Below are positions 1-49,109 of a DNA stretch of 49,109 bases, piece after piece (position 1 is the first letter of the stretch; every line of letters starts with the position of its first letter). Source of the stretch: Candidatus Daviesbacteria bacterium GW2011_GWA1_41_61 (GTDB lineage Bacteria; Patescibacteriota; Microgenomatia; Daviesbacterales; UBA10151). The DNA lies in NCBI GenBank assembly GCA_000997385.1, contig LCBT01000002.1:70315-119423 (forward strand), written 5' to 3'. The notes beneath the pieces are model-generated. The model did no database searches, was not told the origin of the DNA, and saw only the letters and a program-made list of their open reading frames with translations. The position numbers were made by a program, and so were the translations under genes.

Positions 1-451
1 TATCTATAATACTTCCGTTGCCTTGCCAAACTACTGCTTCCCAATCAGCTAGATATGGTTTTTCGGCATTAGAAGTAAAAACAATTTTTTTGTCTTTTGT
101 CCCTTGGGCGATTAATTTCCGTAGGACAAAAAGGCTAGCATGAGTAGTGGTGTAACTTTTAAGTCTGGTCGGATCATTGTCATTGAAGCCATCTTTCTCT
201 ACCTCGTCTCCCTGTCTGCGGTCATCGCCAACTACAAACTTCACAACAGACCCGGGCAAAACAGTTAAGTTTCCCAAAATCTCCGTATCTCCGGTGATGA
301 TAATTTCTCCACCCCAGATTTGATTGCCAAAATATCTACCGCTTATTTTTGCATTTACAATTTTAGTAGTTGAAAAAAAATTGAAGATTATAAACCCCAC
401 GGCTATAAATAGAAGGATACAAATAGCTATGGCGATTCTTTTTTTACTCAC
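1..451 (-). CDS. Membrane-anchored or exported beta-helix-like protein, 3' end outside window
   Basis: This reading frame is open from a GTG at 451 to the window edge, so only the first 150 residues are visible. Residues 6-26 form a hydrophobic segment after a short Lys/Arg start, which fits a signal anchor. It is followed by the pattern WGGEIIITGDTEILGNL and PGSVVKFVVGDD, which resembles the opening strands of right-handed parallel beta-helix surface proteins (target a value, then 'pGtvvkf'). The family link is my inference from these motifs; no catalytic residues are visible. A terminator-like hairpin lies just upstream, separating it from the DUF6602 gene. Confidence 0.6.
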   Translation of the reverse strand, partial: MSKKRIAIAICILLFIAVGFIIFNFFSTTKIVNAKISGRYFGNQIWGGEIIITGDTEILGNLTVLPGSVVKFVVGDDRRQGDEVEKDGFNDNDPTRLKSYTTTHASLFVLRKLIAQGTKDKKIVFTSNAEKPYLADWEAVVWQGNGSIID

Positions 452-465
452 TATTCTATTCTACC

Positions 466-490
466 AAAAAAGCTTGGAGAATTTTCTCCA
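466..490 (-). terminator. Rho-independent terminator after the DUF6602 gene
   Basis: Positions 475-490 are a perfect 16-nt palindrome (TGGAGAA arms). On the minus strand it is followed within three bases by six T residues (466-471). It lies downstream of the minus-strand gene at 729-1550 and just before the GTG start at 451. Confidence 0.55.
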
Positions 491-728
491 GCCCAAGTTC
501 TAAATCATTCCCCCTGTGGGGCCAATTTAGAGATTATTCGAACTTTAAGAAAAGCTTGATATTAAGGGGCAAACAGAGCATTTACATGGTCAGCGTCCTA
601 TTTAGCTCCGTATTCCTAGTCTTAATCGAACTAACTGTTTTGATTGTATTATAACTTACTTCTTTAAGTTACAAGATAGGAGGATATAAAAAGTTTCAAA
701 TTGATCACATATCAATTCTTATTAGCGC
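491..728. other. Intergenic stretch without a recognisable gene
   Basis: I see no coding frame or known RNA here. Around 611-640 an 11-nt string GTCTTAATCGA matches, in inverted orientation, the sequence that flanks tRNA-Asn (2149-2160) and recurs at 1583-1592. A TAGGAGG string at 676-682 looks like a ribosome binding site, but no reading frame follows it. Confidence 0.4.
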
Positions 729-1550
729 TTATTTCCACTTATCATGACCAGTTTTAGGCGAAAATCTATCATTTCCTACCATCGCCTCGTTAAAGTCGAA
801 GTCTTTTATAGCTTTAGCTACGGCTAATAAATTCCTATTAGAATTATCTTCATTCTCGCAGCTTGCCCAAATGAAAGTTATGAGTAATGAAAGTTGCCAT
901 GCTACATCAGGCTTTTGATTATTCCTGAACAATTTATAATAGAAAGGGGCTTTTGCTGATTTATCAAAATTTCTATCATCATCCAGGTGAAGAAAAAGTC
1001 CGTGGTCATAAAAGAAAAAACAGTTTGGCCAAAGAGCACTTACTTCACTGGCATAATTTGCTATTTCTTTATCTTGAAACCACTCGCCTAACTTTTCATT
1101 AGGTAGTGTTTTATTTGAAAAGAACCCTAAAATTCCTGCGTAAATGTGACCATAGTATCCTAAAGCCTTATGTTTAACCCTTTTAATAGAAACTATATTT
1201 GCGAAGGAGTCCCTAAACTCCTCTTTCCTTAGTCTTGTTTTAATCTCCAGGGCCGCGACAACTGACTCCGGCCGAACAATAACAAAATCACCCTCTTGAA
1301 AGTAATAGGTAAACGGGTTGTTCTCATCTATAACAAGAATGTCAATTTGTTTGCTAACCGTATTTTCGTCTAAATATACGTAGCCTGTTTTTACAGAATA
1401 TCGTCGGGATAAAAAATTCCTTAGAGCATTACGAACTACCTCTTCATGATATTCTCCACTTTTAAGATTAGACTTTTTAACTAAAAAGTGTATTCTGTAA
1501 AGTTTTGCTTCTATTTCTTTGGCAAATGATTCAATAAAATCTATCTTCAT
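729..1550 (-). CDS. DUF6602 family protein, probable PD-(D/E)XK nuclease fold
   Basis: A 273-aa protein with the layout of the DUF6602 family: a helical start with the GEYHEEVVRNALRNFLSRRY motif, then VSKQIDILVID and, about 30 residues later, VVAALEIKTRL. The spaced D...ExK pattern (D in QIDIL, E and K in LEIKT) is typical of restriction-endonuclease-like folds, so a nuclease or DNA-binding role is possible but unproven. Such proteins commonly travel with defence or accessory DNA. The gene is AT-rich, stands alone, and sits near a tRNA-Asn with duplicated flanks, which fits acquisition by transfer. Confidence 0.7.
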   Translation of the reverse strand: MKIDFIESFAKEIEAKLYRIHFLVKKSNLKSGEYHEEVVRNALRNFLSRRYSVKTGYVYLDENTVSKQIDILVIDENNPFTYYFQEGDFVIVRPESVVAALEIKTRLRKEEFRDSFANIVSIKRVKHKALGYYGHIYAGILGFFSNKTLPNEKLGEWFQDKEIANYASEVSALWPNCFFFYDHGLFLHLDDDRNFDKSAKAPFYYKLFRNNQKPDVAWQLSLLITFIWASCENEDNSNRNLLAVAKAIKDFDFNEAMVGNDRFSPKTGHDKWK

Positions 1551-1576
1551 GATTTTGAGTCTTTTTTACACACCAA

Positions 1577-1607
1577 TTTGGTTCGATTAAGAAAATTAAG
1601 CTCCCTC
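1577..1607. repeat. Imperfect copy of the tRNA-Asn 3' flank
   Basis: This stretch matches 2141-2171, the 3' edge of tRNA-Asn and its terminator. Both contain TCGATTAAGA, then AATT or ATT, then AGCTCCC, with small differences between. The two copies enclose the 160-aa membrane-protein gene, as expected for an integration footprint, although duplication by other means is possible. Confidence 0.4.
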
Positions 1608-1645
1608 ATAGGTAAAACACTTAGAACGAATCATACCTAATCTTT

Positions 1646-2128
1646 TTACTGATTATTTTGTTCCTCTTTTGCATTTGATACGAGACCAACTCCTGGACCC
1701 TTATTTTTACCCATTTTTACTCTTTTTAATTCATCTGGGAACTCTAGGAGAAGTTGTTCTATATTTTTTTCAGTAAATTCTTTCTTTGCAGCCCATTCTT
1801 TACTAAGATGATGAATACTATGTCTTTTCTCTTTCTTTAAGTAATTAACTAGTATAGTTTTTCTTCGCCAAACTTGTATTTCCTTCCTTAATCTAGTTAA
1901 TGCAAAAATCCACAAAATAATAACTATTATGCTTATAAATAGTTCCCATGATTTCGGAAAAAGTTTAAACCATTGGGAAATAATATAAGGAATAAATATA
2001 AGGGATAAAAAAATTAATACCGATAATGGTTCTGTCTTTATTATCCTGGTGATTTCTTTAACATTATTCATATTTTTATCTGTATATCTATATCTGATGC
2101 TATGAGGATCGAAATTACTAAATTCCAA
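1646..2128 (-). CDS. Small two-helix membrane protein of unknown function
   Basis: A 160-aa protein that I do not recognise. Two strongly hydrophobic segments lie at about residues 35-55 and 61-80. They are followed by a basic amphipathic region (LRKEIQVWRRKT) and a charged, probably cytoplasmic tail of about 75 residues. An internal Met at residue 20 (MNNVKEI) could be the real start. The gene is AT-rich and flanked by direct repeats derived from the tRNA-Asn edge, so it may be an inserted accessory gene. No function can be assigned. Confidence 0.55.
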   Translation of the reverse strand: MEFSNFDPHSIRYRYTDKNMNNVKEITRIIKTEPLSVLIFLSLIFIPYIISQWFKLFPKSWELFISIIVIILWIFALTRLRKEIQVWRRKTILVNYLKKEKRHSIHHLSKEWAAKKEFTEKNIEQLLLEFPDELKRVKMGKNKGPGVGLVSNAKEEQNNQ

Positions 2129-2136
2129 TCCATATC

Positions 2137-2162
2137 AAAAAATTGGGTCGATTAAGACCAAT
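2137..2162 (-). terminator. Terminator following tRNA-Asn
   Basis: On the minus strand, ATTGGTC and its complement (7 bp with one bulged base, loop of six) form a hairpin directly after the tRNA and run into six T residues (2137-2142). This fits intrinsic termination of the tRNA transcript. Confidence 0.55.
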
Positions 2163-2166
2163 TCAG

Positions 2167-2238
2167 CTCCCCCGCGTGGATTCGAACCACGAACCTTCTC
2201 GTTAACAGCGAGCCGCGCTACCATTGCGCCACAGGGGA
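2167..2238 (-). tRNA. tRNA-Asn (anticodon GTT)
   Basis: The minus strand folds as a full cloverleaf: a 7-bp acceptor (TCCCCTG with CGGGGGA, one G-U), anticodon loop CTGTTAA with anticodon GTT, and a T-loop TTCGAAT. The discriminator is G and the CCA end is not encoded. It reads Asn AAC/AAT codons. Confidence 0.93.
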
Positions 2239-2299
2239 TTGTTAAAGTACGCAAGAATTTTACCATCTAGGGAAGCTAAAATCTAGCCTGAAGTGGGGT

Positions 2300-3394
2300 T
2301 TATTCTAAGTAATCTTTCAGCTTTTTAGCTCTGGTGGGGTGTCGGAGTTTTCTAATAGCTTTGGCTTCAATTTGCCTGATCCTTTCCCTGGTGACTCCAA
2401 ACTCTTTACCTACCTCTTCCAGTGTTCTTTGTTTACCATCTTCCAAGCCAAACCGAAGCTGCAGAACCCTTTTTTCCCGGGGAGAAAGTGAATCTAAGAC
2501 CTCATCTAAATGTCCCCGAAGTAAAGCTCTGGTGGCCTGCTCATCAGGCATAAGCCCTGTGGCGGGAATAAAATCACCGAGCTCTGAATCTTCCTCATCC
2601 CCTACTTTGGTAGCCAGTGAGGTTGGTTCTTGAGACACTTTGATAATCTCTCTGGCTTTGGAAGAATCAATCCCCAGCTCCCTGGCAACTTCCTCAGGAG
2701 TAGGTTCCCGGCCTAAATCCTGCATCAGCTTTCTTTGAGTCCGGTTAAAGCGGTTGATTGTTTCCACCATATGGACCGGAATACGGATAGTCCTGGCCTG
2801 ATCAGCTAAAGCCCGGGTTATAGCCTGCCTGATCCACCAAGTAGCATAGGTGGAAAACTTAAAACCCCGTTTCCAATCATATTTTTCTACTGCCCGCATC
2901 AGACCCATATTCCCCTCCTCAATCAAATCCAGTAAACTCATCCCCCGGCCAACATACTTTTTAGCAATGGAGACAACTAATCTTAAATTAGCGCTAATTA
3001 GTTTATCTTTAGCTCTTTTTTCTCCTACCTCTGCCTTTTTTGCCAGCTCAATCTCTTCAGCAGCTGTTAAAAGTTGAACCCTGCCAATCTCCCGCAAGTA
3101 TTGTCTCACCGGATCGGTGACTGATCCTTCTTCCAAAGAAGCTAACATCTCCAGTTCTTTTTCTAAATCCGTGCTGACTTTTTCTGCTTCCGCCACTTCC
3201 TCAGCAGTGGTTTCAAAAACATCAATTCCTGCCTCCAGCAGTTGGATATAGAAATTATCTAAAGCAGTAATGTTCTCTTCCGGTTTGGGAAAAACTTGTA
3301 AGATTTCTTCCTGGGTAACAAAACCCCTCTCTTTACCAAGCTTGAGTAACTTTTTCTCATCCAGTTGAATGTTTTTTTGTTGTTTGGCCTTCAT
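2300..3394 (-). CDS. rpoD: Primary RNA polymerase sigma factor (sigma-70/RpoD)
   Basis: A 364-aa housekeeping sigma factor that directs RNA polymerase to promoters. Region 1.2 starts at [11 protein letters not shown]. Region 2 holds the -10-binding and melting block ([17 protein letters not shown]) and region 3 starts near IRIPVHM. Region 4 carries the helix-turn-helix [18 protein letters not shown], which contacts the -35 box. Region 1.1 is reduced to about 80 residues and there is no long non-conserved insert, as in compact group 1 sigma factors. It lies downstream of dnaG in the same orientation, echoing the classical dnaG-rpoD pairing. A TTGTCC/TACAAT promoter lies only 9 nt before the ATG, implying a nearly leaderless mRNA. 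Confidence 0.97.
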
Positions 3395-3403
3395 GATAAA
3401 TTC

Positions 3404-3431
3404 ATTGTACTACTAAAGCTAAAAAGGACAA
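3404..3431 (-). promoter_or_regulatory. Promoter of rpoD
   Basis: The -35 TTGTCC (3426-3431), a 16-nt spacer and the -10 TACAAT (3404-3409) are on the minus strand. The -10 box ends 9 nt before the ATG at 3394, so transcription should start within about 4 nt of the start codon. Confidence 0.6.
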
Positions 3432-3481
3432 AAAAAATCCCCATCCGTCAACCCTGCCTCAGCTATCATCTTACCCATTAA

Positions 3482-3504
3482 GTATAATCCTAAAAGGATT
3501 ATAC
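3482..3504. repeat. Perfect 9-bp inverted repeat between dnaG and rpoD
   Basis: GTATAATCC and GGATTATAC enclose a 5-nt loop. On the transcribed minus strand the hairpin follows the dnaG stop codon, but no T-run comes after it. It may therefore be an RNA-processing or stability hairpin, or a DNA operator, rather than a classical terminator. Confidence 0.5.
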
Positions 3505-3529
3505 ACTATAAGTCTTATTAATACAATCC

Positions 3530-5302
3530 CTAAAGATTTTTCAGCTTTAGGGATAAATCTCTAAATCTTTTGTTCAAAACCTCTAACTGTTCTACTTTAC
3601 CAAAGGTTTGAGCGCTTTTAATTTCAGCCGATAATTTTTCTAACGATGCTTTAACCAAAGCTTTTTTCAGTTCAGAAATAACTGTGGTAACTTCTTCCTG
3701 CCAAGATTTAGAGCCTTCCAACTTCTCTTCTATTTCAGTCAGATATAGCCTGTCTACTAAAGGGACCATCTCTTGAGACACCCCCTTAATAAACTCAGCT
3801 ATTTCAAAGGCTTGAGCCTTAAAAGAGATGGCATCTAAATATAATACCAATAAAACATAAAGGGAACGATAATCTTCAGAAAAAAAAAGAGTTTCTGGAA
3901 AATTCGGCACAAAGGTCAGGCTTTTGGGGATATGGAAAAGCAAAGCCATTAAATATTCCTCTAAAATCTCTCTTCTGGGTTTAAAGTGGTCTTGGCTTTG
4001 TACAGGAAGTTGACGCAAAGCAGCTGCATAGCTTAAGGAAGAGACAGCTGCTTTTTTGACTTCTCTTCTTAACAGATCCTCCGGAACCGCAATTAAAGCT
4101 GCAAGCTTTTGCAAATAATGTTCTAAAGTTACGGAGTTAGAGATCTTAGCAAAGATAGGTAAGATCTCCCCGGCAATATTTTTCTTCCCTTCAGCTGTTT
4201 TAGGATCAAAACGCAAACTGACGGAACTCAAGTAATAATCATAGATGTCCTCCGCCTTTTCTACCGCCTCCTGCCACAACTTAGGATCTTTTAAAACCAG
4301 TTCCGCAGGATCTTTGCCATCAGGGATGAGGATAACTTTAATATTTAACCCCGCTTGATCTGCCATCCCAATACCCCGCCGGGAGGCGCTGTCCCCAGCC
4401 AAATCTTTATCAAAGCAAAGCAGGATGGTATCGGTGTGTCTTTTAATCAGCTCTATCTGGCCCAGAGTAAAGGCCGTCCCTTTACAAGCCACTACATTTT
4501 TGATCCCTCCCTGATATGATAAGATCATATCCATCTCCCCTTCGGTTAAAATAGCTTTATTTTTCGTCCTAATCTCTCCTTTGGCCAGATTTAAACCAAA
4601 AAGGAAGTTGCTTTTATCAAAAAGAGAAGTTTGGGGGGTATTGATATATTTTGGTTCCCCAACATCTAAAATCCTGCCAGCAAAACCAATGACTTGTTGT
4701 TTTAAATCAGTTAAGGGAAAGACCACCCGCCCCCTAAAACGGTCATAGCTGCCACTCTTAGAAGGAACTGTGAGTCCTGCCTCAATAAGCTCGCTATCTG
4801 AAAAACCTCTTTTAATTAAAAAATTCCGCAAAGAGTCCCAAGAGTTAGGAGCATAGCCCAGATTAAACTCCTCAATTGTCTTATCCTCAAGTCCCCTATT
4901 TTTAAGATATTCTAAAGCTTTTTCCCCCAAGTAGTGTTTAGTTAAAAGATAATGATAAAACTGAGCTGTCTTAAGGTTGGCTTCCAAAAGACGCCCTTTT
5001 TTATCTTTTTCTCCTCCAGCTTTCTTTTTTAAAGTAATTCCCGCTTTTTTAGCTAAAATTTCTAAGGCTTCAGTAAACTCCAGTCCCTCTTTTTCCATCA
5101 AAAATTTAAAGTGGTCACCCCCCCTTTGACACCCAAAACAGTGCCAGATACCCCTATCAGGGGAAACCATAAAGGAAGGGGTTTTTTCCTGGTGGAAAGG
5201 ACAGCTGGCTTTAAAATTAATACCTGATTTTTTTAAAGGAAGATATTCTTGGATTAAATCAACAATATTAATCTTTTGTTTAATGAGGTCTAAATCATCC
5301 AT
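3530..5302 (-). CDS. dnaG: DNA primase DnaG
   Basis: A 590-aa primase that makes RNA primers at the replication fork. The N-terminal CHC2 zinc-binding domain is intact: C34-x2-H37 and C55-x2-C58. A catalytic core follows, and the TOPRIM domain shows TEGEMD (acidic metal ligand) and CFDKDLAGD (DxD). The C-terminal helical region, which normally binds the replicative helicase, is divergent but present at about residues 440-590. The length is normal for the family. It has its own promoter about 60 nt upstream and is followed by rpoD after 135 nt. Confidence 0.97.
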   Translation of the reverse strand: MDDLDLIKQKINIVDLIQEYLPLKKSGINFKASCPFHQEKTPSFMVSPDRGIWHCFGCQRGGDHFKFLMEKEGLEFTEALEILAKKAGITLKKKAGGEKDKKGRLLEANLKTAQFYHYLLTKHYLGEKALEYLKNRGLEDKTIEEFNLGYAPNSWDSLRNFLIKRGFSDSELIEAGLTVPSKSGSYDRFRGRVVFPLTDLKQQVIGFAGRILDVGEPKYINTPQTSLFDKSNFLFGLNLAKGEIRTKNKAILTEGEMDMILSYQGGIKNVVACKGTAFTLGQIELIKRHTDTILLCFDKDLAGDSASRRGIGMADQAGLNIKVILIPDGKDPAELVLKDPKLWQEAVEKAEDIYDYYLSSVSLRFDPKTAEGKKNIAGEILPIFAKISNSVTLEHYLQKLAALIAVPEDLLRREVKKAAVSSLSYAAALRQLPVQSQDHFKPRREILEEYLMALLFHIPKSLTFVPNFPETLFFSEDYRSLYVLLVLYLDAISFKAQAFEIAEFIKGVSQEMVPLVDRLYLTEIEEKLEGSKSWQEEVTTVISELKKALVKASLEKLSAEIKSAQTFGKVEQLEVLNKRFRDLSLKLKNL

Positions 5303-5361
5303 AGAGGTGGTCCGGTGATCCGTCTTTTAAAAGCCGCGTGAGCACTAGACAGTTTGGGCCG

Positions 5362-5390
5362 ATTGTACACCTAATTTATCCCGAAAGCAA
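5362..5390 (-). promoter_or_regulatory. Promoter of dnaG
   Basis: On the minus strand, -35 TTGCTT (5385-5390), a 17-nt spacer and -10 TACAAT (5362-5367) precede dnaG. The predicted leader is about 50-55 nt long. Confidence 0.55.
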
Positions 5391-5419
5391 GAATTAGGCT
5401 GCCAATAACTAATAAAAAG

Positions 5420-5508
<89 letters not shown>

Positions 5509-5546
5509 TTAGTCGTTAATTATACCAAGCTTAGTGTCGATTGTAA

Positions 5547-6164
5547 TTACTCAGAAGAAGGCACAGTCAGGTAAAGCAGATACTCCTTATTTCCTCCTCC
5601 GCCTAAAATTGGAGATTCCATTACCTCTTCCACTTTAAATCCCAAGCTTTGGATTTTATCCAACACCCGATGTTGCACATTCTCTACCAATTCAAGGGGG
5701 ACTACCCCCTTCCTTAATTCTCCCTTCTCAGCTTCATAGTGAGGTTTAAGTAAAGCAATGATTATCCCTCCTAGTTTTAGGAATTTTTTAACTGCTGGCA
5801 GAACAAGTTCTAATTTGGTCCAGCCGGCATCAATGGTAATCAGATCCACTCCCTCCACCTCGGGGGAGTCAAAACCCACCCCCGAGGTGTTTCTAGCTGG
5901 AAGGTGGGTTAAGTGGAGAATATTAGTCCTCTCCATCACCACTACCCTGGGATCATTTCTTAACTTCCAAGCCAGCTCCCCATAAGCTGTATCTACAGAA
6001 TAAACTTTAGAGGCTCCATTTTGCAGCAAACAATCTACAAAACCCCCAGTTGATGAACCCACATCTAAAACCACCTTGCCAGAAACATCAACTTTAAATT
6101 GATCTAAGGCTGCCTGAAGTTTAATCCCACCCCGGGAAACATAATTTCTCATAATCTGTATCAT
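5547..6164 (-). CDS. tlyA: TlyA-like rRNA methyltransferase without an S4 domain
   Basis: A 205-aa FtsJ-like SAM-dependent methyltransferase. It opens with YVSRGGIKLQAALDQF, followed by the SAM-binding motif VVLDVGSSTGGFVDCLLQ. It also carries the TlyA-typical AYGELAWKLRNDPRVVVMERTN and a C-terminal GGGGNKEYLLYL. TlyA proteins methylate rRNA ribose and are usually about 240-270 residues, with an N-terminal S4 RNA-binding domain; that domain is missing here and no upstream frame restores it. The ATG overlaps the stop of the upstream Nudix gene by 4 nt (ATGA), indicating translational coupling. The rRNA target is inferred from the family only. Confidence 0.85.
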   Translation of the reverse strand: MIQIMRNYVSRGGIKLQAALDQFKVDVSGKVVLDVGSSTGGFVDCLLQNGASKVYSVDTAYGELAWKLRNDPRVVVMERTNILHLTHLPARNTSGVGFDSPEVEGVDLITIDAGWTKLELVLPAVKKFLKLGGIIIALLKPHYEAEKGELRKGVVPLELVENVQHRVLDKIQSLGFKVEEVMESPILGGGGNKEYLLYLTVPSSE

Positions 6165-6595
6165 TTATTAATACATTCTAAGGCTTTCTTTAATAAAATC
6201 TTATCTGGAGAAAAACTTAAAATCTTGAGAGCTTCTTCTGGAGAAAACCAATCAGCTTCAGAAACCTCCCAATCATGATCTTTTGGATCCCCGGAAAGAT
6301 ACTTCATCAAGTAAACTGTCACCATTTTAAAAATCTTTTCTTTATTTTCAGGATGAGTGTAAAAATACTTGGAGTCTCCCACTTTTTCTATAATTTCTGC
6401 TTCCACTCCTCCTTCTTCTCTCACTTCCCTGACTGCCACCTCCTTCATACTCTCCCCTTGAGAAGGAGTGCCTTTAGGAAAACCCCAATATTTGTTAGAA
6501 GAATTTTGAGTTAACAAGACTTCCCATTTATTCTTTAAAAATTTATCCTGAGCTTGCCGAAGGACAATCCCTCCAGCAGAAAATTCTCTTTTCAT
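6161..6595 (-). CDS. Nudix hydrolase
   Basis: A Nudix enzyme of about 144 aa that cleaves nucleoside diphosphate-linked compounds. The complete Nudix box is visible: G-x5-E-x7-REVREEGG. I place the start at ATG 6595 (MKREFSAGGIVL); a longer frame reaching 6628 merely translates the 3' end of tRNA-Arg and is rejected. The beta-strand after GGIVL is followed by the in-frame hexapeptide RQAQDK, encoded by a palindrome-like repeat (6546-6564) that appears inserted in a loop. It lies between tRNA-Arg(CCG) and tlyA and is coupled to tlyA. The substrate is unknown; dinucleoside polyphosphate hydrolases share this overall layout. Confidence 0.88.
   Translation of the reverse strand: MKREFSAGGIVLRQAQDKFLKNKWEVLLTQNSSNKYWGFPKGTPSQGESMKEVAVREVREEGGVEAEIIEKVGDSKYFYTHPENKEKIFKMVTVYLMKYLSGDPKDHDWEVSEADWFSPEEALKILSFSPDKILLKKALECINK
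6546..6564. repeat. Short imperfect palindromic repeat inside the Nudix gene
   Basis: The 19-nt TCCTGAGCTTGCCGAAGGA (TCCT/AGGA ends) encodes RQAQDK in frame. I recall very similar CTTCGGCAAGCTCAGG-type elements dispersed through many bacterial genomes, including CPR genomes. Its presence in a coding loop resembles coding palindromic element insertion. This is the only copy I see in the window. Confidence 0.5.
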
Positions 6596-6601
6596 ATAAA
6601 G

Positions 6602-6673
6602 CGCCCCCGGCGGGAATCGAACCCACATATCAGGATCCGGAATCCTGTGGTCTATCCATTAGCCTACGAGGGC
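6602..6673 (-). tRNA. tRNA-Arg (anticodon CCG)
   Basis: A full cloverleaf: acceptor GCCCTCG/CGGGGGC, anticodon stem CAGGA/TCCTG and loop TTCCGGA. The discriminator is G and CCA is not encoded. It is nearly identical to the Arg(GCG) tRNA 120 nt upstream, so the two are paralogues. Confidence 0.94.
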
Positions 6674-6702
6674 TCATGTACTCTAATGCAATACATTGAG
6701 TG

Positions 6703-6789
6703 CGGAGGAGAGAGGATTTGAACCTCTGTGAGCCTTACAGCTCGCTTGGTTTTCGAAACCAGCCGGATAAGCCACTCCCGCACTCCTCC
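6703..6789 (-). tRNA. tRNA-Ser (anticodon CGA)
   Basis: A class II tRNA with acceptor GGAGGAG/CTCCTCC, loop TTCGAAA (anticodon CGA) and a long variable arm. The outermost pair of the anticodon stem is a C-A mismatch. The discriminator is G and CCA is not encoded. Confidence 0.93.
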
Positions 6790-6795
6790 AAAATG

Positions 6796-6867
6796 CGCCC
6801 CCGGCGGGAATCGAACCCACATTACAGGATCCGCAATCCTGAGGTTTGTCCATTAGCCTACGGAGGC
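6796..6867 (-). tRNA. tRNA-Arg (anticodon GCG)
   Basis: Acceptor GCCTCCG/CGGGGGC (one G-U), anticodon stem CAGGA/TCCTG and loop TTGCGGA with anticodon GCG. Most bacteria read CGU/CGC with an ACG tRNA whose first base is deaminated to inosine. A genomically encoded G34 avoids that need. CCA is not encoded. It heads the minus-strand series Arg(GCG), Ser(CGA), Arg(CCG), Nudix, tlyA. Confidence 0.92.
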
Positions 6868-6923
6868 ATTTTGCAACAAGCTCAATTTTAGCACAAATAA
6901 GGAGTAAATTCTAAAATTGGAGA

Positions 6924-8381
6924 TTAAATGGCGAACTTATCGTTGATCAACTGAAGAAGATCAGTATTTCTGCCGTCATAGCCTAAAGCCCAAATACCCA
7001 GTCCTCTTAAATGTTTTTGGTTAATAAAATCATATTTTATTCCCAAGGAGCGGGAATTTTCAAAATGCACCATTCTGGTTTTACCAGTCTCCCGGTCAAT
7101 GTAGGAATACCAAGGAGTTTGGCTTTTTTCATCCCACTGAATTTTGGTGTTTTGAGTGGCTTCCATCAGTTGAGCGTAAGGGATAGCTTTTACATCCCCA
7201 CTGATAACTTTACCATTGGGGTCACTGGTCATCACCGGCCAATCGTAACCATAGTAACCCACGGCTAAAATCAGCTTTTCGGAAGCTACTTTTTCCAAAT
7301 AACTGCTCATAAAGCCCATCAGATTAATCCCGTATCCTTCCATCGGGGCAATTGGTCCGGCTTGAGGGGAAGAAGGAACTTTAAAGTCATAACCCATAAT
7401 CACTAAGGCATCAGAACTTTGGGCTAGCATCTCCACATCATGTAACCTGGTATTTGCAGCAGCATCAACAAATGTGCTGATGGTCAGCTTCGCTTTAGGA
7501 TATTGCCTTTTTAACTCCTTATTTAAGTTGGCCACCAGCAGTGAAAACCCATCAATAACTTTCTTGTCCGGGGTGCCAATATATTCAAAATCTAAATTAA
7601 TCCCGTCTAAAGATTTGGAGTTGACCAGATATAAAGCGTTGTTGATAAAGTTATAAGAAGCATCCGGAGATTGGACCAGTTGAGAGATATTATCAGCACT
7701 GAAGTTTTTTAATACCAGATGAACCCGTGTACGATTTTTCTTGGCTTTTTTGATAAAAGCCTCCAGTTTTTTATCATTATTCCAAATCGCCCAGGCGGAA
7801 AGAGCCTTTCCCTCTTGGTCAATTTTGACAATATTACCATTGCCGTCTACCTCCAGCCCGAAGTAAGCTACATCAGTTAAAAGCTTAATATTTAAATCAT
7901 CAGCTTTTTCCATCATCCAATACGGTAAAAAGCCAAAAACCTCTTTTTTCAACTGTCCGGTTAAAGTCAATTTTAAGCTGACGGGTTCAGCTTCAAAAAT
8001 CTTTTTAGGCTCTACCATAAATTGGCTGATAAAGAGGGGAGAACTGCTGTTTTCAGCCGCCAGTTTAGGTTGGGAAGCGGTATTTAAACCCTTAGTAGTA
8101 ACAACATAAGCGTTTTTACTGCCTCCGTCTTTTCTGCTAAGATATCCTGCCAAGTCAAACTTCCACACCACCACAGCAATAACTAAAAAGACCAACGCCC
8201 CCCACATCATAATACTCACTCCTAAATTAAACTCTAATAATCTTTCCACCAACTTTATCTCTTTTTCTTCCGGAGCCTGCATTTGGCTTAAAAGAATTGG
8301 GGGAGAAGGTTGGTTCAGTAAATTCTGGTCTTTAGGGAAAAATCTATTCCATAACTTACTAATAATTGGGATCTTGCGCAT
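6924..8381 (-). CDS. Membrane-anchored GH18-family glycosidase-like protein
   Basis: A 485-aa protein with a cytoplasmic N-terminus of about 50 residues, a single transmembrane helix at 53-73, a linker, and a glycoside hydrolase family 18 barrel at about residues 145-485. The barrel contains VFGFLPYWM, the active-site motif DGINLDFEY (259-267, catalytic Glu266) and ALVIMGYDF. This is the layout of YaaH/SleL-type GH18 enzymes, which act on peptidoglycan or N-acetylglucosamine polymers, but here LysM repeats are replaced by a membrane anchor. Likely role: cell-surface glycan cleavage outside the membrane. The catalytic Glu is kept, so activity is plausible; the substrate is inferred. Confidence 0.88.
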   Translation of the reverse strand: MRKIPIISKLWNRFFPKDQNLLNQPSPPILLSQMQAPEEKEIKLVERLLEFNLGVSIMMWGALVFLVIAVVVWKFDLAGYLSRKDGGSKNAYVVTTKGLNTASQPKLAAENSSSPLFISQFMVEPKKIFEAEPVSLKLTLTGQLKKEVFGFLPYWMMEKADDLNIKLLTDVAYFGLEVDGNGNIVKIDQEGKALSAWAIWNNDKKLEAFIKKAKKNRTRVHLVLKNFSADNISQLVQSPDASYNFINNALYLVNSKSLDGINLDFEYIGTPDKKVIDGFSLLVANLNKELKRQYPKAKLTISTFVDAAANTRLHDVEMLAQSSDALVIMGYDFKVPSSPQAGPIAPMEGYGINLMGFMSSYLEKVASEKLILAVGYYGYDWPVMTSDPNGKVISGDVKAIPYAQLMEATQNTKIQWDEKSQTPWYSYIDRETGKTRMVHFENSRSLGIKYDFINQKHLRGLGIWALGYDGRNTDLLQLINDKFAI

Positions 8382-8409
8382 GGCGTACCTTAAACCGTCA
8401 GGTTACACT

Positions 8410-8439
8410 ATTGTATAATCGTTTGCCTCAAGTTTACAA
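8410..8439 (-). promoter_or_regulatory. Promoter of the GH18 gene
   Basis: On the minus strand, -35 TTGTAA (8434-8439), an 18-nt spacer and -10 TACAAT (8410-8415) lie about 30 nt before the ATG at 8381. Confidence 0.45.
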
Positions 8440-8487
8440 CCCTTAGTCAACGAAAGTAGACAAAAGGTGTAATTACTATCGTAATTA

Positions 8488-9045
8488 TTAACGGTGAGGC
8501 GTTTCCAGGGGGAAATGTTTTTGCAGGCTTTCAGCCCATTTGTCAATCAAGCTTTTAGGAGCTATCTCTAAAAAAGGCAGATATTTGGCCAGGATATTTT
8601 TAATCTCCCCCTCGCTTTGATCTCCTAAAAGAAGTAGTAGTTGGCCTGGAAAATGCAGGTGGGTTAAAACATGAACAATATTATGTCCCTCTTTTGGGGA
8701 GAACCAAAAGCTGTCTAAATCCCCCCAAAAATAAAAATGGTCACCAATAGTGATGCCTTGAGTAGAAATTTTATACTCTACATCCTCAGGTGCAATAAAA
8801 GCGAGGACATAAACTACGAAAGTAAAAGCTAAAAGCACCCCCACTAAAATGACTTCCCGGGCTAGCAAAGAAATTAAAATTAATAGCATCACTATTATGG
8901 CGATGGTGGTGTAATAAGAACGGTCTTTTTTTCTAAACGGACGGGAGGGGGCAGTCCAGGAAAGGTGGGTTCTTACAGGATCAAGGTTTTTCTCCCCTTG
9001 AGGTTGACTATTAGGGTCAGTTTGTTTTTCAAAAAACTTGGGCAT
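8488..9045 (-). CDS. Two-helix membrane protein with a PH-like C-terminal domain
   Basis: A 185-aa protein: about 45 polar residues, two adjacent transmembrane helices (about 46-85), then a roughly 95-residue domain rich in beta-strands (VEYKISTQGITIGDHFYFWGDLDSF). The 'Y-i-it-dGi-i-gd--y-W-dl-sF' pattern resembles bacterial PH-like domains fused to membrane helices. I recognise the layout from CPR genomes but not a named function. It starts 4 nt after the DUF5652 gene ends, so the two are likely co-transcribed. Confidence 0.7.
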   Translation of the reverse strand: MPKFFEKQTDPNSQPQGEKNLDPVRTHLSWTAPSRPFRKKDRSYYTTIAIIVMLLILISLLAREVILVGVLLAFTFVVYVLAFIAPEDVEYKISTQGITIGDHFYFWGDLDSFWFSPKEGHNIVHVLTHLHFPGQLLLLLGDQSEGEIKNILAKYLPFLEIAPKSLIDKWAESLQKHFPLETPHR

Positions 9046-9049
9046 GAGT

Positions 9050-9262
9050 CTACTTTTGTTTTTGTTGAAAAAACTTCAGGTATAAAATAGGCAAGATACC
9101 CACACTGCTGAGGATAAAAATAGCTACAAACCAATTCCTTTGGTTGTTTTTGATGGTATACCAAAGTCCTACAGCTTTCCAAAAAACATCCCACAACACC
9201 AATAAGCTGATTAACCAAGGAGGAACAAAAGTACTATTAGACAGCCCAGGAAAATTAAACAT
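9050..9262 (-). CDS. DUF5652-like small membrane protein
   Basis: A 70-aa protein with two hydrophobic segments and the motif VFWKAVGLWYTIKNNQRNWFVAI, then ILSSVGILPILYLKFF. This matches the DUF5652 family of CPR and Archaea as I know it ('W-g-aLW-A-----WFi-ll--n-lGileilYlf'). Its function is unknown. It is the first gene of a two-gene unit with the PH-like membrane protein. Confidence 0.75.
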   Translation of the reverse strand: MFNFPGLSNSTFVPPWLISLLVLWDVFWKAVGLWYTIKNNQRNWFVAIFILSSVGILPILYLKFFQQKQK

Positions 9263-9346
9263 CTCTAGAAAGATTGTATCCTCCTTTACCTAGGTTTTCA
9301 ATAGGAAGGAAAAATATTCCTTAAACTAGATTACCCTCATGGATTT

Positions 9347-9355
9347 TGGTACAAT
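9347..9355 (+). promoter_or_regulatory. Extended -10 promoter for the tRNA-Ser pair
   Basis: TGG immediately followed by TACAAT (9350-9355) forms an extended -10 element 10 nt before the tRNA 5' end. No good -35 hexamer is present at the usual distance. Confidence 0.45.
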
Positions 9356-9365
9356 GAACCAGCCT

Positions 9366-9452
9366 GGAGGGTTGCCTGAGTGGTTAAAGGAACGGTTTGC
9401 TAAACCGTGACGGTGTCAAAGCCGTCCGTGGGTTCGAATCCCACACCCTCCG
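9366..9452 (+). tRNA. tRNA-Ser (anticodon GCT)
   Basis: A class II tRNA with acceptor GGAGGGT/ACCCTCC, anticodon stem ACGGT/ACCGT, loop TTGCTAA and a long variable arm. The discriminator is G and CCA is not encoded. The next tRNA follows after 5 nt, so they share a transcript. Confidence 0.95.
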
Positions 9453-9457
9453 CCCAG

Positions 9458-9545
9458 GGTGGGGTGCTTGGAGAGGATTATCAGGTCGGTCTTGAAAACC
9501 GATGTGGGTGCAAGCCCACCGTGGGTTCGAATCCCACCCCCACCG
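9458..9545 (+). tRNA. tRNA-Ser (anticodon TGA)
   Basis: A class II tRNA with acceptor GGTGGGG/CCCCACC, anticodon stem TCGGT/ACCGA, loop CTTGAAA and a long variable arm. The discriminator is G. With GGA, CGA and GCT nearby it completes the standard serine set inside this window. Confidence 0.94.
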
Positions 9546-9575
9546 CAAAGTGAGATTTTGGAAATAAGCTGATTT

Positions 9576-10001
9576 TTATTTCTCGATTAAATCTTCAGCT
9601 AATTTTAGACCTTGTTTTGTGTAGAAACTATCATAGGAAAATACACCTCTAACTTTTATCTTTTTAGCAACAGCCACCACAGAACAATCAACTAAAGTAT
9701 TCTTCTTACTTCCAGCTGGTTTAAAAATATTCGTAGCTTCTTTAAGCAGTTCATTGTCTATAGCATAGATTATTAAAAGATCTCTACTTATCATATCTGC
9801 CATCTTTATTGTTACTAAAGGCGTCGAGAGAACTCTTTGGAATAAAGACATGACTTCAAAAACAACTGAAGTAGGATAAATTAATTGAACGTGATTATTA
9901 TTCAACAATTGTAAAGTTTGAATTGCCTTGCTATGCAAAGGATCATTATGGTTATAAATTGCATATATAGCATCAGAATCTATAACCACTTTTTTAGTCA
10001 T
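9576..10001 (-). CDS. PIN-domain toxin (VapC-like ribonuclease)
   Basis: A 141-aa PIN domain. The acidic residues of the metal site are visible: D8 in VVIDSDA, E49 in VVFEV, D in NTLVDCSVVAVAKK and D in FSYDSFY. VapC-type toxins cut tRNA or rRNA when freed from their antitoxin. It overlaps the upstream Phd-like antitoxin gene by 8 nt, the usual antitoxin-first order. The target is unknown. Confidence 0.88.
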   Translation of the reverse strand: MTKKVVIDSDAIYAIYNHNDPLHSKAIQTLQLLNNNHVQLIYPTSVVFEVMSLFQRVLSTPLVTIKMADMISRDLLIIYAIDNELLKEATNIFKPAGSKKNTLVDCSVVAVAKKIKVRGVFSYDSFYTKQGLKLAEDLIEK

Positions 10002-10281
10002 TCACTTTTCCATATAGAATATCATCTGCTATTTCCCGTAAATTTGCGGGTAGTCCTTTCAATTCTTCTTTATGTTCCTCCACAAAATCTAGTATTTCAG
10101 TAGTCCCTTGTTGTGCTTTAGTCTGTTGTAACTTTTCTAAATCCTCTAAGCTAATAATTGCAGCTTGGGGTTGATTATTAGTGGTTAAAACCACGGCTTT
10201 CTTATTAGCCTTAACTTCCTCAATTATGGATTTATAAGACTTTTGAAGATTTCTAGCTGGAATAACATTTATGTTGATCAT
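9994..10281 (-). CDS. Phd/YefM-family antitoxin
   Basis: A 95-aa protein whose N-terminal 55 residues follow the Phd/YefM fold: start MININVIPARNLQKSYKSIIEEV, then AVVLTTNNQPQAAIISLEDLEKL. This part dimerises and binds the promoter. The C-terminal acidic tail (DFVEEHKEELKGLPANLREI) would wrap and block the PIN toxin. It is the first gene of the pair and should autoregulate it. Phd antitoxin with a PIN toxin is a known mixed pairing. Confidence 0.85.
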   Translation of the reverse strand: MININVIPARNLQKSYKSIIEEVKANKKAVVLTTNNQPQAAIISLEDLEKLQQTKAQQGTTEILDFVEEHKEELKGLPANLREIADDILYGKVND

Positions 10282-10427
10282 AAATTAATTATATTCATTA
10301 TTATATCATATGTCAATATCATTGACTGATATCAGATTGAAAGCTTGGTATAATGGTTTGTGAGGAAGCAAGGGATTGTGCGTAAAAAGTTCTAACGTCG
10401 TCTACTGCTTTCCGCAACACTCCTATT
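10282..10427 (+). other. Gap holding an extended -10 promoter with no gene attached
   Basis: TGG-TATAAT, with TATAAT at 10349-10354, is a strong extended -10 box on the plus strand. About 110 nt of sequence follows before the next start codon, with short complementary stretches (AGGAAGCA against TGCTTTCC). It could start a small RNA or a longer leader for the 10464 gene. I recognise no known RNA family. Confidence 0.35.
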
Positions 10428-10457
10428 TTGTCTTTTATGACTTTGATTTGATATACT
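10428..10457 (+). promoter_or_regulatory. Promoter placed 6 nt before a start codon
   Basis: The -35 TTGTCT (10428-10433), an 18-nt spacer and -10 TATACT (10452-10457). The ATG at 10464 lies where transcription should begin, so the mRNA would be leaderless. Confidence 0.5.
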
Positions 10458-10463
10458 GATTTC

Positions 10464-10733
10464 ATGCAAAGTCCAACCTTGATTCATCCTGTCGGTTTTG
10501 CTGATTGCCCTTTACTAGAGAAATTAATTACCAGTCTAATTGCTAATCTACTAATATATCTACCTGCCATATTGGCAATTTTAGTTGCATTCTGGCTTAT
10601 TAAAAAAAACCATATAAGAAAGAGAAAGATTTACTATTTTTTAGCAGGACTTTTATTACTATCTGCTATCGCATACAGGTTGTGGTTAAATACCGAAGGT
10701 GCGCCTCTTGTCTATCTGACTGCCTGTATATAA
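10464..10733 (+). CDS. Small two-helix membrane protein, unknown function
   Basis: An 89-aa predicted protein with two hydrophobic helices (about 24-45 and 57-72) separated by a basic loop (KKNHIRKRK). There is no Shine-Dalgarno sequence. A good promoter ending 6 nt before the ATG suggests leaderless translation and supports the gene being real. No family recognised. Confidence 0.5.
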   Translation: MQSPTLIHPVGFADCPLLEKLITSLIANLLIYLPAILAILVAFWLIKKNHIRKRKIYYFLAGLLLLSAIAYRLWLNTEGAPLVYLTACI

Positions 10734-10776
10734 AAATCATCCCGCCAAAGTTATCGTCCAGACTTTTGGGATAACC

Positions 10777-11037
10777 CTACCGATTTACATATTTATGCAA
10801 GATAGAAGCAGCTAAGGTTTGATAAGGCATGCCCTCTTCAATAGCTTTAGATTTGAGTTTTAACAAGTCCCTCTCTGAAACTCTTAAATTGATATTTTTA
10901 TTCTTAGCCAGAGTGTTTCTGGCAGTCTCCATCGCCTCTTTTCTGGCTTTAGCAAAGTCTTTAACTGGCTTCCATTCTCCTCTATCAATTTCTTCCAGAA
11001 GTTGCTTTTCTTCCTCATCTAATTCGAAATATTTCAT
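10777..11037 (-). CDS. BrnA/CopG-like antitoxin
   Basis: An 86-aa protein with an acidic N-terminal half (LDEEEKQLLEEIDRGEWKPV) and a C-terminal ribbon-helix-helix-like segment (INLRVSERDLLKLKSKAIEEGMPYQTLAASIL). This is the CopG-type DNA-binding layout of antitoxins paired with BrnT-like toxins. Its start overlaps the stop of the toxin gene by 4 nt, giving the toxin-first order typical of brnTA. It probably neutralises the toxin and represses the operon. Confidence 0.82.
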   Translation of the reverse strand: MKYFELDEEEKQLLEEIDRGEWKPVKDFAKARKEAMETARNTLAKNKNINLRVSERDLLKLKSKAIEEGMPYQTLAASILHKYVNR

Positions 11038-11324
11038 CTTTTTCTCCTTTCAATTAAATATCTCTTCGTCATTTTTCTACTCGGATAAATAGTTTTTAAA
11101 AAAAGTTTTTCTTCATCTTCCACAAACGGAACCAAATACACATAATCACCAATTTTAACCACATAAATTTTCTGATTGGGATATTTATCCGGTTTATGAT
11201 GATCTAGAACGTCTAATAAACCCCTCTCGTCTATTGCTGTTACTATATCTTCAAAACAAACTTCACGTCCACTTTTTAATTGAGCGTTTTTATCTTCATC
11301 CCAATCAAAGTATTTCACTTTCAT
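11034..11324 (-). CDS. BrnT-like toxin
   Basis: A 96-aa protein starting KVKYFDWDEDKNAQLKSGREVCFEDI and ending FLKTIYPSRKMTKRYL. This matches the small RelE-fold toxin group annotated with BrnT (start 'F-WDe-KN', end 'i-PSRkat'). BrnT toxins are ribonucleases that stop translation. It is paired with a CopG-like antitoxin by a 4-nt overlap. The catalytic residues are not well defined, so the assignment rests on pattern and context. Confidence 0.78.
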   Translation of the reverse strand: MKVKYFDWDEDKNAQLKSGREVCFEDIVTAIDERGLLDVLDHHKPDKYPNQKIYVVKIGDYVYLVPFVEDEEKLFLKTIYPSRKMTKRYLIERRKR

Positions 11325-11369
11325 ATTCTATGACGTTTCATACTATATGTCAATATAAAGTATTACACT

Positions 11370-12101
11370 TTATCTGGCTAAAGTGATAGCCCAGACTTTT
11401 TGAGCTCCAGCTTTCTTTAGAACATAACAACACTCTTTTATAGTAGAACCTGTGGTCCAAACATCGTCTATCAATAGACAGTTGACGAGTTGTGTATAAT
11501 TTTTTGAACACAACTTGTCATCCTGATCCGGCAAAGACGGAGAAGGATCTATCTCAAAGGCATTTTTAAGGTTCTCCCTTCTTTCCTTACCCTTCAAACC
11601 TACCTGAGGCTTAGTATATTTAATCCTTTTTAAAACCTCCTGATAATCTAAACCTATCTTTTGAGCCAGCAACTTTCCTAACTGGGCTGACTGGTTAAAC
11701 CCCCTAAACCGCTGTCTTTTAGGATGAAGCGGGACTGGAATAACTACCCACCCTTCTCCCTGGTCTTTTTTCAGCTCCTCTAATAATTGCGGGGTAAATT
11801 TAACCCAATACTTTAAAGTTAAACTAATTAAAGTTTCCCCTACGTCTTTAACAAACTTATATTTTAATTTTTGAATTATTTTTCTTAAAGGATCTTGGTA
11901 GATCCCCAAACTCCACAGTCCATCCAAACCATACCTTCTTTTACAAAGAGGGTGGGTTAAACCACCCACAGAGAGCCTTTCACACTGGGGACAAACCAGA
12001 TCAGTTTGTTGGATATCCCAAAGACATTTGTTACAAAGATAAGTGCCCACTTTGCCACAACCGGCACAAAATTTAGGAAAAAGAAGGTCAACTAAAAACA
12101 T
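11370..12101 (-). CDS. comFC: ComF-family phosphoribosyltransferase-like protein
   Basis: A 243-aa ComFC/GntX family protein. The N-terminus has a four-Cys zinc ribbon (CAGC...CNKC) with a second pair CPQC. The C-terminus has a phosphoribosyltransferase domain with VVIPVPLHPKRQRFRGFNQS and the PRPP-loop motif CLLIDDVWTTGSTIKE. ComFC is needed for late steps of DNA uptake in competent bacteria, where it acts with the ComFA helicase. In CPR, a DNA-import role fits a lifestyle of nucleotide scavenging, but is inferred. The ATG lies only 18 nt after the 3' end of ssrA on the same strand. Confidence 0.93.
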   Translation of the reverse strand: MFLVDLLFPKFCAGCGKVGTYLCNKCLWDIQQTDLVCPQCERLSVGGLTHPLCKRRYGLDGLWSLGIYQDPLRKIIQKLKYKFVKDVGETLISLTLKYWVKFTPQLLEELKKDQGEGWVVIPVPLHPKRQRFRGFNQSAQLGKLLAQKIGLDYQEVLKRIKYTKPQVGLKGKERRENLKNAFEIDPSPSLPDQDDKLCSKNYTQLVNCLLIDDVWTTGSTIKECCYVLKKAGAQKVWAITLAR

Positions 12102-12119
12102 GTCATTAAAGAAATTTTT

Positions 12120-12501
12120 TGGTGGAGACGAGGGGAGTGACCCCTGTGCGAACTGTCAAATCAACAACTTCTACAAGCTTAGCTGATATATTTGTAAGTG
12201 GTGAATGTAACCTACCAGCAGGAAATTCAACACTTGCTTCAGTTTTCTTTAGTTAGTTTAATTGAAACTGATCAAAATAACTGCAACCAGGCTGTGTACT
12301 TACCTTAAGGACTGCGCCTTGTAGACATTACCTTAAGATACCCTTATTAGGCGTATGCTACCCGTTGAGGGGCAAACATCTGCCCAAGGGAAACACCAAA
12401 GTTTTTGGCGTTTAAATTTTGAAACCATATGTTAACGCTGTAAGGTTTCTTAAGCGACTTGCTGTTGTTAAAGTGCTAGAACGTCGAATCTGTACGTCCC
12501 C
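12120..12501 (-). ncRNA. ssrA: Transfer-messenger RNA (tmRNA)
   Basis: A 382-nt tmRNA that rescues stalled ribosomes and tags their products. The tRNA-like ends pair as GGGGACG (12501-12495) with CGTCTCC, and the 3' end ACCA is encoded. The GATTCGAC-type 5' element follows. Pseudoknot PK1 is explicit: CGCT (12456-12453) with AGCG (12439-12436), interleaved with GAAACC (12449-12444) and GGTTTC (12426-12421). Eleven nt later comes the likely resume codon GCC (12409-12407), giving AKNFGVSLGQMFAPQRVAYA then TAA TAA (12349-12344). A promoter lies just upstream, and smpB, encoding its protein partner, is the preceding gene. Confidence 0.95.
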
Positions 12502-12510
12502 GTAGGATAT

Positions 12511-12539
12511 ATTTTAACAAAATTAATCCCTAGAAGCAA
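12511..12539 (-). promoter_or_regulatory. Promoter of ssrA
   Basis: The -35 TTGCTT (12534-12539), a 17-nt spacer and -10 TAAAAT (12511-12516) lie 9 nt before the mature tmRNA 5' end, which is almost the expected start point. It lies at the end of the smpB gene, so ssrA can be transcribed independently. Confidence 0.6.
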
Positions 12540-12549
12540 ATTTCAAACT

Positions 12550-12990
12550 TTATTCCTTCCCTCTTAGTTCCTGCTCTATCCTTCTTTGATGGTCCCTTTC
12601 TTTTAAAACCTTTCTTTTGTCAAACTCTTTTTTGGATTTAGCCAAACCTAATTGCAGCTTAATTAAGTTATGTTTTTCATAAAGGGCAACCGGCACTAAA
12701 GTAGCCCCCTTTTGAGATAGCTTTCCAATCAATCTTTGAATTTGATCTTTATGAAGGAGCAGCTTCCTGCTTCTTTGAGGATCATAACTTTTGTCCCCAG
12801 CGTTTTGGTACCTGGGAATATTGGCATTGATCAGATAAATCTCCCCGCCAATAATTTTGGCAAAGGATTGGCCTAAATCCACCCTCCCCAATCTGATGGA
12901 TTTGACCTCGGAACCTAAAAGCCTAATTCCAACTTCTAATGATTCTAAAATATGATAATCGTGTAATGCCCGTTTGTTAACAATACGCAT
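12550..12990 (-). CDS. smpB: SsrA-binding protein SmpB
   Basis: A 146-aa protein that carries tmRNA to stalled ribosomes. Family signatures are present: NKRALHDYHILESLEVGIRLLGSEVKSIRLG, then LINANIPRYQNA, LLLHKDQIQRL and the basic C-terminal tail (KSKKEFDKRKVLKERDHQRRIEQEL), which mimics the mRNA path. The length is normal. It lies immediately upstream of ssrA on the same strand. Confidence 0.97.
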   Translation of the reverse strand: MRIVNKRALHDYHILESLEVGIRLLGSEVKSIRLGRVDLGQSFAKIIGGEIYLINANIPRYQNAGDKSYDPQRSRKLLLHKDQIQRLIGKLSQKGATLVPVALYEKHNLIKLQLGLAKSKKEFDKRKVLKERDHQRRIEQELRGKE

Positions 12991-13000
12991 CTACTAAATT

Positions 13001-14875
13001 TTACTTCAACTCTATCTGAAATATCTTATTATCCCCCAGAAGATAGATCTTTTTACTTTTTTCATCAACTACTAAATCATCAAAGGTGGCAAATTTGTCC
13101 CCTGAGTATTGGGTTCGGTAAGCTCCCTTTTTATCTACTACTATCAATCTACTGTTTCCTTTATCTAAAAAATAGATGTTCTCTGTCTGATCAGAAGCAA
13201 AAAAGCTGTGGACATCTTTTAAGGGCTTATCTAAATTAGAGAGGGAAAAATAGTCTAAAGATCCGGCCGTATACTTTAAAATTTCCTCCTCTCCCTTAAA
13301 CAGCCAAATAGAGCCATCGATATGCATCCTTTTAACCTCCGAAAAATCAGCCTTGACTCCTTCTTTTAAATAACTTCTTTTTTCCGTATAGCCTGTTTCT
13401 ACAGGTAAGTATTTAAGAATCTGCCCGCCAGATCTGTTTGCAGAGCCAGCCGGCGGCTTATCCAAAAGATAGATATTGCCGGCGAAGCCATAGATATCAA
13501 CAATCTCTCCCCATTCTAAATCAGGTTTGGCAGCCAGGGTAGTTTTCCCGCTGATAGTATCGATACTAACAATGCCCTTATCTGGAGAAAACACCACTGC
13601 CTGATCCCCATTTAAAGAGGCTAAAGCGGCTTGGCCCAATTTTTCCTCTCCGGCTAGAATTTGCGGAGCCTTAGTAGCCAAATCAACCTTCACTAAAATC
13701 TTTTTTTGGGGATCTAAAAACAGGATTTTTCCATGAGATAACGAGAGCCGATAGGAAGTGAAATCCTTTTTAATCAAGTTTAAATCCATCCAAACTGAAA
13801 AATCAGAGGGGCTAAAAACTTTTAAAATTAAAGGGGAATTTTCCTCAATTTGTTTTTTAAGCTCTAAAGCCTCCCGGTCAGCCGGTTTAATTTGTAAGGC
13901 TTGAGCCAACCAAATTTTAGCCTGATTTAAGCTTTGGGATGAGCTTGCCGAGTCTGAATCTTTTAAAGACCAGGCTTTTTGGTACTCCAAAGTCGCTTTA
14001 ACAAAGTTATCTTCAAAGGAGGCCTTAACCTGGGCATCTTGGCGGCGTTTGGAATCAGTCAAAACCCCACCCCAGACAATCAGCAGGACTACTCCTACTA
14101 AAAAGATTGCCCCCTTCAAAGAGCGGGGCCTTTTCAACAAAGCTTTCCTTATCAGCAACTTAATATTTTCCCCATAGGTTAATAAGCTGGCCAAACTAAG
14201 GCTGGAGGCAACAGACAAAGGAGAAGAGATCAATTTTTCCAAAGGCACAATCTCCTCAACTGTCTGCCCTTCCTTTTCCAGCACCACCGCTGCCAGCTGA
14301 TAAGTTTGAGCTTGGGAAAGCCTAGCTTCTCCCTCCTCTACTATCTCTTCTAGCGGTTTATCAACTAATTCTTTAAAGTTTTGACCCCAAAGCTCTTCAA
14401 AATTAGAAGTGCTAAAAATAATCCGGTCTCCGCTTTTAATAATTCCCGAGACTAAATGACAGGAAGGGGCAAGTTGGAGTAAATCAGTCACCTTATCTTC
14501 CCTAAAAAGATAAGCTTTAACGGAAGACCCGAGATAATAAAGATAAAGATTGTCGGCAGATAAACTCTCCTCACTTAAGCCAGCGATGATCTCTAAATCC
14601 TCCGCTTGTTTTAAAAAATTTTGGATAGCTTCAAAAGTAGTCTGCAATCTCTCCTTTAAGGGTTGAGAAGAGGAAAAGAAAACATCCTCAGCTTGATAAA
14701 TAGCCCGACGGCTTTGAGAAAAAGCATCATCTAAACTGGCAGAGATCAAAAGATACAAACGCCAACAGTTATCCTCCTCTCCTTCCCGACGTTGAGGAGA
14801 AGAGATGTAAGATAAAGCGGCATCGGTATCTGAATTTAACCCAATAACCTTAGCAACTTTTAGCATATCATCCAA
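13001..14875 (-). CDS. Degenerate PP2C-like domain joined to a beta-propeller through one membrane helix
   Basis: A 624-aa protein of CPR type. Residues 1-200 look like a PP2C phosphatase relic (NLYLYYLGSSVKAYLF for the 'GDSraYL' strand; IKSGDRIIFSTSNFEELW where active enzymes have a 'SDG' motif), so metal-binding Asp residues appear lost. One transmembrane helix (about 255-275) leads to a short coiled/TPR-like stretch and a C-terminal region (about 350-624) of repeated blades (KILFLDPQKKILVKVDL, NIYFLDKGNSRLIVVDKKG, KIYLLGDNKIFQIEL), probably a six-bladed propeller outside the cell. It may couple an outside ligand to an inside pseudo-enzyme. The start overlaps the upstream stop by 8 nt. Confidence 0.75.
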   Translation of the reverse strand: MDDMLKVAKVIGLNSDTDAALSYISSPQRREGEEDNCWRLYLLISASLDDAFSQSRRAIYQAEDVFFSSSQPLKERLQTTFEAIQNFLKQAEDLEIIAGLSEESLSADNLYLYYLGSSVKAYLFREDKVTDLLQLAPSCHLVSGIIKSGDRIIFSTSNFEELWGQNFKELVDKPLEEIVEEGEARLSQAQTYQLAAVVLEKEGQTVEEIVPLEKLISSPLSVASSLSLASLLTYGENIKLLIRKALLKRPRSLKGAIFLVGVVLLIVWGGVLTDSKRRQDAQVKASFEDNFVKATLEYQKAWSLKDSDSASSSQSLNQAKIWLAQALQIKPADREALELKKQIEENSPLILKVFSPSDFSVWMDLNLIKKDFTSYRLSLSHGKILFLDPQKKILVKVDLATKAPQILAGEEKLGQAALASLNGDQAVVFSPDKGIVSIDTISGKTTLAAKPDLEWGEIVDIYGFAGNIYLLDKPPAGSANRSGGQILKYLPVETGYTEKRSYLKEGVKADFSEVKRMHIDGSIWLFKGEEEILKYTAGSLDYFSLSNLDKPLKDVHSFFASDQTENIYFLDKGNSRLIVVDKKGAYRTQYSGDKFATFDDLVVDEKSKKIYLLGDNKIFQIELK

Positions 14876-15116
14876 ACAAAAAGCCGATAAACAAAACAGT
14901 TGCTCCTAAAGCTACCCCGGCATGCAGAATGGATAATGCCCTAAGTATCGGTCCAGCTTCGGTGATGACGGTTTCGGTCATCATATTAACCTGGCGGACT
15001 ACTATTAAGCTGAAGAAAAAGTAAGCCACAGACAAGGAAAGGATCCCGGTTTTAAATACCGCCAAAACAGATTCAAAAGTAAAAATAGCGCTGGTAAATT
15101 GACTTTCTACTGACAT
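14868..15116 (-). CDS. DUF5657-like two-helix membrane protein
   Basis: I place the start at ATG 15116 (MSVESQFTSAIFTFESVL), one base after the stop of the bPH gene and preceded by GGAAGG. A longer frame reaching 15212 overlaps that gene and is rejected. The 82-aa product has two hydrophobic helices, with SLIVVRQVNMMTETVIT after the first. This is the pattern of the small CPR family DUF5657 as I recall it. Function unknown; probably co-translated with its two neighbours. Confidence 0.65.
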   Translation of the reverse strand: MSVESQFTSAIFTFESVLAVFKTGILSLSVAYFFFSLIVVRQVNMMTETVITEAGPILRALSILHAGVALGATVLFIGFLFG

Positions 15117-15117
15117 C

Positions 15118-15666
15118 TTAACCTTCCTGTATATCCTGAATCCTCTCCTTGACCAGATCCGGTTTAGGAACTTTAGTAAACTCAATATGTTGTCTTTCGG
15201 CGGCGGTTTCAATAATTAAATTACCAAAATTAAACAACTGTCCAGTTACTCCTAACACCTGGGATTTAACACTTTGAACATCCTCAATCCTCACTTCCAC
15301 AAAATCCCGGTTCAATAAATTATGGAAGTTAATATCTACCAAGTGAGAATTGGTAACAATATAAATATTAAAATACCAGTGTAAAAAACTTTCGATGACA
15401 TAGACTAAAACCAGCATCAACCAGAAAATAAACAGAGATAAGGAAAGGTTTTCAGGCAGAGACTCAAGGGAAACAAACTCCCATATTTGATTGAGTCTTA
15501 AAAGGACAAAAGGCAAAGCTAAAGCCAAAAGAGTAGTAAAAATCCAAGGAATATTGGTTACCCAGTGCTGTCTTAGAAACAGCTCGATATGTTCATCTGC
15601 TTCCTGATCAACAAACCTAATCTTGGGGGGGCGGTCAAAAAGAGCTGGGAAGAAACCAAGGTGCAT
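15118..15666 (-). CDS. Bacterial PH-domain membrane protein (YdbS/bPH2-like)
   Basis: A 182-aa protein with two transmembrane helices (about 39-60 and 76-100), then a bacterial PH domain (YIVTNSHLVDINFHNLLNRDFVEVRIEDVQSV, FGNLIIETAA). The 'iT--Rli-----L--r----i-l--I--v' pattern is characteristic of bPH2 domains. Such proteins are membrane-associated and linked to envelope stress in some bacteria, but have no defined reaction. It leads a three-gene unit with the DUF5657-like and propeller proteins. Confidence 0.82.
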   Translation of the reverse strand: MHLGFFPALFDRPPKIRFVDQEADEHIELFLRQHWVTNIPWIFTTLLALALPFVLLRLNQIWEFVSLESLPENLSLSLFIFWLMLVLVYVIESFLHWYFNIYIVTNSHLVDINFHNLLNRDFVEVRIEDVQSVKSQVLGVTGQLFNFGNLIIETAAERQHIEFTKVPKPDLVKERIQDIQEG

Positions 15667-15698
15667 TAAGCAGATGATAGCACAAACGAGCCATCAGT

Positions 15699-17441
15699 TC
15701 ATTTTTTCTCGATATTGAAAAAGGCGAAACCGCTTTGGGGGATGGACAACCTTCCCGGAGCCCGGATATTAAAGGCGGTCTTAAAATCAGAGCCGGAAAG
15801 TTTTATCTCCCCTTTGTCGGTTTGAAAAATTAACTCATTAGTTGCCCCGTTCCCCTGCACCACTGTGACCGAAGTTACGGTGGAAGGACCGTTAGCTTTT
15901 TCCCTAAGCTCAGCATGAGAGTAAGGATTGCCTCCCCAACAGGAGGTGGTCACCGGTGTCACCCGATCATCCCGGTATTTAGCAGCGTTGATAATATCGG
16001 CCAACTCCTCGCCGGAAAGCCAAGGATTAGACCTACCGCAACTATCACCACCGGCTGTGTAACCTTGCCTGTACCAAGCTTTATAGACCCAGGGTGACCC
16101 GCCTGCTTTGTCATATGATTTGTCAACAAAATTTGACCCTCCGGAACCATCTGTGGTATCCCAACCAATCGGGGAAGCAAATCCTCCATGAGTCGAAGCA
16201 AAATACGCTTTAATGGATTGACCTCCTGAGATCATAACCTTTCCTGTAGTAGAGTTGACTGCGTTTTCCCAATTGCCGCCCTTTGGTTGAGTTTTAAAAA
16301 CTTGACAACCTTCCGTGGCGCAAATAGAACTAGCTCCGTTATTGGTAACTGCCAAAGCATAAGTACGAGCCGCTATTGCTTGAGCTTGTAATGTAGCTTC
16401 AGGCCAATTAGCTGGTACTTCATAAATTCTTTTTACATAATCTTCTAAGCTTCCTGTCCAGATAACACTTCCGCAATCCACACAATTTCCATTGTTAACT
16501 TTAATAGCAATACCACTCCTATCCTCATAGTTATCAAAACTATAATATGCTTTTAAAATCTGATCATATGTTTGACCCGCGTTAGCTCTGCCTCTGGCTC
16601 CATACTGACTCATTCCTTTTCTATGAGTGTGAGCTCCAAAAGAAAAGACTGCAAAAGAACCGGCCGGAGCTGCTTCCCGGAAGCCTTTAATGGAGGCATT
16701 ATAATCATCTGCCAGTTCGCTATCTCCAATAGAGGCGGTAAATTGACCGGACCTGGCTGCCAAAATAGCTTGTTGTTTGGCAGAAAGATCGGCAATCTTA
16801 GTGCTTAAATCAGCTTGATATTTTTTAGCTTTGCTGATCTCTCCATCTAAAAAGTCAGCGTTTTTATCCACTTCAACCTGCAAGGCAGCTAAAGAGATTT
16901 TATCTTTTTCTAACTTATCTTTTTGGGTGAGCAGATTCATCATTTCTTCTGTCACAAAGGAGATGACTCTTTGGTCTTCCCGAGTTGCAGCCTGGCGGTA
17001 AGCCAGTTCCCGGAAAACATCACCGGAACCGGACTGAGAGAGCAGCATCAAAAGTGGTGAGTCTAAATAGGAGTGGATATAGTAAGAACGAACCCGGGAA
17101 GAAAGCAGGGCTTGCTGCAGCACTAATTTATCTTCCCTGACTTTAAGGTCTTTTTCTTTTTGGGCGATGGTATAAGTTAAAGTTTGCAGCTTGACTTTAA
17201 TTTGTTGCAGTTGTCTTTCTAAAGAGTCCAGCTGGCCTTCCAAAGGCTTGGTAGCAGCCACAGACATCTCCCGGGCTTTATTTAAAACATCAATCTCTCT
17301 TTGCAGATCCTCTATCTCATCAGCAAAAGTAGTTGGTAGTAAGTAGTAAGTAGTAAGTAGTAAGGTAAAGAGAGTCAAAAGTATTTTGGCAAGTTTAGAA
17401 GGGGATAACCATTTAGGCAATAACCTTTTGGGGGAAAACAT
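15699..17441 (-). CDS. Exported coiled-coil protein with a SpoIID/LytB domain
   Basis: A 580-aa protein with a signal peptide (residues 1-40, cleaved near TTFA-DE), then coiled coils (about 41-115 and 160-225) resembling EnvC/CwlO-type hydrolase regulators. A SpoIID domain follows (about 245-520), with HRKGMSQYGARGRANAGQTYDQILKAYY and ATLQAQAIAARTYAL, the family hallmarks. SpoIID enzymes are lytic transglycosylases acting on denuded glycan strands. It likely remodels peptidoglycan at the surface, perhaps to open the wall for the nearby pilus-like apparatus (inference). The signal peptide is encoded by four tandem copies of a 7-nt unit (17337-17364), a possible frameshift switch. Confidence 0.9.
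   Translation of the reverse strand: MFSPKRLLPKWLSPSKLAKILLTLFTLLLTTYYLLPTTFADEIEDLQREIDVLNKAREMSVAATKPLEGQLDSLERQLQQIKVKLQTLTYTIAQKEKDLKVREDKLVLQQALLSSRVRSYYIHSYLDSPLLMLLSQSGSGDVFRELAYRQAATREDQRVISFVTEEMMNLLTQKDKLEKDKISLAALQVEVDKNADFLDGEISKAKKYQADLSTKIADLSAKQQAILAARSGQFTASIGDSELADDYNASIKGFREAAPAGSFAVFSFGAHTHRKGMSQYGARGRANAGQTYDQILKAYYSFDNYEDRSGIAIKVNNGNCVDCGSVIWTGSLEDYVKRIYEVPANWPEATLQAQAIAARTYALAVTNNGASSICATEGCQVFKTQPKGGNWENAVNSTTGKVMISGGQSIKAYFASTHGGFASPIGWDTTDGSGGSNFVDKSYDKAGGSPWVYKAWYRQGYTAGGDSCGRSNPWLSGEELADIINAAKYRDDRVTPVTTSCWGGNPYSHAELREKANGPSTVTSVTVVQGNGATNELIFQTDKGEIKLSGSDFKTAFNIRAPGRLSIPQSGFAFFNIEKK
17337..17364. repeat. Tandem heptanucleotide repeat, four perfect units, in a signal-peptide region
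   Basis: TAGTAAG is repeated four times without error; a related AGTAGTTGG precedes it. It lies in codons of the hydrophobic core (TLLLTTYYLLPTTF). As 7 is not a multiple of 3, gain or loss of one unit shifts the SpoIID reading frame. Confidence 0.9.
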
Positions 17442-17473
17442 GGCCTAAAAATTGTAACATTTTTATTGGCTTT

Positions 17474-17483
17474 ATGCTAAAAT
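17474..17483 (+). promoter_or_regulatory. Extended -10 promoter of mntA-hepT
   Basis: TGC followed by TAAAAT (17478-17483) is an extended -10 box ending 6 nt before the ATG at 17490, so the transcript would start at or next to the start codon. No clear -35 is seen. Confidence 0.4.
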
Positions 17484-17489
17484 TAACCC

Positions 17490-17930
17490 ATGAAACTTAG
17501 TCCCAGGGAAATTAAAAAAATCAGAGATTACTTTGCCAGACAGAAAGATGTTATATTAGTCTACTTATACGGCTCCTTTGCCAAGGAGAAAACTCATAAA
17601 CAAAGCGATCTTGACTTCGGTATTTTGTTTGACCCCCCCATCAAAACTTATTACCGCTTAGGAGAAATTGCCAATGATCTTTCTGATCTAAAACTTCCTG
17701 CTGAGCCAGATGTAAGAAATATTAGTTTAAAGGAATCACCAACCTATTTAATGAACGTTATCCAAGGAAAGGTGCTTTATTCAAAAGATGAAGGTAGAAG
17801 GATAGGTTTTGAAGTAATAGTGATGAATACCTATCGGGATACTGAATATTTGAGAAAATTGTCTTATCAGTACATGAGTAAAAGGCTTAAGGAAGGTAAG
17901 TATGGCTTTAGAGAAAAATTTGTTATTTAA
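17490..17930 (+). CDS. mntA: MntA antitoxin, minimal nucleotidyltransferase
   Basis: A 146-aa MNT-domain protein with the exact GS-x10-DxD motif (YLYGSFAKEKTHKQSDLDFGIL). In characterised pairs, MntA adds AMP units to a tyrosine of HepT and so silences it. hepT overlaps its end by 29 nt, giving close coupling. The GS and both catalytic Asp are present, so it should be active. Confidence 0.92.
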   Translation: MKLSPREIKKIRDYFARQKDVILVYLYGSFAKEKTHKQSDLDFGILFDPPIKTYYRLGEIANDLSDLKLPAEPDVRNISLKESPTYLMNVIQGKVLYSKDEGRRIGFEVIVMNTYRDTEYLRKLSYQYMSKRLKEGKYGFREKFVI

Positions 17931-18330
17931 ACTACTAGATTATCTAGAAAATTTAATTAGCCAGGTAGAGAGTAAAGAAGTTACACTTAATAAGCTTGAA
18001 GAAGGTATGGATTTTATGTTTGCTGTTGAGCGGAGAATGCAGCTCATGATTGAGACCACAATAAATATAGCCGAACATATCGTCGCTGGCTTAAACCTAG
18101 CACACCCGGAAACTGCAAAGGATGTTTTCTTGGTTTTAGGGAAAGAAGGGATTATCACCCAGGAACTGGCTCAAAAACTGGCAAATGCGGCAGGATTTAG
18201 GAATATCCTAGTCCATGATTACCTGGACGTTGACTTAAAAATAGTGGCCGAAGCATCCACCACAGGCTTAGATGATTTGCGGCAATTTGCTACTTGTATC
18301 CGGCAATTTATAGAAAAACAGCATAATTAA
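17902..18330 (+). CDS. hepT: HepT toxin, HEPN-domain ribonuclease
   Basis: A 142-aa helical HEPN protein with the catalytic Rx4HxY motif (RNILVHDY) near residue 100. The Tyr is the residue AMP-modified by MntA in studied systems. HepT is an RNase that cuts tRNA or mRNA. An AAGGAAGG ribosome-binding site precedes the ATG inside mntA. It forms the third toxin-antitoxin module of the window. Confidence 0.92.
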   Translation: MALEKNLLFKLLDYLENLISQVESKEVTLNKLEEGMDFMFAVERRMQLMIETTINIAEHIVAGLNLAHPETAKDVFLVLGKEGIITQELAQKLANAAGFRNILVHDYLDVDLKIVAEASTTGLDDLRQFATCIRQFIEKQHN

Positions 18331-18461
18331 ATCCCAATTTTCCAATCCCGGTTTGTCTTGGTTTTTGATTCCTGATTTTTTTAACTAAGTCCTAAGTCTA
18401 ACTCAGTACTCAACTCAACGCTTACTTGCAAAGAAACTTGACTTTCAGTAAGCTAAAAGTA

Positions 18462-20150
18462 ATGGTTAAGAAAGGATTTCTACTCCTATTTAGTCTATTG
18501 TCAATATTTGTAGTATTAGCAATTATTGCACAAAGCGCCGAAGCTGCCACAAATCAGTGTAACGGAAGTGGAATCTTAGTAGGGCCTGTGTACTTAAATA
18601 CCATAAATGTTTCAGATCCGGATTACTACAGTTTAGGAGGTTTTAAGATTGCGGTTCGGGTAGAACAAATAACTCCTACTGCTGGGGTTGAGCCTGGGTA
18701 TTTTTTTGCAAATAGTACTGATAGCTGTGGAACTGGTTGTATACGAGCACCAGCATTTTGTGTAAGCATCATAAACAGCCAGGGAAAAAGCTTAGCTGAT
18801 TCCACAAACAGAGTAAGAGTTGTCCTCCCCTCAGAAACACTCATAGACGGGACCTATTTCAAGGGCTTATTAAGGACTAATACTACCGACCCAGGCGGAA
18901 CTATCACTCTCCGAGAATCATCTGAATATATAAAAACTGTTGAAGCAGACCTTAATAAGCCCAGCACTGAGTTAGGGGAGATTCACTACTCTTGGAACCC
19001 ACCCTCAAATCTAATAAGTAACCCAACTTTAACAGCTAATCCTACTGTAGTATTAGTAAATGAACCTAAAGATGTTTATCTTACTATGAATTTAGGTTCA
19101 CGGCTTACTAATAGATACGATTTTGTCATACAAAATCCTAGTGCTAGCTTTAAAGGTGTAGGACAGATTGTCTGCCAAGCACCCCAGAACAGATTAAATC
19201 CTCAATGTGTAATTCGAACTGACAGAAGTCCTCCGGAATGGTTTAAAAATATCTCAATAAACACCACCACTGACGCACTAACCGGACAATCTTCGACGGT
19301 TGCTATCTTAGTTATACAAAACGCCAACACCCTGCCAGAAGAAACCTACCGACCAGAACTAACTCCAGTTGGATTACCGCAAGTTTCAACCTCTTTTGAA
19401 GTGACCTCCAAAGTAAGCACTTTGAATGATGTAAAGCCAGTGCTGGTGCCCTCGACTCTTGATACTAAGGCGACATCTAACGCAAAGATTGAAATTCATT
19501 TAGAAAATGGGACGAGTGACTTTTATTATGCTTACCCAAAACCTGAATTTAAGTGGCAAATACAACTGAGTCCACCAGAATACAGCGCCTTTAGATATAT
19601 AACACTCCCAAATACTGTTGATACAAAAAACAGCGCAACCTTTCAATTGACTCCTCAAGGGTTATTACCCAACCCCTCCGATTCTCAAGGTTATAAAATA
19701 GAGGTTAAAGACACTAGTGGAAACCTTAGAGGAGTAGCCTATCTAAAGGTAACAGGCACTAGGGATTCACCTCCACCTAGAAACACAGGTGGTGATCCTG
19801 TAAAGTGTAAAACCGGGGATCCAAAATGTACCTCAGCTGCTGGGATACCATGCACTAACGGAATTTTAACTGCTATTGGCTGTGTGCCGACAGATCCTGC
19901 TGAACTTGTTAAAGGATTGATGAAGCTTTTTGCCGGAGCCGGAGGGGCGATAGCCTTACTGCTGATGGCTTTTGGGGCCATTCAGATGATCACCTCTCAA
20001 GGCAGCCCGGAGGGGATTAAAGCCGGACAAGAAAGGTTTACTTCTGCTGCTTTAGGACTGCTGTTTATTATCTTCTCTGTCTTGTTGTTGGAGATTATCG
20101 GCGTTAATATATTAGGACTAGATCAATTTGGAATAGGGTTTAATCGATGA
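18462..20150 (+). CDS. Large exported surface protein with a C-terminal pilin-like helix pair
   Basis: I prefer ATG 18462 (MVKKGFLLLFSLLS) over the upstream TTG at 18426, as it gives a normal signal peptide ending near SAEA. The 562-aa product has a long extracellular beta-rich part (several Cys, Pro/Thr-rich linkers, about residues 30-470). It ends with two membrane helices around MITSQGSPEGIKAGQERFTSAALG, the same helix-loop-helix signature as the small VirB2/TrbC-like proteins that follow. It overlaps the next gene by 4 nt. It may be a pilin-anchored tip or adhesin subunit; this is inference from layout. Confidence 0.75.
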   Translation: MVKKGFLLLFSLLSIFVVLAIIAQSAEAATNQCNGSGILVGPVYLNTINVSDPDYYSLGGFKIAVRVEQITPTAGVEPGYFFANSTDSCGTGCIRAPAFCVSIINSQGKSLADSTNRVRVVLPSETLIDGTYFKGLLRTNTTDPGGTITLRESSEYIKTVEADLNKPSTELGEIHYSWNPPSNLISNPTLTANPTVVLVNEPKDVYLTMNLGSRLTNRYDFVIQNPSASFKGVGQIVCQAPQNRLNPQCVIRTDRSPPEWFKNISINTTTDALTGQSSTVAILVIQNANTLPEETYRPELTPVGLPQVSTSFEVTSKVSTLNDVKPVLVPSTLDTKATSNAKIEIHLENGTSDFYYAYPKPEFKWQIQLSPPEYSAFRYITLPNTVDTKNSATFQLTPQGLLPNPSDSQGYKIEVKDTSGNLRGVAYLKVTGTRDSPPPRNTGGDPVKCKTGDPKCTSAAGIPCTNGILTAIGCVPTDPAELVKGLMKLFAGAGGAIALLLMAFGAIQMITSQGSPEGIKAGQERFTSAALGLLFIIFSVLLLEIIGVNILGLDQFGIGFNR

Positions 20151-20455
20151 AACAGTTAGCCTTACAACTTGGCGGTTATGATGTTGGTAAGTTTCCAGGG
20201 CTAAATGACAACTTAAGAAATGCTACCCTGGGTTCAGCTCTATCCCAGGTTTTAAATATTGTTTTTGTTGTAGCGGGCTTTTTAATGTTCTTTTGGGCTT
20301 TTTGGGGAGTTTTTGAATATATCTTTGCCGGAGGCAATAAAGAAGGTTTGGGCAAAGCCCGGGCCAAAATCACCTGGGCCATTGTGGGTTTTATTATTTT
20401 ATCTTTAGCTTTTGCCATCAGCCAATATATTGAACAGCTCTTTCCGGCTAAGTAA
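20147..20455 (+). CDS. VirB2/TrbC-like pilin-family membrane protein 1
   Basis: A 102-aa protein with two transmembrane helices (about 34-57 and 74-94) joined by a short loop, EYIFAGGNKEGLGKARAKITWAIVG. This glycine-rich loop pattern marks the T4SS pilin-like family seen in CPR and Gram-positive conjugation loci. It has no clear signal peptide. First of five consecutive paralogues; it overlaps the upstream gene by 4 nt. Confidence 0.82.
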   Translation: MKQLALQLGGYDVGKFPGLNDNLRNATLGSALSQVLNIVFVVAGFLMFFWAFWGVFEYIFAGGNKEGLGKARAKITWAIVGFIILSLAFAISQYIEQLFPAK

Positions 20456-20457
20456 CA

Positions 20458-20778
20458 ATGTTTAATTTAATCCAACCGGTTTATGCTCAAGGGTCAGTGT
20501 CTTTAAAAACTACCTACGGCTTTGGGTGGATTGGCAGCCTTTCTGAGGCTTTAGGCAGGCTTACAGGCCCAGCTTTTGCCATTGCTGCTGTGGCAGTAGC
20601 TTTTTATTTTTTAATTGGAGCTATTAAATATCTCACTTCCGCCGGAGATAAAAACGCCGTGGCTTCCGGGCGGGATATGATCACTCATGCTATCATTGGT
20701 TTTATGTTGTTAATCTTTTTGTTTTTGATTTTGCAATATTTGCCCGGGGCCATAGGAGTAGGCAATCCCTTATTTTAA
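20458..20778 (+). CDS. VirB2/TrbC-like pilin-family membrane protein 2
   Basis: A 106-aa protein starting 2 nt after the previous stop. A short N-terminal part (with VYAQG, a possible signal cleavage site) precedes two helices linked by KYLTSAGDKNAVASGRDMITHAIIG. It shares the AGDK...A--xI--A--G signature of the group. Such proteins form the filament or membrane channel in type IV secretion systems; here the role is inferred. Confidence 0.82.
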   Translation: MFNLIQPVYAQGSVSLKTTYGFGWIGSLSEALGRLTGPAFAIAAVAVAFYFLIGAIKYLTSAGDKNAVASGRDMITHAIIGFMLLIFLFLILQYLPGAIGVGNPLF

Positions 20779-20779
20779 G

Positions 20780-21187
20780 ATGAGAAATATTTTTAAACCT
20801 TTATTTTTAATCACAGTCATCTTTCTTTTGTTAACATGGGGATCATCCCCGGCTTTAGCTCTCCCGGCAGATGTTGACTCAGTCCTAGGAAAAATTATTC
20901 CCCCGCCTCAAGTCAGCGGTTTAGGTGTTGGAGCCGCCGGCATCAGCCGGGTTTTAAGCAATATTATCATCATTATCTTTGTAGTGGCCTCCATCCTTTT
21001 TGTCTTTATGGTAGTTATCAGCGCTCTGCAGTGGATTGTCTCAGGGGGAGACAAGGAAGCTGTAGCTAAAGCCCGGTCCAGGTTAACTTATGCCATTATT
21101 GGCATTGTTCTACTCGCCCTGTCTTTTCTAATCTTAAGAGTAATCGGCCAAATCACCGGCTTTTCCTTCTTTAAAGGTAGTGCTTGA
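20780..21187 (+). CDS. VirB2/TrbC-like pilin-family membrane protein 3
   Basis: A 135-aa protein with a signal peptide (MRNIFKPLFLITVIFLLLTWG, cleaved near ALA) and a mature N-terminus of about 40 residues. Two helices follow, with QWIVSGGDKEAVAKARSRLTYAIIG between them. It is closest to paralogue 4 (GGDKEAVAKARSR against GGEKEAVGHARSR). Confidence 0.85.
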   Translation: MRNIFKPLFLITVIFLLLTWGSSPALALPADVDSVLGKIIPPPQVSGLGVGAAGISRVLSNIIIIIFVVASILFVFMVVISALQWIVSGGDKEAVAKARSRLTYAIIGIVLLALSFLILRVIGQITGFSFFKGSA

Positions 21188-21222
21188 CAAGTGGGTTTTA
21201 ATATCTCTAATATTAACTTAGT

Positions 21223-21720
21223 ATGAAAAAAGCAGTGGCTACTTTAGGCAGTTTAGGATTTTTAGCTTTTTCTTCTGTCGCTTTAGCCGAAACTCCTATT
21301 GATATCAACATCAATATCCCTTCTCAAGGAGTTAACCCCTTTATTTCAATTGGCACTCTTATTTCCAACGCTTTAATCATTGTTTTTGTTGTTGCCGCCA
21401 TCTTAGTCCTTTTCTACTTAGTCATTGGAGCTTTCCAATGGATTACCTCCGGGGGAGAGAAGGAAGCTGTTGGTCATGCCCGTTCCAGGATCACCCATGC
21501 CTTAATTGGCTTGGCTATTTTAGCCTTAGCTTTCTTAATTACCAGAGTCGCCGGACAGATTGTGGGCATTGATATTTTAAACATTCAAAGAATCCCAACC
21601 TTAAGTCAACCTTGCCCTGCTGGCACCGTTTTTGATCCTACTTCCAGCCAACAAACAGGTCAAACTGTTTGTATCCCTGAGGCCCAACCTCCAGCAGGAA
21701 CTTCTGGTATCACCCGTTAA
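21223..21720 (+). CDS. VirB2/TrbC-like pilin-family membrane protein 4
   Basis: A 165-aa protein with a signal peptide cleaved near ALA-ET, then two helices around QWITSGGEKEAVGHARSRITHALIG. A C-terminal extracytoplasmic tail of about 40 residues contains two Cys (CPAGTVFD...TVC), a possible disulfide. The tail is absent from the other small members, which suggests a distinct subunit role. Confidence 0.85.
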   Translation: MKKAVATLGSLGFLAFSSVALAETPIDININIPSQGVNPFISIGTLISNALIIVFVVAAILVLFYLVIGAFQWITSGGEKEAVGHARSRITHALIGLAILALAFLITRVAGQIVGIDILNIQRIPTLSQPCPAGTVFDPTSSQQTGQTVCIPEAQPPAGTSGITR

Positions 21721-21761
21721 AAGTGTTGCTAAATCCATCATCAATATAGTATCTTTGATAT

Positions 21762-22070
21762 ATGAATGCTCCGGGAATCCTCCAACTGCAAAAACTGTTG
21801 CAACAGTTGATTGGCATGATAGTGCCTTTGGCTTTTATAGCTTTAACCGTCATGCTGGTGTGGGGAGGGATTAAATATATTACCTCGGGAGGAGATTCTA
21901 AAGCCCTCTCTTCCGCTAACGCCACTGTTACCTGGGCTCTTTTAGGAATCCTTTTTTTAGTCATTGCCTGGCTGGTTTTAAGATTAATTGAGGCCTTTAC
22001 CGGAGTCCAGGTTACCCAATTTTGCTTAGGTTTTCCCGGAGCAGAGACTTTTTGCGGAAGCACAGAATAG
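21762..22070 (+). CDS. VirB2/TrbC-like pilin-family membrane protein 5
   Basis: A 102-aa protein with two helices around KYITSGGDSKALSSANATVTWALLG. There is no classical signal peptide. It is the most divergent of the group and ends with two Cys residues (QFCLGF, TFCGST). It precedes the Cys-rich secreted protein by 10 nt. Confidence 0.82.
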   Translation: MNAPGILQLQKLLQQLIGMIVPLAFIALTVMLVWGGIKYITSGGDSKALSSANATVTWALLGILFLVIAWLVLRLIEAFTGVQVTQFCLGFPGAETFCGSTE

Positions 22071-22080
22071 AATTCTAATA

Positions 22081-23532
22081 ATGAGCATACTGCCTGCCCT
22101 TTGGAAAAAAAATCAGCCCTTAAGCATCCTATTTCTGTGTCTTGTGGTAGCAATGCTGCTTTTTTTTAATCCTTCCACTAAAGCTTATGTCGATCCCGGG
22201 ACAGGCTCTGAACCGTCCCCTACCCCCATCCCTTGCCAATCAACATACACCCGTTATTGTGACGGTAACTCGGTTTGGGAAAAAGACAGCTGTAATGGAG
22301 CTTATAAAATACAAGACTGTGATGTGGGGAATGATCAAAGATGTACCCAAGGCCCGGGGTTTACCAATGGCCGCTGTGTCAAATATTATCACACTGCAAT
22401 GTCCATCAACCCCAATCCTCCCGAGCTGGGGAATAATGATGTTAAAGTCATTATCCAAGGGACTAAATCCTGTAATGCCTCCGGCTTTACCTTCTACCCT
22501 GATTTAGGACTGGGGACCCTCAGTGATTTTAAAAACACCTTATGCCAGGCCCAAGACATTAAGCCTTTAGGCTGCTCGGGGACAGGAGATCAGGCTTGTA
22601 CCTGGTCGGGAACTTGTGTAGCCCGGATGATGAAAACTTCCATTACTGATCCCAACTTTTATAACAGCTATTTTCAAGCTACTTTTAATTCTAATGCCAG
22701 CTTGGCTGGAGACAGGATTGGTGACTGCAGCTCTAGCACCCAATATTATGTTGATCCCTTGCCTTGTGATCAGGTACGCACTCCTATTTTTGACACCATT
22801 GTCTCCAAACTATTTCCTTCTGCCAGTAATAGTGGTCAGATAGTTTCCGCTACCATGGAAGATGACCGCCGGGAGGTAAAATTTTTAAGCCAAGTTGAAC
22901 TCCCCAAAGAAGCTACTTTTACTCCCACTCCTAAAGTACCTACACCTCCCCCTGCCGACCCCTTATCACTCTTCCATCAAACAGGTTTACAAACGGGCTT
23001 TTTTGGTTATATTCAAAGGCTGTTTTGCAGCAATCCCTTATTAAAACTAACTGGATTTTTTATCTGCCCCGCTGATGTTAATTTAGCTGTCTCTTTAGGG
23101 ACAGAGCAACCGGCCGCTGAGGAATCAAAAAACTTGGTGACTTTATCCCAAGTTTTAAGAAACAGCAAGGTAGCCCCGGAAATTGTCCCTTCTCCGGCCC
23201 CTAAAGGGTGCTATATCCAAGACATTTTAGTTTTAGGGGAGATGACAGAGGGGGATAAAGATTTAGACAAAATCAGCGGCAGCTTGTCCGGCTCAGATTA
23301 TACCGGTTATTATCTGGAGAACATCCCCAAACTGGAAGGGATCAAGATTGCTACCAAATCTGACGGTTTAAGCTACAATGGAACAGAAGTGCCGGGAGAA
23401 GAGCGTTCCCGCTATTTAAACTGCGGACAAGAGGTCCAAAATCAGGCTCTTTTCCCTCCTATACCCGATCTTCATCCAGGACTGGACTTAACTGTCCAAA
23501 AAAACAGATGCCTGCCCACCCTAACCCCCTAG
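22081..23532 (+). CDS. Secreted Cys-rich protein of the pilus-like locus
   Basis: A 483-aa protein with a signal peptide or anchor (residues 1-36, with CLVVAMLLFF), then a Cys-rich N-terminal region (CQSTYTRYCDGNSVWEKDSC, CDVGNDQRC) and a long soluble part with Pro/Thr linkers. I recognise no catalytic domain. Many Cys pairs suggest disulfides outside the cell. Its place between the pilin-like genes and the VirB6-like gene makes it a candidate structural or adhesive component. Confidence 0.7.
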   Translation: MSILPALWKKNQPLSILFLCLVVAMLLFFNPSTKAYVDPGTGSEPSPTPIPCQSTYTRYCDGNSVWEKDSCNGAYKIQDCDVGNDQRCTQGPGFTNGRCVKYYHTAMSINPNPPELGNNDVKVIIQGTKSCNASGFTFYPDLGLGTLSDFKNTLCQAQDIKPLGCSGTGDQACTWSGTCVARMMKTSITDPNFYNSYFQATFNSNASLAGDRIGDCSSSTQYYVDPLPCDQVRTPIFDTIVSKLFPSASNSGQIVSATMEDDRREVKFLSQVELPKEATFTPTPKVPTPPPADPLSLFHQTGLQTGFFGYIQRLFCSNPLLKLTGFFICPADVNLAVSLGTEQPAAEESKNLVTLSQVLRNSKVAPEIVPSPAPKGCYIQDILVLGEMTEGDKDLDKISGSLSGSDYTGYYLENIPKLEGIKIATKSDGLSYNGTEVPGEERSRYLNCGQEVQNQALFPPIPDLHPGLDLTVQKNRCLPTLTP

Positions 23533-23567
23533 TTGCAAATTAGGGAAAAATTAGCTAGTCTAAAACT

Positions 23568-25103
23568 ATGTCTGCCCTAAAGCTAATTCTTAGTTGTTTA
23601 ATCTTTACTCTCACGCTCTTTCTATCCACTACTCCAACCCAAGCAGCTTTTACTGATGCCAACGCTGCCACTTGGAGACCGGAACAGCAGTCAGCTTACA
23701 CTACCGATAATTTAGTTTTTGGCTTTCTTTGCCAAATGGTCCGTATTCAAGGCTGCCCGGTCAAGATAGTTGATGAAGCTGGTAAAGTCAAAATCGCTCT
23801 TTATGATGGTCCCCCTGGAGGTGGGGCTCTAGCTGAGATTAGTGGTTTAACTGTTGCCTTATATAACCCCCCAATTTCTTCTGTGGAATATCTAGCTAAT
23901 CTAGGTGAAAGTATTGGTCTTTCTCCAAAACCAGCCTACGCCCAAGTAACAGGTTCCGGAGAAGGAATTATTAAACCAGTCTTTAAACTATGGGAGGCAG
24001 CTAGAAACTTAGCTCTTTTAGCCTTTATTATAGTCTTTTTGGTGGTAGGGATTATGATTATGTTCAGGCAAAAAATCAGCCCTCAGGCTGTTATCGGAGT
24101 CCAACAAGCTCTTCCTAGTTTAATAATTGGCTTAATTTTAGTAACTTTCAGTTATTTTATCACAGCATTACTAGTAGATGTTTCCTTTGTCGGTATTAGA
24201 GTTATCTCGGAACTTTTCATAAAGGCCGGGCCTAATGTCTTTAATGAAAATAATATTCGAGCTATAGCCCAAGATTCAAATATCCTCAATCTTTTTAGCT
24301 CGGCAGCAGGGATTACTTTGGAAAATATTGATGATGTTGGCCAATCTTTAACTAATACAACCCGCGATATTTGGGGCGGACTTCCTATCCTTATTCCCAT
24401 AGTAATTGGAACTCTTGTAGGGCTTTTGGCGGGACCATGGGGGGCAGCTTTTGGCTTTCTGGGGGGGCTTACTACAGGCTTAGTGGCACCCGATGCAGTA
24501 CCTAATCTTATCAGTCTTTTGATTTCTCTCATTTTAGTAGTTGCTTTGTTTATTCAAATGTTTAGGCTCTTTTTTGGGCTTCTAGGGGCCTATATCTCTA
24601 TTCTGGTAAGCACTATTGCCGGTCCGTTTTATATACTTTTTGGCTCTATCCCCGGAAGAGGAGGATCAATTAGCAGTTGGATTAAATCTATTGTGGCGAA
24701 TGCTTTAATCTTTCCCGCGGTTTTTGCCATGTTTTTATTCGCCGGAGCCATCCTTGGTAACACAAGCCCTGCTGATTGGAAGGTCTCTCCCCCGCTTTTC
24801 GGAGGTTTAACAGCTGAACTTTTAAGATTCCTTATTGCTTACGGCATACTGTTGAGTACCCCCGCCATTCCGGATATGGTCAGGAATGCTTTAGGTGTTA
24901 AAGGCCCGCAAGGAATTGGCCAAGCAGCTCTGGGTGGATTTATGGGTGGATTTGGAGTAGCCCAGGCAGGTTACAACAGGTGGACTGATCCATATAGACA
25001 AGTACAAAAAGCATGGGAGGAAAATCGAACAAAAGCTCGTGCCGGACTACCGGCAGCGCCTGTAACCCCACGACGACCTTATCGAGGCTTCCCCTGGTTT
25101 TAA
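23568..25103 (+). CDS. VirB6/TrbL-like polytopic membrane protein
   Basis: A 511-aa protein with a signal peptide (cut near TQA-AF) and an N-terminal outside domain of about 110 residues. At least six hydrophobic helices follow, including ALLAFIIVFLVVGIMIMFR and FIQMFRLFFGLLGAYISILV, then a basic cytoplasmic tail (QVQKAWEENRTKARAG). The topology and the position after the pilin-like genes match the VirB6/TrbL channel component of type IV secretion systems. Sequence similarity to named VirB6 proteins cannot be judged by eye. Confidence 0.72.
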   Translation: MSALKLILSCLIFTLTLFLSTTPTQAAFTDANAATWRPEQQSAYTTDNLVFGFLCQMVRIQGCPVKIVDEAGKVKIALYDGPPGGGALAEISGLTVALYNPPISSVEYLANLGESIGLSPKPAYAQVTGSGEGIIKPVFKLWEAARNLALLAFIIVFLVVGIMIMFRQKISPQAVIGVQQALPSLIIGLILVTFSYFITALLVDVSFVGIRVISELFIKAGPNVFNENNIRAIAQDSNILNLFSSAAGITLENIDDVGQSLTNTTRDIWGGLPILIPIVIGTLVGLLAGPWGAAFGFLGGLTTGLVAPDAVPNLISLLISLILVVALFIQMFRLFFGLLGAYISILVSTIAGPFYILFGSIPGRGGSISSWIKSIVANALIFPAVFAMFLFAGAILGNTSPADWKVSPPLFGGLTAELLRFLIAYGILLSTPAIPDMVRNALGVKGPQGIGQAALGGFMGGFGVAQAGYNRWTDPYRQVQKAWEENRTKARAGLPAAPVTPRRPYRGFPWF

Positions 25104-25123
25104 TGTAGGATATAAAAACAACA

Positions 25124-27121
25124 CTACTTTAGAGAAAATGCTTGTTTAAAGAATGCCTTAATCATTTCCCAGATAGCTCCGACATGATTTAAGCCGCTAG
25201 CACTAACTTTAAACCATTTTATCATATTGTTTAATACAGGAATCTTACTCAAAACACGATTTCTAACAATAACATTATTTTTCAAAATTTCTTCTTGTTC
25301 TTTGTTTATTAAATTACGATCTCGGCTTACACGAAGCCTATTATCAACGGCAAAACTGGATTGATTCTCATAATGAAACACTTTTTTAAGGTCATCCATG
25401 CTAAAAACAGCTAAATGTTCAATTAGATAGGCCATTTGTTCGTGTTGTTCCTCCGCCGGAAGGTAACTAAAGGCTTCTTTAAAATCTTTAAGAGACTGAT
25501 CAAAATTACTGATAGCTTCAGGGTTATACAAAAGTCTAGGCCCCTCCTCATTAAACATCTTTCTGACCTTATCTCCACCTTTAATCCTTAAAGAAGCAGC
25601 AAGCCTAAACCCAAAATCTCCACCCCAGCTCTTTAATTGCTCTTTTACAGACCCCCTCATAGAAAGAGTAATTAAGGGCAATACTCCAACATAAGTAGCT
25701 TTCTTTAAAGGCTCCGTTCCAGGCTCTCCTGGCTTTGATTCTTCAGTTCGCATATATCTTATTGGATTTTGTTGTCTCCCTTTAATTAAGAGTGGAGCCC
25801 TACCTTGTAAGGAGTTTTTAAAATCTATGTCATCCCAACGGTCCTGATAAAGTTGTCTCCAGGCTCTATCCCAAGCCATGCCTATTAAATACGGTTTTTC
25901 TTTGCGTACTTTCTCTAAAACCTTTCCTTGATCTGTGCTTGGGTTATGTACCTGCGGATCAGCCAAATTAATGGTATCCCGCCCATATTTAAGAATAACC
26001 CTGTCTAAAAATATAGGATTTCCAGCTTTGTCTACCAATCCATCTAGCTCTGCAGATTGTCCTGTCAAATTGTAAGCCACTTCACCTAAAGCGATATTAC
26101 GGCTTACCCGATCAACAATCTTTCTGGCAGCGATTTTTTTAGGATCATCATCTGGCAAAGCTAAAATACTGTCTATAAAAATTTTTTCAGCTAGGCTTAA
26201 ACTGGCATCTATTTTATCTCTATCCTCAGGTTTTAACTTATCTATTCCTACCAAAAAAAATTGATCAGCTTTACAAAGCGCCAACAATCTTTCAGGTCTA
26301 AATAAGGCATCCGGTGTCCCAAACTTCTTGGCAAAACGCCTTCCTTCTGGATTATCACCAAAAATACCTCTAAGTAATTCTAATTTCTTTTCGGGGCTAA
26401 GTTGAGCGTCTTTGGTTCTCCAAAATGTGGCGTTATCTAAAGCATCAAGAGATTGATCCATCCCGCCAAGACTCAAAATTATCTCATGATCTTTGCCACC
26501 CATTCCTATGATAGTATCAGCATAAAGATCAACCGCTCCCTCTCCTAAAGCATATCCTAAGTTTTTATAGGTATAACGTGATCTTAACATGTCCCTCAAC
26601 GCCACCTGTAACTCCCCTCTGCCTGCTAACTCAGATGTTATTGCCTGAAGTAATTGGGAACCGACATTTTCATCAAATTTACCCGGTTCCCTCTCTTCAA
26701 CCCGAATTTGTTCTTCTAAAATCTCCCAGGCATTATCATCGCTAACATCTTTAGGGAAAAAATAACGAGGTAACTCTCTTGTCTTCTCAGCTCGTGCCTC
26801 AGCTGCTACTCTAGCGGCTCTTTCTCTCTCAGTTTCTTCTTTTGCTTCTCTGGCTACTCTTACTGCCTCTGCAGCCTGTGCTTTGGCAGCCACAATGTCT
26901 CTTCTCAACTCATCCATCTCTCCAGGATTTCCCCCCCCAGGAGCTGGTCTATCAGGAGTCTTATCACTATCCCCTCCACCAGAAGGGTTAGCGCCTTCGG
27001 GATTTAAAGGGTCTTTGTTTCCGCTATCCTTGCCTCCACCCGAGCCTTCTGTCCCGGTATTTGGAGCCTGGAAAACTTCCGGACTATATTGTGATCCATC
27101 AGTCATAAATTCTTTGGACAT
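25124..27121 (-). CDS. Cytoplasmic protein of unknown function inside the T4SS-like locus
   Basis: I set the start at ATG 27121 (MSKEFMTDGSQY), which has a strong AGGAGG ribosome-binding site 5-10 nt upstream; the frame extending to 27178 lacks one. The 665-aa product starts with a Gly/Pro/Asp/Ser-rich disordered stretch (about 10-75). An Ala/Glu/Arg-rich coiled coil (about 75-120) and a long soluble helical region follow, with no transmembrane helix until a hydrophobic C-terminus (GAIWEMIKAFFKQAFSL). I do not recognise a family. It is convergent with the VirB6-like gene and may share the riboswitch-headed transcript. Confidence 0.75.
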   Translation of the reverse strand: MSKEFMTDGSQYSPEVFQAPNTGTEGSGGGKDSGNKDPLNPEGANPSGGGDSDKTPDRPAPGGGNPGEMDELRRDIVAAKAQAAEAVRVAREAKEETERERAARVAAEARAEKTRELPRYFFPKDVSDDNAWEILEEQIRVEEREPGKFDENVGSQLLQAITSELAGRGELQVALRDMLRSRYTYKNLGYALGEGAVDLYADTIIGMGGKDHEIILSLGGMDQSLDALDNATFWRTKDAQLSPEKKLELLRGIFGDNPEGRRFAKKFGTPDALFRPERLLALCKADQFFLVGIDKLKPEDRDKIDASLSLAEKIFIDSILALPDDDPKKIAARKIVDRVSRNIALGEVAYNLTGQSAELDGLVDKAGNPIFLDRVILKYGRDTINLADPQVHNPSTDQGKVLEKVRKEKPYLIGMAWDRAWRQLYQDRWDDIDFKNSLQGRAPLLIKGRQQNPIRYMRTEESKPGEPGTEPLKKATYVGVLPLITLSMRGSVKEQLKSWGGDFGFRLAASLRIKGGDKVRKMFNEEGPRLLYNPEAISNFDQSLKDFKEAFSYLPAEEQHEQMAYLIEHLAVFSMDDLKKVFHYENQSSFAVDNRLRVSRDRNLINKEQEEILKNNVIVRNRVLSKIPVLNNMIKWFKVSASGLNHVGAIWEMIKAFFKQAFSLK

Positions 27122-27225
27122 AAACCCTCCTTTCCTAAAAAAGCCCATAATTATAGCACTTTGGGAGAGTTCTGTCAAGATTTAGTGTAAGCTTAAAACA
27201 AGACTAAAGTCAAATTTTTTAATGT

Positions 27226-28494
27226 TTAATTTATAGTAAATTGATGTACGTTGGTTATAAGTGAGTAGTAAGGAATAAAGTTAACTGTTGTCCCGCCAAT
27301 AGAGACCTTCTTCTCTTCTCCTAGATGAATAAAATAGCCATTTTTAGGCGTATATTTAGTTAAAAAGCTCCGGTAAGACCGGGTAATTGACGTCTTTTCA
27401 ATTGATGAATATTTTGCTTCAATAGGAGTGACATCTAAACCCCACACCAGCACAAAATCTACTTCAGCTTGATCACGTGTTCTCCAAAAATGGATTTGGG
27501 TTGGTGTTGACTCTAGTTGAGCTCTTAAAATATTAAAAATCATGTTTTCAAAGAGGTGTCCGCTTAAAGGAGAAGGAATTTGGGGTAAACCCAAAAGCCC
27601 CAACAACCAATTGCGAAGCCCTAGGTCTAGAAAATAATATATTGGAGCTTTGGTTATTTCTTTTCGGGTATTTTTATAATATGGAGTAACTTTTTTGATG
27701 ATAAATGTTTGCTCTAAGTAGGATAAATATATTTTGATTGTTTTCTCATCTAGGCCAAGAGTAGATGAAAGCTCGGTGATACTAACCAGGCTACCAATCT
27801 GGGCTGCCAGGATTTTTAAAAGGTTGGTCAAGGCATCTGGTTTCTCAAGACGTAAAAGGTCATGTATGTCTCTATCTATATAGCTTCTATAAATCTCCTG
27901 CATTTGGGATTGCTTCAAAGAAGCGGTCTGGGCTAAAACTACCCGTGGATATCCCCCAAAGACCAGATATTCAGAAAGTAACTGCTCTGTTTTCCTTTTT
28001 TCCAGAGCAAAAAAATTATCAAGTCTATCCTCATAGTGGTAATCAGTTTTAAAGTTGACAAACTCTTCAAAACTTACTGGATTAATGACAAACAACTGCT
28101 TCCTGCCTGCCATTGACTCAGGAATTTTAGCTTTCAACTCGAGGCTTCCTGATCCGGAAATAATAAATTTGTAAGGCAGGTTCATGTCATAAATTCCTTT
28201 TAAAAAAAGTCCAGCATTACTTTTACGTTGTATTTCATCAATAAACACAAAGGCTTTTTCCTTCCCTACCATAAGTTCAATATAGGAAAGTAAAGTGATT
28301 TGAGAGGTCAACTTGGCCGCATCTTCTTCACTATCTAAGTTCAACCAAATTGTTTTTTCTCCTCTATCCTCCAGTTTTTCTTTGAGTATCCGCATAAGAT
28401 AGGTTTTACCAACCTGCCTTGGGCCAATCAAAAACGTCATTTGATCCGAGAGAAGGTGTTCTTCTAGTTTAGCCAGTATTTTTCTTTTGATCAT
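27226..28494 (-). CDS. DUF4143-type AAA ATPase
   Basis: A 422-aa ATPase of the AAA_14/DUF4143 group. Walker A is GPRQVGKT (24-31), Walker B is FVFIDEIQR, and sensor motif FIISGSGSLEL follows. The C-terminal DUF4143 part contains YSSIEKTSITRSYRSFL and the DQAEVDFVL motif, a DxxE/D-type nuclease-like fold in many members. Such proteins are abundant in host-associated bacteria and archaea and of unclear role, often considered accessory or toxin-related. It follows the Zn-ribbon gene by 25 nt, with an AGGAG site near the ATG, so it probably lies on the cobalamin-riboswitch transcript. Confidence 0.88.
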   Translation of the reverse strand: MIKRKILAKLEEHLLSDQMTFLIGPRQVGKTYLMRILKEKLEDRGEKTIWLNLDSEEDAAKLTSQITLLSYIELMVGKEKAFVFIDEIQRKSNAGLFLKGIYDMNLPYKFIISGSGSLELKAKIPESMAGRKQLFVINPVSFEEFVNFKTDYHYEDRLDNFFALEKRKTEQLLSEYLVFGGYPRVVLAQTASLKQSQMQEIYRSYIDRDIHDLLRLEKPDALTNLLKILAAQIGSLVSITELSSTLGLDEKTIKIYLSYLEQTFIIKKVTPYYKNTRKEITKAPIYYFLDLGLRNWLLGLLGLPQIPSPLSGHLFENMIFNILRAQLESTPTQIHFWRTRDQAEVDFVLVWGLDVTPIEAKYSSIEKTSITRSYRSFLTKYTPKNGYFIHLGEEKKVSIGGTTVNFIPYYSLITNVHQFTIN

Positions 28495-28519
28495 ATACTC
28501 CTATTTTAGTACCGAATTT

Positions 28520-28846
28520 TTAGGAGTCAAGTACTGAAATAGTGGCAATGGAACAACTACAGGCATAAACTCCACAAAAGTTGGGAAACATCTTTTTACC
28601 GCATTTTGGGCAAGAAGGATAGAATTTTTCTAAAAAGGCATAAAATCGTTGGGTTAAAAAAAGACTATGGTTTAAAAGGCCGGTAGAAAGATCATGAACT
28701 GCCTTATCTTTTTCTAAAGGCCGGACTTCATCCATCTTCCCAAGATCTTCCTCTGTCTCCAAGGGATGCTCTGACTCAGACTCATTCTGACCAGAATGTA
28801 TGGGGGAAGGAAATAATTCAAAGAGTACGTCTTTCATATCCTGCAA
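28520..28846 (-). CDS. Small zinc-ribbon protein under a cobalamin riboswitch
   Basis: A 108-aa protein I do not recognise. An acidic N-terminal half (about 20-50) precedes a helical segment (LSTGLLNHSLFLTQRFYAFLEKFY) and a C-terminal zinc-ribbon-like cluster: C79-x2-C82-x8-C91-x4-C96-x-C98. Two starts are possible: TTG 28846, 6 nt after GGGGAG, or ATG 28837, which lacks a properly spaced site. I favour TTG. That TTG sits in the loop predicted to pair with the riboswitch, so B12 binding would hide the start. No cobalamin-binding motif (DxHxxG) is visible. It is not an obvious transporter, RNR or B12 enzyme. Confidence 0.7.
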   Translation of the reverse strand: MQDMKDVLFELFPSPIHSGQNESESEHPLETEEDLGKMDEVRPLEKDKAVHDLSTGLLNHSLFLTQRFYAFLEKFYPSCPKCGKKMFPNFCGVYACSCSIATISVLDS

Positions 28847-29009
28847 CGGGATCTCCCCGATCTAATCGGGGTGTGGTCGGTCTCCGGACTTATCTAGTTC
28901 ATCAGTAAACTAAAATCACCGTTGCGGCACAGTCTCCGAATTGCACGGAATTCCCTTTTTGTACCTTACCACATTCATGTAATAAACTGAATGTGGAAGT
29001 ACACCACAC
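28838..29009 (-). promoter_or_regulatory. Cobalamin (B12) riboswitch, translational type
   Basis: On the minus strand P1 closes as GTGTGGT (29009-29003) with ACCACAC (28877-28871). A hairpin with CCACATTC/GAATGTGG follows P1, then the GGGAA and GCCGCAACGG core elements (28928-28919). The B12 box AGTCCGGAGACCGACC (28890-28875) matches the known consensus with one change. The expression platform has hairpin ATCC/GGAT (28852-28838), whose loop contains CCGTTGC (28849-28843), a perfect 7-nt complement of GCAACGG in the aptamer (28925-28919), the hallmark L5-L13 kissing pair. A second hairpin CCCCGAT/ATCGGGG (28855-28871) covers the GGGGAG ribosome-binding site. Ligand binding should turn translation off. 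Confidence 0.9.
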
Positions 29010-29016
29010 GTCTTTA

Positions 29017-29045
29017 AAATTAACAGAAGAATTGGAAATGGTCAA
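29017..29045 (-). promoter_or_regulatory. Promoter of the riboswitch transcript
   Basis: The -35 TTGACC (29040-29045), a 17-nt spacer and -10 TAATTT (29017-29022). The predicted start is about 7 nt on, exactly at the 5' side of riboswitch helix P1, which supports both calls. Confidence 0.7.
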
Positions 29046-29197
29046 CCTACTACATGTTGTGTAAAAACTGTCACCCCTGTTTGGTGGGGTGGTATTGTGT
29101 TTGAAACAATAAACATCATAAGGTAGAGGATTGTCCTTTTTTGATCCATTTTGAGGCCCTAGACAGTGCTTTTTTCACGCGATATGGTTTTGGTGGC

Positions 29198-30487
29198 ATG
29201 GAACAACACCCTATACCGCAAAACGTGACTGCTTTTGAATTCCATTTGGTAGGGGATATGACCCTAAAACAGTTTGGGTATTTAGCCGGAGGGCTGATTA
29301 TTGCTTATTTTACCTATGTTTTAATCTTCCCCCTAAGCGCCATTATTGCCAGCCCGATTATTGTTCTTTCTGCTTTAAGCGGAGCAGCTTTTGCCTTTTT
29401 ACCAATCTTAGACCGCCCCTTAGACCATTGGGTAGGAGCCTATTTTAAGGCTGTTTACTCAGCTTCAGGAGGAACCTGGAAAGACCCTTTTAACCCTAAA
29501 AAAAGGGTCGAGTCAAATGATCCTGGCTTTAAAAACAGGCTTAAAAATTACCTGGCCTATTTAACTCCGGCTTCTTTTGCGCCTCTTCAGGTACTGCCTC
29601 CAATCCAACCCACTTCCTTACCCATGCCAACCAGCTTCCCACTTCATCCCCTATTCCAACCTTCTTTACCTACCCCTAGCACACCGGTACCTAAAAAACT
29701 GGATCTTTCTAAAATTACTCCCCCTGCCGTTTCTTACAAACCAGTCCTGACCCAAGTACCCTCACCCTCTTTTCAAACTCCTTTCCCCTCTATCCCACCT
29801 GTCTTGGCCAAACCTCAAAATCCTCAACCCCTACCCCCTCCCCTCTCTTCCCACCTGCCCTCACCCCAAGAGCTCAATAAACTCATTGCTGTAGCCAAAC
29901 AGGCTCAACTGCTGCAAGCCCGGATTGTGGAAATTGAGAGGGAGTTAAGTTGGCTTAAAACCAGTCGGTTCCCACCGGCCTCTGCACCAACTGCCGCTCC
30001 TGTTGACGCGATAAAAATTGAGGCTCAAGAGAAAGCTCCCGCCAATAAATTCCAACAGATGGTAGGTAGCTTGCAAGGCCTAATCAAACAAACCGAGGAG
30101 TTACACCGTGAAAGTGAAGTTATCACTAAACACCTGCCCCACCCCCACAGTCAAAATGTGGTCATAGTTAAGCCTGAGCAACCCCCTACACCTCAACCAA
30201 CACTCACTACCACCCCCAATGTCATCAACGGTATTGTCACTGACAGTACCGGCAACTACTTAGAAGGGGCCATCGTCATCATTCATAACAAAGCTGATTT
30301 GCCAGTCCGGGCCTTAAAAACCAATAAATTAGGTCAATTTGCCGGAGCCACACCCTTATCTGATGGCACTTATAACCTTACCCTGGAAAAGGATAATTTA
30401 GAGTTTGATACCCTACAACTTGCTTTGGAGGGGAAAACCCTCCCCCCGCTTTTAATTCATGCTAAAAAAGGAGTAGTCAATGGCTAG
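29198..30487 (+). CDS. PrgI/VirB3-like protein with a Pro-rich linker, coiled coil and a C-terminal beta-sandwich
   Basis: I start at ATG 29198 (MEQHPIPQNVTAFEFHLVGDMTLKQF), the conserved PrgI opening; an upstream TTG at 29141 adds an unrelated leader. Residues 1-110 form PrgI, with two membrane helices (about 33-52 and 54-72), the VirB3 counterpart in Gram-positive and CPR type IV secretion loci. Next come a Pro-rich linker (about 125-220), a coiled coil (about 225-325) and a carboxypeptidase-regulatory-like domain (NGIVTDSTGNYLEGAIVII...GTYNLTLE, about 350-425). This long extension is unusual; canonical PrgI is only about 110 residues. It overlaps the next gene by 8 nt. Confidence 0.85.
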   Translation: MEQHPIPQNVTAFEFHLVGDMTLKQFGYLAGGLIIAYFTYVLIFPLSAIIASPIIVLSALSGAAFAFLPILDRPLDHWVGAYFKAVYSASGGTWKDPFNPKKRVESNDPGFKNRLKNYLAYLTPASFAPLQVLPPIQPTSLPMPTSFPLHPLFQPSLPTPSTPVPKKLDLSKITPPAVSYKPVLTQVPSPSFQTPFPSIPPVLAKPQNPQPLPPPLSSHLPSPQELNKLIAVAKQAQLLQARIVEIERELSWLKTSRFPPASAPTAAPVDAIKIEAQEKAPANKFQQMVGSLQGLIKQTEELHRESEVITKHLPHPHSQNVVIVKPEQPPTPQPTLTTTPNVINGIVTDSTGNYLEGAIVIIHNKADLPVRALKTNKLGQFAGATPLSDGTYNLTLEKDNLEFDTLQLALEGKTLPPLLIHAKKGVVNG

Positions 30488-31319
30488 CTCTCAGCAGTTT
30501 ATCCCCCTGGAAGAGATTAGAGATGATTTAGTTTTTTTAAAAAACGGCAGCGTTAGTTTAATCATCTCCACTTCAGCTGTTAATTTCAGCCTGCTTTTTG
30601 AAACTGAGCAGATCTCCATTATCCAATCTTTTGCCGGACTTTTAAATTCTCTCTCCTTTCCCATCCAAATTATTATCCGCTCTAAAAGGCTGGATATAAC
30701 TTCTTATATTGAAAGGTTAAAGATGGCAGCTCAAACCCAAACGAATCCCCTGCTGGCCCAAATGACCCAGCATTATTTTAACTTTGTGACCAGCATTATT
30801 AAAGAAAACAACGTTTTAGATAAACAGTTTTATGTTTGTTTAAATGTGAGTTCGATTGAGCTGGGAGTCTTTCACAAAGGAGGTGATGATTTAAGCAAAA
30901 AAGTTTTAACTATTTTAATCCCCAGGAGGGATCATTTACTGCGCCAATTATCTCAGCTAGGACTTAAAGCCCGGCAGCTGAAAAGTGAAGAATTAATTAA
31001 ATTATTTTATGATATCTACAACCCCTCCAATACTGAAGGTGCTGATACTCCCTACGAAACTCCATTAACTCCCAAAGCTCCCCCTCAACTAGCCGCCATC
31101 TCCCCCCAACCAGCAAATCCAACCGCCCCCTCAAGCAGCGGGCCGGTCCCCTCTACTCCAAGGCCGCCAACTATCCCCTTCCTCCCTTCCCCTAACAACC
31201 GTCCTCCCATGCCGCCTCTTAACCGAAGCCAACCCCAAGCCTCCTCCATCTCTGCCCCAGTTATCCGTTTAACTCCGCCTTTTGTTGTGGAAGAGTTAGC
31301 CGATGACAGCGGACCCTAA
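30480..31319 (+). CDS. TraC/VirB4 N-terminal-domain-like protein with a Pro-rich tail
   Basis: A 279-aa protein. Residues 1-180 (FIPLEEIRDDLVFLKNGSVSLIISTSAVNF, PIQIIIRSKRLDITSYIERL) resemble the N-terminal domain that VirB4/TraC ATPases use to contact membrane partners. The last 90 residues are Pro/Ser-rich and probably flexible. The ATPase part is encoded by the next gene, which overlaps by 17 nt, so this looks like a VirB4 split into two proteins or a separate adaptor. It has no Walker motif. Confidence 0.8.
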   Translation: MASSQQFIPLEEIRDDLVFLKNGSVSLIISTSAVNFSLLFETEQISIIQSFAGLLNSLSFPIQIIIRSKRLDITSYIERLKMAAQTQTNPLLAQMTQHYFNFVTSIIKENNVLDKQFYVCLNVSSIELGVFHKGGDDLSKKVLTILIPRRDHLLRQLSQLGLKARQLKSEELIKLFYDIYNPSNTEGADTPYETPLTPKAPPQLAAISPQPANPTAPSSSGPVPSTPRPPTIPFLPSPNNRPPMPPLNRSQPQASSISAPVIRLTPPFVVEELADDSGP

Positions 31320-33054
31320 TCAAACCATCCGGTTTAATTTGTCAGATATTTTAGCTCCATATCAGATGGAGATTGATTTTTCGCACCTGCGGTTAGACAG
31401 CAACCTTTTCCGTAGCTTTTTTGTCTCCGGTTACCCCAGGTATGTTGAGCCTGACTGGATGGAACCGTTAATTGATTTTGACAGCTCTTTAAGTATGGCG
31501 ATGTTTATTTATCCCACCAAATCAACCGGTATTTTAGACAACCTCAAAAGAAAGATCGCCGAAATGGAAGCCACCATCGAAACTGATTTAGAGAGGGGAA
31601 GGGTCATTGACCCATCCGTCCAGGTAGCTTTAGATGATGCTCGGGAGCTTCAGGAACAGTTGGCCAAAGGAGCGGAAAGGTTTTTTCAGTACAGTTTATA
31701 TATCACCGTCCCGGCCAAAAATAAAGAAAGCCTGAGTAACACCTCCCAGCTGGTAGAATCAACCTTAGGCAGTATCTCCATTACCGCCAGGCCTACCACC
31801 TTACAAATGTATGAAGGTTTTGTTTCCACCATGCCTTTAGGCCAAGACCCCCTCTATTTAAACCATAATATGGATACCACATCTTTGGCCACCACTTTTC
31901 CTTTTGTTTCCTCCGAGCTGACTGCTTCCGAAGGGATTATTTATGGCATTAATGAGCACAACGATTCTTTAATCATCTTTGACCGATTTAGCCAGGAAAA
32001 CGCTAACTGTGTAGTTTTTGCCACCTCCGGCGCCGGAAAATCATACTTTGTTAAACTAGAAGCCTTGCGTTCCTTAATGTTTGGGACCGAGGTGATTATC
32101 ATTGACCCAGAAAGGGAATATCTTAGCTTAGCCCAAGCGGTGGGAGGGGATTATATTAACTTTTCCACCACCTCTCCGGTCAAGATCAACCCTTTTGACC
32201 TGCCAGAGGTAGCTGATAGAGGGGAGGATGAGCTGGGGAGAAAAATTCTTTCTTTGACCGGATTTTTAAAGCTGGTCTTGGGAGAGCTAAACCCCACTGA
32301 GGCAGCAGTTTTAGACCGGGCCATTAACGCCACTTACCGCCTGAAAGGTATTACCACCTCCACTCCTAAAGAACAGTTAGGAAAAATCCAACCTCCTTTA
32401 ATGGAAGACCTCTACAAAGCGATGATTGGCATGGAAGATCCTATTGCTAACTCTTTGGCTGTCAGGTTGGAGCGGTTTATCAAAGGGTCGCTGGCGGGGA
32501 TCTTTTCCACCCAATCTAATATCCAGATTCAAAACCAACTAACGGTTTTTTCAGTGAGGGATTTGCCCGATCAACTGCGCCCTTTGGCCATGTATTTAAT
32601 CTTAGATTATATCTGGACGAAGATTAGGCACAGCTTAAAAAAAAGGCTGCTGATAGTTGATGAGGCCTGGTACATGATGAGATACCCTGATTCGGCAGCC
32701 TTTTTAATTGAGATGGTCAAACGGGCGAGAAAATATTACCTGGGGGTTACCACCATCAACCAGGATGTAGAGGATTTTTTAGGTAAGGACCAAGGCAAGA
32801 TGATTATCTCCAACTCTTCGATGCAGGTTCTTTTAAAACAGGCTCCTGCCTCAATTGAAAAATTGGGTCAAACCTTCAACCTTTCTCAAGGAGAAAAAAG
32901 GCTGCTGCTCACTGCCGGGGTAGGCAGGGGATTATTTTTTGCCGGCAACAACCATGTGGCTATTCGAATTGTCGCCTCTGAGGAAGAACATAAGTTAATT
33001 ACAACTAATCCTAAAGAGATCATAGAAAAGCAGCAGGAGTCACCAGCACAGTAA
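31303..33054 (+). CDS. virB4: VirB4-type secretion ATPase
   Basis: A 583-aa ATPase of the VirB4/TraC/ConE family, the motor found in all type IV secretion systems. Walker A is ATSGAGKS (240-247), then IIIDPEREYLSLA and GGDYINFS as in the family; Walker B is RLLIVDEAW near residue 450, with TINQDVEDFL after it. It is somewhat short because the N-terminal domain is largely in the preceding gene. It powers assembly or transport at the inner face of the membrane. Its coupling partners VirD4 and VirB11 are not encoded in this window. Confidence 0.95.
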   Translation: MTADPNQTIRFNLSDILAPYQMEIDFSHLRLDSNLFRSFFVSGYPRYVEPDWMEPLIDFDSSLSMAMFIYPTKSTGILDNLKRKIAEMEATIETDLERGRVIDPSVQVALDDARELQEQLAKGAERFFQYSLYITVPAKNKESLSNTSQLVESTLGSISITARPTTLQMYEGFVSTMPLGQDPLYLNHNMDTTSLATTFPFVSSELTASEGIIYGINEHNDSLIIFDRFSQENANCVVFATSGAGKSYFVKLEALRSLMFGTEVIIIDPEREYLSLAQAVGGDYINFSTTSPVKINPFDLPEVADRGEDELGRKILSLTGFLKLVLGELNPTEAAVLDRAINATYRLKGITTSTPKEQLGKIQPPLMEDLYKAMIGMEDPIANSLAVRLERFIKGSLAGIFSTQSNIQIQNQLTVFSVRDLPDQLRPLAMYLILDYIWTKIRHSLKKRLLIVDEAWYMMRYPDSAAFLIEMVKRARKYYLGVTTINQDVEDFLGKDQGKMIISNSSMQVLLKQAPASIEKLGQTFNLSQGEKRLLLTAGVGRGLFFAGNNHVAIRIVASEEEHKLITTNPKEIIEKQQESPAQ

Positions 33055-33064
33055 AGGGGCGAAA

Positions 33065-34696
33065 ATGGCTGTTCCAGATACATTATTTTTTTTAAACCTT
33101 TTTAAAGCTATTAGGGATTTTAATAAGGATCCAGAGAAAATCCGTACCACTATTGGGGATAAAGTTTATTTTAAAAAAGATGTTGTCAAACTTTTAAAAA
33201 GGCTGCCTCATTTTAAAACTTATTGGAACATCAGCAACGAAGAGGATCTCATTAGAAAGGTTTATACGGATTTTTGGGTGGAGCGGGACAAAAATTTAGC
33301 TTTTTTAATCAGCCGGCCAGAGCCCATCCTGCCCCCCGAAGTTCATACTGAAACCAAGACTGAACCCCAAACCCAACCTGCCCTATCAGCTAAAACCATC
33401 CCTCCGATAAATCCCTTAAGTCTTATCCCTCAACCACCAGAGGTTTTAAAACAAGCTGCTGCCAACACTACTGTTTCAGCTCAAATTAAAACTAAGAAAT
33501 TAATTTCCAGAATTAAGATTGGTTCCTTGTTTTCTTATCTGGGCAAGGCTGTCTTTGGAGAAGGGACAGCCTCCGCTGCCCCCACGCCCCCTTCTACTTC
33601 TCTTGCCCCCTCTGTCTCCCCCACCTTCCCAACTCCCCTTCCTCAAAGAAGTCAGGAGAAAGCCTACCCCATTGGCACCCCAGCCTACAAAAAGTTTGAA
33701 GTCCCCTCTTTTTTGAAAAATATTGCCAGCAGCTTACAAATTAAGGCCGGAAGGGCTATCTCCCGTTATGGAAGGCTAAAATTTATCACCTCCTTAGTCT
33801 TTGGAGGAGCAGGGGGAGGACTGGCTGCCTTATCAGGGGTTTCCCCAATGGGAGTTTTGGCTTCTTCAGCTTTAGGGTTTGGCTTCCCTAACTTTATTAC
33901 CAGTAGAGTTGGAGGAACGCTGCTTAGGGGTGGAGGAGGCTTAGCTTTTAAGGCTGGTAGTAAAGCCGCCTTGACAGCTGCCGGGCCGGTAGGCTGGGGA
34001 ATAGCTATTGCCAGCTCAGGGACACTCAGAAAAATAGTTAAATGGGTAGCAGTAGGAATAGGAGTGTTTATTTTGTTCTTTCTAATCCAAAACCCTTTCG
34101 GGCTTTCCAAAGGTACGGGGTTACTGCTACTGCCAGAACTCGGCGAAGCCGCTCCTATAGGAGATTACCCTCCTCAAGGACCTCCCCCAACTAACAGCTC
34201 TTTATTTTCTTGTCCTGTTGCAGGGGGAGCTATTACCTGTGGTAGTATCTATACACCCTCTAATAGTTGCGGTCATTGTGACAGCTCTTACATTTCACAG
34301 CCTTATTATGCTAATCTATGTAGCCAATATCCTTATAATGCCTTGGCTATTGACGTTGGAGGAGCTGCAGGTTCTCCAGTCTATCTGCCTTATATAGGAC
34401 AAGATTCTGTCGACTGGTACTATATTCGACCTGAGCCTAAAAGTAGCGGTGAGATGATTAAGGGGTTTACAGCCACTGTGGGAACAACAAAATATTATCT
34501 TCAGTTACACCATCTAAAAAATGATGGTAGCCAAGTAAATCTAAGCGTCCCAATTAAATCCGGGCAAGTAGCCGGACAGATATGCACAAATAGCGATTGT
34601 GATCATACCCATATCCAATTGGCAAATGGGTCTGCTTTATGGCAAATCAATACCTGGCTTGATGCGGGTAAATATTTTGAGTGTCGAATTATATAA
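33065..34696 (+). CDS. Membrane protein with a degenerate M23/LytM-like C-terminal domain
   Basis: A 543-aa protein: a soluble N-terminal domain (about 1-80, with KKDVVKLLKRLPHFKTYW), a long Pro-rich linker, several Gly/Ala-rich hydrophobic segments (about 235-360), and a C-terminal domain outside the membrane. The last part resembles an M23 peptidase barrel: AIDVGGAAGSPVYLP for the HxxxD region, YYLQLHHLK, and DHTHIQL for HxH. The first zinc His is replaced by Ala, so catalysis is doubtful. T4SS loci usually include a wall hydrolase; this may be its relic or a glycan-binding version. Confidence 0.78.
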   Translation: MAVPDTLFFLNLFKAIRDFNKDPEKIRTTIGDKVYFKKDVVKLLKRLPHFKTYWNISNEEDLIRKVYTDFWVERDKNLAFLISRPEPILPPEVHTETKTEPQTQPALSAKTIPPINPLSLIPQPPEVLKQAAANTTVSAQIKTKKLISRIKIGSLFSYLGKAVFGEGTASAAPTPPSTSLAPSVSPTFPTPLPQRSQEKAYPIGTPAYKKFEVPSFLKNIASSLQIKAGRAISRYGRLKFITSLVFGGAGGGLAALSGVSPMGVLASSALGFGFPNFITSRVGGTLLRGGGGLAFKAGSKAALTAAGPVGWGIAIASSGTLRKIVKWVAVGIGVFILFFLIQNPFGLSKGTGLLLLPELGEAAPIGDYPPQGPPPTNSSLFSCPVAGGAITCGSIYTPSNSCGHCDSSYISQPYYANLCSQYPYNALAIDVGGAAGSPVYLPYIGQDSVDWYYIRPEPKSSGEMIKGFTATVGTTKYYLQLHHLKNDGSQVNLSVPIKSGQVAGQICTNSDCDHTHIQLANGSALWQINTWLDAGKYFECRII

Positions 34697-34713
34697 GGTA
34701 AAATAGAATTGGT

Positions 34714-35178
34714 ATGCATAAAACTAAATTTTTAGTTATCGGGTTATTTATATTACTAGTCATTTTAGTTGTACTCGCTATCAGGAGTAGCTTAAAAAAT
34801 GAAAATAATATTCCTATAACACCCTCACCCACCAAAGCCCAGCTCCCAAAATTTAACCTATTAGAAATAAAACCTAAGGAGGACACTTCTCAATCCTATC
34901 TCCCTATCACTCAGATAGAGTTTTCTTTTAATGCCAAAGTAAACCCTCAAAAATTCTATTATCAGGTTTCCCCCGAAGTAAAAACTAAGGTCGATATTAA
35001 ACCAGAAACGGATAATATCCTAATTCTTTCTCCAGAAATTATCTGGCAACCAGGTATTACAACCATTACTGTTCTTCCTCATACCACCTCCAATGACGGC
35101 AAAGCTTTAGGTCAATCTTTTACCTATCAAATAAATACAGCCTTTCCCAAAACACCCGATATCGATGTACACTATTAA
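34714..35178 (+). CDS. Membrane-anchored protein with an Ig-like (Big_5) domain, copy 1
   Basis: A 154-aa protein with an N-terminal membrane helix (about 5-24), a Ser/Pro linker and one Ig-like domain of about 100 residues (PITQIEFSFNAKVNPQKFYYQVSP, ILILSPEIIWQPGITTITVLPHTTSNDGKAL). The pattern 'i-i-Fs-----------v-p------------l-i-p---l-pgt-Y-i-i-----d--G' is that of Big_5/SbsA Ig-like domains. It lies 8 nt before a similar gene, so the two probably arose by duplication. It is probably an outside structural or adhesive component. Confidence 0.72.
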   Translation: MHKTKFLVIGLFILLVILVVLAIRSSLKNENNIPITPSPTKAQLPKFNLLEIKPKEDTSQSYLPITQIEFSFNAKVNPQKFYYQVSPEVKTKVDIKPETDNILILSPEIIWQPGITTITVLPHTTSNDGKALGQSFTYQINTAFPKTPDIDVHY

Positions 35179-35185
35179 ATAACCT

Positions 35186-35656
35186 ATGTCTAATCTGACC
35201 TTTAAACAAAAGATTATAGCTATTGTAACTACTGTGGGGATCATCTTAATCTTGATCTTCCAACAAGGTTTATATTCTAAAGAAGCTCCAGTTTTAGATA
35301 CCCAAACCTCACCCACTCCTACTATAGAAACTAGTGCTGAACCTAAGATCTTATCTACCAACCCCTCTCCTTTGGAGGAAGCAGTCTTTGTACCTACCCA
35401 AGAATTTATTGAAATCAATCTCAATCAATCTTTAGTTAACGGACCGGAGTTTAAGATTAAATTTGAGCCTCAGATAGAATATAAAACTGAGTTAACAAAC
35501 CAAAAGAAAACTGCTAAGATTATTTTTACTAAACCCCTTAAATTGGGACAAAGTTATACTTTGTTTATCTCACCAGACACTAAGTTTGAAGAAGGAAATA
35601 GGCTGTCGGGAGAGGTAGTTTACCATTTTAGGACTATTGAGTACCGGGGGATTTAA
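35186..35656 (+). CDS. Membrane-anchored protein with an Ig-like (Big_5) domain, copy 2
   Basis: A 156-aa protein with the same plan as its upstream neighbour: an N-terminal helix (about 9-25), a Thr/Pro linker, and an Ig-like domain (FVPTQEFIEINLNQSL, AKIIFTKPLKLGQSYTLFISPD, GEVVYHFRT). The two proteins are clearly diverged. The stop codon overlaps the dnaN stop on the other strand by 4 nt, so the genes converge without spare sequence. Confidence 0.72.
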   Translation: MSNLTFKQKIIAIVTTVGIILILIFQQGLYSKEAPVLDTQTSPTPTIETSAEPKILSTNPSPLEEAVFVPTQEFIEINLNQSLVNGPEFKIKFEPQIEYKTELTNQKKTAKIIFTKPLKLGQSYTLFISPDTKFEEGNRLSGEVVYHFRTIEYRGI

Positions 35657-36753
35657 CTTAAATTAACCGGCATAATGATATATTGCAAGCCCTCTTCCCC
35701 CATTGGTTTAATGATTGCTGCTGATAGATTCCCCGAAAGTTCCAACATTACCTGAGAAGTATTAAAAGCTGATAGAGCCTCTTGTAAAAACTTGGTGTTA
35801 AAAGCAATCTGAATCTCCTCCCCTTCTGACTTTGCTTCCACATCCTTTTTTTGGCTCCCCAACTCTTTAGCCTCAGAGGTTAGGACCAACTTGGTGGGTA
35901 AATTTTTAACCTTTAAAATATTAGCTTCAGTTTTAGCAAAGACTGAAGCAAGTTTTACGGCTTTTAAAAACTCGCCTCTCTCTATAATTACCCTGGCTTT
36001 AGTCTCTGAGGGGATAATCTTCTCCCAAGCCGGGAATTGGCCTTCAATTAACCGGGAAGACAGTTGAGTATTACCGAAAGAGAAAATCATCTGATTTTGA
36101 TCATCAGAGATAGAAATTTTAATACCATCAACATTTTCTTCTGAGATCAACCTCATCACCTCTTCAAAAGTCCGCCGAGGGATTAAAGCCTTAAAATTGG
36201 TATCTTCTTGAGTATTAACAACCTTGTGAGCCAGTCTATAGCCGTCAGTGGCCACCAGTTGTAGTTTTTTCTCTTTGATCTCAGTCAAAATCCCCGTTAA
36301 AACCGGCCGGCCGTCATCGATGGCTGCTGAAAAGGTCACTTGAGGTAAAGATTTCAAAAGAACCTGAGGATCCACCACTACCGCTTCTTTGCCGGTTAAA
36401 GGAATAGCGGGGAACTCTGAAGCCGGAATACCGTTAATCTGTGAAGAGAAGGTGGTGGTGGATATTTGCAGCTGGTCCAAAGAGGAAGTAAAATCTATTT
36501 TTTCTCCCACTAAATTAGACACTACCTCAACTAATATTTTGGCCGGCACAGTTACCTCTCCCTCTTCTTCAATTTCAGCTTTAATAAATTTAACTACCCC
36601 TATTTCTAAATTAGTAGCTGCCAATTTCAGTTTCCCTGCTTCAGTTTGCAGTAAGATATTACCTAAAACCGGCAGTTGGGATCTAACTCCACAACAGCGG
36701 GAGACAGCAGATAAAGCCGGTATTAAATCTTGTTGTAGTATTGTAAATTTCAT
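35653..36753 (-). CDS. dnaN: DNA polymerase III beta subunit (sliding clamp)
   Basis: A 366-aa clamp protein made of three similar domains, which encircles DNA and tethers polymerase III. Family features: MKFTILQQDLIPALSAVSRCCGVRSQLPVLGNILLQ, LVATDGYRLAHKVV in the middle, NTKFLQEALSAF and the C-terminal YIIMPVNL that builds the peptide-binding pocket. The length is normal. It follows the nuclease-like gene by 11 nt, downstream of the putative origin. Confidence 0.97.
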   Translation of the reverse strand: MKFTILQQDLIPALSAVSRCCGVRSQLPVLGNILLQTEAGKLKLAATNLEIGVVKFIKAEIEEEGEVTVPAKILVEVVSNLVGEKIDFTSSLDQLQISTTTFSSQINGIPASEFPAIPLTGKEAVVVDPQVLLKSLPQVTFSAAIDDGRPVLTGILTEIKEKKLQLVATDGYRLAHKVVNTQEDTNFKALIPRRTFEEVMRLISEENVDGIKISISDDQNQMIFSFGNTQLSSRLIEGQFPAWEKIIPSETKARVIIERGEFLKAVKLASVFAKTEANILKVKNLPTKLVLTSEAKELGSQKKDVEAKSEGEEIQIAFNTKFLQEALSAFNTSQVMLELSGNLSAAIIKPMGEEGLQYIIMPVNLS

Positions 36754-36764
36754 AATTAATTCAG

Positions 36765-37220
36765 CTAATCCCTCCCGGTGTTGGCAGAAACCAATCGGTG
36801 GACTTCTTCTTCAGTGACTCTAATTAGCCTAAAATGGACTCGGCCCGCTGCTATGAGGTTTTTAATGTGTTTTTCCTCATCTGTCAAGATAGCAAGTTTA
36901 CCGGATTTAACTTCTATAAAATCAATCCGCTCGTTATTTTTAACACCAATAAAATCAATCGGCCAACCCAAAGGAATGATCCGGTCATAATCATATCTAA
37001 GTTCGGCATAAGTTAAAAGTTCAGCCATTTTTCCTTTTTGGGGATTAATTGATCCTTGAATAGTTTGTAAAACTCTTAAGGGTAAATCTTGAACTTGCCG
37101 ATAAAGATCTATTAAATCAGTCGGGATATCACCCTGAGGTTTAGAATGAAGCCGGCCAAAAAGATAAACTATAAATAACACTAAAATTCCGACAATAATA
37201 TAAATCCAATTAAAATCCAT
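36765..37220 (-). CDS. Membrane-anchored Holliday-junction-resolvase-related endonuclease (PF10107-like)
   Basis: A 151-aa protein with one N-terminal membrane helix (about 5-21) and a PD-(D/E)XK domain: KMAELLTYAEL (E), PIDFIGV (D), IDFIEVKSGK (ExK) and the end VHFRLIRV. This is the 'endonuclease related to archaeal Holliday junction resolvase' family, common in CPR and in phage-like contexts. The active-site residues appear intact. The position between oriC and dnaN is unusual and may point to a link with replication or DNA uptake. Confidence 0.82.
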   Translation of the reverse strand: MDFNWIYIIVGILVLFIVYLFGRLHSKPQGDIPTDLIDLYRQVQDLPLRVLQTIQGSINPQKGKMAELLTYAELRYDYDRIIPLGWPIDFIGVKNNERIDFIEVKSGKLAILTDEEKHIKNLIAAGRVHFRLIRVTEEEVHRLVSANTGRD

Positions 37221-37490
37221 AGATTATTTTACTTATCCACCTTTATTTTAGATAAATTCTTAATATATTTATACAGTAGTAAGTATTTATAGGGTCTGTT
37301 TATAAGTGGATATTTAGCTTCCAGTTGTGGTTTCATTGATGGTGGATAATTTAAAAAAACCTTCTTAATCTCATAAAAGTGATTTTAAAACATTGGCGAC
37401 CCTTTAAATTTCGCCTTTATTTGGTGTGTAAAAAGTATAACATAATGTGGATATCTTTGGGGATAAGTTAAGTAGTAGTGTGGATAAATA
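37221..37490. other. Putative chromosomal origin of replication (oriC)
   Basis: This AT-rich gap follows dnaA and holds five DnaA-box-like 9-mers. TGTGGATAA at 37479-37487 is exact. One-mismatch boxes are at 37233-37241 (TTATCCACC), 37341-37349, 37446-37454 and 37458-37466. AGTAGTAG next to the exact box (37471-37478) resembles a DnaA-trio, and TTAATATATTTATA (37260-37273) could be the unwinding element. The dnaA-oriC-dnaN placement is the commonest bacterial arrangement. Confidence 0.75.
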
Positions 37491-38849
37491 TTATTGGAGG
37501 GCTTGTTTTATCTCAATTAACATCCTTTGAATCTCTCTATCCCTACTGACAGCCTCAGTGATTTTTTCCACACCATGCATAATAGTGGTGTGATCCCTTC
37601 CACCCAATAAATCTCCAATTCTTTCATAAGGCAGCTTACACTCCTTATAAAGTAGGTACATGGCCATCTGTCTGGGTAGCACTAGTCCCTTTTTTCTTCT
37701 GGGGCCAGTTATATCGGCCATCTTAATATCAAAGTATTGGTTAATCTCAGCCAAAACCTTTTTATATTCCAGTTTCTGTCCATTGGTTGAAAGTGAGGGT
37801 TGGCCTAAAAACTTTCGGACCGTCTCTTCAGTTAAAACCTGCCCCATCAGTTTAGTGTTTTGAATAATTTGCAGTAGTTTTCCTTCCAACTCCCGGGCAT
37901 TAGTGGGCATACTTTCAGCAATTAAGGTTAAGATCTCCCCAGGAATAAGATCTCCTTTTTCCGCACACCTGGCTTTTAAAATAGCTACCCGGGTATCAAA
38001 ATCCGGTTGTTGGATATCTACCATCAGTCCTCCTTGGAAACGGGAAGCGAGCCGGGATTCCAGTTTTTGGATCTCGTTGGGAGGGCGGTCTGAGGTTAAC
38101 ACTATCTGGGAGTTTTTAGCTTGCAGTTCATTGAAGGTATGGAAAAATTCTTCCTGGGTAGAATCCCGACCGCTGATAAATTGGATATCATCAACTAACA
38201 ACAGATCACAGGCTCGATATTTAGCCCTAAATTCCCCGGTTCTTTTAGTTTGGATGCCCTGTACTAGATCATTCATAAATTTTTCTGAGGAACAATAAAT
38301 TATTTTAAAATAAGGGTTTTTATTAAGAAGTGCTTGGCCAATGGCGTGCATTAGGTGAGTTTTCCCTACTCCGGTACCTCCATAAATAAATAAGGGGTTA
38401 TAGCTTATTCCAGGGTTTTGGACTACTGCTTGGGCTGCAGCATAAGCCAGATTATTAGACAGTCCCACCACAAAACTGGCTAAGGTATATTTAGGGTTTA
38501 AACTACTATGGGAAAAAGAGGGAATATTAGGAGTAAACTGCAACTCTGCTTCCTCTTTTGGGGGGTTAGAGGCGGTTAAGCTGGAATCAACCTTAAAATC
38601 TAACGGCATGGAAGATCCAAAAACTTTTTCTACTGAAGATTGGATAACTGTGAGAAACCTTTTTTCCAAACTCTCTTTAATAAAAGCATGACGGACTTTA
38701 ATAGTAAGCGTCCCCTCGCTGTTGATCTGTCCAGAAGTCTGAGCGAACCAAGTACGGAAGTTAGCTGGATTGATCTGATCTTTGATATTATCTAAAACTT
38801 GGGTCCATTGTTTATCCACACTGCAAATCTTAGTGCAAAAGTTATCCAC
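37491..38849 (-). CDS. dnaA: Chromosomal replication initiator DnaA
   Basis: A 452-aa (or 442-aa) initiator. Domain I starts near QWTQVLDNIKDQINPANFRTWF. The AAA+ domain has Walker A GGTGVGKT, Walker B LLLVDDIQF and sensor NARELEGKL. Domain IV carries the DnaA-box-binding helix GGRDHTTIMHGVEKI. Two GTG starts compete: 38849 and 38819; both sit inside exact DnaA boxes and neither has a clear Shine-Dalgarno site. The predicted transcription start near 38858 leaves room for 38849. DnaA binding at these boxes would block its own expression. Confidence 0.97.
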   Translation of the reverse strand: MDNFCTKICSVDKQWTQVLDNIKDQINPANFRTWFAQTSGQINSEGTLTIKVRHAFIKESLEKRFLTVIQSSVEKVFGSSMPLDFKVDSSLTASNPPKEEAELQFTPNIPSFSHSSLNPKYTLASFVVGLSNNLAYAAAQAVVQNPGISYNPLFIYGGTGVGKTHLMHAIGQALLNKNPYFKIIYCSSEKFMNDLVQGIQTKRTGEFRAKYRACDLLLVDDIQFISGRDSTQEEFFHTFNELQAKNSQIVLTSDRPPNEIQKLESRLASRFQGGLMVDIQQPDFDTRVAILKARCAEKGDLIPGEILTLIAESMPTNARELEGKLLQIIQNTKLMGQVLTEETVRKFLGQPSLSTNGQKLEYKKVLAEINQYFDIKMADITGPRRKKGLVLPRQMAMYLLYKECKLPYERIGDLLGGRDHTTIMHGVEKITEAVSRDREIQRMLIEIKQALQ

Positions 38850-38892
38850 AGAAAAGATAGAGGAAATATAAATTAGTAGATCAGTTGCACAA
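38812..38892 (-). promoter_or_regulatory. dnaA promoter with two exact DnaA boxes
   Basis: The -35 TTGTGC (38887-38892), a 16-nt spacer and -10 TATATT (38865-38870). Exact TTATCCACA boxes lie at 38812-38820 and 38842-38850, downstream of the predicted start and overlapping both candidate GTG codons. This fits autorepression. The -35 overlaps that of the divergent rpmH promoter. Confidence 0.65.
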
Positions 38893-38913
38893 AATTTCCA
38901 TTTATCTTAAAAT
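38885..38913 (+). promoter_or_regulatory. Promoter of the rpmH operon
   Basis: The -35 TTGCAC (38885-38890), a 17-nt spacer and -10 TAAAAT (38908-38913). AAGGAG precedes the ATG at 38934 by 9 nt. Confidence 0.7.
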
Positions 38914-38933
38914 ACATTTAAGGAGTAAAGAAT

Positions 38934-39071
38934 ATGCCTAAAAGAACTTGGCAACCCAAAAAGTTGAAAAGAGCGAGGAAACATGGCTTTTTAGCCAGAA
39001 TGCTGACTGCTGACGGAAGGAATGTCTTAAAAAGAAGAAGAGCTAAGGGTAGGGTAAGGTTAGTTGTTTAA
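38934..39071 (+). CDS. rpmH: 50S ribosomal protein L34
   Basis: A 45-aa protein beginning [20 protein letters not shown] and continuing [20 protein letters not shown], an unmistakable L34. It has an AAGGAG ribosome-binding site. The TAATG overlap with rnpA (1 nt shared) shows coupling. It starts the rpmH-rnpA-yidD-yidC-jag series, the standard order next to dnaA. Confidence 0.98.
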
Positions 39072-39412
39072 TGTTATCCAAAGATAAAAGGCTAAATTTA
39101 AAAAGGGATTTTCAGTGGGTGGCCTCTGGGGAAAAGATCAGCTCTGAGATTGTCAAACTTTTTTATCGGTATGGGGAAAATAATCAAGCCCAAGTAGGGA
39201 TAGCTGTTTCTTCCTCTGTTTTTAAAAAAGCAGTCCAAAGAAATAGAGCCAGAAGGTTGGTTTCAACAGCTTTTGAAGCTTTATACCCTAATCTTTCTCA
39301 ACAGGTAAAGATTATAGCAATCCCTAGGCAGGGTGTTTTAAAATTAAATCCTGCAAAGATTTTAAATTATTTAAAATCTTTGCTTAAAAAAAGGAATTTA
39401 CTAAAAAAATGA
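39071..39412 (+). CDS. rnpA: Ribonuclease P protein component
   Basis: A 113-aa basic protein that helps RNase P RNA cleave the 5' ends of pre-tRNAs. Visible signatures: RLNLKRDFQWV, QVGIAVSSSVFKKAVQRNRARRLV (the RNR motif, RNRARR) and KIIAIPRQG. The RNA subunit gene is not in the window. It overlaps yidD by 4 nt. Confidence 0.94.
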   Translation: MLSKDKRLNLKRDFQWVASGEKISSEIVKLFYRYGENNQAQVGIAVSSSVFKKAVQRNRARRLVSTAFEALYPNLSQQVKIIAIPRQGVLKLNPAKILNYLKSLLKKRNLLKK

Positions 39413-39612
39413 TTAAACAAATAGTGTTACTGCTGATTGATTTTTATAGAAATTACTTATCCTTTGATAAGGGGTTGTTGTCAGTCCTGGCTCCTGGAGG
39501 GGCTTGTAAGTACTCCCCAACCTGCTCTTTATATACTAGACAAATGGTTATAAAATATGGAATGATCAAAGGACTACTTTTAGGAGGTAAAAGAATTTTA
39601 TCATGTCGATAA
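39409..39612 (+). CDS. yidD: Membrane protein insertion efficiency factor YidD
   Basis: A 67-aa protein with the family pattern FYRNYLS, CKYSPTCSLYTRQMVIKYGMIKGLLLGGKRILSC. YidD helps YidC-dependent insertion at the inner membrane. It overlaps rnpA by 4 nt and yidC by 10 nt, so all are translated together. Confidence 0.95.
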   Translation: MIKQIVLLLIDFYRNYLSFDKGLLSVLAPGGACKYSPTCSLYTRQMVIKYGMIKGLLLGGKRILSCR

Positions 39613-40418
39613 TTACTGATTTATTTAACACCTTTTTCTTTCAACCAATTATTAATTTGTTGGTGCTGATATTTAAGGTATTGGAATCTGTAGGCCTACC
39701 AGGGGCTTTAGGCTTTGCTATAATTTTATTAACCATTATTATCAGGCTTTTAGTTTGGCCCTTTATGGCTGTTCAGCTTAAAAGTGCTAAAAAGATGGCT
39801 GACTTAAAACCCAAACTGGATGAACTTAAGACAAAACATGGTAGTGACCGCCAAGCTTTGGCAGCCGCCCAGATGAGCCTTTATAAAGAGCATGGGGTTA
39901 ACCCTGCCGGAGGATGCCTGCCTACCTTAATCCAATTTCCGGTGCTAATTGCCCTTTATCAGACCATTTTAGCCTTTTTTGAAGGTAATGGCGGTTTGGA
40001 AAAGATTAACAGCAACCTTTATTCGACAGTTTTACATTTAAGCAACATTCCCAGCCCTATCTTTTTTGGTTTGAATTTAGCTGACAAACCCAGCCCGGGG
40101 CCGCTGCTTTTGGTGCCAATAATTACCGCTGCTTTGACCTTCCTGCAGTCTAAGATGATGACTCCATCGCCAGTCAAGCAGTACCCTTCTGATTCCCCTA
40201 AAGAGAAGAAAGAAAAGGAAGGTGTGGGGGACTCGATGTCCGCTGTCCAATCCCAGATGATGTATATGATGCCGGTGTTGATTGGATTTTTTGCTTTCCA
40301 ATTCCCGATTGGGCTGGCTCTTTATTGGAACGTTTTAACTTTAGTCAGTATCTACCAGCAACACCGCATCTCCGGATGGGGAGGATTAGATAGTTGGGTA
40401 AAGGTAATTAAAAGATAG
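39603..40418 (+). CDS. yidC: Membrane protein insertase YidC
   Basis: A 271-aa insertase of the Gram-positive/mitochondrial length class, lacking the large periplasmic P1 domain. Signatures: GFAIILLTIIIRLLVWPFM with the hydrophilic-groove Arg, the cytoplasmic loop KMADLKPKLDEL, HGVNPAGGCLPTLIQFPVLIALYQTI, and the last helices FFAFQFPIGLALYWNV. It inserts membrane proteins with or without SecYEG. A cytoplasmic loop (KQYPSDSPKEKKEKEG) of about 25 residues is more charged than usual. Confidence 0.96.
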   Translation: MSIITDLFNTFFFQPIINLLVLIFKVLESVGLPGALGFAIILLTIIIRLLVWPFMAVQLKSAKKMADLKPKLDELKTKHGSDRQALAAAQMSLYKEHGVNPAGGCLPTLIQFPVLIALYQTILAFFEGNGGLEKINSNLYSTVLHLSNIPSPIFFGLNLADKPSPGPLLLVPIITAALTFLQSKMMTPSPVKQYPSDSPKEKKEKEGVGDSMSAVQSQMMYMMPVLIGFFAFQFPIGLALYWNVLTLVSIYQQHRISGWGGLDSWVKVIKR

Positions 40419-40470
40419 CTCTACCTAAACCATTGACGCAAGATTACTCGTTCGATATACTTACTCCACC

Positions 40471-40998
40471 ATGGAAGCAAAAGTATCGGAAATACTAGAA
40501 AACATATTGGGACTGATGGCCCTGGAGGGCAGCTTTGAGGTGGTGGAGGGGCCAGAGGAGGTCATGGTCACCATTGAAGCCTCAGACCCTGGGAGGTTAA
40601 TTGGTTTTAGGGGAGAAACCCTTGATTCACTGCAGCTTTTGGTAAACCTTATTTTAAGTAAACAATTGGGTGAGGAGGAAAAGTTTAAAAGGGTAGTTAT
40701 TGATGTGGGAGGTTGGAGAAAAAATAAAGAGGCTGATTTGGAAAGAAGAGCCAGGAATTGGGCTTCAGAGGTCAAAGAATCTGGTGAGGAGATTGAGCTG
40801 GAACCAATGCCCTCTTGGCAAAGAAGGATTGTCCATATGATTGTCTCGGAAGTAGAAGGAGTATCCTCAGAAAGTATTGGTGAAGGAAAAGAAAGGCATC
40901 TGGTTATCAAGCCAACTGTTGTAAAATCTAAAAGAGCCAGCAAAAAAAAATCTAACCAAGAGACTGAAGATGTTAGCCAAGTTCCATCTGAAGAATAA
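40471..40998 (+). CDS. jag: Jag/KhpB RNA-binding protein
   Basis: A 175-aa protein with a KH domain (IEASDPGRLIGFRGETLDSLQLLVNL, GxxG loop in GFRG) at about residues 30-75. The R3H domain (EPMPSWQRRIVHMIVSEVEGVSSESIGEG) spans about 105-150. A basic/acidic disordered tail ends it. The N-terminal Jag domain is reduced to a few residues. It is thought to bind RNA and affect cell division and envelope growth in Gram-positives. The position after yidC is standard. Confidence 0.94.
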   Translation: MEAKVSEILENILGLMALEGSFEVVEGPEEVMVTIEASDPGRLIGFRGETLDSLQLLVNLILSKQLGEEEKFKRVVIDVGGWRKNKEADLERRARNWASEVKESGEEIELEPMPSWQRRIVHMIVSEVEGVSSESIGEGKERHLVIKPTVVKSKRASKKKSNQETEDVSQVPSEE

Positions 40999-41057
40999 CT
41001 CCCCGACAACACCTGCTTTACTTGTGAGTCAACCTATTTTAAGTTAGACTTTTTCAA

Positions 41058-42332
41058 GTGAAGACATTATTTGTGAAACAAAAAAGCTCTGCTTTATTTC
41101 AAGTTTCCCAGCAGACCTTCTGGCAGCTTTTAGGCAAAGCTATTACTTCCCTAGCCACTTTCATAATATTAGGCATGGTTACCAGAGCTTACGGTGAAGC
41201 TCAAACCGGAGTTTTCACCTTAGCTTTAACTTATTTAGCTTTTTTTTATTTAATCTCTGATTTTGGGATTAATGCCCATATTGTCCCCCATCTGCTGCAC
41301 GGTCCTATCTCTGCCCAGTGGCGAAGACTGTTAGGTTTAAGAATAACTCTATCGTTGATCTTATTTACCATAGCCGCCACTGGAGTTTTAATTTGGCCGG
41401 TGGATAACCTCTTCCGCCAAGCAGTGCTGTGGGGCAGTTTAGCTATTTTTGGCTCCTCTGTCTATACTACGGCAGCAGCGATCTTCCAAAGTAAACTCCG
41501 TTATGACTTATCTACCCTGGCAGTTTTAGTAGGTACCTTAGTGCCTTTACCCTTGTTTTATCTTTTTATAGCCAGCCACCAAGGCATTCCCTATTTAATG
41601 CTGGTCCACCTGTTGGGTTGGTTGCTTTTAGGAGCCACTGCCTTAATCTCAGTTAAAAGATATATCAGCAGCCTGCTGCCTGTTTTTGATTTCAGCTATA
41701 TAAAAAAAATTATCCTTGAAGTTTGGCCGATTACCGCCACTTTAATTTTAAACACCATCTATTTCCGTTTAGACGCCTTTATCCTGAGCTCATTAAAGAG
41801 TTTTTCTGAAGTCGGGGTGTATAATCTTTCTTTCTCCATCTTTCAATCCTTACTCGTAGTTCCCACTTTTATCATGAACGGTTATTACCCGGTAATGATA
41901 AAAAATTTTTCCCAAGACAAGCAAAAGTTTGTGGCTAACTTAAAAAAAGCGGCTGTTTTAATGTTGGCTGTTGCTGCTTTGGGGACAGTTTTTACCTTGC
42001 TGCTTTCTCCTTTAGTTGTTAATGTGCTTACTGGCGGTCAAGGTTTTATGGGGGCAGAAATCTCTTTACAAATTCTTTCCTTGTCCTTCCCGGCTTTTTT
42101 TGTCTCTTCCATTTTAATGTGGACTTTGGTGACTATAAAAAAATATAAAACCATGATGATTATTTATTTTTTAGGTTTAATATTTAACCTTGTTTTAAAT
42201 CTGGTCTTTATTCCAAAATATTCATTCTATGCTGCCTCAGCAGTAACAGTAATGGGTGAGTATCTGATTGTCTTACTGCAAGTAGTGGTATTGATCCGGG
42301 TACTGGCAAAGCAGAGGACTTCATTTTTTTAG
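41058..42332 (+). CDS. Oligosaccharide flippase (MOP superfamily, Wzx/MurJ-like)
   Basis: A 424-aa polytopic membrane protein with about 12 hydrophobic segments. It opens with the family pattern FWQLLGKAITSLATFIILGMVTRAYGEAQTGVFTLALTYLAFFYLISDFGI. It belongs to the polysaccharide-exporter branch (Wzx-like), which flips lipid-linked sugars to the outer face of the membrane. The GTG start 41058 opens the frame; no clear Shine-Dalgarno site is visible. The DUF4012 fusion downstream may act on the same surface polymers. Confidence 0.87.
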   Translation: MKTLFVKQKSSALFQVSQQTFWQLLGKAITSLATFIILGMVTRAYGEAQTGVFTLALTYLAFFYLISDFGINAHIVPHLLHGPISAQWRRLLGLRITLSLILFTIAATGVLIWPVDNLFRQAVLWGSLAIFGSSVYTTAAAIFQSKLRYDLSTLAVLVGTLVPLPLFYLFIASHQGIPYLMLVHLLGWLLLGATALISVKRYISSLLPVFDFSYIKKIILEVWPITATLILNTIYFRLDAFILSSLKSFSEVGVYNLSFSIFQSLLVVPTFIMNGYYPVMIKNFSQDKQKFVANLKKAAVLMLAVAALGTVFTLLLSPLVVNVLTGGQGFMGAEISLQILSLSFPAFFVSSILMWTLVTIKKYKTMMIIYFLGLIFNLVLNLVFIPKYSFYAASAVTVMGEYLIVLLQVVVLIRVLAKQRTSFF

Positions 42333-42354
42333 TAAAAAATCTTACACTACAAAA

Positions 42355-42768
42355 GTGAAAAAATTTGTTATTTTTACCGATGGAGCCTCTCGGGGTAACC
42401 CCGGCCAGGCCGCTTCAGGTTATATTATTAAAACAAATGAGGGAGTAGTGTGGGTAGAGGAGGCGGTTCGTTTAGGGGTAGCTACTAATAACGAAGCAGA
42501 ATACACTGCTGTCAAACTGGCTTTACAAAGATTAGCGCATGACTTTTCTTCAGACCTTCCTTCAGTTGTGGAGATTAAAACTGATTCCCAATTAGTTGCC
42601 AGGCAGCTGGCGGGAATTTACAAGATTAAAAATCCTAAATTAAAAGTGTTGTTTGAGGAAATCAAAAAACTTCAAGGAGACATCGGGAAAATTGTTTATA
42701 CCCATATACCGCGCCAGGAAAATTATTTAACCGATCGGTTAGTCAACCAAGCCTTGGATACTCAATAA
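42355..42768 (+). CDS. Ribonuclease HI family protein
   Basis: A 137-aa RNase H fold: FTDGASRGNPGQAASGYII (first Asp), NNEAEYTAVKLALQ (Glu), IKTDSQLVARQL (Asp) and HIPRQENYLTDRLVNQALD (last Asp). All four catalytic acids are present. It removes RNA from RNA-DNA hybrids, such as primers. The GTG start has no strong ribosome-binding site. It lacks the N-terminal hybrid-binding domain. Confidence 0.93.
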   Translation: MKKFVIFTDGASRGNPGQAASGYIIKTNEGVVWVEEAVRLGVATNNEAEYTAVKLALQRLAHDFSSDLPSVVEIKTDSQLVARQLAGIYKIKNPKLKVLFEEIKKLQGDIGKIVYTHIPRQENYLTDRLVNQALDTQ

Positions 42769-42840
42769 ACTTCAAATAAACTAATATTGGTAAATGCAGG
42801 CAGACGTGTGAAATACTATAATTAATGTAGCAATATTGAT

Positions 42841-45072
42841 ATGATGATGCTTTCGCGAAACAAACCTGTCACATACCTCGTGGGAGTTGCCGGTTTTTTA
42901 GGATCACATCTGGCTGAAAAATTACTGGCCAAAAATATCCAGGTAATTGGTGTGGATAACTTATCTACCGGCAGGAAAGAATATTTAGAACATTCCTCCA
43001 AGGACAAAAACTTCCATTTTTTAAACCAATCAGCTTCTTTCGAGTTGACCTTTGATTTTCCGAGACTGGATTATGCTTTTTTTATTATTTCTGAAAATCT
43101 AGATGAAGAGGAATATAAAAAAAGTCTAGAAAATTTTATTAATTTAGCAAAAAAGTTTAAGCCCAAAGTTGTTTATGTTTCTTCCCTTGGCCTTTATGAT
43201 TCTCACGATGAGAAATACCCAAATCTTAAGGAAGCCGAAAAAAAGTTAGCCCAGCTTTCCTTGGAGCATCAGCTCAACACTCGGATTATCCGTTTGGCAG
43301 CAGTTTATGGTCCGAGGATGCATTTTAGGGAGGAAGATCCGATCTGCCGTTTAATTTATGCCGCTTCCTGCGGGGAGATCCAAAAAGAGAACACGACTTT
43401 AGACTTTACCACCCGGGGTCTTTATATCGATGATGCGGTCGACCTGCTAATTAAAGCGGTGATGCATGGGGCGACGGCCCAAAAACTATATGATGGAGCT
43501 TTGCTTTACCCTCTAAAAGTGATGGAGATAAAGCAGCTTTTACTTGATCCGTTGTGGTATGAAAGCCGGGGTTTTGTTCCTACCCAGCTGCCTCCCTGGC
43601 CGACCCCTAATATTTTAAAAACCCAAAAAGAGCTGTCCTGGGCTAGTCAGGCAAGTTTAACAGCTGCTTTAAAACAAACCCTTCATTTTTTTCAACAGTT
43701 TCCCCATTATTTACCTAAATCCAAATTACCTGAAGCTGAAAAAGTTGAACATCCTAAAGAAATTTCTGAGGATAAACTGCCCTTACCGGAGGAGAAAAAA
43801 CAACAGATTAAGGAACTGTTTGGGGATGGTCCTGAAAATAATAAACCGGAGGTAAGGAAAGGGGGGGGAGTAAGGTGGCAAAAGATCCGGGGGTATTTAG
43901 GCCTGATTTGTCTTTTGGGGTTGCTGTTTTATGCTACAGTTTATCCTTTAACCTTGGTGGTCTTAAGTGGCTTAAATGTTAAAGATAGGCTTTCCCAAAG
44001 CTACCAAGACTCAAAGGCAGGGGATTACCAGCAGGCTAAAAGAGAAACTTATCAGGCACAACTGGCAGTGGGGGAGTTAAAGAGTAATTTGTCAGCCTTG
44101 AAGTTGTTCCGGGCTGTAGGATTATTTACCACCACCATTCAAGCTACCAGCCAGCTGACAGAAATTTTAGAAAAAACCATTGACGGAGTCCAGGCACAGT
44201 CAGTGGGTCAAGCTGCTTTAGTGGAATCTTTAAAGGTAATCTCCGGTGGTAAGGAGGGGGATTTAAATAAGCTTTACCTGGAAGCTGAGGCTAGTTTTAA
44301 TCAGGCAGAGGAAAGTTTGGGTTTAGTCCAGGGAAGGTTATCTGATCCAGTCTTTATAAGCTCAACAATTGAAGTTTGGCCCTTCTTTAAAGATATTCTG
44401 CAAGCAAACCTGATGGGTTTGGGAAAGAGAATGGCAGAAACGGGACAATCCTTACAAAGAGAGAAGTTGTTGTCGCAGGTTTTACCGGGGCTAATTCCGC
44501 CTTCCGGAAAGAGGAGCTATTTGATTTTACTGGCTGACAGCTCCATATCTAGGCCCCGCGGGGGAGTGATCAACTCTTATGGAGAGATAATTTTTGAAGA
44601 TGGCAGGCTGCAAAAGATTAATATTGAGGATATCGCTAAAATTGAAGAAGACTCAGATAAGTTGGCAGAACCTCCCAAAGAGGCAAAAGAGTTGATTATG
44701 GCATCTTTAAAAGATTCTAACTTTGAGGCGGATTTTCCTACTGCCGCCAGGAATGCTGCCTGGGGATACCAGCGTCAATCAGGACAGCCAGTTTCCGGGG
44801 TGATATTGATAGATGAAAAGGGTCTGGCAGGAGTTTCCCCGATCTTAGGGGAGGGCTTAAAAGAGGTTTTAAATAACTTATTCTTTTCTCCTCAGTTAAA
44901 CTACAGCAATTTGGGCAGCCTGTTAAACCAGATGCTGGAGGAAAAACATTTAGTCGTTTACGTATCTGATCCTGTCATTTATGGTTATTTAGATGCCCAG
45001 GGTTTTACTGGTAGTTTGCCTAGACAATCTAAAGAGAAGGTAGGGGAGAGGCAGGATTTTAGCTCTTTTTGA
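42841..45072 (+). CDS. SDR epimerase fused to a membrane-anchored DUF4012 domain
   Basis: A 743-aa fusion. Residues about 10-290 form an extended short-chain dehydrogenase: G15-VAG18-FLG21 NAD motif, D39 for the ribose, SSLGLYD, and catalytic Y126-x3-K130. A charged linker (about 300-345) leads to one membrane helix (about 354-378). The outside part (about 385-743) matches DUF4012: LLADSSISRPRGGVINSYGEIIFEDGRL, DFPTAARNAAWGYQRQSG, SGVILIDEKGLAGVSPIL. DUF4012 proteins are LytR-neighbourhood envelope proteins of unknown activity; the usual Asn before the GG motif ('N-sElRptGG') is Asp/Ser here. The fusion ties nucleotide-sugar chemistry to the surface domain. Confidence 0.85.
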   Translation: MMMLSRNKPVTYLVGVAGFLGSHLAEKLLAKNIQVIGVDNLSTGRKEYLEHSSKDKNFHFLNQSASFELTFDFPRLDYAFFIISENLDEEEYKKSLENFINLAKKFKPKVVYVSSLGLYDSHDEKYPNLKEAEKKLAQLSLEHQLNTRIIRLAAVYGPRMHFREEDPICRLIYAASCGEIQKENTTLDFTTRGLYIDDAVDLLIKAVMHGATAQKLYDGALLYPLKVMEIKQLLLDPLWYESRGFVPTQLPPWPTPNILKTQKELSWASQASLTAALKQTLHFFQQFPHYLPKSKLPEAEKVEHPKEISEDKLPLPEEKKQQIKELFGDGPENNKPEVRKGGGVRWQKIRGYLGLICLLGLLFYATVYPLTLVVLSGLNVKDRLSQSYQDSKAGDYQQAKRETYQAQLAVGELKSNLSALKLFRAVGLFTTTIQATSQLTEILEKTIDGVQAQSVGQAALVESLKVISGGKEGDLNKLYLEAEASFNQAEESLGLVQGRLSDPVFISSTIEVWPFFKDILQANLMGLGKRMAETGQSLQREKLLSQVLPGLIPPSGKRSYLILLADSSISRPRGGVINSYGEIIFEDGRLQKINIEDIAKIEEDSDKLAEPPKEAKELIMASLKDSNFEADFPTAARNAAWGYQRQSGQPVSGVILIDEKGLAGVSPILGEGLKEVLNNLFFSPQLNYSNLGSLLNQMLEEKHLVVYVSDPVIYGYLDAQGFTGSLPRQSKEKVGERQDFSSF

Positions 45073-45165
45073 GACTGAGGCAAACAGACAAAGATTAAAT
45101 TACCCCGCTCATAATGGGGGAGCCAAACACAAACTGGAACCTCAGATAAAAACCTGATTTTAGAG
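45073..45165 (+). other. Structured gap before rplY
   Basis: The outer arms CTGAGG and CCTCAG, with an inner hairpin CCCCGCTCATAATGGGGG, could fold as a small RNA structure or act as a terminator for the upstream gene. I recognise no family and see no T-run. Confidence 0.3.
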
Positions 45166-45194
45166 TTGCTTATCTAGTTTGAATATGGTAAATT
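45166..45194 (+). promoter_or_regulatory. Promoter of rplY
   Basis: The -35 TTGCTT (45166-45171), a 17-nt spacer and extended -10 TGG-TAAATT (45189-45194). The -10 ends 9 nt before the ATG at 45204, so the leader is only a few bases and carries at most part of a ribosome-binding site. Confidence 0.6.
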
Positions 45195-45203
45195 ACTCAG
45201 GTT

Positions 45204-45923
45204 ATGGACAGATTGTCTTTAAAGGCCCAGGAAAGAGAAATTTTAGGAAAACAGGTTAAAAAACTACGCCGGGATGGTTTTATCCCCGCTCATGTTTTTG
45301 GCAAAAAGATCCCCACGGAGCATCTTTCAGTCAAAGCTCATGATTTTTCCCGGATTTTCTCTCAGGCGGGAGAGACCGGCTTGATTGATTTAAAAATAGG
45401 CGACAGTAAGATTAGGCCGGTGTTGGTTCGTGATATTCAAGTTGATCCAGTGCGGGGAGCCATCCTACATATTGATTTTTATCAGGTTAATTTAACAGAA
45501 AAAGTCAAAGTTTCTGTGCCAATTAGGATAGTAGGGGAGGAGCCTGAGGCGGTTCAAATGGGGGAGGCGGTAGTTATTCAACCGCTAGGTGAGGTCGAGG
45601 TTGAGGCATTACCCACCGAGCTTCCTGACCATTTAGAAGTTGATATCAGTAGTTTACAACAAATTAATGATGCGATCTCAGTTTCCCAGATGTTAGTCCC
45701 TGTTGGTGTGGAGGTAATGACTGACCTAGAAGCAGTGGTGGTAAAACTGGATACGGCAGTCTCTGAGGAAGCTCAACAGCTGATGGAAGAACAAGCTGCA
45801 GAGTCTGCGGCAGCGGCAGAGGCAGCTGCCCCAGAGGAAGCACCAGTTGAAGGTGAAGCTGAGGAAGCAGAAGGAGAAGCTACTGAAGGCGAGGGAAAAC
45901 CCACTCCTCCTGATGCTGCTTAA
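45204..45923 (+). CDS. rplY: 50S ribosomal protein L25 (CTC form)
   Basis: A 239-aa protein that binds 5S rRNA. N-terminal L25 domain: RLSLKAQEREILGKQVKKLRRDGFIPAHVFGK, then ILHIDFYQVNLTEKV. The C-terminal TL5/CTC domain has VVIQPLGEVEVEALPTELPDHLEVDISSL. A low-complexity Glu/Ala tail of about 45 residues follows. Family length without the tail is normal. It is convergent with valS, with only 23 nt between stops. Confidence 0.95.
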   Translation: MDRLSLKAQEREILGKQVKKLRRDGFIPAHVFGKKIPTEHLSVKAHDFSRIFSQAGETGLIDLKIGDSKIRPVLVRDIQVDPVRGAILHIDFYQVNLTEKVKVSVPIRIVGEEPEAVQMGEAVVIQPLGEVEVEALPTELPDHLEVDISSLQQINDAISVSQMLVPVGVEVMTDLEAVVVKLDTAVSEEAQQLMEEQAAESAAAAEAAAPEEAPVEGEAEEAEGEATEGEGKPTPPDAA

Positions 45924-45946
45924 GCAACCTTGCGGTTTATTTGCGC

Positions 45947-48094
45947 TTATTTTGCGGTAATTTTACCCTCAGGCCACTTTGTTACCATGATAGATTTGCC
46001 TTCATGGGGTAATTTTTGCCACAACTCTTCAGTGATGAATGGCATAAAGGGATGAAGGAGCTCCAAGGAGGTTTTAAAAACATATTCTAAGCAAGGTTGA
46101 GTTTCACCCCGTCTTTTTTTGGACCATTCAATATAGCTGTCAGCAAATTTATGCCAGATAAAATCATAAAGATCTTCTATAGCCAGATGAAGCTTATAGC
46201 TTTCTAAATTTTTAGTTACTGAGTCAATTAGCCCATTTAGCCATTGGATGATTTCTGTGTCTTCCGGATGGGAAAAATCAGAGGAGGCGGTAACATCTTC
46301 TGGTTTGAGCTCAAAAATAAACCGATGCAAATTCCTCAGTTTAGTGCCAAAGTTCCTAAAATTTTTACACCTTTCATCCATAAGCTGCCTGGAAGTTCGG
46401 GCATCTCTACCGGGAGCGGCATAGGTATAAAGGGCCATTCTGGTAGCATCAACTCCCCATTGCTCTACTAGCTCATAAGGGTTAATCCCATTACCTAAGG
46501 ATTTAGAAAATTTTCGTCCCTGAGAGTCGCGAAGAGTTCCATGAAAGAACATGTTTTTAAAAGGAATTTGATTTTTAAGCCATAAACTGAGCATAATTTG
46601 ACGAGCTATCCAAAGATATTTAATCTCCGGAGCAGTTAGTTCAAAGTCCCAAGGGTAATATTTTTTAAGCTCTTTGGTTGCATCTGGCCAGCCTAAGGTA
46701 GCTAAGGGCCAAAGACCGGAAGAAAACCAAGTATCCAGAACTTGCTCATCTTGGATCCAGCCAGAGGTTTGGCAAACAGGACACTTTTGGGTTGGTTTTT
46801 CTAAAGAGATGGCCATACCTTTATCTTTTCCTACCTCTCGAGCAGGATTACATTTTTGGCAGTACCAAACCGGAATACGATGCCCCCACCACAGGGATCT
46901 GGAGATGGACCAATCATGAATTTTTTTATACCAGTCGGATAGAATTTTTCTATAGTTTTTAGGTAAGAAGTTGATTTCGTCCAGGTGTTTTAGGGCTTTT
47001 TCAGCTAGTGGCTTCATCTTGATAAACCACTCTTCAGAGACAAGAGGTTCAATAGTAGTTTTACACCGTTCACAAACCGGAACTGAGTGAGTATAGTCTT
47101 CACTCTTCTCAATAGCTCTCATATTTTCCAGTTTTTCAGCAGCCTTTTGTTTGGCTTCCTCAATTTTAAGTTCTGCTAAATCTTTAGCCAGCTCTGTCAT
47201 CCGGCCTGTTTTATCAACAGCGTGGAGGATGGGTAAGTTATGGTCTTTACCAATAGCAAAGTCTAAAGGATCATGACCGGGGGTGATTTTCAAAGCCCCA
47301 GTTCCAAAGTTCTTTTCTACCCGAGAATCTTCAAAAATGGGTATTTTATTGCCGGTTAAAGGATTAATGGCATTTTTGCCAACATAGCTGCGAAATTTTG
47401 GGTGTTGGAGATAAACAGCGATTCCAGTATCAGCAAAGATGGTTTCCGGGCGGGCAGTAGCAATAGTAATGAATTCATTGGATCCGTCGATTTGATATTT
47501 AACAAAGTACAGCTTTTCCGTTCTCTCTTGATATTCCATTTCCAAGTCCTCAATGGCTGTACCACACTTAGGACACCACTGAATAATGTAGGCTCCTTTA
47601 TAAAGTAAATCTTGCTCCCAGAAAGTCTTAAACTCCTCAAAAGTTGCCTTGGCAACTTTGGGCTCCAGGGTAAAAACCTCTCGGGACCAGTCTGCCGAAA
47701 TTCCCAAGAAAGTCCAGGTTTTATGGAAGGAGTTATAAATCTCTTCTTTAAACTGCCAAGCTCTTTTCATCCAAGCCTCATAGCCTAATTTTTGTTTAGA
47801 AAGTCCTTCTTTGGAGAGCTCTTTATTGAATGTGGATTCAAAGATAATGCCAGCGTGATCAACCCCAGGCAAGAGTAAAACGTCAAATCCTTGCATCCTT
47901 TTAAAGCGGGCTAAAGTATCCAAGATGGATTGTTGCATAGCATGACCCAAGTGCAGCTCTCCATTAACATTAGGTGGAGGCATGAGCAAGGAGTAGGGTT
48001 TTTTAGGCGAGTTAGGATCAGCTTTAAAAAAGCCAGAACCTTCCCAAAACTGATACCACCCTATGTCAGTTTTTGCTTGACTATTTTTACCCAT
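45947..48094 (-). CDS. valS: Valyl-tRNA synthetase, short form
   Basis: A 715-aa class I synthetase that charges tRNA-Val. HIGH motif HLGHA in PPPNVNGELHLGHAM; KMSKS motif KFSKS in GRKFSKSLGNGINP; editing-domain signatures ATARPETIFADTGI and GHDPLDFAIGKDHNLP; zinc-like CPKCG. Bacterial ValRS is usually about 860-950 residues. Here the C-terminal coiled coil is absent and the anticodon-binding end is short, as in CPR-reduced proteins. Expression is controlled by the T-box leader upstream; the ATG follows the terminator's seven-T run directly. Confidence 0.95.
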   Translation of the reverse strand: MGKNSQAKTDIGWYQFWEGSGFFKADPNSPKKPYSLLMPPPNVNGELHLGHAMQQSILDTLARFKRMQGFDVLLLPGVDHAGIIFESTFNKELSKEGLSKQKLGYEAWMKRAWQFKEEIYNSFHKTWTFLGISADWSREVFTLEPKVAKATFEEFKTFWEQDLLYKGAYIIQWCPKCGTAIEDLEMEYQERTEKLYFVKYQIDGSNEFITIATARPETIFADTGIAVYLQHPKFRSYVGKNAINPLTGNKIPIFEDSRVEKNFGTGALKITPGHDPLDFAIGKDHNLPILHAVDKTGRMTELAKDLAELKIEEAKQKAAEKLENMRAIEKSEDYTHSVPVCERCKTTIEPLVSEEWFIKMKPLAEKALKHLDEINFLPKNYRKILSDWYKKIHDWSISRSLWWGHRIPVWYCQKCNPAREVGKDKGMAISLEKPTQKCPVCQTSGWIQDEQVLDTWFSSGLWPLATLGWPDATKELKKYYPWDFELTAPEIKYLWIARQIMLSLWLKNQIPFKNMFFHGTLRDSQGRKFSKSLGNGINPYELVEQWGVDATRMALYTYAAPGRDARTSRQLMDERCKNFRNFGTKLRNLHRFIFELKPEDVTASSDFSHPEDTEIIQWLNGLIDSVTKNLESYKLHLAIEDLYDFIWHKFADSYIEWSKKRRGETQPCLEYVFKTSLELLHPFMPFITEELWQKLPHEGKSIMVTKWPEGKITAK

Positions 48095-48288
48095 AAAAAA
48101 ACCTCATCCCTATCTATCTTAACAGATAGACAAGGGCGAGGTCTCTCGCGGTACCACCTTGTTTCAGCCGAAATCTCGACCCTTAATTTACAGCTTTAAC
48201 GGGCTTACCCGGAAGATTATACTAAGTCGAAATCTAGACTGTTCTTTCTTCAACTCTTTAGGCGACGTAACCTAAATCAAGCGTTTGT
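48095..48288 (-). promoter_or_regulatory. T-box leader controlling valS
   Basis: The minus-strand leader holds the conserved T-box AAGGTGGTACCGCG (48160-48147). The antiterminator pairs AAGG with CCTT and GCGAG with CTCGC, bulging TGGTACC. Its TGGT pairs with a tRNA ending ACCA, which fits the A discriminator of tRNA-Val. The alternative terminator (48102-48141) joins CCTC..CTATCT with AGATAG..GAGG and is followed by seven T (48095-48101). GAGG in its 3' arm also lies at ribosome-binding distance from the valS ATG. Stem I is very short: TTTAGG/CCTAAA, with valine codon GTC in the loop or GTT in the lower internal loop. Confidence 0.92.
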
Positions 48289-48294
48289 AATGGT

Positions 48295-48323
48295 AATATA
48301 CACCTTTTAGAGATTTGGTTCAA
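48295..48323 (-). promoter_or_regulatory. Promoter of the valS T-box transcript
   Basis: The -35 TTGAAC (48318-48323), a 17-nt spacer and -10 TATATT (48295-48300). The -35 overlaps one arm of the inverted repeat GGTTCA-N6-TGAACC (48317-48334). Confidence 0.7.
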
Positions 48324-48334
48324 GTAAATGAACC
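48317..48334. repeat. Inverted repeat across the valS -35 box
   Basis: GGTTCA and TGAACC, separated by 6 nt, form a perfect 6-bp dyad. On the plus strand it is followed by TGAGG and six T, so it may also act as a terminator. As DNA it could be an operator between valS and the divergent kinase. Confidence 0.5.
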
Positions 48335-48389
48335 TGAGGTTTTTTAGGGTGGGTTGATTTATTTTACTTTTTGGGACAACATAGATTAT

Positions 48390-49109
48390 ATGGAAGATAA
48401 AAAATCTAAAAGTGGTGATATCTCCCATTTAGACCGCTTAAGAAGGAGTATTCGCCTCACCCTTCTTAGTTTTTTACTCTCCTCTTTCTTATGGGTTAAT
48501 TTGCTCCCCCTCCCTTTTGCAAATAAAACACTGCTTAATATTGTTCTTACGGGTTTTTCCTTGTATTTTGTAATTTACAACTTTTTTTCTCCACGATTCC
48601 TACGTAGTATTCCCTCTGTTTATTTAGGAGCAACGTCTTTAGCCTTAATTTTTGCTATTTTTATCTATCTAACAGGAGGAAACGAGAGTATCTTTATCGG
48701 CTACCTCTATTTATTTATTACCGTCATTGGCCTATCTTTGGGATTTGTGTCTTTGTTTTTCATGTCTTTAACTATGGAAGCTATTTTTATCTTTTTCTTT
48801 TTTTCTTCCGCTGCAGGCTTTTCCTCCTCGCCTGCTTTTGCCTTTTTGGTTCGCAACACAATTTTAAATTTAGTTACCTTTGCTGGAGGGTACTTGATAA
48901 TGAAAGAGTTTGTGCTCCGAGGTAGGCAGTATGCCCAGATGGAGGCACTAAGCAGAGAGCAAAAACTAATTAATAAGGAGAAGGATGAAATTATTGCCGT
49001 GGTTTCCCATGAATTTCGTACCCCCCTCTCAGCCATCAAGGGATACCTTGACTTATTGGTCAAGGAGACCATACGCCTGCTTTCTGAAGAGCAAAGAGGC
49101 TATTTAAAG
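48390..49109 (+). CDS. Sensor histidine kinase, 3' end outside window
   Basis: The frame is open from ATG 48390 to the window end (240 residues). About six hydrophobic helices (residues 22-172) are followed by a coiled linker (YAQMEALSREQKLINKEKDEI) and the dimerisation/phosphoacceptor motif VVSHEFRTPLSAIKGYLDLL, with the phosphorylated His near residue 209. The ATP-binding domain lies beyond the window. The polytopic input domain, without a large outside loop, suggests sensing of a membrane or small-molecule signal. It is divergent from valS. Confidence 0.93.
   Translation, partial: MEDKKSKSGDISHLDRLRRSIRLTLLSFLLSSFLWVNLLPLPFANKTLLNIVLTGFSLYFVIYNFFSPRFLRSIPSVYLGATSLALIFAIFIYLTGGNESIFIGYLYLFITVIGLSLGFVSLFFMSLTMEAIFIFFFFSSAAGFSSSPAFAFLVRNTILNLVTFAGGYLIMKEFVLRGRQYAQMEALSREQKLINKEKDEIIAVVSHEFRTPLSAIKGYLDLLVKETIRLLSEEQRGYLK

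Follow-up and report, generated by a model that had tools for sequence, protein, structure and literature searches.

A conserved fusion of a pseudoenzyme-like SDR domain to DUF4012 in a putative surface-polysaccharide locus of Daviesbacteria

Does a cytosolic sugar-modifying enzyme operate in Daviesbacteria while tethered to a domain outside the membrane, and what would such an arrangement say about the outer domain? The question is raised by one gene in the stretch of 49,109 nt analysed here (the window), which the initial annotation had read as a complete nucleotide-sugar epimerase joined across one membrane helix to DUF4012.

One reading frame across two domains

The fusion is encoded by a single uninterrupted ORF (42841-45072, + strand, 743 codons). 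Pfam recognises both domains within it, namely Epimerase (PF01370) at residues 13-211 with an E value of 5e-11 and DUF4012 (PF13196) at residues 556-665 with an E value of 5e-14, the latter a partial match to profile positions 2-115 of 144 that scores 53.6 bits against the curated Pfam cut-off of 28. Hydropathy reveals a sole hydrophobic segment (residues ~356-374), and the description of an SDR joined across one membrane helix to DUF4012 is thus borne out. Positive residues lie N-terminal of the helix, so that the SDR is predicted inside and DUF4012 outside; the cytosolic and outer placement originally proposed holds up in the form of this predicted topology. The parts of the gene are these:

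42841..45072, + strand: SDR-DUF4012 fusion gene, 743 aa (single frame; Pfam Epimerase and DUF4012; orthologues in same-family genomes)
42853..42861, + strand: N-terminal S-R-N signature, residues 5-7, directly preceding beta strand 1, with both R6 and N7 invariant across the family (alignment columns)
42871..43716, + strand: predicted cytosolic pseudo-SDR domain, ~residues 11-292, UDP-xylose-synthase-like, with the NAD-binding GxxGxxG (Pfam, AlphaFold, structural matches, alignments)
43213..43230, + strand: active-site remnant K125-Y126-P-N-L129-K130 (alignment and register count)
43717..43875, + strand: linker, charged and variable, residues 293-345 (alignment)
43906..43962, + strand: single transmembrane helix, residues ~356-374 (hydropathy)
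43963..44490, + strand: helical-bundle segment of the DUF4012 part, ~residues 375-550 (alignment to the AlphaFold model of orthologue L039)
44497..45024, + strand: predicted LCP-like alpha/beta core including PF13196 at 556-665 (Pfam; core alignment; DUF4012 conservation; Foldseek LCP matches of the orthologue)
45056..45157, + strand: frame-shifted remnant of the beta-domain that the C-terminus has lost, ILALFETEANRQRLNY...GAKHKLEPQIKT, ending in the stop at 45157 (frame comparison)

The SDR-helix-DUF4012 fusion is a genuine, conserved architecture. Orthologous fusions occur in 22/22 genomes of the same family, each of a different genus, and in 43 named records, with the position of the locus syntenic nearly throughout. 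A chimeric assembly in which an SDR gene and a DUF4012 gene collapsed at the junction (43740-43900), the concern raised initially, is refuted by the recurrence of the fusion at the same locus across these many assemblies and, no evidence supporting it having been found, can be set aside. The survey of CPR DUF4012 proteins suggested together with the initial annotation recovered the fusion family-wide in Daviesbacteria and, in related but longer form, in ~10 other Patescibacteria families. Within a phylum sample of 380 genomes, a fusion-length ORF (>=700 aa) was present in at least 34 among the SDR matches listed, with DUF4012 in the same frame for at least 20 of those 34. The literature searched held no earlier description of an SDR-DUF4012 fusion. 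DUF4012 itself is widespread in Patescibacteria (142/192 sampled genomes). Long DUF4012 proteins (~790-980 aa, with the DUF starting at ~340-520) were screened as additional fusion candidates, and most were rejected, their N-termini being polar and low-complexity-looking, not SDR.

When placed in a tree with stand-alone SDRs of the same phylum, the SDR domains of the fusions form one clade (SH-aLRT 99.8), and because they do, the fusion appears to have arisen once, in an ancestor.

The SDR domain and its catalytic site

The AlphaFold model of the window SDR shows a confident SDR fold (pLDDT 92.6). Its best structural matches are human UDP-xylose synthase (4lk3/4gll), and phmmer agrees with the structure search, UDP-xylose synthase/UDP-glucuronate decarboxylase (UXS) being closest in sequence as well as in fold. 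The three glycines of GxxGxxG are present in the window (G15, G18, G21) and kept in most Daviesbacteria; the Asp after strand 2 (Asp39) is kept in the window and most relatives and is invariant in the Daviesbacteria alignments. With UDP-glucuronate decarboxylase/UXS1 (4gll, 4lk3, 2b69), an extended SDR, the fusion SDR has the fold, the GxxGxxG site and a GPRM segment in common, but it differs in lacking the catalytic Tyr, the catalytic Lys and much of the active-site stretch, and in being joined to a membrane helix and DUF4012.

PMC10338323 names YxxxK and GxxGxxG as hallmarks of active NDP-sugar SDRs, and completeness had been claimed for the window SDR from Y126-x3-K130. The string does exist (YPNLK, residues 126-130), but it is shifted by one residue from the catalytic register: with positions counted back from Glu133, which is invariant, K125 takes the Tyr position and L129 the Lys position, and in an alignment with 16 stand-alone SDRs, all possessing YxxxK, the window has L129 in the Lys column and a gap in the Tyr column, hence no catalytic YxxxK in register. 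The catalytic Ser/Thr is represented by S115 at the aligned position, which in the family is mostly S/T without being invariant. Among the 43 Daviesbacteria sequences (window included), the catalytic Tyr and Lys pair is found in 0/43; the Lys position is occupied by L (31), F (7), I (4) or Y (1), and a Y...K string nearby is seen in the window only. The active-site stretch S114-E133 comprises 17-22 residues in Daviesbacteria; stand-alone SDRs from this phylum have 33-38, so that the stretch is shorter by ~11-21 residues. Outside Daviesbacteria, 19/19 alignable fusions keep the catalytic Lys, with the Tyr position filled by Tyr (5), Leu (7), Phe (5) or His (2); YxxxK is retained in the five fusions of two families only (f32 and f92), where catalysis may survive. 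On the tree of fusion SDRs, intact versus lost catalytic sites require two changes, so that the order of the losses, or a regain, is left undecided by the tree.

The idea of a membrane-tethered enzyme, active as an epimerase or decarboxylase of nucleotide sugars and supplying sugars to the export machinery, draws on the intact SDR fold and GxxGxxG, on the S/T...YxxxK of those five fusions and on a gene neighbourhood of sugar export; given the absence of Tyr and Lys from the window and all Daviesbacteria, the contracted active-site stretch and a Y126-x3-K130 string that is both out of register and unique to the window sequence, we regard it as highly improbable. An active epimerase deduced from the YxxxK string was rejected by register and by family conservation alike, and the claim of a working cytosolic sugar-modifying enzyme falls with the loss of both residues throughout Daviesbacteria and of the Tyr in 14/19 other fusions. 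The result corrects a motif-based annotation as active epimerase. Because the catalytic residues are absent, decarboxylase activity of the window SDR would not be expected either. For comparison, PMC7984243 describes a UDP-GlcA epimerase with Tyr replaced by Phe as ~1,200-fold slower, with NAD+ still bound.

The domain is nonetheless strongly conserved. Mean identity between the window and its orthologues is 48% for the SDR, 36% for the DUF4012 core and 20% for the helical part; among the other orthologues, the SDR (51%) and the DUF4012 core (50%) hardly differ in conservation. With Tyr and Lys lost family-wide, yet the domain conserved and the NAD-site glycines kept, the SDR looks, from its sequence, like a conserved pseudoenzyme. 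Most likely its capacity to bind NAD(H), and perhaps a nucleotide sugar too, has survived, and it probably senses or organises and does not make sugars. At one syntenic gene, the SDR grades across families from an intact YxxxK site into a pseudoenzyme, and in this natural series the role of non-catalytic nucleotide-sugar domains in the control of surface polymers can be addressed.

Precedents exist for parts of this arrangement. NmrA and HSCARG are non-catalytic, NAD(P)-sensing SDR proteins that regulate transcription or signalling; like the pseudo-SDR, they retain a Rossmann domain for dinucleotide binding without catalysis, but no envelope domain is fused to them. Proteins of the CapD/FlaA1 type likewise anchor a cytosolic SDR to the membrane in pathways for surface polysaccharides, but they span the membrane with several helices, their SDR is active and they lack an outer domain. 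A literature search on SDR pseudoenzyme sensors yielded nothing apt. Alternatively, the SDR could serve as structural adapter only, for example as a surface for dimerisation or for a membrane partner, with no ligand involved. In several other families (L028-L031, L130-L135), the syntenic gene encodes an N-terminal domain that is degenerate or unrecognisable as SDR, as suits an adapter. Daviesbacteria and most alignable fusions, however, retain the dinucleotide glycines and the Asp that follows strand 2, and a bare scaffold needs less than that; we consider the adapter unlikely.

Gene neighbourhood and the DUF4012 part

The fusion lies in a conserved gene order, to which the following neighbours in the window belong:

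41058..42332, + strand: Wzx/MATE-type polysaccharide flippase, upstream of the fusion (Pfam PF01943, 1e-12; syntenic in most relatives)
42355..42768, + strand: syntenic RNase H gene that separates the flippase from the fusion (Pfam; synteny)
45204..45923, + strand: gene for ribosomal protein L25, which bounds the conserved locus downstream (Pfam; synteny)

In nearly all Daviesbacteria the order is rnpA, yidC, jag, (Wzy_C), flippase, RNase H, fusion, L25; dnaA and a valS-like gene lie beyond the conserved locus. Most of 20 regions drawn from other families in the phylum show this order too, in varied form. In several other families, as in nearly all Daviesbacteria, the flippase stands beside the fusion with RNase H between them. 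Located between jag and the fusion in relatives are genes of the Wzy_C O-antigen-ligase type (1e-13, 4e-11) and Wzz-like chain-length genes (2e-5, 6e-4, under the Pfam cut-off). Elsewhere in the same genome there are four Wzy_C genes and an SDR-free DUF4012 paralogue (C1:92326-94087) that adjoins the genome's only PF02397 priming glycosyltransferase. A DUF4012 gene beside a priming glycosyltransferase is likewise found in the EPS cluster of B. longum 105-A, for which PMC5412050 gives the order priming-GT, DUF4012, wzz. Two smaller features of the locus were noted. Several Daviesbacteria (L044, L046, L047, L051, L067, others) have a ~280-aa gene inserted between the fusion and L25, which in L044 is hydrophobic and EamA-type transporter-like by eye. 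In other Patescibacteria families the polysaccharide locus contains a small membrane methyltransferase-like gene (L191:4898-5479, L186:6286-6888, L193:10567-11166), the L191 copy with a weak PEMT/ICMT match.

For the DUF4012 part, structure was predicted on the 572 aa that follow the membrane helix in the orthologue L039; the model (pLDDT 89.1) shows a long bundle of helices, a core of alpha/beta type and a beta-rich C-terminal domain. Foldseek matched it to 3nxh (E 3e-4, TM by target 0.51), 3pe5 (E 1e-3) and 2xxp (E 6e-3), which we take to be LCP proteins (3nxh as YvhJ/TagV, 2xxp as Cps2A). These matches have a probability of 1.00 at moderate TM (0.33-0.51 by target), and M1-peptidase matches rank above them; because of their ~200-column length and the beta-rich domain, the latter probably concern the C-terminal part of the model. 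Modelling of both halves, as recommended at the outset, has in this way given an SDR fold for the N-terminus of the window protein and a predicted LCP-like core for the DUF4012 part of its orthologue. At the level of profiles, PF03816 (LCP) has no Pfam match on the window fusion at E up to 1; a DUF4012-LCP profile-profile comparison gave a probability of 0.6-14%, not significant, with the similarity falling in the same kind of motif, and homology from this comparison alone was rejected; an hmmsearch of the PDB with the DUF4012 profile returned no LCP chain, and weak talin-like or other helical matches to the helical part only. The LCP-like fold of the core is thus a supported prediction and not a family membership.

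According to PMC7831098, LCP enzymes act on lipid-linked glycopolymers and have conserved catalytic residues (R267, R362, R374, D234 and D246 in Cps2A). The LCP transferases (TagV, 3nxh; Cps2A, 2xxp) resemble the fusion in that one membrane helix is followed by an outer alpha/beta domain, with core similarity predicted; the fusion differs by the missing PF03816 match and by its accessory domains. This genome also has a separate gene for a true LCP protein. Other DUF4012 proteins, which make up fam000574 of Meheust et al. 2019 (PMC6744442, in excerpts) and include the gene in the B. longum 105-A EPS cluster (PMC5412050, in excerpts), have the DUF4012 core and the association with polysaccharide genes in common with the fusion, but many are without the SDR. 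The excerpts of these two papers mention neither an SDR fusion nor the fold, and the literature found assigns DUF4012 an auxiliary envelope role at most. The initial annotation had expected from the fusion a functional clue for DUF4012, and the locus does give one through its Wzx/Wzy/Wzz neighbours and the LCP-like predicted fold, though not by way of an active epimerase. Polysaccharide locus and predicted core together lead to the testable idea of DUF4012 as an outer glycopolymer-handling domain.

State of the window copy and proposed role of the fusion

Full-length orthologues measure ~890-1040 aa, compared to the 743 aa of the window copy, whose frame breaks near 45050 and which, unlike the DUF4012 family, is without the C-terminal beta-domain; the stop of the remnant (45157) precedes the L25 start at 45204. 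In addition, ~40 residues of the DUF4012 core are missing and the family signature QNN.ELRPTGGFIG is degenerate (ADSSISRPRGGVIN). Signature and C-terminal beta-domain are features common in DUF4012 members, with no formal Pfam criterion attached, and the window copy shows neither in intact form. The orthologues retain the C-terminal domain and most also the signature; several close relatives combine a degenerate signature with a C-terminal domain that is kept. Because the signature is degenerate and the C-terminal domain absent, the window copy may not work as the family does. It might even be a decaying gene en route to a pseudogene, with odd features that say little on function: the C-terminal domain was removed by frameshift and deletion with a remnant still recognisable, the core is shortened with its signature eroded, and one other Daviesbacteria orthologue ends early too (L055:5938-8124, JACPEX010000001.1, 729 aa, slightly further into the same region). 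Against decay stand 743 uninterrupted codons, an SDR nearly as conserved as among the other orthologues (48% compared to 51%) and a catalytic loss that is family-wide and not special to this copy, and we would give the proposal little credence.

The reading towards which we lean, with some reserve, places the fusion, as a membrane component, in a locus that assembles surface polysaccharides; its outer core would be LCP-like and its cytosolic SDR a pseudoenzyme binding NAD or a nucleotide sugar. This reading builds on the observed fusion, its conservation and synteny and the loss of catalytic residues, and on the LCP-like fold as predicted; from these we infer ligand binding, sensing and coupling. 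Anchored in the membrane, the protein would present an outer DUF4012 that probably handles the lipid-linked glycopolymer from the neighbouring Wzx/Wzy/Wzz-type machinery, be it by attachment or by its organisation. The cytosolic domain would descend from a UDP-glucuronate-decarboxylase-like SDR that was fused a single time, in an ancestor, and that afterwards lost its catalytic Tyr and Lys in the Daviesbacteria lineage. Having most likely kept NAD(H) binding, perhaps with a nucleotide sugar, the pseudo-SDR could act as a sensor or docking scaffold that links outer polymer handling to inner precursor supply. A bolder form of this proposal, possible if doubtful, is a sensor-transferase: the dead UDP-xylose-synthase-like domain would read the cytosolic NAD(H) or nucleotide-sugar state and control an outer LCP-like glycopolymer transferase, thereby coupling precursor supply to polymer attachment at the surface of Patescibacteria, and DUF4012 would represent an unrecognised branch of the LCP fold.

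Elsewhere in the window, four long ORFs (483-624 aa) have no Pfam match at 1e-5 (13001-14875, - strand; 18426-20150, 22081-23532 and 23568-25103, all + strand). The window further encodes a SpoIID-domain protein (15699-17441, - strand, E 8e-15), a possible cell-wall enzyme in a lineage for which we know of no sporulation, a glycosyl hydrolase family 18 protein (6924-8381, - strand, E 2e-35) and a TraG/VirB4-like P-loop ATPase (31303-33054, + strand, E 1e-22).
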